From contig CP136061.1 in assembly GCA_032622095.1 (NCBI GenBank), forward strand, positions 136,051,587-136,115,586: a stretch of 64,000 nucleotides of DNA, in the 5' to 3' direction. Positions within the stretch are counted from its first letter, which is position 1. Each line of letters opens with the position of its first letter. Below the pieces are notes generated by a model, which worked only from the letters and a program-made list of their open reading frames with translations, was not told the origin of the DNA and ran no database searches. Source of the stretch: Siphonodentalium dalli. Taxonomy: Eukaryota > Mollusca > Scaphopoda > Gadilida > Siphonodentaliidae. The translations under genes and the position numbers were made by a program. This document shows, piece by piece, positions 1-64,000 of this stretch.

Positions 1-1250
1 AGAACCGGCTCCTTGACCACATTGTGATGGTTACAGTTATGCCCTGTGCCAATGCATTCTCTTATATATATGAGTCGACCAATTTTTACAATTTTTTCTT
101 ACATTCTTTACATGAATTCCAGCGTGACGGAATCACCAAATTTTACGGAATTTCACTTTTCTGTGGCCTATAAAATCTAAAATTATGACCAGTAGGGTAC
201 CGCTTAAAATAAAAAACATTGTACATACTATACAAAGTTGTTTGATTATATACAACTATATGTGTATTTAAGTATCATCTCACTCTGGGTCAAATTGTGT
301 CCGTGACGGAATCACCAAAAAAGTGCCATCAATATGAGGGTAGGTCCGTACTATTGAAGAACCCTGCTCATTCAGCCAAGCTGACCTGGAAAAAGTTCCC
401 AATTAGTAAAGTAGATACATTATACTTGCAGAAAAAAGCCGCATTGTCACACACTTATGTGTATATTACTAGTTAACTCGGTTTGTTCGCCGTGACGGAA
501 TCACACAACGGGCGTGACGGAATCACTGTGCGATTTTTTTAGGTATAGTTTTTTGTGTAACAAATGCGGACATTGTCATAAAAGCATAAAACTTGGCACA
601 TTTGTATATTAGGTCCCACGTATTATGTTCAGATATGGGGGCAATCACGAAAATACTTTCCATGGCAACGGTTGCTATGCGACTGTTTTTACCTTAGAAA
701 CGGGTTGTTGGTAGGGGTTAAACCGTCATTTTACTAAAATATATGTGCAAAAAGGGGATACTATGGTAATTGAGGCAGATTGTGATATGGGAAATGTGAC
801 AAAAATAACATTTCCACACATGCCCCACTATTAACCTAGAATGACCATTGAACTGCTTGAAAATGATATTTTGGTTCATTTTACCTTATTTGGCAAAACA
901 TGAAAATATGCGTTGACTGCGCATGCGCGCATCATTGATCCACAGTCACACAATATCTGGTGTTTAAGAGATTGTATAGTGAGGGCAATGACCATTCCAA
1001 AATATATTCATTGGATAGTAATAATGAAATACTGAAGAAGCAACAACATTCCCCGATGACATGACAATGATGCAAATACCCATTATCGGTATCCATGGCC
1101 GCCTTTTCGTGGAATTCATGTTTAACAATTTTATAATTTTTAATGTGTTAAGCCAATGCATTCTCTTATATATGCGAGGCGACCTATGGTCGACTCGCAT
1201 ATATAAGAGAATGCATTGGCACAGGGCCCTTCTGTTGGGTAAAGGGTTAA
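1..1250. mobile_element. Family G element, long version, cut by the window start
   Basis: TGTGCCAATGCATTCTC-type arms lie at about 42-81 and, inverted, at 1188-1229, both including GAGTCGACC or its complement. The right end reads AAAGGGTTAA (1241-1250), as in the shorter family G copies. The interior holds a second partial arm (1152-1178), making a tight hairpin at 1152-1220, and four copies of CGTGACGGAATCAC. The left TTAA end would lie before base 1. Confidence 0.55.
122..526 (+). repeat. Four copies of CGTGACGGAATCAC
   Basis: The 14-mer occurs exactly at about 123, 302, 491 and 513, all in the same orientation. It contains an inverted repeat GTGA-CGGAA-TCAC. Spacing is about 180, 190 and 22 bp. 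Confidence 0.7.
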
Positions 1251-1259
1251 GATAGGACT

Positions 1260-2300
1260 GAGTAAGATCGAATAAGAAGCGAGTTGTTTTGTGCGAAATA
1301 ACGATGATGATAATTACGTGCGCTCGCGCAACAGTATGGCGATCAGACAGATTCGTAGGTTGGTGTCACACTCCATGACGTCACCAAAAACGACGTAAAA
1401 CCTCGTGGCGTTCTGACATTTTTACTGTGCCGCGTTTTTGCTATCTTTATTTTATGTGTTGTTTTCGATTATTTGTTTGTCGCCGATATCGCCATTTGTG
1501 TCAGGATTCCCTGTTTCTATATTTAAAACTGGCATGCTCGTAGTGAGCCTCGATTTCGATTTTTTCTCCCAGGTCAAAATACGTCAGAGTTATGACAAAA
1601 ATAGATCGACCTACATTTTCTCCATCAGAACTCTACATCAAAGAGTCTATAGACTCCTTCGGGACCTACATAGACTCATTTGGGTATTTTTACTTATAAT
1701 TGGGAAGTTTTATCATTTTTGGTTCGTGCGAAGACCTCTTTTTATCGTGCGGGGAAAGAGAGACATTCAAAACGCGATTTCGTTATTCGACGCAATAGGC
1801 TGAATAGCCTAACCTTCAGTCGAGTTCCGGGTCAAATACGATGAATGACGTAACACAAAACAAAACGCATTTGTTAACACAAACACCGTTTGAAGAGTTT
1901 ATTATTACATAAAATGATCGTTATTATTGATTAATTATTGATTAATTATTGATATTTATTGTTGCATATTGGCTGCTATCAATATATTTACACAAATGGT
2001 ATTAATTATTTCTTATAATTGCTCCTTTGGTCAACTTTGACTATCGGAAAATCAAAATCAAAATATGCCGCTGAAAAAAATGTAATCGATATTAAAGTCT
2101 CATCCTTTCGGCAACATGGAATTGGTTTTAATTACTTAAATGATTAATATAGTAATTTGCCTTTTATCTGTGATGAAATGAGAAATGGTAATTGTCTTTT
2201 TTTGCTAACATTAAATTAAATAAAATAAATTATGTAAAATACAGTGAAATTATTTTTTAAATTATTGTTTATTACATTTTTGCGCATGTTGGCATCTCTC
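1260..2300. other. No supported gene; open frame 1438-1803
   Basis: An open frame of 121 codons (1438-1803, plus) is hydrophobic and Arg/Ile-rich, and a second frame at about 1585-1690 is also open. Neither has a recognisable domain or convincing splice sites, so no gene is called. The rest is AT-rich. Confidence 0.3.
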
Positions 2301-2355
2301 TGAGTGCATTCTAGTTACTATGGTGGATATGTCCAGTGCTGTTATTTGTTATGTT

Positions 2356-2590
2356 ACTGATGTCGTCGTCGTCGTCGTAGTCGTCGATGATGATAATGAT
2401 GATGATGATGGTGATGTTGTTGATGATGGTGATGATCATGATGATGATGAGGTTGACGATGATGACGGTGAAGATGACCACGCTGATGATGGTTATGATG
2501 ATGATTATGGTGATGTTGATGAGGAAGTTAATGATAATGATGACGACGATGATGATGATTATGATAACGACGATGATGATATATACGCTG
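2356..2590 (+). repeat. GAT/GAC/GTC trinucleotide microsatellite
   Basis: An imperfect (GAT)n tract with GAC, GGT and GTC variants. It forces long open frames rich in Asp, Met or Ile on the plus strand; these are products of the repeat, not genes. Confidence 0.9.
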
Positions 2591-2664
2591 GTGATCCTAC
2601 ACTATTATTATATCTAAATAGTGTAAATATGTTTGTCAACTCTAACGCGTGTTACACGATCTAG

Positions 2665-3640
2665 TTCATTAAAGCATACAGCTTACAACTACAGACCCCA
2701 ATATAAATAGTGGATCTGGTTCCTTGTCTTAAATTTTCTATTTCTCGAACCGTGGGATTCCACGCCAATAGCTCCAATCAGAACGCGAGTATGTTTACAC
2801 ATAATGACAACAGTATATCCTCCTGACAAAATTGGCAATTGATGACATCATTCATATTCCATTAAGCATAATCTAGGTTAACATTACGACAATCTATTGA
2901 CTTATATTTAGAATTGATCTAATTAACGTGTAGACGATGGCGCCACTTTAGTACCATCTCAACTAAAATTACCATTGTCCAGACAAAGGCAATACATGTT
3001 CACAACACAACTGATTCATCACTTTCTACCCATAACCATAATCAATTTTGATTAGCATTTGAAAGACTGGGAAGTGTGCTCTGATCGGTTGGCGTAAATA
3101 TTTAATTCAACCTTAATATTGCATGAATTTACATTATATTTGTGATACATGGTACGGTATGTACGCATGGCCTCCGCAATATAAAGTGTCAGTTCTGCCA
3201 CGGGTGATTATGAATTTGTAATTGGAACACCCTCGTTGTGTGGTACTGTTATAATGCTATGATGTTGATGGCGCAAAATGAAGCTGTTAAGAAAAGGTAG
3301 TTATTTTTCTGAAGTTTGGTTCTTTGGTGTATATATATATGGTCATTTCGATAAGAAATGATAATTTGTTCACGCTCACTGAAGCAAGTATACATATGAA
3401 GCAACGAACACTCATACTGAGTCGGTGCCTCCATAATTATATATTATTAGAAGGTTTGTTTACGCTCTTACAGGGCGTGTTTGTCATCTGTGATGATTCT
3501 TTTATTTAAATAGTTCCAGTTTCATGGTTGGGGCTAACCTCATGTGCGTCATTTTACGTCAACGAGATGCGTATGGAACGTACGTTCCATACGGATATGT
3601 AAATATGGAACAGCAATAACACTGAACTTCTAGGAACAAG
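2665..3640. other. No recognisable feature
   Basis: AT-rich unique sequence. Only short open frames on both strands, without domains, splice context or repeat structure. Confidence 0.5.
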
Positions 3641-3642
3641 CG

Positions 3643-3829
3643 TGTAATAAATAGATAGAACCGTATGAGTGTCTGGATTTTAACGAAATTATCGCACGAG
3701 ATTTGTTGGCGGAGCGATACCTCGAGTGTGGGACGCAGTCCCGCACGAGAGGTATTGCGTTCCGCCAACAAATCGAGTGCGATAATTCATCAAAATCCAG
3801 ACACTCATGCGGTTCTATTTTTATTACAT
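3643..3829. mobile_element. Foldback MITE, 187 bp
   Basis: Two arms of about 80 bp are inverted copies of each other (TGTAATAAATAGATAGAACC at the left, its near complement at the right; GATTTGTTGGCGG near the centre). The overlapping open frames on both strands here arise from this palindrome. Confidence 0.8.
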
Positions 3830-5836
3830 ATCTCCGTATCATAGTAAGTTGCCTCACAATCGTACATCTCCGGTACAGAAAATGTGAATTTAATTGAGTT
3901 TTAACACTGAATGAAATAGTTCCGTCGACAGATTGCACTAGTGCGATTCTGAGAATTATCACACGCCTGGAAACTCGTGCGATCATGCGAATTACGTTGA
4001 TAGATATGTAATAAACATAATTATGTAACATGCATATCACGTATTTTATCATGCTTACTATCGGATATATATCAATCCCTACAATAAATTGATTGACAAT
4101 CAGATTGCATTGTTAATGAACACATTTCAAATTGTATGACATTTGCTGCATCATGGGTGAGTGGGAGGCTGCCGCACATACTTTCGAACCTGAACGTATA
4201 ATGATCGCTAAATCTCATTCTCTCATCACAATACTGTAAAGGCCGGGGATTTACATCGGTAAAAGTTCTATTCATAGTGTTATCAAAGTATTCCGTATTC
4301 TATGCCATTCCCAATCTCATTATATTCAAGAATTTCACAAATATTTCACTACATCTAGTTTAGTTATCTACCACAATTTCAATACTCAACAGAATATATG
4401 CAACAAATGAATGACCTTGAGCCATGAATTAGTGCCCTATGCTCGATGCAAACAACATGGTAATTATAATGGAAATTAATTCATGACTGGAGTCATACAT
4501 TCATGTTCGTGTAACACAGAAGACTCATGCGCAATGCCAAATTATTTATACGGCATCTCGACAACTTGAATTTCACAATGCAACATCAGTCACATGCAGT
4601 CGTTTACGTGTCTTGTGTAACATATGTTTCTTTCTAAGTCATCCGCTGATCGATTTTGGAATAGTTTGCGATGGGAAATGTTTATTGACTTGTGGACACG
4701 ATGAAAATCAAACACCCAATAGTGTTTAGGTACCCCTATAAACAGTGGTGCATGTCGATGCTTTACTGTACATGCTAAATAATTGTCTGCAAATAGACAT
4801 ATGCGCAGGTAGGGTACGTCCACTGGGAAAGAGTTTGCACGGCATTTGTTGCAGGCATTTTCTCATAGAAAACCCTATACATGTGTATGGTGCCAGAAAT
4901 GAACGGAAACATGCATATAATATGCATATTTACCAAAGCTAATGACATGAGCAGTAAAATTTCGGTAGTTCCACTAACATACACTGCCTTAAAATACCTG
5001 TACGATTGACTCTTGCGAGATAATTGCATGCTTTGTACAGACAAATTTCGATAGCATCGCAACTATTCGAACTACATAGCTTTTTACTTCTCGTGTATAC
5101 AGTTAGCTGTGATACGGATGCATTTTTCATTCGGTTTCTGGCACATTGTAGGTTTCTATATCGAAATGCCTGCAAAAGAATGCTGTGCAAACTTGTCAGT
5201 GTATGAACGTACACTTATGCATGGGGTCATTGTCACAATGTTCCGATCACAATTAGTGTGTACTAAACGCAAATCATTTTCTCTCACCCCAACGAGATTT
5301 TCACGTCGTAAAATTACAGTGACGTCACGAAAATGGCAATATCTAGAGAAAGCGACACTTCCTGAATGGCAAACACACATAAAAATACGTGCAATTGAGT
5401 ACTCTATCAGAGGAAATGGGTCCCCAAAAATCCGCAGAGGGGGGAGGGTTTCGATTATCAGCCCACGGTCTAGTCAGCTTGTTACCGCTGATCACTACCG
5501 TAGTCAGCTTTTCAAACCTCGTTGTTTTATCAAGTGATGTGCACCGGACGGGCACTAAAAGTTGACGTGGGAGTCGAAATACACTTAGTATATATATATC
5601 TGTGTTTACGTTTGTGACAAAATGGTGACAATCGTTGTTGCCATAGTGTATTGTTACAGCCAAGTTTGTGTTGCATCAAGGCCGGCTGTTGGTTGATGCA
5701 TTAAGTTCAAACGTCACGATTTTTATAAATTGGCAAAACATGAACAAAATTAGTCTTTTCCTAAGCGAAAATATGAAAATCTGGCTACGAGAGTGATCGC
5801 CGGTGAAAAGTTTACTACACTTGTGACCGACTTTAA
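3830..5836. other. No supported gene
   Basis: Overlapping open frames of 60-142 codons lie on both strands (for example 5109-5537 plus) but have no domain, no splice context and no bias to one strand. Confidence 0.4.
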
Positions 5837-6330
5837 AGGCACGTGAGGCCTTAGTTGTCGAAAATATTCATATTTGTTCCAATCACCGTAAACAGAAAAA
5901 CATTAAAACGCATACAGTTTCGTTCATATATACCATGACCATCGCGTAAACAGCATGTTATCATAAAGATTTACTATATTTTACCTAAGCAAGAGCCTGA
6001 TTGTGTTACAGAAGACAGCACAATGCTGCTGGCTAATCACACACAAATGGCATAAACGCTCTTTATTCGTTCCATATCAGGAATTCACCAATAAAGAACG
6101 CTCTTTATGTTTACCATCATAATATAAACAAACACCAGAAAAGTTACTTTTTATGCTTTTGTTTACATAACAATAGTCAAAGATATGACAATAACATACT
6201 GTTTATGCGATATTTCTTATTTGTATACGGACAAAGTCTGTCTACATTTTGTTGTTCTTTCTGTTTGTGGCTGTTTTTGGCGGGTGGAAATATTTTCACA
6301 GGATACCCACCGCCAAGGCCAACCGTACCT
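5837..6330 (+). mobile_element. Family A TTAA MITE, copy 1
   Basis: This 494-bp element is flanked by TTAA (5833-5836 and 6331-6334). It starts AGGCACGTGAGGCCTTAG and ends with AAGGCCAACCGTACCT, so the short terminal inverted repeats (AGGYACG) lie directly inside TTAA, as in piggyBac-type elements. No transposase is encoded. Open frames across it are shadows shared by all copies. Confidence 0.88.
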
Positions 6331-6335
6331 TTAAA

Positions 6336-6900
6336 GGTTGACTATACGAATATGATCGCATTCTTATTTTATGACAATGACCCTATCAGGAGAAGTTATA
6401 AGTTTGTGCTTTGGTTTGGATCCGAAATCCAAACTGAGTGAATCGCCACCGCTTGATTTGGATATGCATATATGTCTGAATCATTAAAACCGAATTGATT
6501 TGGTCGGTAATCTTGGCAATATGACTTATTTGCATCCGGTTTACATTCAGCTAGCGGTGTTTATTAGATACGAGGTTAATCTTACAGTTCACACAATCGT
6601 CGGTGCTAATCTGAATTTCACATTGATTCACCCTATTCCGCTATGTGGGTTCTTGCATTCTGGGTTTCACAATATGATTTCCGTATTATTAAAATAGCTT
6701 TCTTTGGAATATATGATCGCATGCACCAGCTTCTCTTCTCCAGATATTATGGAATGCCCATTTGCGTTACGAACATCAAGTACAACAGTACTTGAAAGAA
6801 CAACAGTACGATTTTCACATTCAAAGACTGATATTACTGGTTTAAAGGCACGGATGGCATCCGTTATATGTTATAATTTATAAATAATGAAATTATGAAA
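6336..6900. other. No recognisable feature
   Basis: AT-rich sequence with only short open frames and no clear repeat. Confidence 0.4.
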
Positions 6901-6920
6901 AAATCCTCAAGAATATATAC

Positions 6921-7297
6921 TAACTTCGTCCGGGCTATTTAGAGATTTGTAATTGCCTCCGTCAGTAGAAAAAAACACAAACGATTGTTCGATCGGTCCA
7001 GAAACATGCCTATATGACGTATATGAACGAGGTCAAGGAAACATGGAATTTGACCCGCCCATATTGTTCCCGGGATCAAAGTAGGCCTACATACCAAATT
7101 TGAGTCGTATCGTTTGAGGTCCAGAAACATGCCTAGGTGAAGGTCAAAGAAAGAGTCGCACGTGAACATTGACCCGCCCATATTTTTCCCGTCATCAATG
7201 TAGGCCTACATACAAAATTTGAGTCAGATCGGTCGGGCAGTTTTCGAGTCTATAACACACATACATACAAACAGAGGTTCCAAAAATATATAATAGA
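6921..7297 (-). mobile_element. Helitron-like non-autonomous element 2 (minus)
   Basis: On the minus strand it begins TCTATTATATATTTTTGG followed by a TGTTTGTATGTATG tract, and ends with AGCCCGGACGAAGTTAG. It contains two degenerate copies of a CATGTTTCTGG..ATGGGCGGGTCAA unit. The TC start, the 3' AGCCCG hairpin arm and the lack of a target duplication fit Helitrons; no Rep/helicase is present. Confidence 0.55.
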
Positions 7298-7838
7298 CTA
7301 GCCGATGAGCCCGACGTTGTCCGGGCTATTAAAAAAACAAATTTCAAGTCGATAGCTCTACCCAACCCGAAATTTCAAGTCGATAGCTCTACCCGTTTCC
7401 GAGATCTGGTCTGCGCATGCGCGAAGCTGGCGTCGCACGGGCTCGGCGACCCGATAAAATTTGTATCCGGGACAAAATACATTCACATACCAAATTTCAA
7501 GTCGATAGCTCCACCCGTTTCCGAGATCTCGTCTGCGCATGCGCGAAGCTGGTGTCGCACGGGCTCGGCGACCCGATAAAATTCGTATCCGGGGCAAGAT
7601 ACATTCACATACCAAATTTCAAGTCGATAGCTCCACCCGTTTCCGAGATCTCGTCTGCGCATGCGCGAAGTGGGCGCCGCACGGGCTCGCCAATACGACA
7701 ACGTCCACCGCCTGGTCAAACTACACACACGTACCAAGTTTCGTTCCGATCGGTCGAGAATCGTAGATTTGTATTAATGACAGACAAACATACAGACAGA
7801 CAAACAAACAAACAGAGGTCTTCAAAATATATATGAGA
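7298..7838 (-). mobile_element. Helitron-like non-autonomous element 1 (minus)
   Basis: On the minus strand it starts near TCTCATATATATTTTG and ends with a hairpin (AGCCCGGACAACGTCGGGCT, 7327-7308) followed by CATCGGCTAG and then T. Hairpin + CTAG|T is the Helitron 3' signature. The next Helitron-like element begins at the very next base. Confidence 0.65.
7339..7740. repeat. Tandem repeat of about 121 bp, three units
   Basis: The unit contains TTTCAAGTCGATAGCTC, TTTCCGAGATCT and CTGCGCATGCGCGAAG. Units start near 7375, 7495 and 7617, preceded by a 31-bp partial duplication. It is open on both strands, which explains the overlapping open frames. Confidence 0.85.
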
Positions 7839-8039
7839 TAGTACAGTATAATGATAGTATGAATGTTATTATTATTATTATATCCTATTATTCCTCCTCC
7901 ATGAGAGAAATCTTGAGAGGTGATGATTGGTGAGCGTTATACCGTTGTGTTGTGAACAATTTGGTGGCATTTCTAACCAAAGTTCACTTAGTTGGTCCTC
8001 CCCAGTGTTGAGTGTTTTGCTTATCGCATAATCTTTGCG

Positions 8040-8247
8040 TACTGTTTGTGTTTGTTTACATAACATGGTGTTCATTTGCACAACACAGAGTACTAATATG
8101 ACAATAACATGCATTTTACGCGACATTTATGATTGGTATAAGAACAAAATTTGTCTATAATATAATATTCGTTCTGTTTATGGCAGTGTTAACGGGTGTG
8201 AATATTTTAACAGCAATATATACACTTGACCAACGCCTACCATATCT
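8040..8247 (+). mobile_element. Family B TTAA MITE, 3' fragment
   Basis: This matches the right half of family B (GTTTACATAACA, then CGACATTTATGATTGG and GAATATTTTAACAGC) and ends CATATCT next to TTAA at 8248-8251. The left half is missing. Confidence 0.6.
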
Positions 8248-8481
8248 TTAAACCTTGTGGTTTAAACTTGAGATGACAAATCAGACCCCCTAAATGTTTT
8301 TACGTTCTCGTAGATATTAAAATCTAGCATGCATAAACATCGATAGCGCGTTAATCAGCATCCTTCTTGGTCCTTCTATATATCTCACTTCATTGCATGT
8401 GACCAGCTACTAAATAACGTGAAGTACGTTTCTCGTCTGACAGCTAAAGATTACTCTTGGCCGACTTTTATGGGCTTGATA

Positions 8482-8617
8482 TACAGTAATACCCTAAGTA
8501 ATCGACTCTTTAACTACAGCAGAATTATGGGTAACTTTTCAGGATTTAGTCGGAAATATGGCTTGTTGCCATTCAACAAAGTTTTATAAAGAGTCGATTA
8601 CTTAGGGCATTACTGTA
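8482..8617. mobile_element. Mariner-like hairpin MITE
   Basis: The ends TACAGTAATACCC and GGGCATTACTGTA are inverted, with TA at both borders, and the arms continue as AGTAATCGACTCTTTA. Related in end sequence to the three hairpins at 44228-44710. Confidence 0.75.
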
Positions 8618-8967
8618 CGACACTGTACTTCATGTTCGCATGTGAATACGCGCATACGCCATCAAGACCAATTTGAAAGATTAAGAGACATTCGTATTTA
8701 TAAAGTTTGTTCAGTAATAATGCAGACATCCACGCCATGATTGCTGGCATTCGAGACGAAGCAATCATACGACTATGCCAAGTGCCGACATGAATCCAAT
8801 TATGTTATTATTATGCAGATTTGTCAATGCATATTGTGCAATGTTCTAATTAGATTATCGTGGGAACAATAGTATTTATGCTTCCGACCGATCAGCAAGT
8901 GACGAAGGTCATGAATTGTTATATGATTATTATACAGTGACTCGTAATCTTCAGTCCTTATATTTTA

Positions 8968-9428
8968 TATATGGTCAACCTGCTAATAGCGTGTCTGTTA
9001 TTTGCACAATGAGGTCCCCTGAGGGTGAATTTAGTGACGCTATCCCGCAAAGCGGGCTGGCATCACTAAATTCACCCTCTGGGGACCTCATCCTGCTTAG
9101 GCCATCAACTGCTATGGTAGACCTAGAATCAGAATGAAGTTCCCAGTTGAAGTTGGTGATGTTCACCCATTGGCACCTCGATTATGTATTTTATCTTCTG
9201 CAAATTAGGGGATATAGAAACTTCCCAGAAGGGAAAAAGTAACTAAAACCAATGTTAATTTGATGCAATAGATACTTCCCAGAAGATGAGGCTTAAGCAG
9301 AATGAGGTCTCCAGATGGTGAATTTGGTGATGCTAGCCCGCTGTGCGGGATAGCATCATTAAATTCACCCTCTGGGGACCTCATTCTGCAAATGACAGAC
9401 ACGCTATTTGCAGGCTTGTATATGGTCC
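8968..9428. repeat. Nested inverted repeat: two hairpins in inverted orientation
   Basis: Two 83-bp hairpins (9009-9091 and 9302-9384; arms ATGAGGTCCCC.. and ..GGGGACCTCAT) are each flanked by sequence that is the reverse complement of the other's flanks (TAATAGCGTGTCTG at 8983 and CAGACACGCTATTTG near 9397). The whole forms a large palindrome with a loop of about 180 bp. Confidence 0.8.
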
Positions 9429-9473
9429 GGCTTTTATTTGGAAGAGAGAGCATAAAACAATTACTTGTGTTAA

Positions 9474-9804
9474 AAGCATGGGCGGCGTTCGTTGCAGAAA
9501 TATTCATATTTGTTCAAATCGCCATCAACAGAAGGAATATTAAAATATATATATAGTTTTGTTCATATGCCAAACATAATCAGCGCGTAAATAGTATATT
9601 GTCGTCAAGACGTACGATGATGTACGTAAACAAGAGCCTGCTCGTGTTACAGAAGTTGTGCTTCTGTTTACATAGCACAGCGCAATTCTATTGGTTAATC
9701 ACACAAAATTATATAAAAGCTTTTTATTATTTCCATATCAGGAAAACATTAACATATAACGCTCTTTATGTTTACCATATCCGGATCTAAACAAAAGCCA
9801 TTTG
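9474..9804 (+). mobile_element. Family B TTAA MITE, truncated
   Basis: It begins inside TTAA (9470-9473) and follows family B (GGGCGGCGTTCGTTGCAG) as far as the CATATCCGGATCTAAACAA block, then stops abruptly where a family D piece begins. Confidence 0.75.
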
Positions 9805-10134
9805 GGGCGTCTGTGCCTTAGGAGGTGCCATAGAGTAATAGAAAATAGCTGAAGTCATAGAAACATTCCCCCGTCTCGCTCCCAAAATGCAACATAATTC
9901 AAACTAATATATAGTGTTATTCCCCTTCCATTGAAAATTATACTTTATAGTACAAACTAGACGAATATTAAGCACAAAAACAAGTCGGTACATCAACACA
10001 AACAACATGTTCACAGTATATTACACCGGATAAGTTGATAATACACTGTTTTTGGAGCTTCCTCTTTCAAATGGTATATCATATGGCATATATTTTATAT
10101 AATGTGATCTGGGGTTCGAAAATTAAGTGGGCCT
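9805..10134 (-). mobile_element. Family D TTAA MITE, truncated
   Basis: This is the reverse complement of about 55985-56345 and ends AAATTAAGTGGGCCT directly before TTAA (10135-10138). The other end is lost at the junction with the truncated family B copy. Confidence 0.7.
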
Positions 10135-10139
10135 TTAAA

Positions 10140-10737
10140 GTCACCGAATTTATTACAGAAATTGGAATCACTGGGGGTTTTACAAACCCCGTAGATAATC
10201 TCTAAAAAAAAAAGTGGCATAAAAGTCAGTCATTCCAGTTTCTGTGGAATATATCGCCAAGAAGCCGAAAACAATGATTTTTTTAGTATTTTGCATGGAA
10301 CATTAAAGAGCGTTTCGAGTTTGTACTTTCCTGATATGGCAAAACAATGAGTGTCACATCTGTGCAGAGAATTGGACTGGTGAATTACTATGGCTTCGGT
10401 GAGTGTTTTATTTTTAGCATACACATGAAACTATGAAGTATATGTTAGTATTTCGTGTATTTGTCGAAACTTTAAACATATTTTGGGGACAAGTTACAAA
10501 ATCTTGCTTAGACCATGTGCCGGTTTACAATCATTTAATGCATAAATTAAGAACATGGCGACGAAAATAAAACAAGAACATACAATTTAATATAATTATG
10601 TACATTTACACAGAGTGACACAATATCTAAATTTCGGGGGGGGGGTATGCTAACCAACTTACACGCAGTATTATAGGGGAAGATGACGTACGTGCAATAT
10701 ATGCAACATAGAATATATATATAAATGGCTTATTTGC
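10140..10737. other. No supported gene
   Basis: AT-rich, short open frames only. A G-run lies near 10637. Confidence 0.4.
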
Positions 10738-10948
10738 TTAACCCTTCCATGCCTGGATCTTCCTGAAATTTTACGAACACCCTGTGCCAATGCATTAGCT
10801 TAAAAATATTTACCTTGATCTTGTAAGCCAGTGCATTCTCTTATATATATGCAACACTCCCTATAGGAGACTCACATATATAAGAGAATGCACTGGCACA
10901 TGATATCTAATGCTGCAACAGCGCAGCTCCCGTCATGAAAGGGTTAAG
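10738..10948. mobile_element. Family G TTAA MITE
   Basis: It runs from TTAACCCTTCCATG to CATGAAAGGGTTAA, i.e. inverted ends just inside TTAA. Inside is a hairpin built on GTGCATTCTCTTATATAT (10833-10900). A degenerate extra arm precedes it. Confidence 0.7.
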
Positions 10949-11105
10949 GTGAATATCCTGAATAACTTCGATATATCAAACTTAGAATCGCGTAGTCGCA
11001 ATTGTACATAGATGGACTGTCTTTGGGAGAATTATATTTCTTTTATTCAAACTGTCGGGAATGCCAAACAGTAGTCCGATTACCGCTCTTTATCCATGCA
11101 GTTAA

Positions 11106-11596
11106 AGGTACGGGCGGCGTTCGTTGCAGAAATATTCATATTTGTTCAAATCGCCATCAACAGAAGGAATATTAAAATATATATAGCTTTGTTCATATGC
11201 CAAACATAACCAGCGCGTAAATTGTATATTGTCGTCAAGACGTACGATTGTGTACGTAAACAAGAACCTGCTCGTGCTACAGAAGTTTTGCTTCTGTTTT
11301 TACATAACACAGCGCAATTATATTGGTTAATCACACACAAATTATATAAACGCTCTTTATTATTTCCATATCAGGAAAACATTAACAAATAACGCTCTTT
11401 ATGTTTACCATATCCGGATCTAAACAAAAGCCAGGTTCTGTAACGTTTTTTGCTTTTGTTTACATAACAAAGGAAAAACATTTGACAATAACATACTGTT
11501 TATGCCATATTTCTGATTGGTATAAGAACAAAGTCTGTCTATATTTTACTATTCTTTCTGTTTGTAACGGTTTTTGACGTAGCCAACGACGTTTCT
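11106..11596 (+). mobile_element. Family B TTAA MITE
   Basis: It is flanked by TTAA (11102-11105, 11597-11600) and starts AGGTACGGGCGGCGTTCG. Compared with the copy at 27883 the right end is shortened and altered after TTTTTGACG. No coding capacity. Confidence 0.8.
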
Positions 11597-11833
11597 TTAA
11601 TGTCGGTTTAGGTCATATCTGAGTCTTACCGTATAGACAAAAGACCAAAATGGATGTACTGTATAATTTCCTTCTTCCGTTTTGATTTCTGGACTTGACA
11701 CTTCTATACGCTGAGAGATGCATCGAAAAACGGTGGCCATAATTACAGTCTGTGTATTAGTATTTCAAGTATATTTGTCAACCTATTTCGATAATGGGGA
11801 CATGATACAAGTAAGAAATTACAATGTCTAATT

Positions 11834-12233
11834 TGATGCTATAAGGGTTCACAATCCGATTCGATGGTCCCCGTATCAGATTCCAACAACAACAACATTT
11901 CTTCAAAAGACGCTTTAGTTATCAGAACCAATTAATTGCCAAAAAATAATGCTAACCACTGTCAACAATTATACTCATTTTCCACGAACGTGTTATATAT
12001 CAACACTTTATTCAACGCAAGTTGGTATCGAGAGTATGTCGGTCGACTCATCGAATAATTGCTAGGCCGCCAAATATTCCATGTCGGTGGTGAAATATAA
12101 CAGATTTCAAAAAATGAATATCTAATAACTCTTATCTTTGGTGGGTGACTTTAATCAAATAAGGTTTACCCCCGAAGCCAAATAAATAGTAATTTAGGAG
12201 TGTTAATTCGGATTATGTATCTTTAATTTGTAA
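11834..12233 (-). mobile_element. Family C TTAA MITE, degraded
   Basis: Read on the minus strand it carries the family C blocks (GGCTTCGGGGGTAAACC, ATTGGCAATTAATTGGTTC in part) and ends near GGTTCACAATCCGATTCG. The ends are mutated. Confidence 0.6.
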
Positions 12234-12450
12234 ATACTCACCAGAATCGGTATTCCAGTTCGAGCATGTATGAAGAATTCCATTCATCGCACAAGAAACT
12301 ACGGGGATTGTATTGAAAACACCCCCAATCATACATGTTTAATAAGATATGTTTACACTGCCATTTCAATCAATAATCTACATATCTCTCCTTCAATCGG
12401 AAACGGAACAATACTAAACTGACATCCCAGCTGTCGAGCACGTAAGAATG

Positions 12451-12732
12451 TTAGATATAATGCAGTTCAGGAGAGCTAACAGGTTTCCAGATGGCTGTTA
12501 GCGATCTCGGGTATCCAGCTGTGGGGTCATTCATGAAGCGATCGGCGAACACGCAGTCGAGTCGCTCCAATGTGATCTTGTTCTCTTTCGCGTTGACGAC
12601 AATCAATTTATCGAAAACTGGTAGGACTGTTTGTTGGAATGAGATGACCGAGCGGCGTGACGCTGAACGACAACGTTTTCTGTCGCACGCAGGTCTTCGA
12701 TATTGCTGTTTGTCACCCGCTATACAGAGAGT
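12451..12732 (-). CDS. Possible terminal exon, unknown protein
   Basis: On the minus strand an acceptor-like CCGTTTTGCTGCTAG is followed by 93 uninterrupted codons and TAA. The stretch is GC-richer than its surroundings and its codons look coding (many GTC, ATC, GAC, CTC, GAG). The translation includes VFDKLIVVNAKENKITLERL. No ATG lies near the beginning, so it would be an internal or last exon. The plus strand is also open for 81 codons (12491-12736), so the strand is not certain, and no partner exon was found. Confidence 0.35.
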   Translation of the reverse strand, partial: TLCIAGDKQQYRRPACDRKRCRSASRRSVISFQQTVLPVFDKLIVVNAKENKITLERLDCVFADRFMNDPTAGYPRSLTAIWKPVSSPELHYI

Positions 12733-12739
12733 CTAGCAG

Positions 12740-14218
12740 CAAAACGGTGTTCATTTCCACTTTGATTTTGAAAATTCGTCCTTTCATGTGACATTAGAAA
12801 TTGCGTTCTCCTATTTCAGTATTCATGATGGTTTCAACGCTTCGTGAACTTGTCAATCGTAGGAAGATAACGTAAATGATGGAATGTCATTAAATTTGAA
12901 ATAGCAAAAAGTTTGAATCTCATTAAAGTGATGTGAAACACTCCACTAGGATGATCAAATATAAATTGAGAATAATCTTGCTCAAATCAGTTATTTTTTT
13001 AAGAATATTAATCCAAATTGACAACACACATTGTCCTTCTTATATATTAATTAAATGCAATGACTCTCGGTGACGAAATCATTTGTGTTAGTTTATAGTC
13101 GATATTTGCGTCCCGAATCAAGATGTATAATATTTACAACTGAGCCTAGTTCAGACGGTGATTTCTATGGAGTGGTATAGTCGATTTCTTTGGAATTTTC
13201 GGCGATGTTGGTAGAATGCTCCATTCTCCATGTTAGCATAGCGCCTGAGTACTAACTTATCAATTCCACGCACCTGAACAAGTCCATAATATGTCTTTAA
13301 AAACAAATCTGTTAGATATTCTTTTATTGCAGACTCAGTATATCCGAGATGAGTTGCTAGGAATGGCTTACTGGTGCCGAAGGTGTCATTGTCGCCACAT
13401 TATTGTGTGTTGGGTACCTATATAGATTTAAGAAAAGGACATTTTTGGGTACCCAGCTTGTCCTTTACGTGTTTATGCTATATAAATTATCACATTTCTT
13501 CGGGTTATGTCGCCGATAAAAATCAAATGTGAGGTAGGAACAACAGTTTTAAATATGACTATACACATGCTATATAGGCCTGCCATGTCATCGAATGAAA
13601 GATGTTAGTGTCAACTATGTGCTGAAAACACAGCAAATGTCAAGATGGGTACACAAAACACCTTTTCGTAAAGCTGGGTACAATCACGTCAAAATGTGAC
13701 GACAATAACCCCTTCAGACTTATTAGTCTAATCGCTTGCTGATATCTGTGGAAAATAGAAACAAACACGAATTACATATACGCCATGCAGGCGTGACATC
13801 TTGGAGCCATTTTTTTTTCTCTCAAGAAAATCATGCCGTAGTTTCCGGCTCTGAAACCGTCGCAAAAGACGGGAAATATTAATACCAATTTATATACTCA
13901 CAAAAAAGACGTACATGTATTGATGTCGTAGAAATTTATCAGCCGTTTCAACTTTCCTCATAAATGTGATACAAACGCTCTTTAATTTTAATATAATAGT
14001 AATATCAGGAAGGTACTTTATCGCTCTTTAAAGTTAAAAATATGCCTTTCCTTGTTTTATTCTGAGGTGATGAGGCTATGGTTGATTTCAGTTATTTTCT
14101 TCCGACACATAAAAAGGTGAATATCAGCAGACTATAGAGATAATTTCTTGTCGGTACTCTAATCCAGTTCGCTTTAATTAATATGTTTAATTCCAAACGC
14201 AGTAGCATATAGTAGATT
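12740..14218. other. No firm feature; one isolated acceptor-like site
   Basis: A good plus-strand acceptor (TATTCTTTTATTGCAG, near 13333) precedes 27 open codons, ending at a weak donor-like GTACCT. The phase does not match other candidate exons, so it is not called. The rest is AT-rich. Confidence 0.25.
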
Positions 14219-14653
14219 TTATTATTATATGACTATCGTTTTTCTTTCCCCAATACCACTATAGTAAATCGATCATTTCCCGACCATCGGATCAGCTACC
14301 GTTTGATCCGATGTCATACCACCCTTCTCTATCTCGCACACTGCGCATGTCCGTAAAAAGTCGGACGATTTATTATACAAAAACAGTTCCTTCTTTATTC
14401 TTGTTACTAGTGGCCTACATGTGGTTTCATTTCATAATTAATTGTGCATTTTAAATAAAAAGCATGTCATATAATAAACCTGTTATCGCTACAGTGAATT
14501 GATCTGGACTTCGAATCACGTCTCGTTGAAGAGGTCAGATCGCTGGATCAAAGTCGACGCCTGCGGCGGCTCGTTTGATCCAGCGATCTGACATATTCAA
14601 CTCGACGTGATACTTCGCCCAGACAAATTCACTGCAGCGATAACATGTATTTA
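14219..14653 (+). mobile_element. Family E foldback element, copy 1
   Basis: A repeat of about 430 bp shared with 20333-20763 (ATATGACTAT..TTTTTCTT, GACCATCGGATCA, ACTGCGCATGTCCGTAAAAAG). Its right part is a long hairpin, from CCTGTTATCGCTACAGTGAA (about 14480) to its complement, with GATCGCTGGATCAAA arms. Confidence 0.8.
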
Positions 14654-15010
14654 TCCACCCGTTAACTAACATTATTCTGATTGGGCAAAAGCCGCCACGT
14701 GATAAATTCGGGGAAAAGTCATATTGAACTCCCGAATGTCATATTGGACTCCCAAGTGTGCAATATGACTTTTTTGTCGGGACTTTCTGATGTCAGGAAT
14801 TAACTAGCGCAACACTAGTGGATTTAGCAGACGTTTCACTCCCGCATTGAGTTTTTTATTTTATTTCCGTGTTTACTGTTCCAAATCATGCTTTCTGATT
14901 ATCAAATACAGGCTTTTATAGAGAATTAAGTGCCGACAAATAACAAAAATATCCATTAAAGTTTTATTCCCAAAATTTGGATAAACATACAGATGGATAA
15001 TAAAAATGTC

Positions 15011-15130
15011 ATTGTACAATGTTGTGTACAGTATTGTTTTTCTTGTACTCGTCCATATTGTGGTGAAAGTCATATTGGACTCGACGCTGCGGAGTATAAG
15101 AAAAACACATACTGTACACAACATTGTATA
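15011..15130. repeat. Inverted repeat, 120 bp
   Basis: The arms ATTGTACAATGTTGTGTACA and TGTACACAACATTGTATAAT are joined by a loop that contains GTCATATTGGACTCG, a phrase repeated upstream at 14730-14760. Probably a MITE. Confidence 0.7.
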
Positions 15131-15567
15131 ATAACTTTATTATACATGCATGCAACATAATAACAAATTCGCAGAAAGCAAGAATGGTGTTAACTGTCAT
15201 ATATGAGTATTAGCATTTGATCGATTATGAAAGCCGTACAAAAGTACACACTCTGATACACCAAGCCCCAGTGGCAATTACCAGATTGTGAAATAAGGGA
15301 TAAACTGTTCTATCTCGCCATGCAGACACGCTTTCTAGTATGTTTACTGTCACCCAAGTATCCATAAGAAGCAACAAAAAACAATTCTGTGTAATTACCT
15401 CTCGATCAAATAATTTAAAATAGCAGCGATAACGGTCAGAGGGGACTTGTAGATTTGACTTTGACTATCGTGTTTGGAATCGAGATGTTGCAATGGGAGA
15501 TAAGAGATTCATGCAGAAGAGAAGATATGTTCAAGATATATAGCTACTATTCGCTTGTATTTTTCAG

Positions 15568-15743
15568 GACTAGGAATGACAATGTTAGTCTGCATGGGCT
15601 TGACGATTATTTCACTCATCTTTTGTAAATATAAAGACGAAATAAAGATGTGCATCGGTACGACTTTCTTATTCCACAGCCACGGACGAACCAAAAGAGA
15701 TCGTTTTCGCGTCCCAGCAGATATTCACCGCTGTGACATTTGA
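15568..15743 (+). CDS. Possible last exon with a membrane helix
   Basis: A strong acceptor (CGCTTGTATTTTTCAG, ending 15567) is followed by 58 codons to TGA. The first part, LGMTMLVCMGLTIISLIFC, is a plausible transmembrane helix; it is followed by a Lys/Arg-containing tail, as in the cytoplasmic end of a single-pass receptor. An AATAAA lies at 15981-15986. No upstream exon could be joined and the minus strand is also open here, so this is tentative. Confidence 0.33.
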
Positions 15744-15749
15744 TCCGCA

Positions 15750-16740
15750 CTCTGATGATTACTAGCAAAATTCAAGGCAGAGTTCAGTCCCCTGATGTAA
15801 TGGCCTGAATACTGCCAGCACGTACACAGAATATGAGGAAATCACTAATATTTTGTATTTAATACTTTATTCGTTTACAATTCATTCTGCATTATTCTGA
15901 GAAACGAACTATCCGTATATTCATTTTAAAATTAACTATAGATCTATAATCAGAACGAACTGTAACCAACGAAACTCTTAAATAAAAAGTGTTAGATTTA
16001 ATTACATAACGGTAAACATTGGAAAAGGTCAGACCATTGAAAAATATTCTGAAAATAATATTCAGAATGAAATATTTGAACTTACTACACGATTAGCGTT
16101 CTGGGTTGACAAATGACAAATCAAACAATTTTCTTTACATAGCATTTGTTTCAACATGGACAATTTGTTGGTTATTGTTGAACTATCCGTAATGAATATA
16201 AGAACAACGTTTATATATGTATCCATGTTCTTCGTGGTGGTGATGTTTTACAGACGTTTATATTTTGTGTACATTTACCCACTGAGAGTGCACTGAGTCA
16301 CTTTAAACTCGGAATTGGAACTGGAGATCCTGAATTGGACCTGCGTGATAATTAGTTCGCAATGATCACCCGATGCCTAGCTGTCTCCCATTGAAGTGCA
16401 TAATAATCGTAATCCTAAGTATAGTTCATTGGTATCCGATAAAACGATCTCCTGACTAGTAATAAAAGTCCCAGTGGTTAATGCACCATTATTTTGCAGA
16501 GAAATTAGATAGCCAGATGTTGCTCAATAATAAGGAACGATTATTGCTATCAGATATATGATAAAAGCATAAATATTGCCGCCTCCAACATTGACAGTGT
16601 GAAATTAGCGATGGTTGACAGACGAGCTTCTCTCGTACATCTGCATTGATGTGGGTGGGGATGGGGGCGTTAATAATTTATCTATATAGCATGCCAGTAG
16701 AGATCAAATCCCATCAGTTCAACACCTGGGAACTTTTTAA
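15750..16740. other. No supported gene
   Basis: AT-rich; contains the possible poly(A) signal of the candidate exon just upstream and otherwise only short open frames. Confidence 0.4.
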
Positions 16741-16745
16741 TGCTA

Positions 16746-16847
16746 TGACCACAGGTCCCCACAACAAAAATTTACCCCGCCCCAATAATACTAGAATTAA
16801 GTATTATTGAGGTGGGAGTAAATGTTTGCTCACGAGGACCTGTGGCT
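16746..16847. repeat. Hairpin repeat, about 100 bp
   Basis: The arms ATGACCACAGGTCC and GGACCTGTGGCTATG enclose AATAATACT and AGTATTATTG inner arms. Confidence 0.7.
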
Positions 16848-16911
16848 ATGACCTGTTCTGACCATGACATTTATACCTTTGAACAGACAACACCCGCAAT
16901 AATCTATTTCA

Positions 16912-17058
16912 AATAGGTGGTGGTAAAAGTACCAGCTCGATCTTGCATGACGTGAATTGATGCCCGGGAAAATGATCCATGATTGTAAGCTATGCAAAGC
17001 AAAATCCTCACATAAGTCGTCTAATAATTCAATATCGAGCTGGGACCTTCACCTACTG
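16912..17058. repeat. Inverted repeat with AGGTGGTGGTAAAAG arms
   Basis: AATAGGTGGTGGTAAAAGTA..AGCTCGAT on the left is matched by ATCGAGCTGGGACCTTCACC on the right; loop about 90 bp. Confidence 0.6.
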
Positions 17059-17059
17059 T

Positions 17060-19600
17060 GATATACATTATCAAAGAACAGGTCCCCGTTTCAAGAAGCA
17101 ATATATCATATATAGTATCGTATCTATCGTATTTATTGAAAAAAATTAAAATTAGAATTTTCCAAAACCAGCCATTTTGTGCGAGTCTACTGTGAGTACT
17201 ATTTATAGTTCATATGCAGCACAATATATATTTATAAAAAGGAAATAAATACACAAAGAATGAATTAATATGAATGCTCATTTGAAAACATGAATATGGA
17301 CAAAAATATAATTTCATAAATATTTAGAGCGTATATCCATTACTTCTTCATTATATATTTGGTTTATATTTGGCCAATGACAAACTAGTTTTAAGTCATT
17401 TCAGCTTACTTATAATATTTGACAAAATGGCTGGTTGTGGAAAATTTAAATTTCGCTTCCGGGTTTATGAAACTGTTTTTTTCTTTCTCTCAATAATACG
17501 AGAGATACGGGTCGTCGTGTGGCGTGAATGGTTTTGGTGGTCAGTAAACAATTCCGTAATGATGTATAACATATATATTCTACTTACTGTTGAGTGTATT
17601 TTTGAAGCGCAAGCCAGTGTACAAATCCGGCTCTTTGACCCAGTTTAGCGGACATAAAGTCAAACGAGTATCTGCGTCAGACCTCTCATAATCGGAGTTA
17701 TTCTGGATCAATTGAAGAGTAATAAAATATCTTTCATTTGTGAGTATTTTGAACCATTTTGTGGACTTTGAGAAAATGATAAAAATAATTAGGCCCGGCC
17801 AAGTTAGATACCTTTATATGCGATTAAGTTTAACCTGTGTCTTGAATTCCAAATTTGAATCCATCGGCACGTCATGCTGCACGCAGTTATCGGAGAAATG
17901 TTTTGAAAATTATAAGATCAGCTCTAGTTGGGAACTATCGAATTTGAACGCCGGCAGCCATCTTGTATTTTACTCTTTGCATGATTAACTCCTTTGGCAC
18001 ATCCCTCGACCGATCATCACTGAACTTCAGTTGGATCTTCAGGGTGACCTATGTAGTCAGTGTAGTCTTCTGGCAATTGGTCCGAAAATGTTCAAAACAC
18101 TACTATATATAGGACACTAATTTGTGAATGGTTTATAATCAACTGTTTTATAACTTATGATGTCGGCTAATATAGGCTGGACTGAAACCTTTTTATTTTT
18201 CAGACAAATGAGGGACCCACCCCTCTTTTTCCATGATTTTTACACTTATATCAGTTTTTAAATTGAAATAACTCCTAACGTGTTATGCTGATAATTTGGA
18301 ACATTTAGTCTTTATGCTGATTAAGGGTCAGACGCACGTTTTGCCAAAAATATCGCGGTATTTCAAATGGCTGTTCTCAAAATCTGCCAGGAATGTATTT
18401 GTGAAATTTGGTACAATCGATTATTGTGACATAATATTTAAGAATCATCGACCCATTGGATATTATAAAATCATTTACTTTACTTTTATGGAATGACAAA
18501 TATTAAAATTTTCACTGTTTTCAGGTACCAAGAACTTTTCAAAAGTGCAGTTCATATATCCATGATATCATATCTCAAGAGCACGAGAGGATACTTAATT
18601 TCATATCATATTTGTCAGCATACATGACCAAGATCAAGTTTAACTTTGCTAATTTGCAACTAAAATTTTAATTTAAAGGTCTGATTTCGAGCGATATTAT
18701 TAACAAATATGTGCATAAAACCCATGATGCCCGCGAATATGATTGTTCTATATTTTTAAATATTTTGTACATTTGCATATATTTTATCACCGTCCCCATT
18801 TTGATAGCCAATGGATGCATATCTAGACTGATTATTCTGCCCTGTTCTATTCTGCTATAGAAAACTTCTTGATTATACCTGGCTTTGGATCCGCCCTGAC
18901 TTTCTAACCAGAGTTATGCCACTTGTTTCTATTTATAGAAAGTTTTTATTTATAAAAATCCAATTTCATTCATATTTCGCATGTGGATCTCCCACAACAA
19001 TATCTCGATAGAGTTCGAAAACCATGTTTGGACCACTAATGACATAAGCCATTGCAATTGGATCACGATTGAGTGGAACATATATATCGTATCACGACAA
19101 CTGATCTCATGTTCATTCTATATTAACAGTATATGATACAATTAAAGTTTTATATATTATTTATTTGTTTGTTGCTAAATATTTCTCCAGTTAGTTATAA
19201 ATTATTCCCTCAGTTCAATCTAAGGCAAATTAAAGCACTTCAGCATTGCAAAATACAGGTATATATTGACCCTCCTACCAAAAGAGTGTCATGTAGGCTA
19301 TTGGACAATAGAAATATCACAATGTTTTAGGAAAAATTAGGAAAAACCATCAGGAAGAAAATGGAAAGCACCGGAAAAATGGACCACCAACCCACCGCAA
19401 AAATCCAATATGACGGCCAAGATGCTAAATTTTCGGCATTTCACCACTTGGAAAAAATGGGCATTTTTTGGCGTCATTTTATACATATAGCTGATATATA
19501 GAAGAGTCATTTACGCACGCAATGGAATCATATTATGCATTCCTGACCGGATAATAACGTAATATTCTCTTTCGAATCAGTGGGTATTATTGTTGTTATT
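17060..19600. other. Degenerate dispersed repeats, no gene
   Basis: Contains GCCATCTTGTATTTTACTC and ACTTCAGTTGGATCTTCAGG (about 17955-18045), phrases that return at 33440-33550 and 32790-32810 in altered form. Open frames at 17370 and 17740 overlap these and have no domain. The frame 19133-19330 has a hydrophobic start but nothing else to support it. Confidence 0.4.
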
Positions 19601-19639
19601 ATAACTCCACCAATGCATATGTATGTGTAGGAGATACAC

Positions 19640-20080
19640 CGGCTAGGATTCCTTTTATACTTGAGTTGAGGAATATTCACCCAAATCCAATTAAGATGGC
19701 ATCCAACATTGCGATCAGAAACTGATCTTCACATCAGTAAGCGTTATTGTCACGACATATCAACCAGCTTACTATTGTGAGTTGGGAATTCTGAGGAGAA
19801 ATACTTCTTATACCTCATCCAACAATAATCGTCCGATTTCCAAAATAGCGCCGAAGATTGTGAAAAATCACTGAAAATCCCTCTTATTCACATTAGTGTG
19901 CGTTATTGGCATGACAACTCCATCCTTTCTTACAATTACAATTGAGTTGGGAATACTGAGGTGAAGTAATTTACATACATCTTATCCAAGAAATAGTTTG
20001 CCAAATCCAAGATGTCGGCTAAAATGGCGACCGAAATTTGAAAAAAAAGATTCACTAGATCATATCAACACAATATTCTA
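19640..20080 (+). repeat. Degenerate tandem repeat, two to three units
   Basis: Two clear units each contain CGTTATT, GAGTTGGGAATnCTGAGG, CTTAT..ATCCAA and a CCAA..GG end. Unit length is about 170-180 bp. Confidence 0.55.
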
Positions 20081-20189
20081 GACTTCCTGGGAGAAGTGCT
20101 AGTCAGAACTTTTCAAACAATACATTTTCCGGTGTTTAGCTCACGATTGTTCTCCAAAGAGGCGGATCGTTTTTGTTTTGTTGCAAGCT

Positions 20190-20216
20190 CCCCCCCCCCC
20201 CCCCCCCCCCCCCCCC
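20190..20216 (+). repeat. Poly-C tract, 27 bases
   Basis: Uninterrupted C run followed by ATGGTAAC. Its length may be uncertain for sequencing reasons. Confidence 0.9.
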
Positions 20217-20332
20217 ATGGTAACATATGGTATAATTCATCTGCCAAATATGGGATCATTGTGAAATCTTGAACTTAAAATGCATACGGTCGGTGAGTAT
20301 ACTAGCTTTCAGAAGATCGTTATCTATCTACG

Positions 20333-20763
20333 TCTCTATTATATGACTATAGTTTTTCTTCCACAATACCACTATATATAGTAAAGCAATCATTTCCCGA
20401 CCATCGGATCACCTACAGTTTGATCCGATGGCATAACACCCTTCTCTATCTCGAATACTGCGCATGTCCGTAAAAAGCAGGACAGTTCCTTCTTTATTTA
20501 TGTTTCTAGCTATCGGCCTACCTGTGGTTTCATAACTAATTACAGTAATTGTGCTTTTTAAGTAAAAAAACAACTCATGAAATAAACCTGTTATCGCTGC
20601 AATGAAGTGATCTGGATTTCGCATCACATCTCGTTGGGGAGGTCAGATCGCTGGTTCAAACTTGACGCCTGCGGCGGCTCGTTTGATCCAGCGATCTGAC
20701 CTCTTCAACTCGATGCGATACCTCGCTCAGATCAATTCACTGCAGCGATAACATGTATTTATC
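20333..20763 (+). mobile_element. Family E foldback element, copy 2
   Basis: It matches 14219-14653 over its whole length, including the inner hairpin (about 20588-20757). Both copies end at GATAACATGTATTTATC. Confidence 0.8.
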
Positions 20764-20830
20764 AGACCTCATGGGGTTAACTACATGTACGCCTGGTGAG
20801 ATTCCAGGTTTGCTAGCCCCTTCTCAATAG

Positions 20831-21255
20831 ATGGTTCGTCAATTCACAAACTCAACGAGCGCAATGACGTACATGGACAACTTTGGCAGTGTTTCGAATG
20901 TTGCTAGCTTTCTCATTCCCTTGGACGGACTACTCTCTGTTACGGCCGCAGAAGACCATACTGTGCCCACGATTCTTGACCGTGATCCTACGCAAACTTT
21001 GTGACGTACAGTAGTAGTTTCGTCGAAGAGCTCACACAGAGAAGACCAATGATACACTGATACCCAGCTGATTATTTGAAAAAATGACGTTGATGGTTTT
21101 AGTGGTTGAGAGGTATGATTATGTAGTTGCTGACTTCCTAAAGTTTCATCCAATTGAAATCGAAGAAGGATGACACTAGTTTTAGATAATAAATTCAGTA
21201 AAAAGAAGAGGTCAATGAGAGTAATTGTTGTTTCTTCCTGAAATTGATGATTCAT
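20831..21255. other. Segment open on both strands, unassigned
   Basis: The minus strand is open for 138 codons (21255-20839) and the plus strand for 57 codons from ATG at 20831. The plus frame has more coding-like codon choice over its first 55 codons. Neither translation resembles a family I know and no splice partners were found. It could be a host exon or transposon remnant. Confidence 0.25.
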
Positions 21256-21259
21256 GTTC

Positions 21260-22980
21260 TGACGAGGTTAAACTAAATACCGAAGACACGTCAGTGGCAT
21301 TAGATTCATAGTCATCTAGCGCTAGTGAGTTCACAGTCGGTGGTGTGGCGTTGTACAGTCTTTCTGATTCTGAATCCACAAAATTAAGTGACCGAATTTA
21401 AGTTACGGTAAACCAATTTTATGGGTGATGATTTCTCTCCGGAGAAGGTGACAAAATAAAACACGTCCTAGCATAGGACTAACCTCGATTATTATAGGTC
21501 AGTTTGGTTATTGAATAAATCCAAACTTGGTCAACAGAACAAGTTGGTCAAACGTCAGGGGACACAATAATTTATCAGGCCATATAGAAAAAAGTTGATA
21601 CAAGAATCCAAGGTGTTACATTCGTTTAATGTTCAAATGTTGCATCTATTGACTACTGATATGGGAATTAAATTAATGCACTTTTTTTAGATTGCTCAAA
21701 TGATAGTACAGTACAAATAGTACAGGGCGGAAATTTTGAATAACAGTACGGACCCAAATAATAGTACAGGGTGGGTCTTTTCAGCTTCCCCATCATGATC
21801 ATTGCCAGATGTGTTAATTTAAAACTAATTATTATTTATCCTGTTTTATTATTTAAGTATTACTATATTAATAAATAATTGTCACTCTGTTAAAAGTGAA
21901 AAATAATGATTATCATATCCCATTTTCCTGACAGTGAGTTTTGCATCAGAGGATGAATATTCATGATGGCGAGCATATTTAGTAAACATGCATTATAAAA
22001 TAAGGATCATACATAACAACCAATAAACAACAGATTATATAATAATTATCATTATTATAATGATTATTTGGATCCTGAGAGTATGACCTTTGTTTTCTGT
22101 GAACGCATTTGAAATATTCACATTTTCTGGAAGACAACTTATGGAAAATACAATTTTCAAAACTATATTACAAATTTAATATGAAATCCACAGTTGATTT
22201 CATGCTCAAATGCCACCAGAGGCCTAATTTATTTTGCCTTTCATAAATATTTTATTTTCCACCTGGGAGAGGTTATTTATATAAGAAGGGGACACCCTCT
22301 CCCTTATCGTCTCCCCCCACTCGCCGCTTCCAGGTTCATGTGATACGTTCCGCATCATGCCCTATATAAGCTATTTCCCCAGGACAAATCTTGCCGATTA
22401 ACATGTTTTGGTATGGAGTGCATTCAATCGAGGGTTCAACTGAACACAATTTATTTGACTTGGACGCAAGTACCGCATTGTGGATTATTGCAATAACCAT
22501 TAATTAATTATGTGATTTATGCACGACGTGTCACGTATATGATCATATTAAAGTATCTTCATTATTGTTCTTAACACACCCGTCCATCCATTGATGTCTT
22601 TACTTTATCGCATATACTCTGTCTACACAGATTCGGTGGGATTCGTACCCCGGCAGTACTCCCTGCACGACATATGTTGAAATAACCAAATGACGTGATG
22701 GGCGATATCCTGCATGGAACCTATCAAAATAAGGGTGCTGCTACTCAACTATACATCTTCGTATGCTATCATCACGTGTATACTTTTAGCCTAGCTGTCC
22801 CTCCAAATGTGCAAGCTTTTTGGCAACAAAGTAGAGACTTTGTCTGATCATCCCCAAATCTCGGCATGTATCAACCATGCAGGGAATTAACTGCCATCAT
22901 GAATTGCTTCTGAGCACAGAAAGAGACCCCATGGGTATGTGTGAATCTTTGTGTTTTTGGAGATTAAAATTTGGGTAGTA
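21260..22980. other. No recognisable feature
   Basis: AT-rich sequence with a small cluster of AGTACAGGG-like phrases near 21700-21770 and a C-rich patch near 22310. No gene seen. Confidence 0.4.
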
Positions 22981-23034
22981 CAATCATGTAACACATGTTT
23001 TCAACAAGGTTCTAAGCCACATGTTTAATCGCCA

Positions 23035-23680
23035 TTTATTTATTTCGTTAAAAACACTTCTTCAATTATCTCCGTTATTTCGCTGCATTTTGTATTCCGC
23101 TATTTCGCTGTATTTCCTATTTCGCTTTTTCGTTGTATTTCATATTACGATAATTCGCTATATTTGACATAGTATGGGATATGGTATTTTATCACATAAT
23201 TTGGCCATAAAAGCAGTTTCATAATTATCGGTAATAGACACGTTTAATATCAGCGCGTGCGATGACGTCACAGCGTTCTTCAAATAACTTGCGATCGCTG
23301 TAGTTTATGATTGTTGTTTTCGATGAATATTTCGCGTTGCTTCGGGTTTATTTGATCATGTGATAAAAGGTATCTCACACTCGTCCTATTTTATACGTAA
23401 TTTATCAACCTCGTCCTCTAAATTCTATTTGAGCCTCGGTAAACCTCGGCTCAAATCGAATTTAGTGAACTCGGTTGATAAATTCCGTATAAAGTAGAAA
23501 CTCATGTGAGATCCTCGATATATGATATCCTATATTCTGATATGCAATCGAACATTTAGTGCCATGGGTGGTCGCGATTATATGCGAATAGCCATGTAAT
23601 CGTGAACCCCGATTACATATTGTTTGCTATATAATCCTTGGCGTATTGGCTGCTGTGTCATAAATGTTTCCGCTGCTTTA
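23035..23680 (+). repeat. TATTTCGCT-rich repeat, copy 1
   Basis: The block with TCTCCGTTATTTCGCTG, repeated TATTTCGCT-type 9-mers and TTCGCTATATTTGACATA recurs at 27060-27440. The two are collinear except that this copy contains an inserted foldback (23372-23512). Confidence 0.7.
23372..23512. mobile_element. Foldback MITE inside the TATTTCGCT repeat
   Basis: The arms ATCTCACACTCGTCC and its complement enclose inverted ATTTATCAACCTCG and GAGCCTCGGT blocks; about 141 bp in all. Its absence from the copy at 27060-27440 marks it as an insertion. Confidence 0.7.
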
Positions 23681-23999
23681 TGGTGGACATGTATCCGTCT
23701 TTTGATAACTGATAAATTGATAACTGATTAGACCAGACTCTGTAAATTTTGTTGCCATGAATTCGGCATATTGGTAATATATCTGTCTGGCAAAATAGTT
23801 CGTTGTCATGGTGATCTGCCAAATTTCACAAAACTACCTTCTGATTTGCTCCGATCAGATTTGCCGCGATTTGTGGTTGGCTGACACTGGCGTAATATTT
23901 TAACGTGATGGGATTCCCTTCTATTTCTTCCAGAGTATCAAACGCGTACGTGTATGCTCTATATAGACTGATTCCCCAAGAATGTCTATCACACTCTGG

Positions 24000-25440
24000 T
24001 CACCATCTGGTGGAATCATTATGCGTCTAATTACTCGTGCGGAAACCATTCCCTTGGTAAACAAACTAACGGTTCCCAGATACCCACATCAATGCTTCAC
24101 ACGCTTTTTAATCAACTACGCATGCGCAATTGACAAACTCAGTGACATAGCCAGTCACTAATTGGAGGAATCCATGTATATGGACAGATGTGGAAATTAG
24201 TTATTGTGGGGTGTAACCAATCCAACACTTCGAAGCTCCTGCGTCTAAACAAATCAATGTCACGCAGTGAAACATAATTATGCGATGTTGAAACAGGACA
24301 CATTTCGCATACAACGAACTACCACTGATAAGAATTCCGAATAGGATAATACGTCACTGTAATTTGTCTTCTTTCTACAAGTTCTCGTTTTGCCATATCC
24401 GTAGTTACAATTATGGTTTCGAGAAGGCAAGTCTGGGCACGTGGGCTTTGCATGCAATCATTGAGCCAAAATAATCACGGCAAACAGAACCATATCATCC
24501 CCACGAGTGGCAAGAAACGAACTCGTAGTGGTCATATCTGCTAAAATATTTTAATTCGTATCAGTAGCAGTTATTTATGCGAAAGGTGTCCATTATTTTT
24601 CTGGATACCAAAATCAACGTTGCAGAGTTTCTGGCTAACCAAAATAAACTTATCGATATAATGAATATGACTATAATTATGCGAACATAACCAATTCAGC
24701 GACAGTGATGTCACAAGTCACTAACTGGCTGATTAACTATGCATCTACGTACTGATATGGAAACCATTTTCTGGTCCCATCGATTGAGATTGTATCAAAG
24801 ACATCCGTTCGAACAAGGTAAATCACGTATGACGATAGTGTATAACCCAGGTGGTATATATATCAACGGGTGCCTGTCGATGACACGCGAAACTGAGACA
24901 ACACCTGTTTAGTGAAGCAGCGTGCCAACAAATTACGTCAATTTTGACATTATTGACACTCATATCCATGGCAACAGAGGACGTTGGCAGTCGATCGATG
25001 TATATTTGTTTTGTTGACAATTCTTCTTGGGTTTGACTGATCGATCGCAGTATGATAATAGCAATCTACAAGTATAGTTGGGGTCACGTTCTGGAGACCC
25101 ATCAGATCAGATGATATTGCTGTACAATGAAGAGATATACCCGTCACAGATTGAGTGCTGATTACTCAGGAAGGGTATTCGATGGCCCTTCTAAGTTATG
25201 CTGAATTGGTAATGTTCTCATTGTCCGTTAACTAGTTTACACAGGATCTCTGAAATTAGAGTACATAGGATTTCCAAATATCGTCTGCTATACGCATGCG
25301 ATTTTAATGTGATTTATGTGGAGTTTTCATTTTGCGCTTATTTTGATTGTTGTTATGTTTTTGTTTTGATAACTAAGATGCAGTTATTAAGATTATAGGT
25401 GTTAGCATTGTAGTTCTATCATTTCACTTAGTCGGTTACC
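24000..25440. other. No supported gene; a repeat near 25045-25130
   Basis: The stretch with ATGATAATAGCAATCTACAA and GTTCTGGAGACCCATCAG recurs at about 26673-26752. The remaining sequence shows only short open frames. Confidence 0.4.
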
Positions 25441-25689
25441 ACTTTATGTTTGTATACGTATGGGTATAGGAAGACGGTTATACATGACACGGTTGAAATG
25501 AGAACTTGTGAAGTAGTCAAATGTGAAAAAAATGTGAATATATCAGCCCAGAGGGCAGAGACTCACACAAGTGCTGCCAAGTGCCACCATGTCTGGATGC
25601 GGTTTAAAGGGTTTAAATACTATCTTTTGACTTTTATGACTCTAAATTACTTAAAACATCATGGAGGAAAAACTTTTTCATTTTGGTGA

Positions 25690-25870
25690 GAAAAAAGCTG
25701 CTTTCACATAAATGCGTTTTACGGACGCGTTGGGCGAACATAAGACGCATTGATTCTAACAGCAGAAACAACTGCGTAAAAAAAACGTCCGCTAAATTTA
25801 GCGGACGACTTTACTAAAAAAAACAGTAAATCGTGCGTGAACGCTCTGCGTCTTTCATGATGGGAAATTT
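25690..25870. repeat. MITE-like inverted repeat with GTCCGCTAAATTTAGCGGAC
   Basis: A perfect palindrome GTCCGCTAAATTTAGCGGAC (about 25787-25806) lies between AAGCTGCTTTCACATAAATG at the left and ACTGTTTTTTTTAG-like sequence at the right. The left end recurs inverted at about 26645-26670. Confidence 0.6.
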
Positions 25871-26050
25871 CGAGTGATGTCATTTAAATGTCATTTTAAT
25901 TAGTATTTCCCCTAAGGTTGCCATTGCGGCGGTTTTGTTTTTTGCTCAGTTGAAGGTGCCGAAGGGAGTTTATGAAATCGGTTACGACGAAGATCTCATA
26001 TATATAACTTGTTCGAAAATATAACTATTTATACAATCCGAAGCACCCGA

Positions 26051-26250
26051 ACCATGGCACTACCATTGTATTATCGTGGTACTATATACAATGGCACTAC
26101 CATGGTACTACCACGGTAAAGTGAAATTTACCATGGTACCATGGAAATCTACTACGGTACTGCACCATGGTACTACCATGGTAGTATGGTACTACCACGT
26201 TAAATTGATATCTACTATATATATATGATACTATTCCACGTTACAGTTGA
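26051..26250 (+). repeat. ACCATGGTACT minisatellite
   Basis: About 200 bp of imperfect ACCATGGTACT / ACCACGGTA units. The unit is itself nearly palindromic (CCATGG, GGTACC). Confidence 0.85.
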
Positions 26251-26454
26251 TACTACCATGGTATAAGGTGATATTTACCGTAATACTCTACCATGCATAT
26301 ATAGCTTATTATACTATGTATGTAGACCAACTCTTCTCGCTCCACAACGGCTTGGGATATTGACTCTACAAACAAGGTTACATCTTTCGATGAGTCAATT
26401 TTGAACAAGCAAAGAGAGCTAAATGTATTGCATGAGAGTCTACTCAATTATATA

Positions 26455-26660
26455 TGTGAAAGGTGTATACGCGCCATGCGTAACCCAAACGCATGCGTTA
26501 AACGGATAGTTCAACGTAACTATAATATACATGTGAAATGTGTACGCGCCGTGCGTAACCCAAACGCATTCGTTAAACGGATAGTTCAACGCAATAATGT
26601 GAAAGATGTACCCGCCGAGCGTAACATAAACGCATGCGTTAAACGCATTTATATGAAAGC
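26455..26660 (+). repeat. Three-copy tandem repeat, about 68 bp
   Basis: Units carry GTGAAAGGTGTATACGCGCC, GCGTAACCCAAACGCATGCG and TTAAACGGATAGTTCAACG. The length is not a clean multiple of three between all units, but a 116-codon frame (26401-26751) happens to stay open. The outer end matches the MITE-like repeat at 25690. Confidence 0.8.
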
Positions 26661-27059
26661 AGCTTTATATAGTATGATAATAGCAAACTACAAGTTGTTG
26701 GGTTCACGTCCTGAAGACCCCATCAGATTAAATTATACTGCTGTACAATGAAGATTTATGCTGAATTGATCAACTTCGCAGATGCCATGTTATATTTGAC
26801 ACTACAACACTACCAATGGTACTGTTTTCTTTACCCCAAATAATAGATACGGCCAACAAAATTCTTTAAAAACATCTCCGTTATTTCGTCAATAATCCTA
26901 TCCTCAATCCTAAACTCGCGTGCCACGTGTTATTGCGATTTAATATTAATCGCTATCTAATCGTGAACCACGATTGAGTATCTTTCGCTATCCAATCGTG
27001 TAGTGTGCGTATTGGCTGGAAATTATTATAGAAGGTTATTGACAACGTTTATATATATA

Positions 27060-27440
27060 GCAAAAAGCAGAAAGTGAATAAAACACTTCTCCAAATATGT
27101 CCGTTATTTCGTCAAAGACACTTTTTCAAATATCTCCGTTATTTCGTTTATAAAACTAATTTCATATTTCTATATTTCGTTCTATATTTCGCCCTATTTC
27201 GCTGTATTTTCCTATTTCGATTTTCGATGTATTTTCCTATTTCGCTTTTTCGTTTTATTTCATATTTCGGTAATTCGCTATATTTGACATATTATGGGAT
27301 ATGCTATTATATGATACCCTGAATTCTGATATTCAATCGAATATCACGTGCCTCCCGTGGTCGCGATTGTATGCCAATAGCCATCATATCGTGAACCCCG
27401 ATATGTTATCTTTTGGTAGTCAAGCGTGTGCGTATTGCCT
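27060..27440 (+). repeat. TATTTCGCT-rich repeat, copy 2
   Basis: Collinear with 23035-23680. A shorter related stretch with CGTGAACCACGATTGAG lies just upstream (26860-27010), so the unit is partly tandem here. Confidence 0.7.
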
Positions 27441-27764
27441 GAATTTTTACACTTCGTTCACGGAAACAGACAACCTTTTTTGTTGACCTATATAATTAGA
27501 TAACCCGAAGGTTGTTTTGGTGGTCAGATATCGACTTCCACAGAGGAATTTTTAACACGTTTTGGAAAAACTTTAACAGTCTCTGGCGAAGAGTGTCCAT
27601 GCTTTCTCGTTTCCCAAACAATCATTGTACAGCTTGGGAAGAGTGGGGGAAATGTATACTTTCATTTACCAAAAAGTGGTAGATAATAGAGATATAGTTC
27701 TTATTTGTGACATTGTGTACTCTTTATTTCATACAGTATTGAAGAGTTATCAAAAAACATACAT

Positions 27765-27845
27765 TACTCGTATTTAAATTCGCGCAGTACTATTTTGTTT
27801 CGGTGCGCGAATTTAAAACTGAGCGAAAAATAGTATTTAATAGTA
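27765..27845. repeat. Inverted repeat with AATTCGCGC arms
   Basis: TTTAAATTCGCGCAGTACTA faces GTGCGCGAATTTAAA; a related piece with CAAAACTGAGCGAAAAATA occurs at 31720-31805. Confidence 0.55.
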
Positions 27846-27882
27846 ATGTAGTAATCTACATTACGAAATGTTCGAGACTTAA

Positions 27883-28376
27883 AGGCACGGGTGGCGTTCG
27901 TTGCAGAAATATTTATATTTGTTCAAATCGCCATCAACAGAAGGGACACCAACATATATACAGTTCGCTCATATGCCAAACACAATCAGCGAGTAAATAG
28001 TATATTGTCGTCAAGACGTACGATGGTGTGCGTAAACAAGAGACTGCTCGTGTGTTCACAGCGCAATTCTATTTGTTAATCACACAAAAATTATATAAAC
28101 GCTCTTTATTATTTCCATATCAGGAAAACAGTAACAAACAATGCTCTTTATGTTTACCATATCCGGATCTAAACAAAAGCCAGGAAACGTAACGTTTTTT
28201 GCTTTTGTTTACATAACAAAGGGGGGGGGGGGTTGACAATAACATACTGTTTATGCCATATTTCTGATTGGCATAAGAACAAAGTCTGTCTATATCTTAC
28301 TATTCCTTCTGCTTATGGCGGTTTTTGACGGATGTGAATATTTTAACAGCATACCCACCGCCAACCGCCCGTATCT
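27883..28376 (+). mobile_element. Family B TTAA MITE, full length
   Basis: This is 494 bp between TTAA at 27879-27882 and 28377-28380; it starts AGGCACGGGTGGCG and ends CGTATCT. It has the same length as family A and the same order of internal blocks (two CGCTCTTTAT-like boxes, TTTGTTTACATAACA, GGCGGTTTTTGACGG), so A and B are subfamilies of one element. Confidence 0.85.
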
Positions 28377-28380
28377 TTAA

Positions 28381-29120
28381 TAGGTAATTACGCCTATACA
28401 TGTAGGCCTATATATTTACATTCGGTCAACCAATATCAAAAATTCAAAACATTTACTCAATGCCAAGTGACGTACAAATCATGGTAACGTCGACGATGTT
28501 GAAATACAGGAAATACAAATATTCTAGATTACAATTGCTTGAATGCACGTCCCCATATTCACCACTATGGAGTGTACATACAGCCTGAGTTAGTTATGTC
28601 ACCACAACCCGCAGCCAAGTGTTCATTTTTTTGAAGTCAGATGCCTTGGTCCTTGTGTGGTTTTTTTTCGAATTCATTGCATTAGTTTAAACATATTTTA
28701 TTTGTTCATAAATTTATTTATGACAAAAGGGATTGGAGGACAAGTGCCATAATCACTTATAATACCATCCTCTCCATAGTATAAAACACTGACAAATGTT
28801 AACACTGAAGACGAACAAACACAAGGTATATAATATACATACATATAATGAACAATATATGAAAAATAAACAGAATGGCGATTGTGGAGTATATATAGAA
28901 TAGGAAGTTCGGTTCAGTGACGAGATGGGTTGAGTGTGTGCATGCTTCATCAACACGTCGGTAATCATTCCCGTGCAACAAGTAACAATACGATAGTAAA
29001 GGCATGTATGAATTATTCAGTGCCTTAACAGAGGCATACCTGAGATATATATTACATAGGAAACAAGGTACAAACATAGAATATATTCTATTATAAGTAG
29101 ATTTTAAGTGGCATGGGCAA
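28381..29120. other. No supported gene
   Basis: AT-rich. The minus-strand open frames at 28753-29077 are low-complexity and hydrophobic, without domain or splice context. Confidence 0.35.
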
Positions 29121-29124
29121 AGTG

Positions 29125-29863
29125 TTAGGTTCTTTCAAATCGACCGGAATCTCTAATATACGAGTGTACAGCCTTAAAAATATAACTATTCTCAGTATAA
29201 GTTAGTTCGGGTTTCCCATAAAGAAATATGTCTACAGAGTTAATATTATATTGCATGAGATTATTATTAAGTCTTAGCCGAGATTCGGCATAATGGTTAC
29301 ATTCAAAGAAAAAACGATTAGCATTTTCTTCCAGGAAGCCGCACGAGCATGTTGCGGAATCTGATATATGATTGTGCAATTTATTGGACTGTAGGCCACT
29401 ACATTTACATCGAAGTTGAGTGTGAATAATATTATAATAACGACTCCCATTTGTGAAATACAAAGGTGGCTTCAGCCTTGTACCCGCGTAGTACATATGT
29501 TTCAATTGCTTCACGAATTCATCATGGGCGAGATTGCGAATAGTTAATTTAATGGAGTTCCATTCCTTTGTACAGACAGGGACAAAAGTGGATTTTAACC
29601 TTGCAGAGTCACAGCGAATGATAATTAAATCAGAAGCATATTTTGATTCTCGATCGGTCCTATCACTGAAACGTTCGGGTATAAGATGGTGCTTAAGTAA
29701 CGAGATGCGTTATTATTTATTATCTTGTGAAGGGTGGCTAACCGTTTAACGGTTCTTCTGTCCTCTAAACTATTCCAGCCTACCTCAGTCATTAATCTGG
29801 CATCTGCTACAGAACGAGTGCAACCAGTCACGATTCTGGCTGCATCTAACTGAATATAATTAA
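29125..29863 (-). pseudogene. LINE reverse transcriptase, C-terminal part
   Basis: On the minus strand, 29863 to about 29640 encodes an A-A-R-I-V-T-G-x-T-x(n)-E-x-G-W-x-S-L-x-x-R-R block, and 29514-29125 encodes a segment with C-S-C-G-F-x-E and F-F-F-E-C. Both are typical of the region after the RT domain in CR1/Jockey-like LINEs. The two pieces are in different frames, and the 5' side is cut by a family B MITE at 29864. Confidence 0.75.
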
Positions 29864-30289
29864 ATACACGGGCGGCGTTCGTTGCAGAAATATTCATATT
29901 TGTTCAAATCGCCATCAACAGAAGGAATATTAATATATATATAGTTTTGCTCACATGCCAAACATAATCAGCGCGTAAATAGTATATTGTCGTCAAGACG
30001 ATTGATGGTGTACGCAAACAAGAACCTGCTCGTGTTACAGAAGTTTTGCTTCTGTTTACAAAACAGAGCGCAATTCTATTGGTTAATCACACACAAATGA
30101 TATTAACGCTCTTTATTATTTCCCTATCAGGAAAACAGTAACAAATAACGCTCTTTATGTTTACCATATCCGGATCTAAACAAAAGCCAGGAAACGTAAC
30201 GTGTTTTGCCTTTGTTTACACAACAAAGGAAACACATTTGACAATAACATACTGTTTATGCCATATTTCTTATTGGTATAAGAACAAAA
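29864..30289 (+). mobile_element. Family B TTAA MITE inserted in a LINE, right end lost
   Basis: It starts inside TTAA (29860-29863) directly next to LINE coding sequence and follows family B to AAGAACAAAAT, where it meets a segment that reappears inverted at 32074-32170. Confidence 0.8.
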
Positions 30290-30495
30290 TTGCATAGCCT
30301 GTTTTGAAGTTTAATTAGAAATAACTTCCTCCATCTCAAAGTTATCCGTGTTCCCATCCTGATAAAAAAGGTCATAATCAGCTTTCTGTGTGTGTCCTTG
30401 CTTATTCAATCGATAATGAGGTACATGTAGTTATTTGGTGTCTATTTTCACGTCTATCAGGATGGTAATGAGTTGCTGGTTTGTTTTACATACGG
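30290..30495. repeat. Left arm of an inverted duplication around the LINE
   Basis: GCATAGCCTGTTTTGAAG..AATAACTTCCTCC and ATCAGGATGGTAATGAG..TTGTTTTACA are repeated inverted at 32074-32170. The segment AAGGTCATAAT..GTGTCTATTTTCACGTC recurs in direct orientation at 32170-32505, so the arrangement is compound. Confidence 0.65.
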
Positions 30496-30539
30496 GTGGG
30501 AACCGCACAGACTGAGAAAGAATTGTCCAGCCAAACAGT

Positions 30540-31610
30540 GTACAAACTTAGAGAACTATCAATTGCTCAGCTTAATCATACCATTTTTCAGTGAAATTTC
30601 AAGTGTGTTTAGGTCAGGACTATTCTTCATTAGACAAGTATCATCTGCGTAGAGACACGTTTTGGATTCCATACTATCGGCTATATCGATAATGTAGAGC
30701 AAAAATAGGAGAGGGCCGATAACGGACCCCGGGGGCACTCCAGAATCTAAACAATCATACTTTGAGACGCAGGCATTGACCCTAACCCTTTGTTGGCGAT
30801 TGCTAAGATAACTCTTAAATCATAAAAGAAGTTTTCCTTTAATCCCATATTTCTCCATTTTGTGTAAAAGTCCTTCATGCCAAACTTTATCGACCGCTTT
30901 GGACACATCACAGAAAACCGCACAAGTGTTACATCCTTCATCTATAGTGCTTCTGCGGTACTATGAACTATTTCAATAAGCTGATATTCGGTACTATGTT
31001 TGGGAAGGAATCCAGACTGATAATCATACAACAAGTTATTTTCTTGTAAATGCTCAAGTAATTTATTATGGATAATTGTTTCTAATATTTTACCGAGAAC
31101 GCTCAGAAGTGAAACTGGCCTATAATTATTTGGATCTTTTTGACCTTTTTTGAAAATAGGTATAACATACGCTTTTTACATTCATCTGGGAACTGACAAA
31201 GGTCTATCGATTTCTGAAATAATATACTAAGTGGTTTGCATACATTAGCATGTGTTTCTTTAAGCATGCGATGACTAATACCATCTGACCCATAAGCTTT
31301 TTTCGTTGGTAGATCTTTCAAAATTTGAGAAATTTTTGACTCACTGATCAGTATTTCAGTGATAACTTCATTTGTTCGTTCAACAAAATTCGGCTAACAT
31401 TTCGCTTTCATTCCTAATGAACTATTGGCAACAAAGATACTATTTAAAATTTCAGCTTTGTCTTTGTCATCGCAGAACATTTTGTTTGTATATGAGAGAG
31501 GCGGGATTCCTTGGTCAGAATTGTTACCCATAAATGTTTTAACAACATGCCAAAACTGATAATCATCATTGCATTGATGTCCAGTCCATAACTATTGCAA
31601 TACCAGAATA
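30540..31610 (-). pseudogene. LINE reverse transcriptase domain, broken
   Basis: Reading down the minus strand: a D-K-A-x-x-L-N-x-x-F block (about 31480), G-S-D-G-I-S (31290), F-P-D-E-C-K (31190), N-N-Y-R-P-V-S-L-L (31110), G-V-P-P-G-S-V-I-G-P-L-L-F (30740-30700) and the catalytic Y-A-D-D at 30651-30640. The order and spacing match non-LTR reverse transcriptases (CR1/Jockey-like). Frame changes near 31150 and 30960 and a lost 5' half show it is inactive. It continues, after an insertion, at 29863. Confidence 0.85.
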
Positions 31611-32073
31611 ATTATTTGGAGCATATAAACATCCATTATCGCAACAAATTGATTTTTAAAACGACTAAGAACTTAAACTGTCATCAGATATAAGACTTTT
31701 ACGAAATTATTTTTGTCAGTTTTTAATTCGCTCAGATAGGTTCGCGAATTTAATGTGGGCGATTTCAAAACTGAGCGAAAAATATTTCTGCGCGAATTTA
31801 AATATGAGTTCACCATCTGCGCGGTCTTTCCTCTACCCATAAATGCGACAACGGTTTGATATGGCCTAGCAAATGAAACGACGATAAGCGCTATAAAAAA
31901 AACCAATCCAAACAAATGTCTTCGAGAATAAGTAACACACAAGTACATTGAGGTTCCGCTAGTTTTATCGACCCCTCCAATAAGGTGTGTTATGTCCCAC
32001 GCACTACCCGTGGCAGTACTATTTATGTATATATCATGTGGTGGGCTCTTCTGTGTCTTCTAGGTAATTGAGA

Positions 32074-32515
32074 TGAAGGAAGTTATTTCTAATTAAACTT
32101 CAAAACAGGCTATGCAATTTCGTGACTCTGGATGTAAAACAAACCAGCAACTCATTTCCATCCTGATAAAAAGGTCATAATGAGATTTGCGAAGGGAAAG
32201 CAAGTGCAGCGCCCGTGTACCATTTGCCAGAAAGTTAATTATAACTGAGCTCTCCTCTGGGCATATTTTAAAACAAATAGATTCCATGAGTTTCGTCCCT
32301 TATCCGCGTACGATAATGTTGAAATCGAAGAATGGGACGGTGGCATTTGCGTACTGTCACGAACAACATAGAATTATTTAACATACCCAACAGCAATTCT
32401 AGCTACAAATTACCAAACAATTACCACCACGAAATGAGCTTTCTTTGTGTGTCCTTGCTTGTTCAATCGATAATGAGGTAGTGATTTGGTGTCTATTTTC
32501 ACGTCTAATACAATA
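32074..32515. repeat. Right arm of the inverted duplication
   Basis: Counterpart of 30290-30495. The part 32430-32505 (TGTGTCCTTGCTTGTTCAAT, GTGTCTATTTTCACGTCTA) is direct relative to the left arm. Confidence 0.6.
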
Positions 32516-32519
32516 TATT

Positions 32520-33950
32520 TATATTCTTCACTCTATAAATCCATGCAGTTCGGGAAACAACAGGTTTAAAGGAATATAATGCCTTCTCAATGGGCAAATG
32601 TGATAAAGGTTTAGAGAACTATCAACACTAAATTTAACATGGGAAATAGACTTTGCTTTACTGTTACAATGCCAGTTATAAGCTTAACTTGACGTTAGCT
32701 CAACTTGCCATGCATGGTTTTGCTTCCGTCATAAGTTTGCTTTGGCATATCCTACAGGCCACATTTTCATCCGACCGTTACCAAACTTCATGTGGATCTT
32801 CGTGTGACCTCCAGGGTTAACTCTGGCTGGACAATTCTTTTGACCAGTTGTTTTGGCCATTTTTAAAATATTGTTTGCCCTTTTTGTTAGAAACTTTGGC
32901 CAAATTGAAAAATCTAAATATGGGAGAAAACCTAAACTAAAACATATATATATAGAAACAAGCAGCACAAAAATAACTGTATAATTGTAAACTGGACTAA
33001 GTGATATTGGACATGAACACGAATGGGAACCGCACATACTGAGAAAGGTTTAGATGGAAACGCATATCAACATACATGCGCACCGATTCGCCTACATTGT
33101 TATACAGTGAAATTTCAAATCAATAAAGTATCTATTGTCACTTGATTAAGATATTACACCTTTCGAGCAGCTATTGATCATTGTTTAGATAAGTAAGCAT
33201 GTGTGCCTTATGGTATATTGTTATTCATACGCATGCGAGCAACTACTGAATTAAGGGTTTCAAGGGGAAATGATGATAATTTGAGAGGTGATTGCCTTGA
33301 AACTTTTTGACCAAAACGTTTGTCCAAATGAAATTTTCTTTCAAGTTGGCTACTGTCTAATTTTCGATCAAAAACATGGCTGTCGTCATCCAATTGGATT
33401 TTACTCTTTGCATACTAAATCCTTCGGCACACACTACAACCGGCAGCCATCTTGGATTTTACTATGTGCATGAATAAATAATTATTATGCCCTTCGTCAT
33501 CAGTTTTCATCCGATTTATCCAAAGCTTCATATTGATATTGGGGGTGACATCTAGATGACAGCTGTCAAAGTCTTCCCCTCGAATTTCGCCAAACAACAC
33601 ATGGGCGTCAGCATGTTCCAAACAATGTTCCAAATTCGTAATCCTCCCGTTAACCACTATGCATAACATTTTCCAAACTACTCCCACCCCCCAATACTTT
33701 AGCAAGAATCATCGCCAATTGCAATTAAAATATTTTAATTAAAAATACGGTTGTTCAATATATTTTTTCTGAGCTTTCACAGTGTACGCCTTCGTGGATC
33801 CATCGGAATTTTCTCAACACTTTGTTGATTAAATGACTGGTACTGCATGAAACCGTGATGTTTACATAACAAAGATATTATCTCGCCATTGGAGATATAT
33901 CAATCCTGATAATATGTTCGTCTTAATGATTATGGTTTTACCAACTTTTA
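32520..33950. other. Degenerate repeats, no gene
   Basis: Contains AACTTCATGTGGATCTTCG..GTGACCTCCAGGG and CGGCAGCCATCTTGGATTTT, phrases related to 17950-18050. Open frames at 32729 and 33415 (minus) run through these and are not genes. Confidence 0.4.
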
Positions 33951-33994
33951 TGATTTTTCATAAAAAAAATTCACCACGACGAAGGACTTATGTC

Positions 33995-34345
33995 CCTTTA
34001 AAGTTAAAGAATTCGTATTCGACCCGCCCCCCCCCCCCCCATAAATTACAATTACTTCGGCTTTTGGAGTAAAATAAATATCACATTTGAGTCGAGGAAC
34101 CCTGGAAAATATTCGACGAATGCCGACTGACATACTCTCGATACCAAATTACTTTGAACAAAATGTTGATATATAACACTTTTTTGGGCAATTTTATAAT
34201 TTTATACTATACTTGACAGTGGTTAGCATTATTTATTGGCAATTAATAGATTATGATAACTGAAGCGACATTTCAGGAAATTCTGTTGTTGGAATCTGAT
34301 GATATGGGGACCATCGAATCGGATTGTGTACCTTTAAAGTTATAT
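33995..34345 (+). mobile_element. Family C TTAA MITE, partial
   Basis: It has the family C core: ATTTGAGTCGAGGAACC, ACAAAATGTTGATATATAAC, GGTTAGCATTATTTATTGG, and a right end ATCGGATTGTGTACCT next to TTAA. The left part includes a run of 14 C (34026 region). Confidence 0.6.
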
Positions 34346-34369
34346 TATAACAACGTGTTGCTTTCGCAT

Positions 34370-35096
34370 GCAGTTTTGTGATCTACGGACTAGCATGGTA
34401 TGTGGTCATTTGATATATGTTTGCCAAGTTGTCTGATACAATATGCCTCAATCCATAAATCAGCAAAATATGCAACGGAACCACAAGGAAATAAGACATT
34501 ATATATTGTCAGTTACCGCATGAGTGTCTCCGTGAACTGGCACTGGGTGTGAACCGACACTGTAACAGAGCCTGCCCAAGTTCGACTTCATCAAAGACGA
34601 AGCAACTGTGACCCGCCCGTGTCCCATCGCTTAGAGGAAAAGCAAAGACGGCACAGAAGAATCACAAATGATCCGTAACATAATTATTGATTTGTTGGAA
34701 GAATCATGCTGCGAGAACATATAGATAGTTTATGGTGATCGAAATAGGTGTTAGAATCGGTCAGGTCAACACCGCGCTTTTTCAGAAGAAATTATGCGTG
34801 CCATACTCGAGAAGTAGCTGTGATCCTGAAGTTCAGAAAGGAGTCAATGTCATAAAGCACACACATTGGTTAATCTTTGTTGAGTGATAGGTGATCACGT
34901 CTGCTTTGAGAACAGGAACATTGTTAAGTAACCAAGATCGCGAATTAACTGGGTTGAGTGCTTTTCCGTCGAATACGAACACTTGACATTTCTGTTGATT
35001 ATAGATAAACCACCATTTTCTACTGTATGACCGACACATATCACATAGTTTTTGGAGACAATACGATGATAGAGAAACAAGAAAACTAAGATGCAT
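34370..35096 (-). pseudogene. Second LINE fragment (RT palm/thumb region)
   Basis: On the minus strand 35096-34833 encodes L-C-D-M-C-R-S-Y-S-R-K-W-W-F-I-Y-N-Q-Q-K-C-Q-V-F-V-F, the block that follows the YADD region in many non-LTR reverse transcriptases (W-x-x-x-x-N-x-x-K-C). Downstream the similarity continues in broken frames to about 34370. It is a different lineage from the element at 29125-31610. Confidence 0.6.
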
Positions 35097-35143
35097 GCAT
35101 CAGGTCGGCCGTGAACTATCTACCATCGAATTGTTTGTAGCTA

Positions 35144-35533
35144 TCGATTATACATTTTGGAACACCTGTCTGTATGTATGTGTGTATGCATGAATGCATG
35201 TGTGTATGTGTTATAGACTCTAACACTGCTCGACTGATCCGACTCGGATTTGGTTTTTAACGTGTCAACTTGACCTCGCTCATAGGCATGTTTCTGGACC
35301 TTGACCGATCCGACTAAAAATTTGTGTGTAGGACTACTTCGATCCCGGGAGCAATATGGACGGGTCCAATTTCACGTGGGACCATGTTCTCGAACGTGCT
35401 GATATAGGCATGTTTCTGGACCAATTGAACAATAGTTTGGCCAGACGCTGTATATACTGGGTACTGTCCAGATGGAGGCGATCACAAAAAAAAATCCCTA
35501 AATAGCCCGAACGAAGTCGAGTACATCAGCTAG
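35144..35533 (+). mobile_element. Helitron-like non-autonomous element 3
   Basis: It is preceded by A and starts TCGATTATACATTTTGG; it has a TGTATGTATGTGTGTATG tract and two CATAGGCATGTTTCTGGACC blocks. The end is AGCCCGAACGAAGTCGAGT..CATCAGCTAG followed by T, the Helitron 3' pattern with a partly decayed hairpin. Related to the element at 6921-7297 in reverse orientation. Confidence 0.65.
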
Positions 35534-36029
35534 TTTAATATATATTTTGGACATTTGTCTGTCTGTTTGTCTGTTAGCTATGGCCGGGAAAACTGCCGGA
35601 CAGATTTGACGAAATTTGATACCTAGGGGAAATTATTTCCAGGGAGTATTTTGGACGGGTCAAATCTTGATCCCGACCTGACTTTGACATTCAAAAAGAT
35701 CAATTCAAGGTCAAATCTGGTAAAACGGAAGTATTTCAACGAAATATAATACCTACTGTTACTTTTGTCCCAGGAGTGTTTCGGGTGGGTCAAATCATGA
35801 CCCTGAGCTGATCTTGACATTCAAAATTGTCAATTCAAGGTCAAATCGGGTAAAGCCGGGCGGATTTCGACGGGTACTTTTGTCGTGACTTTCCGGGGAG
35901 TGTTTTGGACGGGTCAAATCGTGACCCGACATGACGTTCACCTTTAAAATGGTCAATTCAAGGTTAAATCGCGCAATTGTCCGAAAATCAGAGGGGAACA
36001 TCCCGGACGAAGTAGGGTCCACCAGCTAC
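35534..36029 (+). mobile_element. Helitron-like non-autonomous element 4
   Basis: It begins TTTAATATATATTTTGGACA with a TGTCTGTCTGTTTGTCTG tract directly after the CTAG of the previous element and ends TCCCGGACGAAGTAGGG..CCAGCTAC|T. Inside are three degenerate units of about 120 bp with GACGGGTCAAATCnTGAnCC and TCAATTCAAGGTnAAATC. Confidence 0.6.
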
Positions 36030-36199
36030 TATTATATATTTCTAGATTTAGTTACAAACTAAATACCTGTATATTGTACAAAGAAATGTTTGACAAATAT
36101 ATCTGTATCAATATTACCATACGGGTCATTAAAATAGATACGACGAAACAAATTTTGAAGGGTGCATGTATCAGGTAAATTTTTATATTTCAAATGATG

Positions 36200-37560
36200 A
36201 CAGGAATGCGGAAAGTTGAAGTACCTACGTAATACTGGCTATCCGAATGAAGAGATATACATGTATATAAAAACCAAAATAGAAGATGACTGCTGGCGAC
36301 AATGTTTTCCAAAAAATTCAAAGCATTCGATAGCTCCCATCTAGTTGTCAGCCCGAATATCAATATAAAGTGTGGTGACTATCAGATGAGGGATATGTCT
36401 GTACAGTTGCTAAACAATTCAGTCATGCAAAAGAGGATCAAACAGTAAGATACCAAATTGCTGCCTGTGGTAATGTTTTTTAACGAAATTCGGGAAAATT
36501 AGATTACTCTCACGCTGGTTATCCAGAAAATCATTGTGGAATCTGGTGACGATCGGACAAGGGGTGTCGTCTGTAGGATCAACCAAATTATTTAGCCATA
36601 AAAATAGTAAAATTGAAGATCACCGCTGGCAGTGATGTCTTCACAAGGACAGTTTGATAACAAAATATGGCTCACATCTAGCGGTGACCCAAAATATCCA
36701 CATGAGAAAAAGTTCTCCAATAAAAGCTGGCTGCAGGGTGTGCCAATTGATTCAAATTCGAAATTTAGCAGGGTGTACTGCTTGTGGCCATGTTTTCCCC
36801 GCAAATTTGATAGACTGATGGACAAAACCACTGAATCCGTTGAATCAATATACATGTATACATGGATTAATTTATATGCATTGTTATACACAGTACTGGT
36901 ATATAAAGGTACTGAAAATAACTATATTACTAGTATACATAAAATAAACCATATATCATGGCTATGGGTTCATGACAGCTGAGAACTTGGTGTGAATTAA
37001 AGAGTAGTGGTTTCTCAAGCATATCTAATCCTCCACGTTAGAAACATGCCATTAAATGTCATAAGTATAATCTAGCTTGAGGACAGAAGTGATCCATAAA
37101 AACCCCCTTAATTCAACCAGGTCCTCGCGCGATGTATGGTCGATCACATGATGATCTAGGGGGGATTAGAATTGTTGTATAAAACAGCACTGCGTGTAAA
37201 TATAAAATAAAATAGTGCTACATCTTATTACAGATTATTGCCATATATAATCAGTGATTATACAGACAGTCTGACAAAATAAAGTTTCAGTGACACTCTA
37301 TCCGAAGAGGGGAATAATTTCATCTGTTACAGTCAATGGAGCAATTATGAATCTGGAAAGGTGAAATTTCTAAGTAATACTAGATATCGACATAACGCAA
37401 TAACATATAACGTAAATGCAATATGGCCGCTGGCGACTATTTTTTCCTATGAAATAAAAAAAATATTTGATGGCTCTCATCTGATAGATCGATATCAAGA
37501 TAAATATGAAGTTTGGTGATGATCGGATGAGTGAAGTGGACTGTGGTCTGTGCTAAACGG
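36200..37560 (+). repeat. Degenerate tandem repeat of about 190-200 bp
   Basis: Units share AAATTTCnAAGTAATACT..TATCC/GACAT, TATATG..AAAATnGAAGATGnCnGCTGGC, TGTTTTCC, GATAGCTCnCATCT and a GATCGGATGAG end. Separated by unrelated inserts; no gene. Confidence 0.5.
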
Positions 37561-37569
37561 TTTGGTAAT

Positions 37570-37860
37570 GCTTAAAAAGATTCCTACCTTAATATTTTTA
37601 TGTTCACTTTATAAACTTCACTGAGTCATCTTTGTCATGTATTGAGTTTGATATCTTTTGTTAACAGTTTATAAATTATGTATGTCTCATGTTTGTTATT
37701 TTAATTTATGTGTTTATTATCATTAAATAAAGTTGCATTCCTTAAAAAGATTCTTACCTCAATGTTTTTATGTTCACTTTATAAACTCCACTGAGTCATC
37801 TTTGAATTTGATATCTTTTGTTAACAGTTTATAAATTATGTATGTCTCGTGTTCGTTATT
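37570..37860 (+). repeat. Tandem duplication, period about 170 bp
   Basis: CTTAAAAAGATTCnTACCT..TTATGTTCACTTTATAAAC..TTTGATATCTTTTGTTAACA occurs twice (from 37570 and from 37741). The first copy has 15 extra bases. An ATTAAATAAAGTTGC lies between them. Confidence 0.8.
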
Positions 37861-38219
37861 ATATTATATACACTTTATAGTGTGTTTCAGAACGAAAAAA
37901 AAATGAATAAAATCAACAAATTTGTAAATTTAAAAACAATTCAAACGTTGTTGTATTCCATGTCCCAGCCCGGACATATACACCAAATTTCAATAATATT
38001 CATTGAGAAACAACGGACCAAACGCCATATAACACCCCGTATACATCTTTTATTCCGAGTTGGCCTTTTATTCCGAGTTGGCACGCGTCGATTGGGGCGA
38101 GTTAGCCCTGGGGCGAGTACGCCGATTCCGGCACCTTTTCTATTTGCAGCAGGTATACGTTTACGCTGGTTTACGCGTAATTTAATTTACAAAGTTCCCC
38201 AATTGGTATCGTAAATAGA

Positions 38220-39450
38220 GCGACCTTATTTGACAGAGAATGCCTCTGTTATTGATTATAAAGTTGCTATACATTAAAAACGACAAATTCACATGCTCGT
38301 TCAAGCGCAGTAGTCTATTTTCCCCATGTTAAAGGACATCCACAAATACTAAATAACGCTAACCTACTGCCGATGTTTTACACGACAACTGTTAACATAT
38401 TTGGGCTGAATTCATCTGACGCGGTATTATTTCTCAAAATAAACAACAAAACCATCGTTACTTGGAAATGTAGTTTGGGCTAACATTTACATAAATCCTC
38501 CACATCATTATTCCGACACACACGTCAGATGAAAAACAGACATGAAGTAACCGGCCAAATTGGCCGAAATAAGGGTCATGTCATCGGCCTGGGTCGGCGA
38601 AAAGCAATTTATTTTGTGTAGCAAAAAGCCACTCAAAGCCTGGCAGCTCAAGATCGTGAAGCAAATCATCTATCTATATCAAAGCCAAACGCTTGTCTGT
38701 GAGGGTGTGTGAGGGTGTGCGAGAGAGGGTGTGTGTGTGGGGGGTGTGTGTGAGGGTGTGTGTGTGGGTGTATGATTGTCTGTTGTCTAGAGTTATTTTT
38801 CGTAATGTTAATGTCGCCTGATTTCGTAAAGTACTTTCTGTCAAAAATATTTGGCCAAGTAAACTTAATTTTATTTATTTACGTATTGTTACAGTGATGT
38901 TACCATGCTTTATAATAATGCTCTGAGTCCCGTTGTTACTTGTGTCTTTTTGTATGCACTACTTGTTATTAATTGAAATTATGTTGTTGTTGTTTTTTTG
39001 TTGTTTTTTTTTGGGAGACCTGAGTCTGTCACCAGTTAGGCCTGGTTATTTCCAGCTATGGGTGAGCACAAGCCGCATAAATACTAAGTAGTGTATGCAT
39101 AATACAGCCTATGCATGTCCACCTATAGCAATCACAAAATATTCATCTGTTGTCACTATATATATAAATTATAAGCTGACAACTAAGCTTAGTGAAAAGT
39201 GAGACTCAGACTGGTCTATTCTAATTTCTAATTTGTAACAAATATTCGCAAGAATGTATATAATGAATACAGTAAATATATTACTAGTATAATAGTAGAT
39301 TATAAGTGAAAATCAAGTTCCCGTCATTTTAGATGGAAACTGAGCAAATCATGCCAAATGGCAAACAACAATACAGTTTATATTACATTTCAAATTCAAT
39401 GTGTCATCAAGCCTAACTTAACTTATCAAGTTGTCATTAATCCATTATAT
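38220..39450. other. No supported gene; GT-rich tract 38695-38775
   Basis: A (GT)/(GTGTGAGG) microsatellite lies at about 38695-38775. Otherwise AT-rich sequence without coding signs. Confidence 0.45.
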
Positions 39451-39749
39451 TAAATTTATTCGTGTTTATTTATGTTATCGGATTTATCATGTGGGGTTAT
39501 AAATTATCATCTTCAATCTGTTTTAGGACTAATCTAATAAATGAACACAACTTTCTCAAAAGTGCAGGGTCATTTGTCCTTAGAATTTCGCACATGGTTT
39601 GTGTGTTAATTTTATTTGCACTTATAATCGGTAGGAAATGTTTTCTTAAATTTCAATTTTGTTCGCACTCAAGGAGTAATGAAATTCATCTCCACAGTCT
39701 AAAACTCTTACATAGTTTGAATTTTCTATCCCGTAAGTCAATGTTATTC

Positions 39750-41800
39750 CATCTACTAATTCAATAGGTAGTTTGTGATTACTTGTTCTGAATTTGCTGA
39801 GTGTGACTTGGTATTAGGGCTTAAAATATAGAGGTTGTCTTCAAAATAGATATCGCTTTTAAACATGTGGTAATTTTTCACTTTTCTAGAGTGTGTCATA
39901 CTATTTCCCCAAGAATGTCTAAATTTACTCATGAGACTACAGTTTACATAGTTCATATTCAGAGAGCCAGAATCTACAAAATGTGTCGCCCGGCAGATAT
40001 ACGTATATCTGCATGAGTACTGGAGCCTTGGAAGACACGCACAATAGAAAAATGCACACCGAAGTTGTCTAGGTGATTCTCAATGTCACGCACAGTTTTG
40101 TACCAGATTAAATTTTCCAACGAAGATTCTCCTGGTTCGAATTGGTCCTTCGTTCCTAACAGAACCACGACGGTTCGTGTTGTCTAGTGAGTATAATTAC
40201 TCTGGTTAAAGGAATCCTGATTAATTTCAGAAGGACGTCGTTGTGAGTTAGACTCGTATGGTGAATTGTCGTGCTAAACGCGCGAATCGTTACGTCGTTT
40301 TGATGTATCATGATCCGAAGTATACAGTGGTACCAGGACTAGTGGTCAGTCAGATTGTTTGTTCGATATATATGGCTTCGGTTATGGTGGAATTGAAGAA
40401 TGTGGTTTATTGCTTTATTCCCGTGTGGATTGACAATATTGCTGAAAAAGCGTCTATTATAATTGCTCTGCCTTCTTGACTTAAGTGATGAATTCCTTTG
40501 CGATCTGGTTTGGTGAACACAAGTGGATTTGCACCATGGGCATATGAGAATTGATTGAAGATATCACCAAATGTATAATTTAGGTTTCGACTGCACATAT
40601 CATAGAGGAATTCGTCAATGAACACTACATAATTATTGTCATTGACACGACCGTTGTTAATTTCCTGTTCTGGGAGGTACATTGCTCAAAAATGTCAGTT
40701 TCGCATTCGGGAGAAGTTTTGCTATTTTTGTTTGAGTTTAATGGTATCCAGAATGACGGAATTAAGTAGTATTGGAGTCTGTGTGTTTGTGATGTCGTTT
40801 ATTCCTAGAAGAATTAGCACTGATTTTAGCATAGGAAATGACTTTCCAGCAAAACTTCCTATCAAATCAACGGATTTCAGGAGCTCTGATAACTTTCCAC
40901 ACGATGCACCACTTAGATATTGTTTTTTTGCAGTCCGGTGCGGTATGTCCATGTCAGCACAAGTATTAGATCCGAGGATGATAGAGTCACTGTTGATGAC
41001 AGTGGACTGTGGATTATTATTATCACCTCCTGTTTGGTCCATTCTATTGTGTGTTTCTGAAATTACAGTGTTGGTCTCAGCTGTGTGTATGCGATGGCAC
41101 TGGGGTGTACATGCCATATCTGACATATTCGACATCTGTTGGAAGTAGTTTGGCGAGTGAATGGTACAGAGCACGTTATATCCAAATCGAGTGAGTTCCT
41201 CCATAATATGAGAATTTAACTTGGGTAACTCATCTTTCCATGAGTCATTACATTGGTGATGACATGTAGTTTCACATGTGTGGTCACACTTTGTCGGTCT
41301 TACGTGTTCAGCTGTTTCTCCAGGTCACTGATCCTCCGTTTTATTGAATGTGTAGGGCCGATCCTGACTCGGCATTTTTCGTGACACTGCCCAAAAGACA
41401 AAAAAATTTATTGCATGACTTGTCGCATTTGTTTAATTTCTCTTTTGAACCTAGTTACGCCAGTGCACTTGTCGTTTTCTATCCGAGTTGCCAACTTCTT
41501 CGACTTGTTAAAGAGAAAATATGACATGGTCCATTGACTCCATTCCTATCTCTAGTTCATCTAGACGGCGGTTCATGTTTGAAAGAGTTTTAGCAAGATT
41601 CTTCTCAATGACGTTGCATGATTGCGTCAGGGAGGAAACGTTACGTGACACGTCGGCTGAGAACGGCGACTGGATAGGCGTCGACATCGGAGCGAGTTCG
41701 ACTGAGTTTGGAAGCGGTGACCAAATAAGAGGCAATTGAAAACGAGCTGTAATTTGGTTTCTTCTGTTCAGGTGCGAATCAAAGACTATACCCGACATTC
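39750..41800 (-). pseudogene. Decayed coiled-coil / Cys-cluster / SGNH-like coding unit
   Basis: On the minus strand: 41798-41508 encodes a 96-codon frame ending in a coiled coil, continued in another frame to about 41415. 41320-40722 encodes a C-x3-C-x3-C-x3-C cluster (41272-41234 region) followed by I-N-S-D-S-I, an S-G-A-S-C-G-K-L block and L-I-L-L-G-I-N-D-I. 40682-40407 encodes D-R-K-G-I-H-H-L-S-Q-E-G. These match in order SGNH/GDSL hydrolase blocks I, II, III and V (S, G, GxND, DxxH), with block I degraded. A further V-V-V-L-L-G-T-K-D segment (about 40175-39974) looks like a second block III. SGNH domains are known in the ORF1 of some LINEs; this is probably a retroelement ORF1-like gene, broken by frameshifts. 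Confidence 0.55.
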
Positions 41801-41904
41801 CAATTATCTTTAGTCATAGAACAGTAATTGTCTTAGTCAATCCAACGTTTATTTTGCACTTTTTGCTGCTTCGGGAATTATTTTCTTTGAAAATGTTTTT
41901 TTCA

Positions 41905-41943
41905 CCCACTGACCAACGCGCGAAGCGCGTTCAGTGGGTGTAC
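41905..41943. repeat. Perfect hairpin CACCCACTGA..TCAGTGGGTG
   Basis: ACCCACTGACCAACGCGC is followed by GAAGCGCGTTCAGTGGGT, a near-perfect hairpin upstream of the coiled-coil unit; two ATGCGTTTCTGCTG copies follow (41960 and 41991). It may mark a transposon end. Confidence 0.6.
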
Positions 41944-42089
41944 TATAATCGTAGGACTTATGCGTTTCTGCTGAATTGAACTAGTGCCTATGCGTTTCTG
42001 CTGGGCTGCACTGACGTTTGATCGCAAAATAAAATTATAACCATTATCAAAGCACACGTTTGGATAACACCGCCATAAACAGTGACATA

Positions 42090-42470
42090 TTATGATGTTG
42101 AGCTCGTATCGTCAATAAAATTAGAGTTATGACTTATAAAACTAAGAATTACTGCTAAAGTATTTCTACCAATTAGGTCACTAGATTCGTGTTTAGCTGG
42201 AACTTGAGAAATTTTAATTTCAACCAATTGAAATGCCGTTGAAAACTGAAGGGTTAAGCGATTATCGCAATAGGATATTGGAACACGTGTGCGTAACGTA
42301 ACTATCACAAGCATAACGTACTCTGATAAGTTATCGCCAAATTCGTGCTTCAAACAGTTTAAACATGTCATCTTCGGCTTCTTTTTTTTATTTTTATGAA
42401 AATGAATAATAAATGGTGTGATAAATATGTATAATATGTATATAACGACAAATAGACTAAAATTAGACAT
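42090..42470 (-). other. Open frame of 126 codons with N-terminal hydrophobic segment
   Basis: The translation starts with a hydrophobic stretch (LFVVIYILYIFITPFIIHF), then a Lys-rich run and a C-L-N-C pair. Composition follows the AT-rich DNA. No family recognised, no splice context; it could be chance or a remnant linked to the neighbouring SGNH-like unit. Confidence 0.2.
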
Positions 42471-42610
42471 TTCCCCTTGAAACTTAGGATTGGAAAGCCA
42501 GGTACAAAAATTGGTGAAATATGAGTACGAACGTCAAAGTGTTCCCTGTGTATCGTGATAATTGCCAACCATGCGAAGCGAAGCCTCCATTGGCGATTAT
42601 TTTACGCTGG

Positions 42611-43145
42611 ATTTTTATCATCGAAAAAAATCAATTTCTTCCATCTAAAAGATAATTACGTGCTTAACCCTGCCGTTTTCGGAATATATAGGTATTCCAC
42701 GCAGAAACACCGAGTCTCAGCTTAAATTTTTGAAAAATAACAGTTTTATCGACATAAATAGATTTGAATGGGACAATTCCATGTTAAAATTGATCATCGA
42801 AAAAAATTCAATTTATTCCATCTAAAACATAATTACGCGATGGACTCTGTCATTTTAGGAACATATATGTATCCCACGCACATGCACCAAGTCTCAGCCT
42901 AAAGGTTTGAAAAAAGACAGTTTTATCGACATAAATCGATGTTAATGGTAAATTCCATGTTAAATTTTATCATTGAAAAAAATTCATTTCTTCCATCTAA
43001 AACATAATTACGTGCTGTACTCTGTCATTTTAGGAATATGTAGGTATCCCACCCATACACTCCAAGTCTCAGCTTAAAATTTTGAAAAATGACAGTTTTA
43101 TCGATATAAATCGATTTTAATGGCAAATGCGGTGTTAAATTAAAA
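42611..43145 (+). repeat. Three-unit tandem satellite, period about 176 bp
   Basis: Units start near 42614, 42792 and 42966 with TATCATCGAAAAAAAT; each has TTCCATCTAAAA, AAGTCTCAGC and ACAGTTTTATCGACATAAAT. Confidence 0.85.
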
Positions 43146-43149
43146 CTTA

Positions 43150-44000
43150 AATAAATTTTAGGGCCCTGCGAATGTTTTCTGAGCTGTTCTATATTGGTCA
43201 CTAGAGTCCATATTTGACCGGTTACACCTGATAATTATCCGACAGTACAGTCGCGTTACTTTATAGGTCAACATTGGTCATTATCACCCGACAAATTTAT
43301 TTCGGTCTATCGTATAAACCCCTATTTTCTCCCGCGTAGCCTGAATAAATGTCAACATTGGTCTTTATCGCTCCACTAATTTGTATCGTTTCATCGGTAT
43401 GAATTCCATATCCAATTATCAACATATAACCAACCCAAGCTCTAATCCCGGTCCAATTTATTTATTTCTTTCATCGGTATAGTCACGTTGCGTAATATTT
43501 GATCATGTGATACTTGCACTTATATGTCTATGGTATTACTATAGTATACCGTATACGTATATCAATTGCTATTCCTTTCTATATAATACTGGTGCCATCT
43601 ATAGAGATAGATAATTTCAGACCCTCCCCCCCCCCCCAATTTGATATCATTGCTGCTTTAGTACAGTCGCGATGCAACATCGCTCCACTAATTTATGTCA
43701 GTTCATCGGTACAAACCACTTTTTCTCCGAGTCCATATAACCAACCCAACATCTTATAGAAGTCCTTAAATGACTATTCTGGCACTATATAGAGATGACT
43801 AAGATTCTGACACCCCCCTATTTTAAAGCCTTGTTGCAACAGTAGAGTTGATCTCTGAGTTCAGATGCATAATGTGTCAACATTGGTCGTTATTGCTCTA
43901 CAAATTTATATCGGTTCAACCCTTAGTTCCCTGTATCGCCCACCCCTCCCTCAATTTATTTTTTAAGTTGTATTATAGTCTCGTTACATACACATTTTAT
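43150..44000 (+). repeat. Degenerate direct repeats with CAACATTGGTC
   Basis: Phrases GTCAACATTGGTCnTTAT, CTCCACTAATTT and GTTCATCGGTA recur at about 43270, 43350, 43680 and 43875, about 100-300 bp apart. C-runs at 43626 and 43813. No gene. Confidence 0.5.
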
Positions 44001-44227
44001 CTTTTGTAACTTTTGCTTCAACGCGTTGAGTTCCGTTGCAGACAATATAAAACTGACGACATTTTGAAATGTAAGCAGGCTTTAAACTCATCTTATCCAA
44101 GAAAAACTCTGGTTACATAAGAAATTTGTGTATAAGGTGTATGCGCATTTGTCGCGTTAAAAACAAAAGGTCCCAAGTCAAGGTCCAAATCCCCAACACA
44201 CTCATGTGAGGTTTAACTCCATCCTCA

Positions 44228-44710
44228 TACAGTAATGTCCAAAGTAATTGACCACTTAACCACAGCATAATTATTGGTAATTTGTCACGATTTTAAATGC
44301 TGAAAAAATACCCATAATTCTGCTGTGGTTAAGTGGTCAATTACTTTGGGCATTACTGTAACCAATATAAGGATTTGAGGTGTAATGATAACTCAATCCT
44401 CATACAGTAATGTACAAAGTAATTGACCACTTAACCACAGCATAATAATGGGTAATGTGTCAGGATTTTAAATGCTGAAAAAATACCCATAATTCTGCTG
44501 TGGTTAAGTGGTCAATTACTTTGGGCATTACTGTAACCAATATAATGATTTGAGGTGTAATGATAACTCAATCCTCGTACAGTAATGTCCAAAGTAATTG
44601 ACCACTTAACCACAGCATAATTATTGGTAATTTTTCAGGATTTTAAATCCTGAAAAATTACCAATAATTCTGATGTGGTTAAGTGGTCAATTACTTTGGG
44701 CATTACTGTA
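44228..44710. mobile_element. Three mariner-like hairpin MITEs in tandem
   Basis: Units 44228-44360, 44403-44534 and 44578-44710 each run from TACAGTAATG to CATTACTGTA with arms of about 50-60 bp (AAAGTAATTGACCACTTAAC), bordered by TA. They are separated by 42-43 bp of near-identical spacer, so the repeated unit (175 bp) includes the spacer. Confidence 0.85.
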
Positions 44711-45089
44711 ACCAATATGAGGATGTGAGGTTTAATGAGAACTCCATCCACATAACTAATAAATATGTGTGAAAATTAAACCAAAAAAAATAAATTCCAT
44801 GATGGCGTCCAATATGGACTGCCTAATTCTGCTCCAAAACATGTATATTGAATATATGGTTGTTTATTGGGGAAAACCGATTATTTCAATAATATTTTCA
44901 TTAACTGGGATCCAAAACCCGACTTACGGGAGCGCGCTTCATGCGCGACTGTATCTTAAGCATATGTGCATATTTAATGAGCCAACAATTGGAATCCCAA
45001 TAGAGAAGATTGGCACGTCGCCCTTGCGCATAGACATCATTGATGATCTCTATGGGAATCAAAATTGACATTTAATAGACAATTTCGAT

Positions 45090-45520
45090 TAACCGCAATA
45101 ACTTAAGGAATCTCTAATTGCGCTTAAGCCCAATGAGAATGCAATAAGACATTCCTTATTATGCTTAACCGCAATTACTTCCCATTCCACTTAAACACAA
45201 TTAATATATCTCTCATTAGATCACCCTTCTGCAAATAGTAGAATAATCCTATATTTGTTCCACCCATTGTGCCATGGAGAATGGAGATGGACTACACCAT
45301 CTGTATTATAAGGAGTTTATGTACTATATATAATATATTATTCTTTAATAAGAGATTCATTATTAGGCTTTATCAGCGAAATTTGAATATTCTTCATTGC
45401 GCTTAAGCGCAATTAAATATTCCCTTATTGCGCTTAAGCACAATAGAGATTCCCTTATTGAGCTTATAAGCGCAATAAGGAATATCCCTTATTGTGCTTA
45501 AGCACAATTAGCTCTTCTTG
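45090..45520 (+). repeat. Palindromic minisatellite TTGCGCTTAAGCGCAA
   Basis: About ten imperfect units of TTGCGCTTAAGCGCAATnA with spacers such as GGAATATCCCTTA. Each unit is self-complementary. Confidence 0.8.
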
Positions 45521-45576
45521 CTCTTAATTAAAAAAAACAGTTATAATTGTATTGTAACTATTGGTTTGTCCTTTAA

Positions 45577-46039
45577 AGGTACTCAATCCGAAATGAGGGT
45601 CCCCATCTCAACAGATTCCAACAACAACAATCCGATCAGAGGGTCCTATATTACTATTTCTTTGGCTTTGGGGGTAAAAAATATTTGATTCGAGTCGAGG
45701 AAACCATCAAACAAAGCTCAGAGTTATTAGATATTGAAATTTGTTAATTGCTCGAGATGAGTACTAATAACTGCCGTCAATTTGGTAACCTGCTCGAGAT
45801 TTTATGCCAAAACTCTATTCAAACAGACAAGGATGGATAACTCTATAATCAGGGTACGCAATTTTGAATGTCTTCTGGGCCAGAAAGAATTCCCGATAAT
45901 GAAAAATAATAGATTTCTAAAATCGATATCTAACAAATCTGAGCTTTGATGGGTGACTTCCTCGACTCGAATCAAATATTTTTGACCCCCGAAGCCATTG
46001 AAATAGTAATTGAGATGAGTTTTATCGGATTGAGTACCT
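45577..46039. mobile_element. Family C TTAA MITE, best copy
   Basis: The terminal inverted repeats AGGTACTCAATCCGA lie directly inside TTAA (45573-45576, 46040-46043). Inside are two inverted blocks around TTTGGCTT..GGGGGT and ATTTGATTCGAGTCGAGGAA. Non-coding. Confidence 0.85.
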
Positions 46040-46461
46040 TTAATATTTCCATACATCATGCCCACATATATTATAAAAGAATAGTACTATTATTATGCTC
46101 GTAGTAGTTAATACCACCTTACCGTCAATATTCTAGCATGGTTAATTTCAAAATCACAACGTTAATTGTTATTACTATTTGTGTGTACTGTATATGTACA
46201 TCAGTCACCAATTGAGAAACTTAAGCACAGTCTGGTTGAATATCTACCATATATGGTGGATTATTCTCACATCCAAGCTGTTGGTGTCATTCGTGTTATT
46301 TTGCATGCGAAGTGGTAGACCCCCCCCCCCCAATAGCTTATCACTACCACTCAGGACAGTGGGTGTTTTTCCTCAATTAATTGAATTTCTTGTTATTGTT
46401 GTGTACAGTGGCCATCATTAACGTGATGTAGAATGAAATGGGGTACATATAGTTAATCCGA

Positions 46462-46545
46462 TCGAGGGTTCTATAGTCCGAGTGTTCATTAGTCTGAGGG
46501 TTCGATGGTCCGAGGGTTCAATAGTCAGAGGGTTCAATAGTCGGC
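46462..46545 (+). repeat. 16-bp minisatellite GAGGGTTCAATAGTCC
   Basis: Five to six units. The unit aligns with the CGAAGGTTCGCTATTC arrays at 55588 and 56851, so all three belong to one minisatellite family. Confidence 0.75.
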
Positions 46546-46981
46546 TACACACCTATATATAGGCGTGCAGGTATTTGTTATTGTCTGTTACAAGTAGCCA
46601 CGCTTTTCCAATTATGAGTGACAAGGAATGCAAGATTGCGTCGACTATAGTAATCTGTGAGATGCCTCTGAAACGTGCACCTGAAACGTGAGTAATAACG
46701 GGACAATAACATTGGTGGCGCATTGGAACGTGGTACCGATTAGCAAATCACCTCGAAATGACAACTTTAGAAAAAATAACGGTACTTTTTAGTAACGGCA
46801 TCAGTTTGCCCTATCAGCATCATGGCATATCAGCAGGACACACCAACACCATATCAGACTAGCAAGACCAATGGTCCAGGGGTGGATTTAATAATTAATA
46901 ATATATCAAACCTAGCCAATATAAGACTTTAATTTAGGAAAACAATTATCACATCGGCGGTTCACAGTCTGACTTCTGCAT

Positions 46982-47293
46982 GCCTCAGTGGCTCAATCGG
47001 TTAGGGGTACCACTCCAAGCAGTTTCGCCCTCCAGCGCTGGCGATAAGGGTTCAAATCCACATGTTTCCATCGTGGACTTTGTAACTCGAAATCGTTATC
47101 TGGTGGAGTTGCCAGTTACTCGCCGATGGCCGGTGGTTTGCCGCACATGGTTGACGAGTCTATCAGCAATTGAAATCACTGTTAGATTAGTCGCAAGTGT
47201 GCGGATTTCCTCCACCACTAAAACTGGTTTTGGGCTGGTTTTGTCGTGATATGGCCTTAGTTGCTAAAGCGACAATAAACACCAATCAATCAA
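46982..47293 (+). mobile_element. tRNA-derived SINE
   Basis: The head has a Pol III box A (TGGCTCAATCGG, 46989-47000) and box B (GGTTCAAATCC, 47049-47059) at a spacing longer than in most tRNAs, like tRNAs with a long variable arm. The body of about 230 bp ends in ACACCAATCAATCAA. The long open frame through it is not a gene. Confidence 0.75.
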
Positions 47294-47683
47294 GCATTCT
47301 GATGCAAACAGTACCCTCTTCTTTTGACATATTAACTTGTATCCGTACTTTACATCCTCCTAACTCTTTTTTGTTACTTCATTTGTTTGTTGGAAAAGGC
47401 GTTAGCAATGAGGTGTGCCCCAATCCACTTAGTTATTTTGCTGATAAAATATGTTTAAACTAGGTGTGCAAATAACGTGTATTATATCAATGTGTTGCTT
47501 ACAATTCTTCTGTTTTCTATGATAACTGGGAACGCATAATATGTGGTGATTGTGCATATGTTACCAGTCTGTCTAATACAATATGACCCACATCCAGCCG
47601 TGTATGAAACATTCAGTCATATATAGTGTTCAATCATTTAGTATCTAAAAAAGATACCACTACGAGTATGTGTTACTATATAG

Positions 47684-47923
47684 TTATATGTAGTTATAGC
47701 TACACAATAGATCAATGGTAATACCATCTGTGTGCATGACAACGGGCTTAGACGTCTGAAGTTCTGAACTGTAGTCGTTATCAGTGGTATGTCTGCTGTC
47801 GTCATCCCTGCTATACATGATATCTGGCTGAGTTTGGTGGCATTTAATCTCTCTTAATCTCGCTCTTTCTTCAATTGCGGCTCTTTGTTTTATAGCCTTG
47901 TCTTTACTTCCTGACGGGCCCCA
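47684..47923 (-). CDS. Possible terminal exon, hydrophilic C-terminus
   Basis: An acceptor-like GGTCGACTTTTAG is followed by 79 codons in phase 0 and TAA. The translation is not low-complexity: a charged helix (KAIKQRAAIEERARLREIK), then an Asp/Ser/Thr-rich segment and an end with MHTDGITIDLL. It resembles the cytoplasmic tail of a membrane protein or the end of a soluble protein, but I do not recognise it. No upstream exon could be joined with confidence. Confidence 0.4.
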   Translation of the reverse strand, partial: WGPSGSKDKAIKQRAAIEERARLREIKCHQTQPDIMYSRDDDSRHTTDNDYSSELQTSKPVVMHTDGITIDLLCSYNYI

Positions 47924-48134
47924 CTAAAAGTCGACCGCACCAACCGCATCCAACCAGGGATCCGAGCGAGATGGTGCATGCACTATCGTGCAGAATAGAC
48001 CTGTATATACCAAAGCTCCAACCCCCAAGTCGATAGCTCGAGCGGAATCACTTTAATCAATATTATATGACATTGGTTATAATAATTAATATATCATTAC
48101 CACTGTCATCAACGTATTATATATTTATCAAGAT

Positions 48135-48307
48135 CGTCGTTTATTTATATTTCTGTATGTAACCTCCGGACACTTGCCCACCCTCCCCACATATGGACGC
48201 ACCACCCTCGCACAATTTACACGAAAGCTTTCCTATTATATAGTTATCACTTAAATGGTTTGTTGAAAAGTGTCATATATGGCATACAGAAATATAATTA
48301 AACGACG
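48135..48307. mobile_element. MITE with 24-bp terminal inverted repeats
   Basis: CGTCGTTTATTTATATTTCT at the left faces AGAAATATAATTAAACGACG at the right; 173 bp in all. Confidence 0.75.
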
Positions 48308-48560
48308 AAGAATGCCGGATATTTTATCTACTGCACTTAACTGCACTTACCGATAATTATATTCGAAGAGTGAGATAGCTCCACACATAGTCACATATTT
48401 ACGGAGGATAACAAGGACAACTTTCTATATCAAATGGAATCTACCACTCAGTTATAAAAGTAAACACTGGAATTGTCTACTATTCATCTGGAGGGGTTTT
48501 CATCAAATATAAGCAGGCGACAGATAACAAAAATACCGAATAAGTTTTATTTATTGGAGG

Positions 48561-48632
48561 GAAATGTTCAGAAAATAAGTTCACCAAACGATATCGTATA
48601 GTCGTTTGTTGAACTTATTATCTGAACATTTC
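48561..48632. repeat. Short hairpin repeat
   Basis: GAAATGTTCAGAAAATAAGT and its complement around a loop with GATATCG. Confidence 0.65.
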
Positions 48633-48639
48633 TTAAGAG

Positions 48640-49600
48640 ATAATTACTCGTAAAGTGTTTAGAAAATAAAGGGTTAAGGGTGTTTATCTTAGAATTTGCC
48701 TGACCCTATTTGTGAAATCTATATTGAGGTGATTTGGATGCATATCTATTATGTCCGATATGGCAATCTGAATTTAACGTTGAAAGAGACAGAAAGTTAC
48801 AATTTAGCAAACCCACACAAGAAGGGCCCGAGGTTGAACTTTTTCTGAATTATTTTTCGAAACATCTGCACTGACAGATTAATAGCTCAGTGGCTCAGTG
48901 CCAAAATTTAGCAAAACCGTGACCGACCGGATTAAAGCATGAAACTTTGCCGATGTGTACAATGGGATATGGAAAACAATTTTAGAGCGGGTACCCGGTC
49001 TGCGGATCATGGTTCGGGTGATTTTCCTGTTTCCATGGGAACGGCTTAAAATATTTGGAGAAGAGTGGAGAAAGGCCGCGGGTTGGAAACTATCAGCATT
49101 GAGTTTAAATAAATAATGTGAACTCATAGTGCTATCACTGGTTCATCAAATGAACTGGGCCACGGCACTATGATATATAGAATCTAGGGCAACCACTAAG
49201 GTCAAGGTCATTGGAAAAGTTTCATTTTTCTGTCTATTTTGTATTGATTGTCTCGTATGCTGCCAACCTTAATGCCTTAGTCATAAATGCAATCCCTTTC
49301 ATAATGCGTCACCTCTGAGCTAATAATTATGCTGTGGACAATATTATTTCCCAATTCTGCGAAGATGTGTGGGGACTACCTCTTTGACTTGTGTGTGTCC
49401 ACCAGTCCAACAGTGCACACAAGCTGACAAGAAAACCATAGTCAGAAATGGTAACGCCACCAAGATCATATTATTAGCCATAAATATAAATTATAATATA
49501 AAATATATTGGTTACATGAATGCACCACCTCAGAATTCCGTTAAAACAACTAATCCTTCAAATTATTAAAAAAACTACGGCTTATTACTGCAGGTTTCTC
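48640..49600. other. No supported gene
   Basis: Open frames of 60-80 codons on both strands (48879-49127 minus, 49369-49569 plus) have no domains. Confidence 0.35.
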
Positions 49601-49602
49601 AT

Positions 49603-50010
49603 TCACCAAACCAGAAAGCTTTTAAATGCGGATAAAAAATCGGAGGTATTGTGTTCCCGCCAAGAGTGCATGGCCCAGCCATTGTTCATACCTAAACGTC
49701 GAAAGCAATTAACGCGGTCATAATGGTTAAATACTGCAACTATAAGACATCCAGCGAATACACATCCCACGAAAACCCGAAATGTGTTGTCCTGCGATAT
49801 CCCATCGCTATAGCTCAATTTGACACGGCCAGATTAGCCTTTCCACAATATCCTAAAACAATAAAGCTTCTCAAATCATCCTCATAATCAATAGAACTTT
49901 CACGAACTTGGACATTCCAACTACAGCTTTTACCGGACTCGGGGTCGCAGTACAACTTTAACGTGTCCCAAAATAATCGCATTCGGGGTAGCACTACAGC
50001 TTTTAAAGCG
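49603..50010 (-). other. Two adjacent coding-like segments, unassigned
   Basis: On the minus strand about 50005-49816 is open and coding-like in character (for example FWDTLKLYCDPESGKSCSWN), and 49818-49603 in another frame contains a possible membrane helix (VFVGCVFAGCLIVAVF). They could be exons or a frameshifted remnant. No clean pair of splice sites joins them. Confidence 0.25.
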
Positions 50011-50049
50011 ACCCAATCTATTTATAAAACCTACATCGGCCCACGTCTT

Positions 50050-51050
50050 TCTAATATTTGGCCAACAGTATACACCGGTGGCGTTAATAATTCAGCCATG
50101 GGTTATCGGATCAAATTTTTTGTATAGGTTACAAGCAACTAATTATATAGAGTTACGCTTCTTGAATTTGTGTAGGGAAATTCTAGTCAGCATTAAAAAA
50201 AAATCTGGCTGCTGATTGGTTGATTATCATTGAGGGAAATATCCCTAAGCGGGAACATAAAATCAGAGCCTACGTAAATATGGCGATCATGCATGTTTGG
50301 TTGTCCAGGAAGAGTCTGGTGGGGTCCCGATGTTATGGAAGGGGTCTGTGTATTTTTATTCTGCTGATTTTTGTGCAGTAAATGGGGTAGTTGTGCAAAT
50401 GCAAGATTGTCGTTTGAAAAACAATACCGAAAGGGGCGCCTTTGACGTCACAGACTGGTGCAGCGGATGACGTTCTAAGGGAAAATTGACCACTTGAAGT
50501 TCAAATAGGCTTAACCCATGGCCGGCGGGACTTCTAGTTAACACTGTCGCCTATGGGAAATAATTAGGTGTTTGTAACCTATAGATGTTCGCTATCATGA
50601 CAACTTTTAAAAGAGGGGAAATGACGTTGTTCGCATTTTTCCTTTCTCGAGTTTCCTACTTTGTTGTATTTGTTGTCTTTGGTTGTAAGCAGATGTCTAT
50701 ATAAGTGTGTGTACAGTATCGGTATTCGCATTATTTATATTTTCCACAATAGGCTTATAATCTGGGCATGTATTCCAATGTATGTATGTGGACCAACCGT
50801 ATAGTCCCAAGCATTTATTACACGGATGATTTAATAAATACCATCCTGGCTACGCAATCTATTTAAAAATATACCCTAATTACAAACGGCGAGTGGTATA
50901 TTGGATTAAATAAAAATTAGTGTTGTCCGGTTACAAGTTGGGGATCAAGTGTGCATGTGCAAGTTCTTATATTTTACTATTGATTTTCTGTTGGCGACAA
51001 CTAATTCTTCATTTTCGAATGACACACATGCAACATCCAATCGTGATCCG
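50050..51050. other. No supported gene
   Basis: AT-rich; short overlapping open frames only. Confidence 0.35.
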
Positions 51051-51056
51051 TGAATT

Positions 51057-51338
51057 GACAATATATATGACATATTTAGTAGAATAGAAGCAAGTGGGGT
51101 GAGAAGGAGAAGATCACTCGATCTTTTTGACCATCCCGGGCGGTTCGATGATCGCGCCCAATTATTATCTCTACTCATAGAAGCAATGGACACATCAAAC
51201 TCAGCCAGCGACATGCAAAGCCGACACTATCACCAATCTCACATCAAGTACTCTCAATCCCCCCTCTTTCTCATCCCTGTCGTTTTTTCTCTCCCTGCAT
51301 CACTCGATTGTGTTTCTTCTTCTCATGTTATGGCGTAA
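51057..51338 (+). other. Open segment, possible exon on either strand
   Basis: The plus strand reads D-I-F-S-R-I-E-A.. through SLDLFDHPGRFDDRAQLL to about 51338; the minus strand is open for 89 codons (51214-50945). Plus-strand codon choice looks better, but no convincing acceptor or donor was seen. Confidence 0.22.
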
Positions 51339-51584
51339 CAATTCAATTGATTAAGCCTACCCGTGTTATTTTTTCGAATTATGGCCTGACGACAGAAATC
51401 GTGTTGAATTCCAATCAAATAAATGAAATATATACAAAGTGGCAAAATCGCATGCTGAACCAACGATGCGTTATTACCTAGCAAAAACACATTCTCACTC
51501 TGATGCATTAAAGTTACCTTAAATATAGGAAGGCAATACAATATTAGATCCGATGATAAGACAGTCTTGGGCCATTTATTTAAT

Positions 51585-52050
51585 TTAAAGATGCATAATC
51601 CGAATTAATACTGCCAAATGACTATTACTTTGGCTTCGGGGTGAAAACTAATTGATTCGAGTCGATGAACCCACCCATCAAAGCTCGGAGTGATCAGATA
51701 TCGATTTTTGAAATTTGTTATTTCTCGAAATGTTTAATTATTTGTGGCCCAGAAACGAGTCGTCAAACCGATTGTCTCGAACAAAATTGCGGATGAAGAT
51801 GAATAACTCTAAAATCAAGTGGTAATACGGCCATATTTCGTGATACCAAAGTGATAATTTAATACGGCCATATTTCATTGAACAACATGTTGATTGATAA
51901 CACGTTTTGGGAAATTTTATACCATAATTGACAGAGTTAGCATTATTTTGTTGTAATTAATCGATTCTCATAAAAAAGTGTATTTTGAAGAAATGTTGTT
52001 ATTGTAACTTGATGAAATAACTTGTAACTGTCTGATCGGATTGAGAACCT
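51585..52050 (+). mobile_element. Family C TTAA MITE, abutting family A copy 2
   Basis: It carries the same core blocks (GATTCGAGTCGATGAACCC, AATTGCGGATGAAGATGAAT, GTTAGCATTATTTTG) and a right end GATCGGATTGAGAACCT immediately before TTAA 52051-52054. Confidence 0.7.
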
Positions 52051-52054
52051 TTAA

Positions 52055-52548
52055 AGGCACGTGAGGCCTTAGTTGTCGAAAATATTCATATTTGTTCCAA
52101 TCACCGTAAACAGAAAAACATTAAAACGCATACAGTTTCGTTCATATATACCATGACCATCTCGTAAACAGCATGTTATCATAAAGATTTACTATATTTT
52201 ACCTAAGCAAGAGTCTGATTGTGTTACAGAATACAACACAATGCTGCTGGCTAATCACACACAAATGGCATAAACGCTCTTTATTCGTTCCATATCAGGA
52301 ATTCACCCACAAAGAACGCTCTTTATGTTTACCATCATAATATAAACAAACACCAGAAAAGTAACTTTTTATGCTTTTGTTTACATAACAATGGTCACAA
52401 ATATGACAATAACATACTGTTTATGCGATATTTCTTATTTGTATACGGACAAAGTCTGTCTACATTTTGATGTTCTTTCTGTTTGTGGCGGTTTTTGACG
52501 GGTGGAAATATTTTCACAGGATACCCACCGCCAAGGCCAACCGTACCT
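52055..52548 (+). mobile_element. Family A TTAA MITE, copy 2
   Basis: This is 494 bp and nearly identical to the copy at 5837-6330. Its left TTAA (52051-52054) is at the same time the right TTAA of a family C element, so the two abut at one target site. The right TTAA is 52549-52552. Confidence 0.88.
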
Positions 52549-52554
52549 TTAAGC

Positions 52555-53080
52555 GACGAGCTATCGCTAAAGTTATTAGACAGATTCATCATCCACGTAA
52601 CATTAATGAACCCTAGCTGTCGGGACTGCGGCCACATTACAACAATCTAAGGGGGCAAGCTAGCCCGGTCTCCTATACTGACACATGTTAAATATGGTTT
52701 GCGTTTATATTGGGCGAACCAGACCTGTAAACCGAACCAGCTCCGTTATACGCGTTAGAGAGACCGGGCTAGCCAGGCTATAGCCCGCTTTTTCCTATGT
52801 AACACTCCGGACTAAAGTGTTCGGCGTAGCTATTTGGTCAGAGTAATGTTTCAAAATGACACACAACAACCTATACAATTTTGTGAAAATAAGATAGAAG
52901 TCTGTAATATAGTATAATATAGGAATGAACGGAAACGTTTGTGGTTGTCAATTTTTTTTATATAAATGCACAACATCAATAAATATTTACAAGGAAATGT
53001 GGTCACAATCAGCATGCAATTAGATATTCAATTATATATACATTGTAGTCGAGAGCTAACAATGGGAACATATATACATA
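52555..53080. other. No supported gene
   Basis: A short GC-richer patch with an inverted pair AAGCTAGCCCGGTCTC / GAGACCGGGCTAGCC (about 52656-52777) lies here; otherwise AT-rich. Confidence 0.4.
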
Positions 53081-53917
53081 ATCACGGGGGGGGGGGGGGG
53101 GGGGGTATCCGTACAATTCTGCCTTATTTTGATAATCCGGCCATGTGAATGATAATCCAGACTTACAAACAATATTTATGTTAGGTTGTAACAGATAAAA
53201 ACTACGTTGAAATCACATTTCGGAAAAAATGCATGATGAACGACAAGGTACATGTACAAAGTTACATAGTTTACATATCTACAAAATGTTCGTGATATTC
53301 CGCTAGCATTGATATTTTATAAGCGTTGTTTGTCACGATTTTAGCTAATCGTGTAAAAAATACCATATCAATTCCATGTTTTTTTTCGGACAAATGGTTT
53401 AGCTCGAATAAATTTTCGATGTCAATAGACGGCGTGGGGTATTAACCAACGATTCGGCCCTACACTAGTTTATTTCATGAAACTAATGCGTTATACGTTT
53501 TTATGGAGTCATTCACACACGTGTGTGCATTGGATGTGGATAAAACGGCCATGCTCGATAGATAAGGCGGCCACCATGATAAATATATCGTTATATGGAG
53601 TTTAGCCGCTTGATCCACATCCAATGTACCCATGACTATGAATAACTCCAGAAAAGGCGTATACCGCACTATTTAATGAAATAAACAAATGTAATCGTTG
53701 GCTGATACCCCATGCCGTCTATTGGCTTCGAAATTTATTCGAGTTAAACCATTTGTCCGAAGAAAAAAATGGAACTTATATGGGTTTTTTTTATGATTAG
53801 CTAAAATAGTGAAAACAACGCTTATAAAATATAAATGCCAGCTGAAAATCATGAACATGTTGTAGGTATGTGAACTATATAAGTCCGAATTGTGCGGATA
53901 CCCCCACCCCTCGTGAT
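53081..53917. mobile_element. Large palindromic (foldback) element, 837 bp
   Basis: The left arm from ATCACGGGGG and the right arm to CCCCTCGTGAT are complementary with decay: TATCCGTACAATTC/GAATTGTGCGGATA, ATAAGCGTTGT/ACAACGCTTAT, CAATAGACGGC/GCCGTCTATTG, TGGATGTGGAT/ATCCACATCCA. The centre is near 53570. The overlapping open frames on both strands derive from it. Confidence 0.8.
53087..53106 (+). repeat. Poly-G run, about 20 bases
   Basis: Lies at the outer end of the left arm of the large palindrome; the matching right arm reads CCCCCACCCC. Confidence 0.85.
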
Positions 53918-53929
53918 AATTATACCCAA

Positions 53930-54425
53930 GTTCAGACCCGAGAAATTACAATTAGGTTATATAAGTCCGTCGAAATTATAATGTTTATGACGAGATAGCA
54001 TTCTACTATGACTGATCATTTCTGATTATTAATACAATTAAAGAAAAGTACACCATTCCTGTACTTCAGTTTACTGGTTTTGGCTGGACAGACCAAACAT
54101 TACAGTAATGAAGCACATGCATATAGATGAACATTGTACACGCATGCAGATACTGCAATATGGCACGTTAAAATAGCAACAACGTTCATAGTTATAATAT
54201 TTTCAGATCTAAATGTCGCTAATATATCAACACAAACGTCAAATTCGTCGTAGATATATAGTATGTCAGACACCGTTAAATTGTTCATAATTCTACCATC
54301 TCCGTCTTTTCTTAATCAATTCAATTGGAAGTCTCAATTAAATAGAGTTATCTCATCATCTTTGCGGTGGAACCATTCAACAGAATGTTGGTTAACCTCT
54401 CGTGTTTCTCTTTGATGTCGCTCTT
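53930..54425. other. Mostly featureless; 3' flank of the six-exon gene
   Basis: On the minus strand the first bases (54425 to about 54398) are the former end of exon 6, displaced by the family A MITE. The original stop (TAA) lies at about 54397-54395. No clear AATAAA was seen close by. Confidence 0.4.
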
Positions 54426-54429
54426 TTAA

Positions 54430-54923
54430 AGGCACGTGCGGCCTTAATTGTCGAAAATATTCATATTTGTTCCAAACACCGTAAACAGAAAAACATTAAA
54501 ACGCATACAGTTCCGTTCATATATACCATGACCATCGCGTAAACAGCATGTTATCATAAAGACCTACTATATTTTACCTAAGCAAGAGCCTGATTGTGTT
54601 ACAGAAGACAGCACAATGCTACTGGCCAATCACACACACATGGCATAAACGCTCTTTATTAGTTCCATATCAGGTATTCACCAACAAAGAACGCTCTTTA
54701 TGTTTACCATCATAATATAAACAAACACCAGAAAAGTAACTTTTTATGCATTTGTTTACATAACAATGGTCAAACAAATGACCATAACATACTGTTTATG
54801 CGATATTTCGTATTTGTATACGGACAAAGTCTATCTTCATTTTGATGTTCTTTCTGTTTGTGGCGGTTTTTGACGGGTGGAGATATTTTCACAGGATACC
54901 AACCGCCAAGGCCAACCGTGTCT
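54430..54923 (-). mobile_element. Family A TTAA MITE, copy 3, inside the last coding exon
   Basis: This is 494 bp, flanked by TTAA at 54426-54429 and 54924-54927, with ends AGGCACG and CGTGTCT. It sits within exon 6 of the minus-strand gene. Removing it together with one TTAA restores a frame that ends after ten further, mostly basic or polar residues. With it, the frame reads 50 codons into the element before a stop at 54770. Confidence 0.9.
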
Positions 54924-57900
54924 TTAAACAGACGGCGAAGGAACCCACGGCTTTTCTTTTTGGAAACAGGTTCTTGTCCGTCACCCACCTCTCCTGCGCG
55001 CACTGTTTCAGACGTCGGCAGCGGCAAGTATTTCACATCATTATTGTCTGAAACGAGTATTTATATTATGAGTAAGAATTAATGCTCTTGTCAAGATATG
55101 ATATAATTTGCACCATATTTTGGATTTGATTTGTCAACGTGTAAGCCAAGGCAACCCAATTCCCGTAATTTCGATATTATTCCAACATGTGAGATTTCAG
55201 TCTAAATTTTTATTTAAATTAAGTAAAGTATTCGATAAACCCAAAACAATATGATTTTTAACTTACAATAATATTGATTGAAAAGATAAACTTATCAGAA
55301 CAACCTCAACTTAATTGTTCCAGTCTGAATTTTTTAACTGCACTTTGTAAAATACATGTTAAGCCACAAACCTAAAACCTGGTCACGCCACAGTCCTGAA
55401 TGTTTTCACTCGGTCGCACGCGTGTGGGTAATCGCACAAATAACAGACAATCTGCATATGAATATAACCCACCCTCATGTGGTTATTATCAATACATCTC
55501 ATTGATGTTTCTGTACAAGCTCCAAAATAAAGACATGTAGACATGGAATGCCAAAGATATACCCATATAACAAAGGGTAGGGTTCTCTATTCCGAAGGTT
55601 CATTATTCCGAAGGTTCGCTATTCCGAAGGTTCATTATTCCGAAGGTTCATTATTCCGAAGGTTCGCTATTCCGAAGGTTCGCTATTCCGAAGGTTTTCT
55701 ATTTTGGGCGTATTTAACCAGAAATGAATGAAAATTTGCACCCCACCACAAAAATACACCAGGAATGAAAAATACTATTACGCTAGTATTAACATATATT
55801 ACATTTATACACCCACTTCCAATTCCCAAATTGTCCCAGATGTCGGTTATTGATAGCAAGAAAACAGTATCAGTTTATCGTTTATTATGGAAAGCTTAAA
55901 ACACGATGAATGAAATAAACTACATGTAAGAGATATAGTTTTTCCGAACTGGCAATCTGTATTTGAAAGAAACATCAACATTAAAGGCCCACTTAATTTT
56001 CGAACCCCCAGATCACATATATAACATATATGCCAGTATATATACCATTGGAAATAGGAAGCTCTCTAACACTGTATTATCAGCTTATCCGGTATAATAA
56101 ACTGTGAACATGTTGTTTTGTTGAGTTAACGACGTGTTTTTGTGCTTAAGGTTCATCTGGTTTTGTTGCGCGAAGTGTATTATTTTCAATGGAGGGGGAA
56201 TAACTCTATATTTTAAAGATAGTGTTATTCCCCTTCAATTGAAAATACATTAGGTTGAATTATGTTGCATTCTGGGAGCCATAACGTGGAAAATCTTTTT
56301 ACGATTTAAGCTGTTTTCTATTTCTCTATGGACATCTTCTGATACAGACGTTTCAAATGGTGATGAATGTTAGTGTTTTAATCATATGTTATGGCACAGA
56401 TTGTTATTAAAACCTGATATCAAGGAACTATAAACAAAATAGTCAGTGACTCGAAAATTAAGCGGGCCTTATAATTTAATACAGATTCACAATTGCAGTT
56501 AGGTTCATTTCATACCCGTCTATTCAACGACAGAATAAGAGTTATAGCCCCACTGTTTTAATCCGCCTTTAGCTGGCGTATTCTTGTCTCTAAGATTATT
56601 GAGATATAACGTCATACGTGATGACATTAAATCGCATGGAAACATAGCAATTGTGTGGGCTGCCTGGTGTCAATATTTTTGGGAAATAACGTCATACGTA
56701 ATGACATTTAATCTCAAGGAAACCCGCGAAGAAAAAAGTCACATTTATTGTTTCAATGTTCTAAGTTATTTCCTTCATAAAAAGAGTCTTCGAGATAAAG
56801 AACCCTCTCAATACATTAGAATATAGAATTAACCTTTAAAATAACAAAATCTTCGGAATAGCGAACCTTCGGACTAGTGAACCTTCGGAATAGCGAACCT
56901 TCGGAATAGTGAACCTTCGGAATAGTGAACCTTCGGAATAGCGAACCTTCGGAATAGAGACATGTTCCCATAACAAAGCGTGCAGACCTGGATTTGTTCT
57001 ATCGATTTTTCCATTCCCAAATCTTTGGACGATTATTTCTATGTTAATATAACAACAAAAAACTACATGTAAGTGATTGAAACTTTAATGTTATGTTGAC
57101 CGACACATACCTCCTACGAATTCGGGTGTTACACAAGTGGGCATCTGATCTGCAGTATCCCCACGTTCTCGGTTTATCTTCACCAACGTTCCCCTGGCCA
57201 TGCGTCTCGTATCCAAGCTGGTCACATTCGTGTCACTCAAACCTGAATTGAAAACAATTAAGTTGAATGAAAATGTTGTTGACTCCTCCAACATGACTAT
57301 ATTGTCATAGCTCGCCCCAAACTCATGCAGTTTGGTATAAATGATATTATGTCGATGTTTCATTCACAAACACACCAATATAGACCTACATATATATATA
57401 CAACGACGGAGCAGAAGCTGTAGAAATGGAAAGCTGGCAAATAATTTGTGTTTGCTTCGTTTTGTTATGTTTAGCATTTTGTTTGTTAGTTAAGAATCTA
57501 CTAACATCCCAGGAAAACAGCTTGTTTCTGTTTAGTTGTCGCAACTAACAACCCGACAATGATAAATATCATGTTATTCTATAGAACGAAATAAAAATAA
57601 AACCATAAAAAAACCATATAAACTTCTTAGAGCTTTGCAGTAGTTAGTATTGTATGTTTAATCATATATTATTGTGTAAAGTGTTTTGTTTAAATAAATA
57701 TCCATTACTTCCATTACTTACATGTATTGGACCCAACACTCAGGTACAGCTTATGTTGTATTATATCCACCTGCAAAGCAAATACAAATTAAATTTATTA
57801 ATGTGTAACATATTGATACCAGTCGTTACCTTTCTTTGGTATTTGTGCAGAGTTAAACAGCCAAGCCTGCCATGATACATCTTTGAAACTTCTTGAGTCA

Positions 57901-60052
57901 TCTCTGTTGTTGTAGTTCCGCCTCATGTTGTGAATTCTACGATCAACCTGAAATGCATTGACTATCTCTGAGAATATGTACTATTTCGTGGGGGTTGAGA
58001 CTTACCGTCGAGTACAACTGTTCACCTAAACTATACTATGTATATAACTTGCAGTCTTTCCAGAGTGTTGTGAGTGGTATGTGTACATATATACACACGG
58101 TATTTAACTTTACCAGATTGAGACCAATTCCAAACAGTGATCACACCATCATACGCGTGCATGTAGAGTGAATTCGATTATAAAGACTGCGTTTATTTTA
58201 ACAGTGAACCCACCAGAAAAAAAAATCAATTTACCTTGGTATATGATCTTGCATCACCTTCATATTCTGTGTTGGCCAACACCCACTCAGCTGAAAACGT
58301 AATATAGTATGATTGAGTGTACGCACAAATCTGGCCGGGTCAAATTGTCCTGCTAAACGTCTATGTCCTGTAGTTGTTAGCTTGTGGAGCAAAAGGATGC
58401 TGTTCATATATAGTATCGTTAAACAATATTTTTAATTGTTCCATTTTAGGGGTTATTACATGCATGGTAGCTCTCATCTATTCAAGAAAAAACAACTTTA
58501 TATGTAGGAAACATGTGTAGGTGCATCTGATAGTATTTTAGTTTGGCAATGGTCACATTATTTTGTATTTGTAATATTTTCATGGCTGGATTTCCCCGTT
58601 ATTTTGCAAAACAGATGGGCCAATGCATTCTCTTGTACATGTATATGCGATTCTGCAGAGTCTCCCATATGGAGAATGTATTGGCCTAACAATATTTACA
58701 TTTACCTTGTAACTTAATGTAAAACAGTACATTCTTTATATATGATATATAAGAGAATGCACCACTGGCACATGATATTTAATGATGTGCCAGCTCCCGT
58801 CATCAAAGGGTTAACATGTATTTGGAGATTTCCATATATGTGCTAACCTGCTATATCCCCGGCGCCATGAACCAGATGGGACAAGATGCTTCTGTGCTCA
58901 TCTTCTTCGCCATTTCCATGGTCGACATCCTCAGTTTTGGTGACGAGTCTGTCCTCAGTCTGCCCATTGCCGTGCAACGATTCCGCCTGCTCGATCTCCA
59001 TGAATGCATTTGGAATAACCACATCCTGTATAAGGTCATGCATAATATGATCTTGCTCTTCAATGAGCTCCAATTCCACCTCGTGGAGAGCACGTGGAAT
59101 TACAAGGCCAACACAGAACCAGTTAGCTTCACACGCCAACTCCTTTTCGAATAAAGCCTTTTCTTTCTCATTTTCGTATTGCTTTACTGCATTGGGGATC
59201 ACTATGTTTTGTATCAAATCCTTAGCAAACGCTAACATTCTTCTCTCTTCTTCCTCTTCTTCAATTTCCAACACAGCCATCTTCATAACTTTTCGCACTA
59301 GCCATTTAGCCTGCTGACTTCTCTCTTGTTCTCTCTCTTCTTCCATCTCAAATACGGCCGCCTGAATAGCATCACTTGCTAACTCTTTAGCTTGTTGCAT
59401 AATAGCCTCTTGTTTCATTCTTATTTCTTCTGCAACCTCGTCTATGGCTTCTGGAATGATGCCACTAACCAACATGCGAACAGTCTTCTCAATTTCTCTT
59501 TCCTTCTGATCCTCTCGTTCTCTAATCACGGTATCGACTCTGTCCAGCATACATTCGATGACATCCACGATTCCTTCTTTTTCATACTTCTTTACTGACC
59601 CCGGTAAGATAACTTCCCTAACATATCTTTCCGCTAGCATCTTATCCATCTCTTCCTTTAGGTCAAGGTATTTTTGTTCGTTCCTGAGAATCAAACACAA
59701 AACGATGTTCATTATATAGATTTGAAACATATTAGACAGTTTCATCTACGACGGCAAGTGAATTGTATGTATCGCATAAACTTGCCCACAGTTCCTAACT
59801 GCTATAGTATACATAACTTCATAAGCAAAAATAATGTCTTATCAGAAAAAATAGGCCTGTGCGCAGAACTATAATAATGATCGGCAATCGTCCAAAGAGC
59901 AATTTTGTGAAGAGTCGCTTAGCCATATATAATTATAAGGCGCTTTAATTAAAGAATATCATCCGGACAAGTAAAACATAATATTAAATGAGTTATAAGT
60001 ATAATCATTTATATGTTCTGTCACATATTTTTACTTACCGCGAGAAGTTCAT
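54770..60052 (-). CDS. Six-exon gene, helical repeat protein of unknown function (477 aa)
   Basis: Coding exons on the minus strand: 60052-60039, 59683-58848, 58290-58235, 57947-57830, 57242-57111, 55047-54770. Every intron has GT..AG ends (donors include CG|GTAAGT and AAG|GTAAAT; acceptors follow TTTTCAG, ATTTCAG, CAATTCAG, GTTTCAG), and the frame is kept through all five joins, giving 1434 nt including the stop. The protein is Glu/Lys-rich and helical. Residues 26-35, 77-85, 107-115, 134-142, 162-171, 194-204 and 223-232 carry a repeated motif of the type V-[IL]-P-x-A-[VIL], usually followed by a Glu-rich coiled-coil stretch. Residues 303-341 are Arg/Asn-rich, 415-427 is a basic patch (KKKSRGFLRRLF). 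No signal peptide or membrane segment is evident. The start was chosen as the only in-frame ATG of the short first exon; an upstream start in the same open frame is possible. Residues 428-477 come from a MITE. I do not recognise the family; it is not retroelement-like. Exon structure is well supported, function is not. Confidence 0.8.
55588..55702 (+). repeat. 16-bp array CGAAGGTTCGCTATTC, left
   Basis: About seven units alternating TTCATTATTC and TTCGCTATTC forms. In intron 5 of the six-exon gene. Confidence 0.85.
55985..56469 (+). mobile_element. Family D TTAA MITE in intron 5
   Basis: The inverted ends AGGCCCACTTAATTTTCGA and TCGAAAATTAAGCGGGCCT have an intact TTAA on the left (55981-55984) and a mutated one on the right. 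An inner inverted repeat is centred on GGGGGAATAACTCTAT (about 56195-56235). It lies between the two inverted 16-bp arrays. Confidence 0.75.
56851..56957 (-). repeat. 16-bp array, right, inverted
   Basis: About seven units of the same 16-mer in the opposite orientation (CTTCGGAATAGCGAAC). Both arrays are bordered outside by CATAACAAAG-like sequence (55567 and 56970). Confidence 0.85.
58580..58814. mobile_element. Family G MITE in intron 2 of the six-exon gene
   Basis: It contains CCAATGCATTCTCTTGTAC, the inverted AAGAGAATGCACCACTGGC, and a right end CATCAAAGGGTTAA matching the other copies. It ends about 35 bp from the donor site of exon 2. Confidence 0.6.
58848..59683 (-). CDS. Exon 2, repeat-bearing core of the six-exon gene
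   Basis: This 836-nt exon encodes residues 5-283 and all seven helical repeats. The acceptor is GATTCTCAG before 59683 and the donor is GCAG|GTTAGC. Read without splicing, the frame stops three bases into the intron, so the protein would look complete at residue 284; the next exon joins exactly in phase (G|CT = Ala), which argues for splicing. Confidence 0.82.
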
Positions 60053-60205
60053 CCTGTTCTTGTTTTTTAGAATAATATCAGCAACAAAATATATCAAATA
60101 ACACGATAAATTGACAAATATAACAAATGATAACTCAATACACATGTGTTATGAAGCGCTTCTCTGAACTGGGATAATCACCGTGACGTTAAACGTTACC
60201 AGGAC

Positions 60206-60220
60206 GTTGTCGATAGCAAC
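60206..60220. promoter_or_regulatory. Candidate RFX X-box upstream of the six-exon gene
   Basis: GTTGTCGATAGCAAC is an imperfect inverted repeat that fits the X-box form GTHNYY-(spacer)-RRNAAC bound by RFX factors, which drive many ciliary genes. It lies about 155 bases upstream of the proposed start codon, in a short GC-richer stretch where a promoter would be expected. A single 15-mer can occur by chance, so this is suggestive only. Confidence 0.4.
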
Positions 60221-60344
60221 TACGGAGGGGGGCGACAAAAAAAATCGAAATCACGTCGGAAATCGGCTAGGCTGTGGTTGCTGTCACTTAAAATGATGTG
60301 ACAATAATCGTCACTTATAGCACCAACGAAGGGTTGCTGTCACT

Positions 60345-60790
60345 TAAGGGTGCTCAATCCGATTAAGCGCCACTCAATTACTATTTATTTGGCTTGTGGG
60401 GGGGGGGAGTATTTGATTCGAGTCGAGGAAGTTGAGGAACCCACCCATCAAAGCTCAGTGATCAGACATCGATTTTTAAAATCTATTATTTTTCACATCC
60501 TGGAATATTTATTGGCCCAGTAAAAGTCGACGAGAAGACTGTTCAAAAAGTTTTCGACCAAATTGCGGATTAAAGATGGATGACTCAGAATCAAGTGGCT
60601 TTTTTGTGTCACATGCAGTGTCAGATATTTGAAAAATCGGCAAAATTTCGTTGATAAATAACAGGTTTTGGGCAATTTTATACTATAGTTGACTGCATGT
60701 GGTTAGCATTATTTTTGGGCAATTAATCGATTCTGATAACTGTAGCGTCTTTTACGGCATCGTGTATCCAATCGGTGGTTGTGAACTTTG
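60345..60790 (+). mobile_element. Family C TTAA MITE, near the promoter of the six-exon gene
   Basis: It begins GGGTGCTCAATCCGATTAAG and follows the family C core (TTTGATTCGAGTCGAGGAAG, GCAATTAATCGATTCTGATA) to ATCCAATCGGTGGTTGTG. The ends are decayed. It lies just beyond the likely 5' region of the minus-strand gene. Confidence 0.6.
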
Positions 60791-60799
60791 TATAACAAA

Positions 60800-61670
60800 T
60801 TGCATGGCCAAATTGACAAGATACAAGAATGTATTGCAAAACACACCAAAGACCATGCAAGATATACACTAATGCTGAAGGGGTCACTCTCACCAAAAAA
60901 AGTGCTGAAGGGTACACAGGGTTTTAAAATGTGCTGTTCAAAGGGTACACATGATTTGAAAATGTGCTGAAGGGTACACAGGGTTTGTGATCGGCACTAA
61001 CACTGTTACTTAAACTGTGTTTCTGAAATTCTGGTGCCCATCAGCAGTTTGTTTTCAGTTCATTTTAATGTTCATTAGGATGTAAACAATTATTCTCTTA
61101 CAGAAATAATGGCAGATACGAAAACTAAACACCGTTTAGAACGACATTTCAAAACCTGTGTACCATTCAGCACATTTTCAAAACCTGTGTACCCTTCAGC
61201 ACTTTTTTTTGGCGCAGAGTGACCCCTTCAGCTATACTAATGGGTATAATATTTTATTTAGTATGTATTTATTTCAGGCTTCGGGTACTCATATATATTG
61301 CATTACCGGTATGCTAATATGTAATTGTTGCACGAATTATAATTTTAAATCTACATATATACTTAATTTGCATTTTATCGAGTTTTTTTTTTTTTTTTTT
61401 GGTAATAATAAATCTGTCATACTAGGACAATACTGTTGTGACAAATTGTGTGTCAGGGACCTGTGCCGATTGACTATTGACCGACGGCAACTAGTTACCA
61501 ACCCGAATACCCAGCGTGCTAAATATCCTGCAATTCAGTACTTTATTTACCCCTGTCAGTCAGATCCTGTCAGTCAGATCAGCGATAGGGGTAATTTACA
61601 ATTCGGATATTCTTTGTAGCATGCATGTATGCATATATTCAGATATTATCATATTCTATTGTTGAAAGTT
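60800..61670. other. Inverted ACCCTTCAGCAC repeats, poly-T, no gene
   Basis: GTGCTGAAGGGTACAC-type phrases at 60880-60980 face GTGTACCCTTCAGCAC at 61157-61205; AATGCTGAAGGGGTCACTC faces GAGTGACCCCTTCAGC. This is a foldback repeat of about 360 bp. A T-run lies at 61384-61402. The 153-codon frame at 61158-61619 crosses it and is not supported. Confidence 0.6.
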
Positions 61671-61673
61671 TAA

Positions 61674-62170
61674 AGGCACGTGCGGCCTTAATTGTCGAAA
61701 ATATTCATATTTGTTCCAAACACCGTAAACATAAAAAACAATAAAACGCATACAGTTCCGTTCATATATATACCATGACCATCGCGTAAACAGCATGTTA
61801 TCATAAAGACCTACTATATTTTACCTAAGCACGAGCCTGATTGTGTTACAGAAGACAGCACAATGCTACTGGCTAATCACACACAAATGTCAGAAACGCT
61901 CTTTATTAGTTCCATATCAGGTATTCACCAACAAAGAACGCTCTTTATGTTTACCATCATAATATAAACAAACACCAGAAAAGTAACTTTTTATGCTTTT
62001 GTTTACATAACAATGGTCAAACATATGACCATAACATACTGTTAATGCGATATTTCTTATTTGTATACGTACAAAGTCTATCTACATTTTGATGTTCTTT
62101 CTGTTTGTGGCGGTTTTTGACGGGTGGATATATTTTCACAGGATACCCACCGTCAAGGCCAACCGTGTCT
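61674..62170 (+). mobile_element. Family A TTAA MITE, copy 4
   Basis: This is 497 bp between TTAA at 61670-61673 and 62171-62174, with ends AGGCACG and CGTGTCT. It is closest to copies 3 and 5, sharing GTGCGGCCTTAATTG near the left end. Confidence 0.88.
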
Positions 62171-62252
62171 TTAACGGGGCGTATAATCTTCAAGCCGCAA
62201 ATTAGAGTAAAGTAATTGTTCACTTGTGTCGCTCATAATAGGTCACAATTAA

Positions 62253-62746
62253 AGGCAAGTGCGGCCTTAATTGTCGAAAATATTCATATCTGTTCCAAAC
62301 ACCGTAAACAGAAAAACAGTAAAACGCATACAGTTCCGTTTATATATACCATGACCATCGCGTAAACAGCATGTTATCATAAAGACCTACTATATTTTAC
62401 CAAAGCAAGAGCCTGATTGTGTTACAGAAGACAGCACAATGCTACTGGCTAATCACACACAAATGGCATAAACGCTCTTTATTAGTTCCATATCAGGTAT
62501 TCACTAACAAATAACGCTCTTTATGTTTACCATCATAATATAAACAAACACAAGAAAAGTAACTTTTTATGCCTTTGTTTACATAACAATGGTCAAACAT
62601 ATGACCATAACATACTGTTTGTGCGATATTTCTTATTTGTATACGGACAAAGTCTATCTACATTTTGATGTTCTTTCTGTTTGTGGCGGTTTTTGACGGG
62701 TGGAGATATTTTCACAGGATACCCACCGCCAAGGCCAACCGTGTCT
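62253..62746 (+). mobile_element. Family A TTAA MITE, copy 5
   Basis: This is 494 bp between TTAA at 62249-62252 and 62747-62750. It is in the same orientation as the preceding copy and only about 80 bp from it. The left end carries AGGCAAG, one change from the family. Confidence 0.88.
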
Positions 62747-62754
62747 TTAAGCAT

Positions 62755-63750
62755 ATATAGGAGGTCTAGATGGCCAAAAATCGACTTTCAAAATAGGAAG
62801 TTTTAAAACGTTCAGCCTATATATACGGAAATAATTCCAATGATCGCCTCTTATAAATTAAGAGTGTCCATAATTCCGTCAGCAAATCACAGGTATTTTG
62901 AACAATAGACACCACCACCCTAAATACACATATATAAGATATATATATATATATATTTGGGTTGATGGGGTGAATTGTGCCAAATATACCTGTGAGTATA
63001 ATCGGCAGAAATAAAGAGCGTTCTCAATTTGGAGTTTTTGTGATCGGCGTATTAGTTATGGATAATTTTGTGAATTTTCGCGATGCCTCTGCCACATGTG
63101 ATTGCAAGCATTTTTTCGTTGTCTTTTGCCTGCATGATAAGCGGAAAATTTGCTTAGGAAATACTATATTATTTTGTGTCAAATCGGATAGTGCATCTTT
63201 AAACTTTCGCTCCAGTACGCATTTGTCTGTTCAAATCTATACACGAATCAATTATTTTAAAGGGACCCAATGCCTAATTCGTATATAGGCCTAGAGGGTA
63301 AAGTTATATGCAAAAAATATCTAAATATATAAAAACAACACCACCAATAAGAACATGAGAAATAGATAAAGTTTGTTCTTATATATAGGCTAGCTTACTG
63401 ATAGGTATCAAATAACTTGAATTTGACATTGTACACATTGGGAGCCACCCCTGGTTAAGTGGTCCTGCCAGTTTGCTATGATGTGTGTTGGTCCTGTTGA
63501 ATTGATGTGATGCTGGTAGGGTAAATTGAGGCTATTAAGAAAAAGTACCGTTATCTTTTTCTAAATTGGAATTTTCGCGGTCTTTGGTCGCGCTAATCCG
63601 AACGATTGAGAAAAAAGCCGGTATGATATTTATGAAGAACATATCTATTTAAATTTTTTTAACAATAGCTGGTTTTGGTTTTAGCAAAACGACATCAATA
63701 GATATATCAAGCATGACCACGGTCGGTTTGCAATGACAAAACACATCCAT
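62755..63750. other. No supported gene
   Basis: AT-rich with an AT dinucleotide tract near 62940. The 103-codon frame at 62977-63288 (plus) has no domain and no splice context. Confidence 0.35.
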
Positions 63751-63756
63751 TATAAG

Positions 63757-64000
63757 GCCCGTTCCAAACGACGGATTTTTGTCGACTCGAATCTAATACC
63801 AGACCCACAATTGTATTAAATGCGTCAAAAATGCGACGTTTGAAACAATTAGATCCGTGTCAGACGCATCACATACGAATCTCCGTCCAATTCAGACGAA
63901 TCTTCGTCGGTGATGCGTCTGAAATCCGTCTTGGTTTCAAACGACGGATTTTTGACGACTCGAATCTAATACATGTGACGAGAAGAGCCGAAAGTTGCCG
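63757..64000 (+). repeat. Repeat with CAAACGACGGATTTTT, cut by the window end
   Basis: CAAACGACGGATTTTTG..GACTCGAATCTAATAC occurs directly at about 63766 and 63936, with inverted GATGCGTCTGA / TCAGACGCATC pairs between. Probably a MITE with GGCCCGTTC at its start. Confidence 0.6.

Follow-up and report, generated by a model that had tools for sequence, protein, structure and literature searches.

Results

An element flanked by TTAA lies in the last coding exon of a six-exon gene model

Here we describe a 494-bp non-autonomous element in the last coding exon of a predicted gene, within a stretch of 64,000 nucleotides of DNA that was analysed as a whole (the window, whose numbering is used throughout). 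Our model suggests that a Kolobok-type non-autonomous TTAA element inserted fairly recently into this exon of an intact-looking six-exon gene, and that in the predicted protein of the insertion allele the last ten residues are replaced by 50 residues read from the element. Taken as a whole, the observations are probably best explained by a recent insertion that produced a chimeric C-terminus and 3' end.

The gene model was built by eye from the sequence. Its six exons, all on the minus strand, join through five GT donors and five AG acceptors with compatible phases, starting at an ATG at 60052, and the 427 codons upstream of the tail are open. The exons are as follows:

60039..60052, minus strand: exon 1, coding part from the ATG
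58848..59683, minus strand: exon 2, acidic repeats, helical-looking
58235..58290, minus strand: exon 3
57830..57947, minus strand: exon 4
57111..57242, minus strand: exon 5
54928..55047, minus strand: exon 6, host part; GC 0.51-0.52 versus 0.35 in intron 5

A Pfam search with the predicted protein returned Seadorna_VP6 (E 0.09) and DUF4047 (E 3.1), both far below the cut-offs and treated as chance, and Pfam gave nothing for the tail, for exon 5 or for the exon-6 frame alone. A PDB sequence search up to E 1 produced two matches only (E 0.33 and 0.43), which we also treated as chance rather than as relatives. For the exon-2 protein, a search for relatives in IMG/VR gave 6 pattern matches, none of them confirmed. 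Exon 2 carries five occurrences, three of them overlapping, of a pattern that we take to be the RII-binding (AKAP-like) motif; shuffled sequences carry 0.9, and 0.6% of 2000 shuffles reach five. This excess is a lead and does not identify the protein. From the general appearance of the window, the host is probably an animal. In intron 5, short tandem repeats (TTCGGAATAGCGAACC-like) are arranged as inverted arms at 55584-55705 and 56838-56960, about 1.1 kb apart, which look like another mobile element.

The insertion in exon 6 is delimited by an exact target duplication, with 494 bp between the two TTAA copies:

54426..54927, minus strand: non-autonomous element targeting TTAA (494 bp and the two flanking TTAA), lying in the direction in which the gene reads it; recognized by whole-length copies, TTAA ends and unrelated flanks
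54426..54429, no strand: target-site TTAA at the end away from the gene
54924..54927, no strand: TTAA target site copy, in-frame join with exon 6, seen in the sequence

The original prediction held that exon 6 runs in frame into a TTAA-flanked 494-bp element, and we reproduced its borders, its copies and the frame.

The element belongs to a dispersed family

BLASTN of the element against the window revealed four other close copies, all of whole length and with 94.4-96.8% identity (62249, 61670, 5833 and 52051), as well as four divergent ones with 71-74% identity (whole in 27879, partial in 11102, 29860 and 9470). With these further close and divergent copies in the window, the element represents a dispersed family, and the sequences flanking the copies look unrelated. 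TTAA is present at both ends in six of the ten copies and fragments compared (54426, 62249, 61670, 5833, 52051 and 27879); at the coordinates used, 11102, 29860 and 9470 have it at the left end only, and the left end of a fragment at 8090 lacks it. Over the first 18 positions, counting the TTAA, the two terminal ends of the element at 54426 are alike at 14 (hand count), and across the five copies counted the agreement was 13-14 of 18 (61670: 14/18). When the 482 TTAA sites of the window are taken as equal, the probability that at least one of nine copies hits an exonic TTAA is about 0.04. We found no match of the element to phage records, and no exact match of its end pattern in IMG/VR.

All nine family copies and the fragment near 8090 have the same orientation, for which a hand calculation gives P ~0.4% if nine insertions were independent; the one opposite-strand match of the element in the window covers 62 bases inside copy 5833. 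Other repeats and open frames were also seen. Tandem arrays of units of about 175 bp occupy 42613-43141 and 44214-44754, the units of the second array being self-complementary. At 26326-26751 (plus strand), a 141-aa open frame that overlaps internal repeats matches Inv-AAD in Pfam below threshold (E 0.0047; 17.2 bits, the cut-off being 26.5), probably by chance. Open frames at 29125-29709 and 31103-31393 (minus strand) resemble LINE reverse-transcriptase remnants by eye; Pfam returned none above cut-off for them.

The termini point to the Kolobok superfamily

Both piggyBac and Kolobok elements insert at TTAA, and piggyBac ends begin with C. Inside the TTAA, the ends are AG...CT in six of the six copies that have both ends, and so are of the RR...YY type. 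In the part of PMC9587614 drawn on here, Kolobok ends are given as 5'-RR...YY-3', unlike those of piggyBac, and with this distinction we rejected a piggyBac MITE. The original label, TTAA MITE, was right, and the AG...CT ends point to Kolobok; we infer that the element is a Kolobok-type non-autonomous member, an assignment motivated by its termini.

Two described groups offer a comparison. The T2-MITEs of Xenopus, which target TTAA, carry the motif AGGRR and are presumed Kolobok members in the part of PMC6004289 used, resemble our element in TTAA and RR...YY ends, but AGGRR is unmatched (AGGCA and AGACA in the element). KolobokP elements, which according to the corresponding part of PMC9587614 occur in molluscs and several other animal phyla, have paired terminal direct repeats of ~450 or 660 bp surrounding an internal part that holds transposase and His-Me nuclease. 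The repeats carry perfect or imperfect TIRs of 11-18 bp, and these LTDRs are also found singly and are believed to be mobile by themselves (PMC9587614, same part). Our element is like a solo LTDR in its TTAA target and RR...YY ends; its imperfect TIRs fit loosely, and at 494 bp it is slightly longer than the solo examples of 473 and 480 bp found there (PMC9587614). This loose resemblance provides a lead, namely that the element may be a KolobokP solo terminal repeat.

Upstream of the gene model, copies 61670-62174 and 62249-62750 lie in direct orientation, 74 bp apart. Since each has its own TTAA ends, they do not form a proper KolobokP monomer, and the pair is possibly related to tandem KolobokP arrangements.

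A predicted 50-residue tail replaces ten residues

Both the interrupted frame and the frame of the empty site can be read in this one sequence:

54773..54925, minus strand: 51 open codons (a shared lysine plus 50 element codons), predicted new C-terminus
54770..54772, minus strand: TGA stop inside the element
54392..54425, minus strand: flank that, in the empty-site frame, would encode the ten original C-terminal residues and their stop; borders by hand count

Reading through the element predicts 477 aa up to the TGA at 54772-54770, the last 50 codons coming from the element. If the flanks are joined at a single TTAA, the prediction is 437 aa, ending RATSKRNTRG and then a stop. A lysine codon is common to both versions, after which 50 element codons stand against 10 empty-site codons, exactly as had been predicted from the sequence at the outset.

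The 51-codon frame from the right end is open in five of the five close copies, and the tail is thus a ready-made property of the element; any sense insertion in the same phase would add a nearly identical tail. In 27879, the sole divergent copy tested, a stop ends the frame after 11 codons. A first-order Markov model of the element gives at least 50 open codons a probability of ~0.035 in the tail frame and ~0.24 in any of the six end-frames; as an event of chance, the open run is thus modest and need not mean anything. We rejected the idea that the frame is an old coding remnant: positions 1-105, the TTAA edge, match the divergent copies only at 0.54-0.69 and include the lowest-similarity windows of the element between close and divergent copies, and 27879 closes early. 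A codon-usage score was as high as that of the tail in 50% of non-coding runs; the ten empty-site codons scored higher, being reached by 4.4% of such runs. The controls were unclear, since host exon 6 and held-out exon 5 were reached by 28% and 19% of non-coding runs, respectively, and were not clearly called coding. The score is therefore of little use.

The original prediction had left two options, a transposon-encoded C-terminus or an insertion mutant. The predicted chimeric frame is supported, but the two options are inseparable by sequence and are not exclusive. It is possible, though clearly not the favoured reading, that we are looking at a loss-of-function or hypomorphic allele, in which the basic C-terminus is lost, the tail is unstable or the locus is silenced, and which would be a low-frequency mutant haplotype; this overlaps with the best explanation. 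It agrees with the low divergence of the 54426 copy, which suggests a fairly recent insertion, and with the replacement of the end of the basic segment KKKSRGFLRRLFKRATSKRNTRG by a tail for which no structure is predicted. AlphaFold, run on the exon-6 product as a single sequence without alignment, gave a mean pLDDT of 59.7, low throughout, with one short helix (residues 34-41) in the host basic segment and neither helix nor strand in the tail; at such confidence we make no structural claim on this product. The 427 open codons upstream argue against a mutant allele, as does the general knowledge that many proteins tolerate changes at their tail.

A donor-like site precedes the element

The chimeric reading depends on exon 6 being read up to the TTAA, and splicing out of the exon before that point had been named as the outcome that would undo it. 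A strong donor-like site is indeed present:

54987..54988, minus strand: donor-like GT (GAG/GTGGGT), possible splice exit before the element; score 10.2

With a crude donor matrix, this site at 54988 scored 10.2 and outscored four of the five model donors (10.5, 7.7, 8.0, 7.6 and 9.2); 36 of the 3691 GT sites on the strand score at least 8. Since it does not split a codon, its use would leave exon 6 ending in phase 0. Exit here to a downstream exon would render the element intronic and leave the protein unaffected. Against this, GC content stays exon-like beyond the site as far as the TTAA (0.51 ahead of the site and 0.52 behind it; 0.35 in intron 5); of 2752 non-coding windows of 61 nt at 48-64 kb, 83 attain 0.52. 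In addition, the frame of the empty site runs into a stop within ten codons, in a basic tail. In an acceptor scan from 54425 to 47000, open phase-0 candidates were about as common on the opposite strand (19/42) as on the gene strand (24/57), and the 12 highest-GC of the 24 gene-strand candidates included no convincing downstream exon. We regard a bypass of the element as unlikely.

The element carries a poly(A)-like signal

Provided that transcription runs through exon 6, the mRNA of the gene most likely ends in the element, which carries the following:

54631..54660, minus strand: candidate poly(A) site brought by the element, AATAAA (54660-54655) followed by a GT-rich stretch (54639-54631)

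The AATAAA begins 110 bases past the TGA and is followed by the GT-rich stretch, a run that one private change of the 54426 copy lengthens. In this orientation and frame, the element would thus act as a ready-made terminal exon segment, with 50 open codons, a stop and, 110 bases on, the poly(A)-like signal. From 54927 to 53880 the gene strand contains this single AATAAA and no ATTAAA, so the element may also set the 3' end of the mRNA. Weaker variants follow beyond the element on the gene strand (AAGAAA 54313, AGTAAA 54075 and CATAAA 53989), and for this reason its signal need not be the one used. Further downstream of the gene, a large imperfect palindrome at 53262-53882 (self-complementary 78%) contains gene-strand AATAAA at 53739 and 53474 and ATTAAA at 53677.

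All nine family copies contain AATAAA with the GT-rich block. The window has 92 AATAAA on its minus strand, nine of which have (GT)3 or (TG)3 within 44 nt, one per family copy; on the plus strand the corresponding numbers are 65 and 2. We considered special conservation of this block and rejected it, the whole middle of the element being conserved to a similar degree: in 30-nt windows, close and divergent copies agree at 0.76-0.90 over positions 91-345 of the gene-strand element and at 0.87 around the signal. A dedicated poly(A) function is therefore unsupported. The motif ATAAAGAGCG occurs twice in seven of the nine copies and once in the other two, and the block may instead be a transposase-binding repeat.

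A broader hypothesis is that the family is a mobile terminal-exon cassette, whose open edge frame, stop and poly(A) site evolved to end the transcripts of a parent transposon, as the 3' repeat of a KolobokP-like element. We find this improbable. If it were true, close copies landing in sense and in the same phase in exons would cap host mRNA and protein with a nearly identical 50-residue tail, and several genes of the species might carry a common tail.

The insertion appears young and its tail shows no constraint

The 54426 copy has 16 differences from each of its two nearest copies. It carries six private changes at positions that are identical in the other four close copies; four of the six lie in the 153-nt tail and are all replacements (G to W, V to E, K to T, Y to F), compared with ~1.8 of six expected by length (hand calculation). 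This excess is at most a weak hint of altered evolution, and the notion that the element-read tail gained a function and has been maintained or shaped by selection seems to us highly improbable. The numbers are tiny, and by a hand estimate four of four changes would be replacements about one third of the time without selection. No purifying constraint on the tail appears in the private changes, the counts being too small to argue for positive selection, and functional exaptation is unsupported by these sequences.

Placement of the 54426 copy by misassembly, or another assembly or haplotype artefact, might be imagined with copies of 94-97% identity lying 2-8 kb away, but the six private changes set this copy apart, its flanks are not common to the other copies and its TTAA copies are exact, and we give this explanation almost no credence.

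Discussion

We favour a recent insertion of the element that yielded a predicted chimeric C-terminus and 3' end. It is most likely young, neutral or mildly harmful, perhaps segregating, and not an adapted tail. The event is clear yet fairly ordinary, a familiar consequence of transposition and a new case of a known kind. Provided that the chimeric transcript exists, it would be a young example of a non-coding DNA transposon altering a protein C-terminus and a 3' end in one step, with the frames before and after both readable in one sequence. In a literature search of limited scope, no title dealt with this element or with a Kolobok-type MITE giving a protein its tail.

Known proteins with parts derived from transposable elements (TEs) place this case in context. 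In both LAP2alpha and ZNF451, the TE-derived domain is C-terminal. The part of PMC4495291 consulted describes LAP2alpha of TMPO and ZNF451 as host isoforms carrying TE-derived domains and, like our predicted chimera, they join a host part to a TE-derived part. Their added part is related to a retrotransposon ORF and is alternatively spliced, whereas here a non-coding element would be read directly in an exon; the added part of ZNF451 is under strong purifying selection, whereas our tail shows no sign of constraint (PMC4495291, same part). Exonized non-autonomous TEs likewise place non-coding TE sequence in a predicted coding exon; the part of PMC2203978 used here considers them unlikely to encode protein, and its general caution extends to the tail predicted here.
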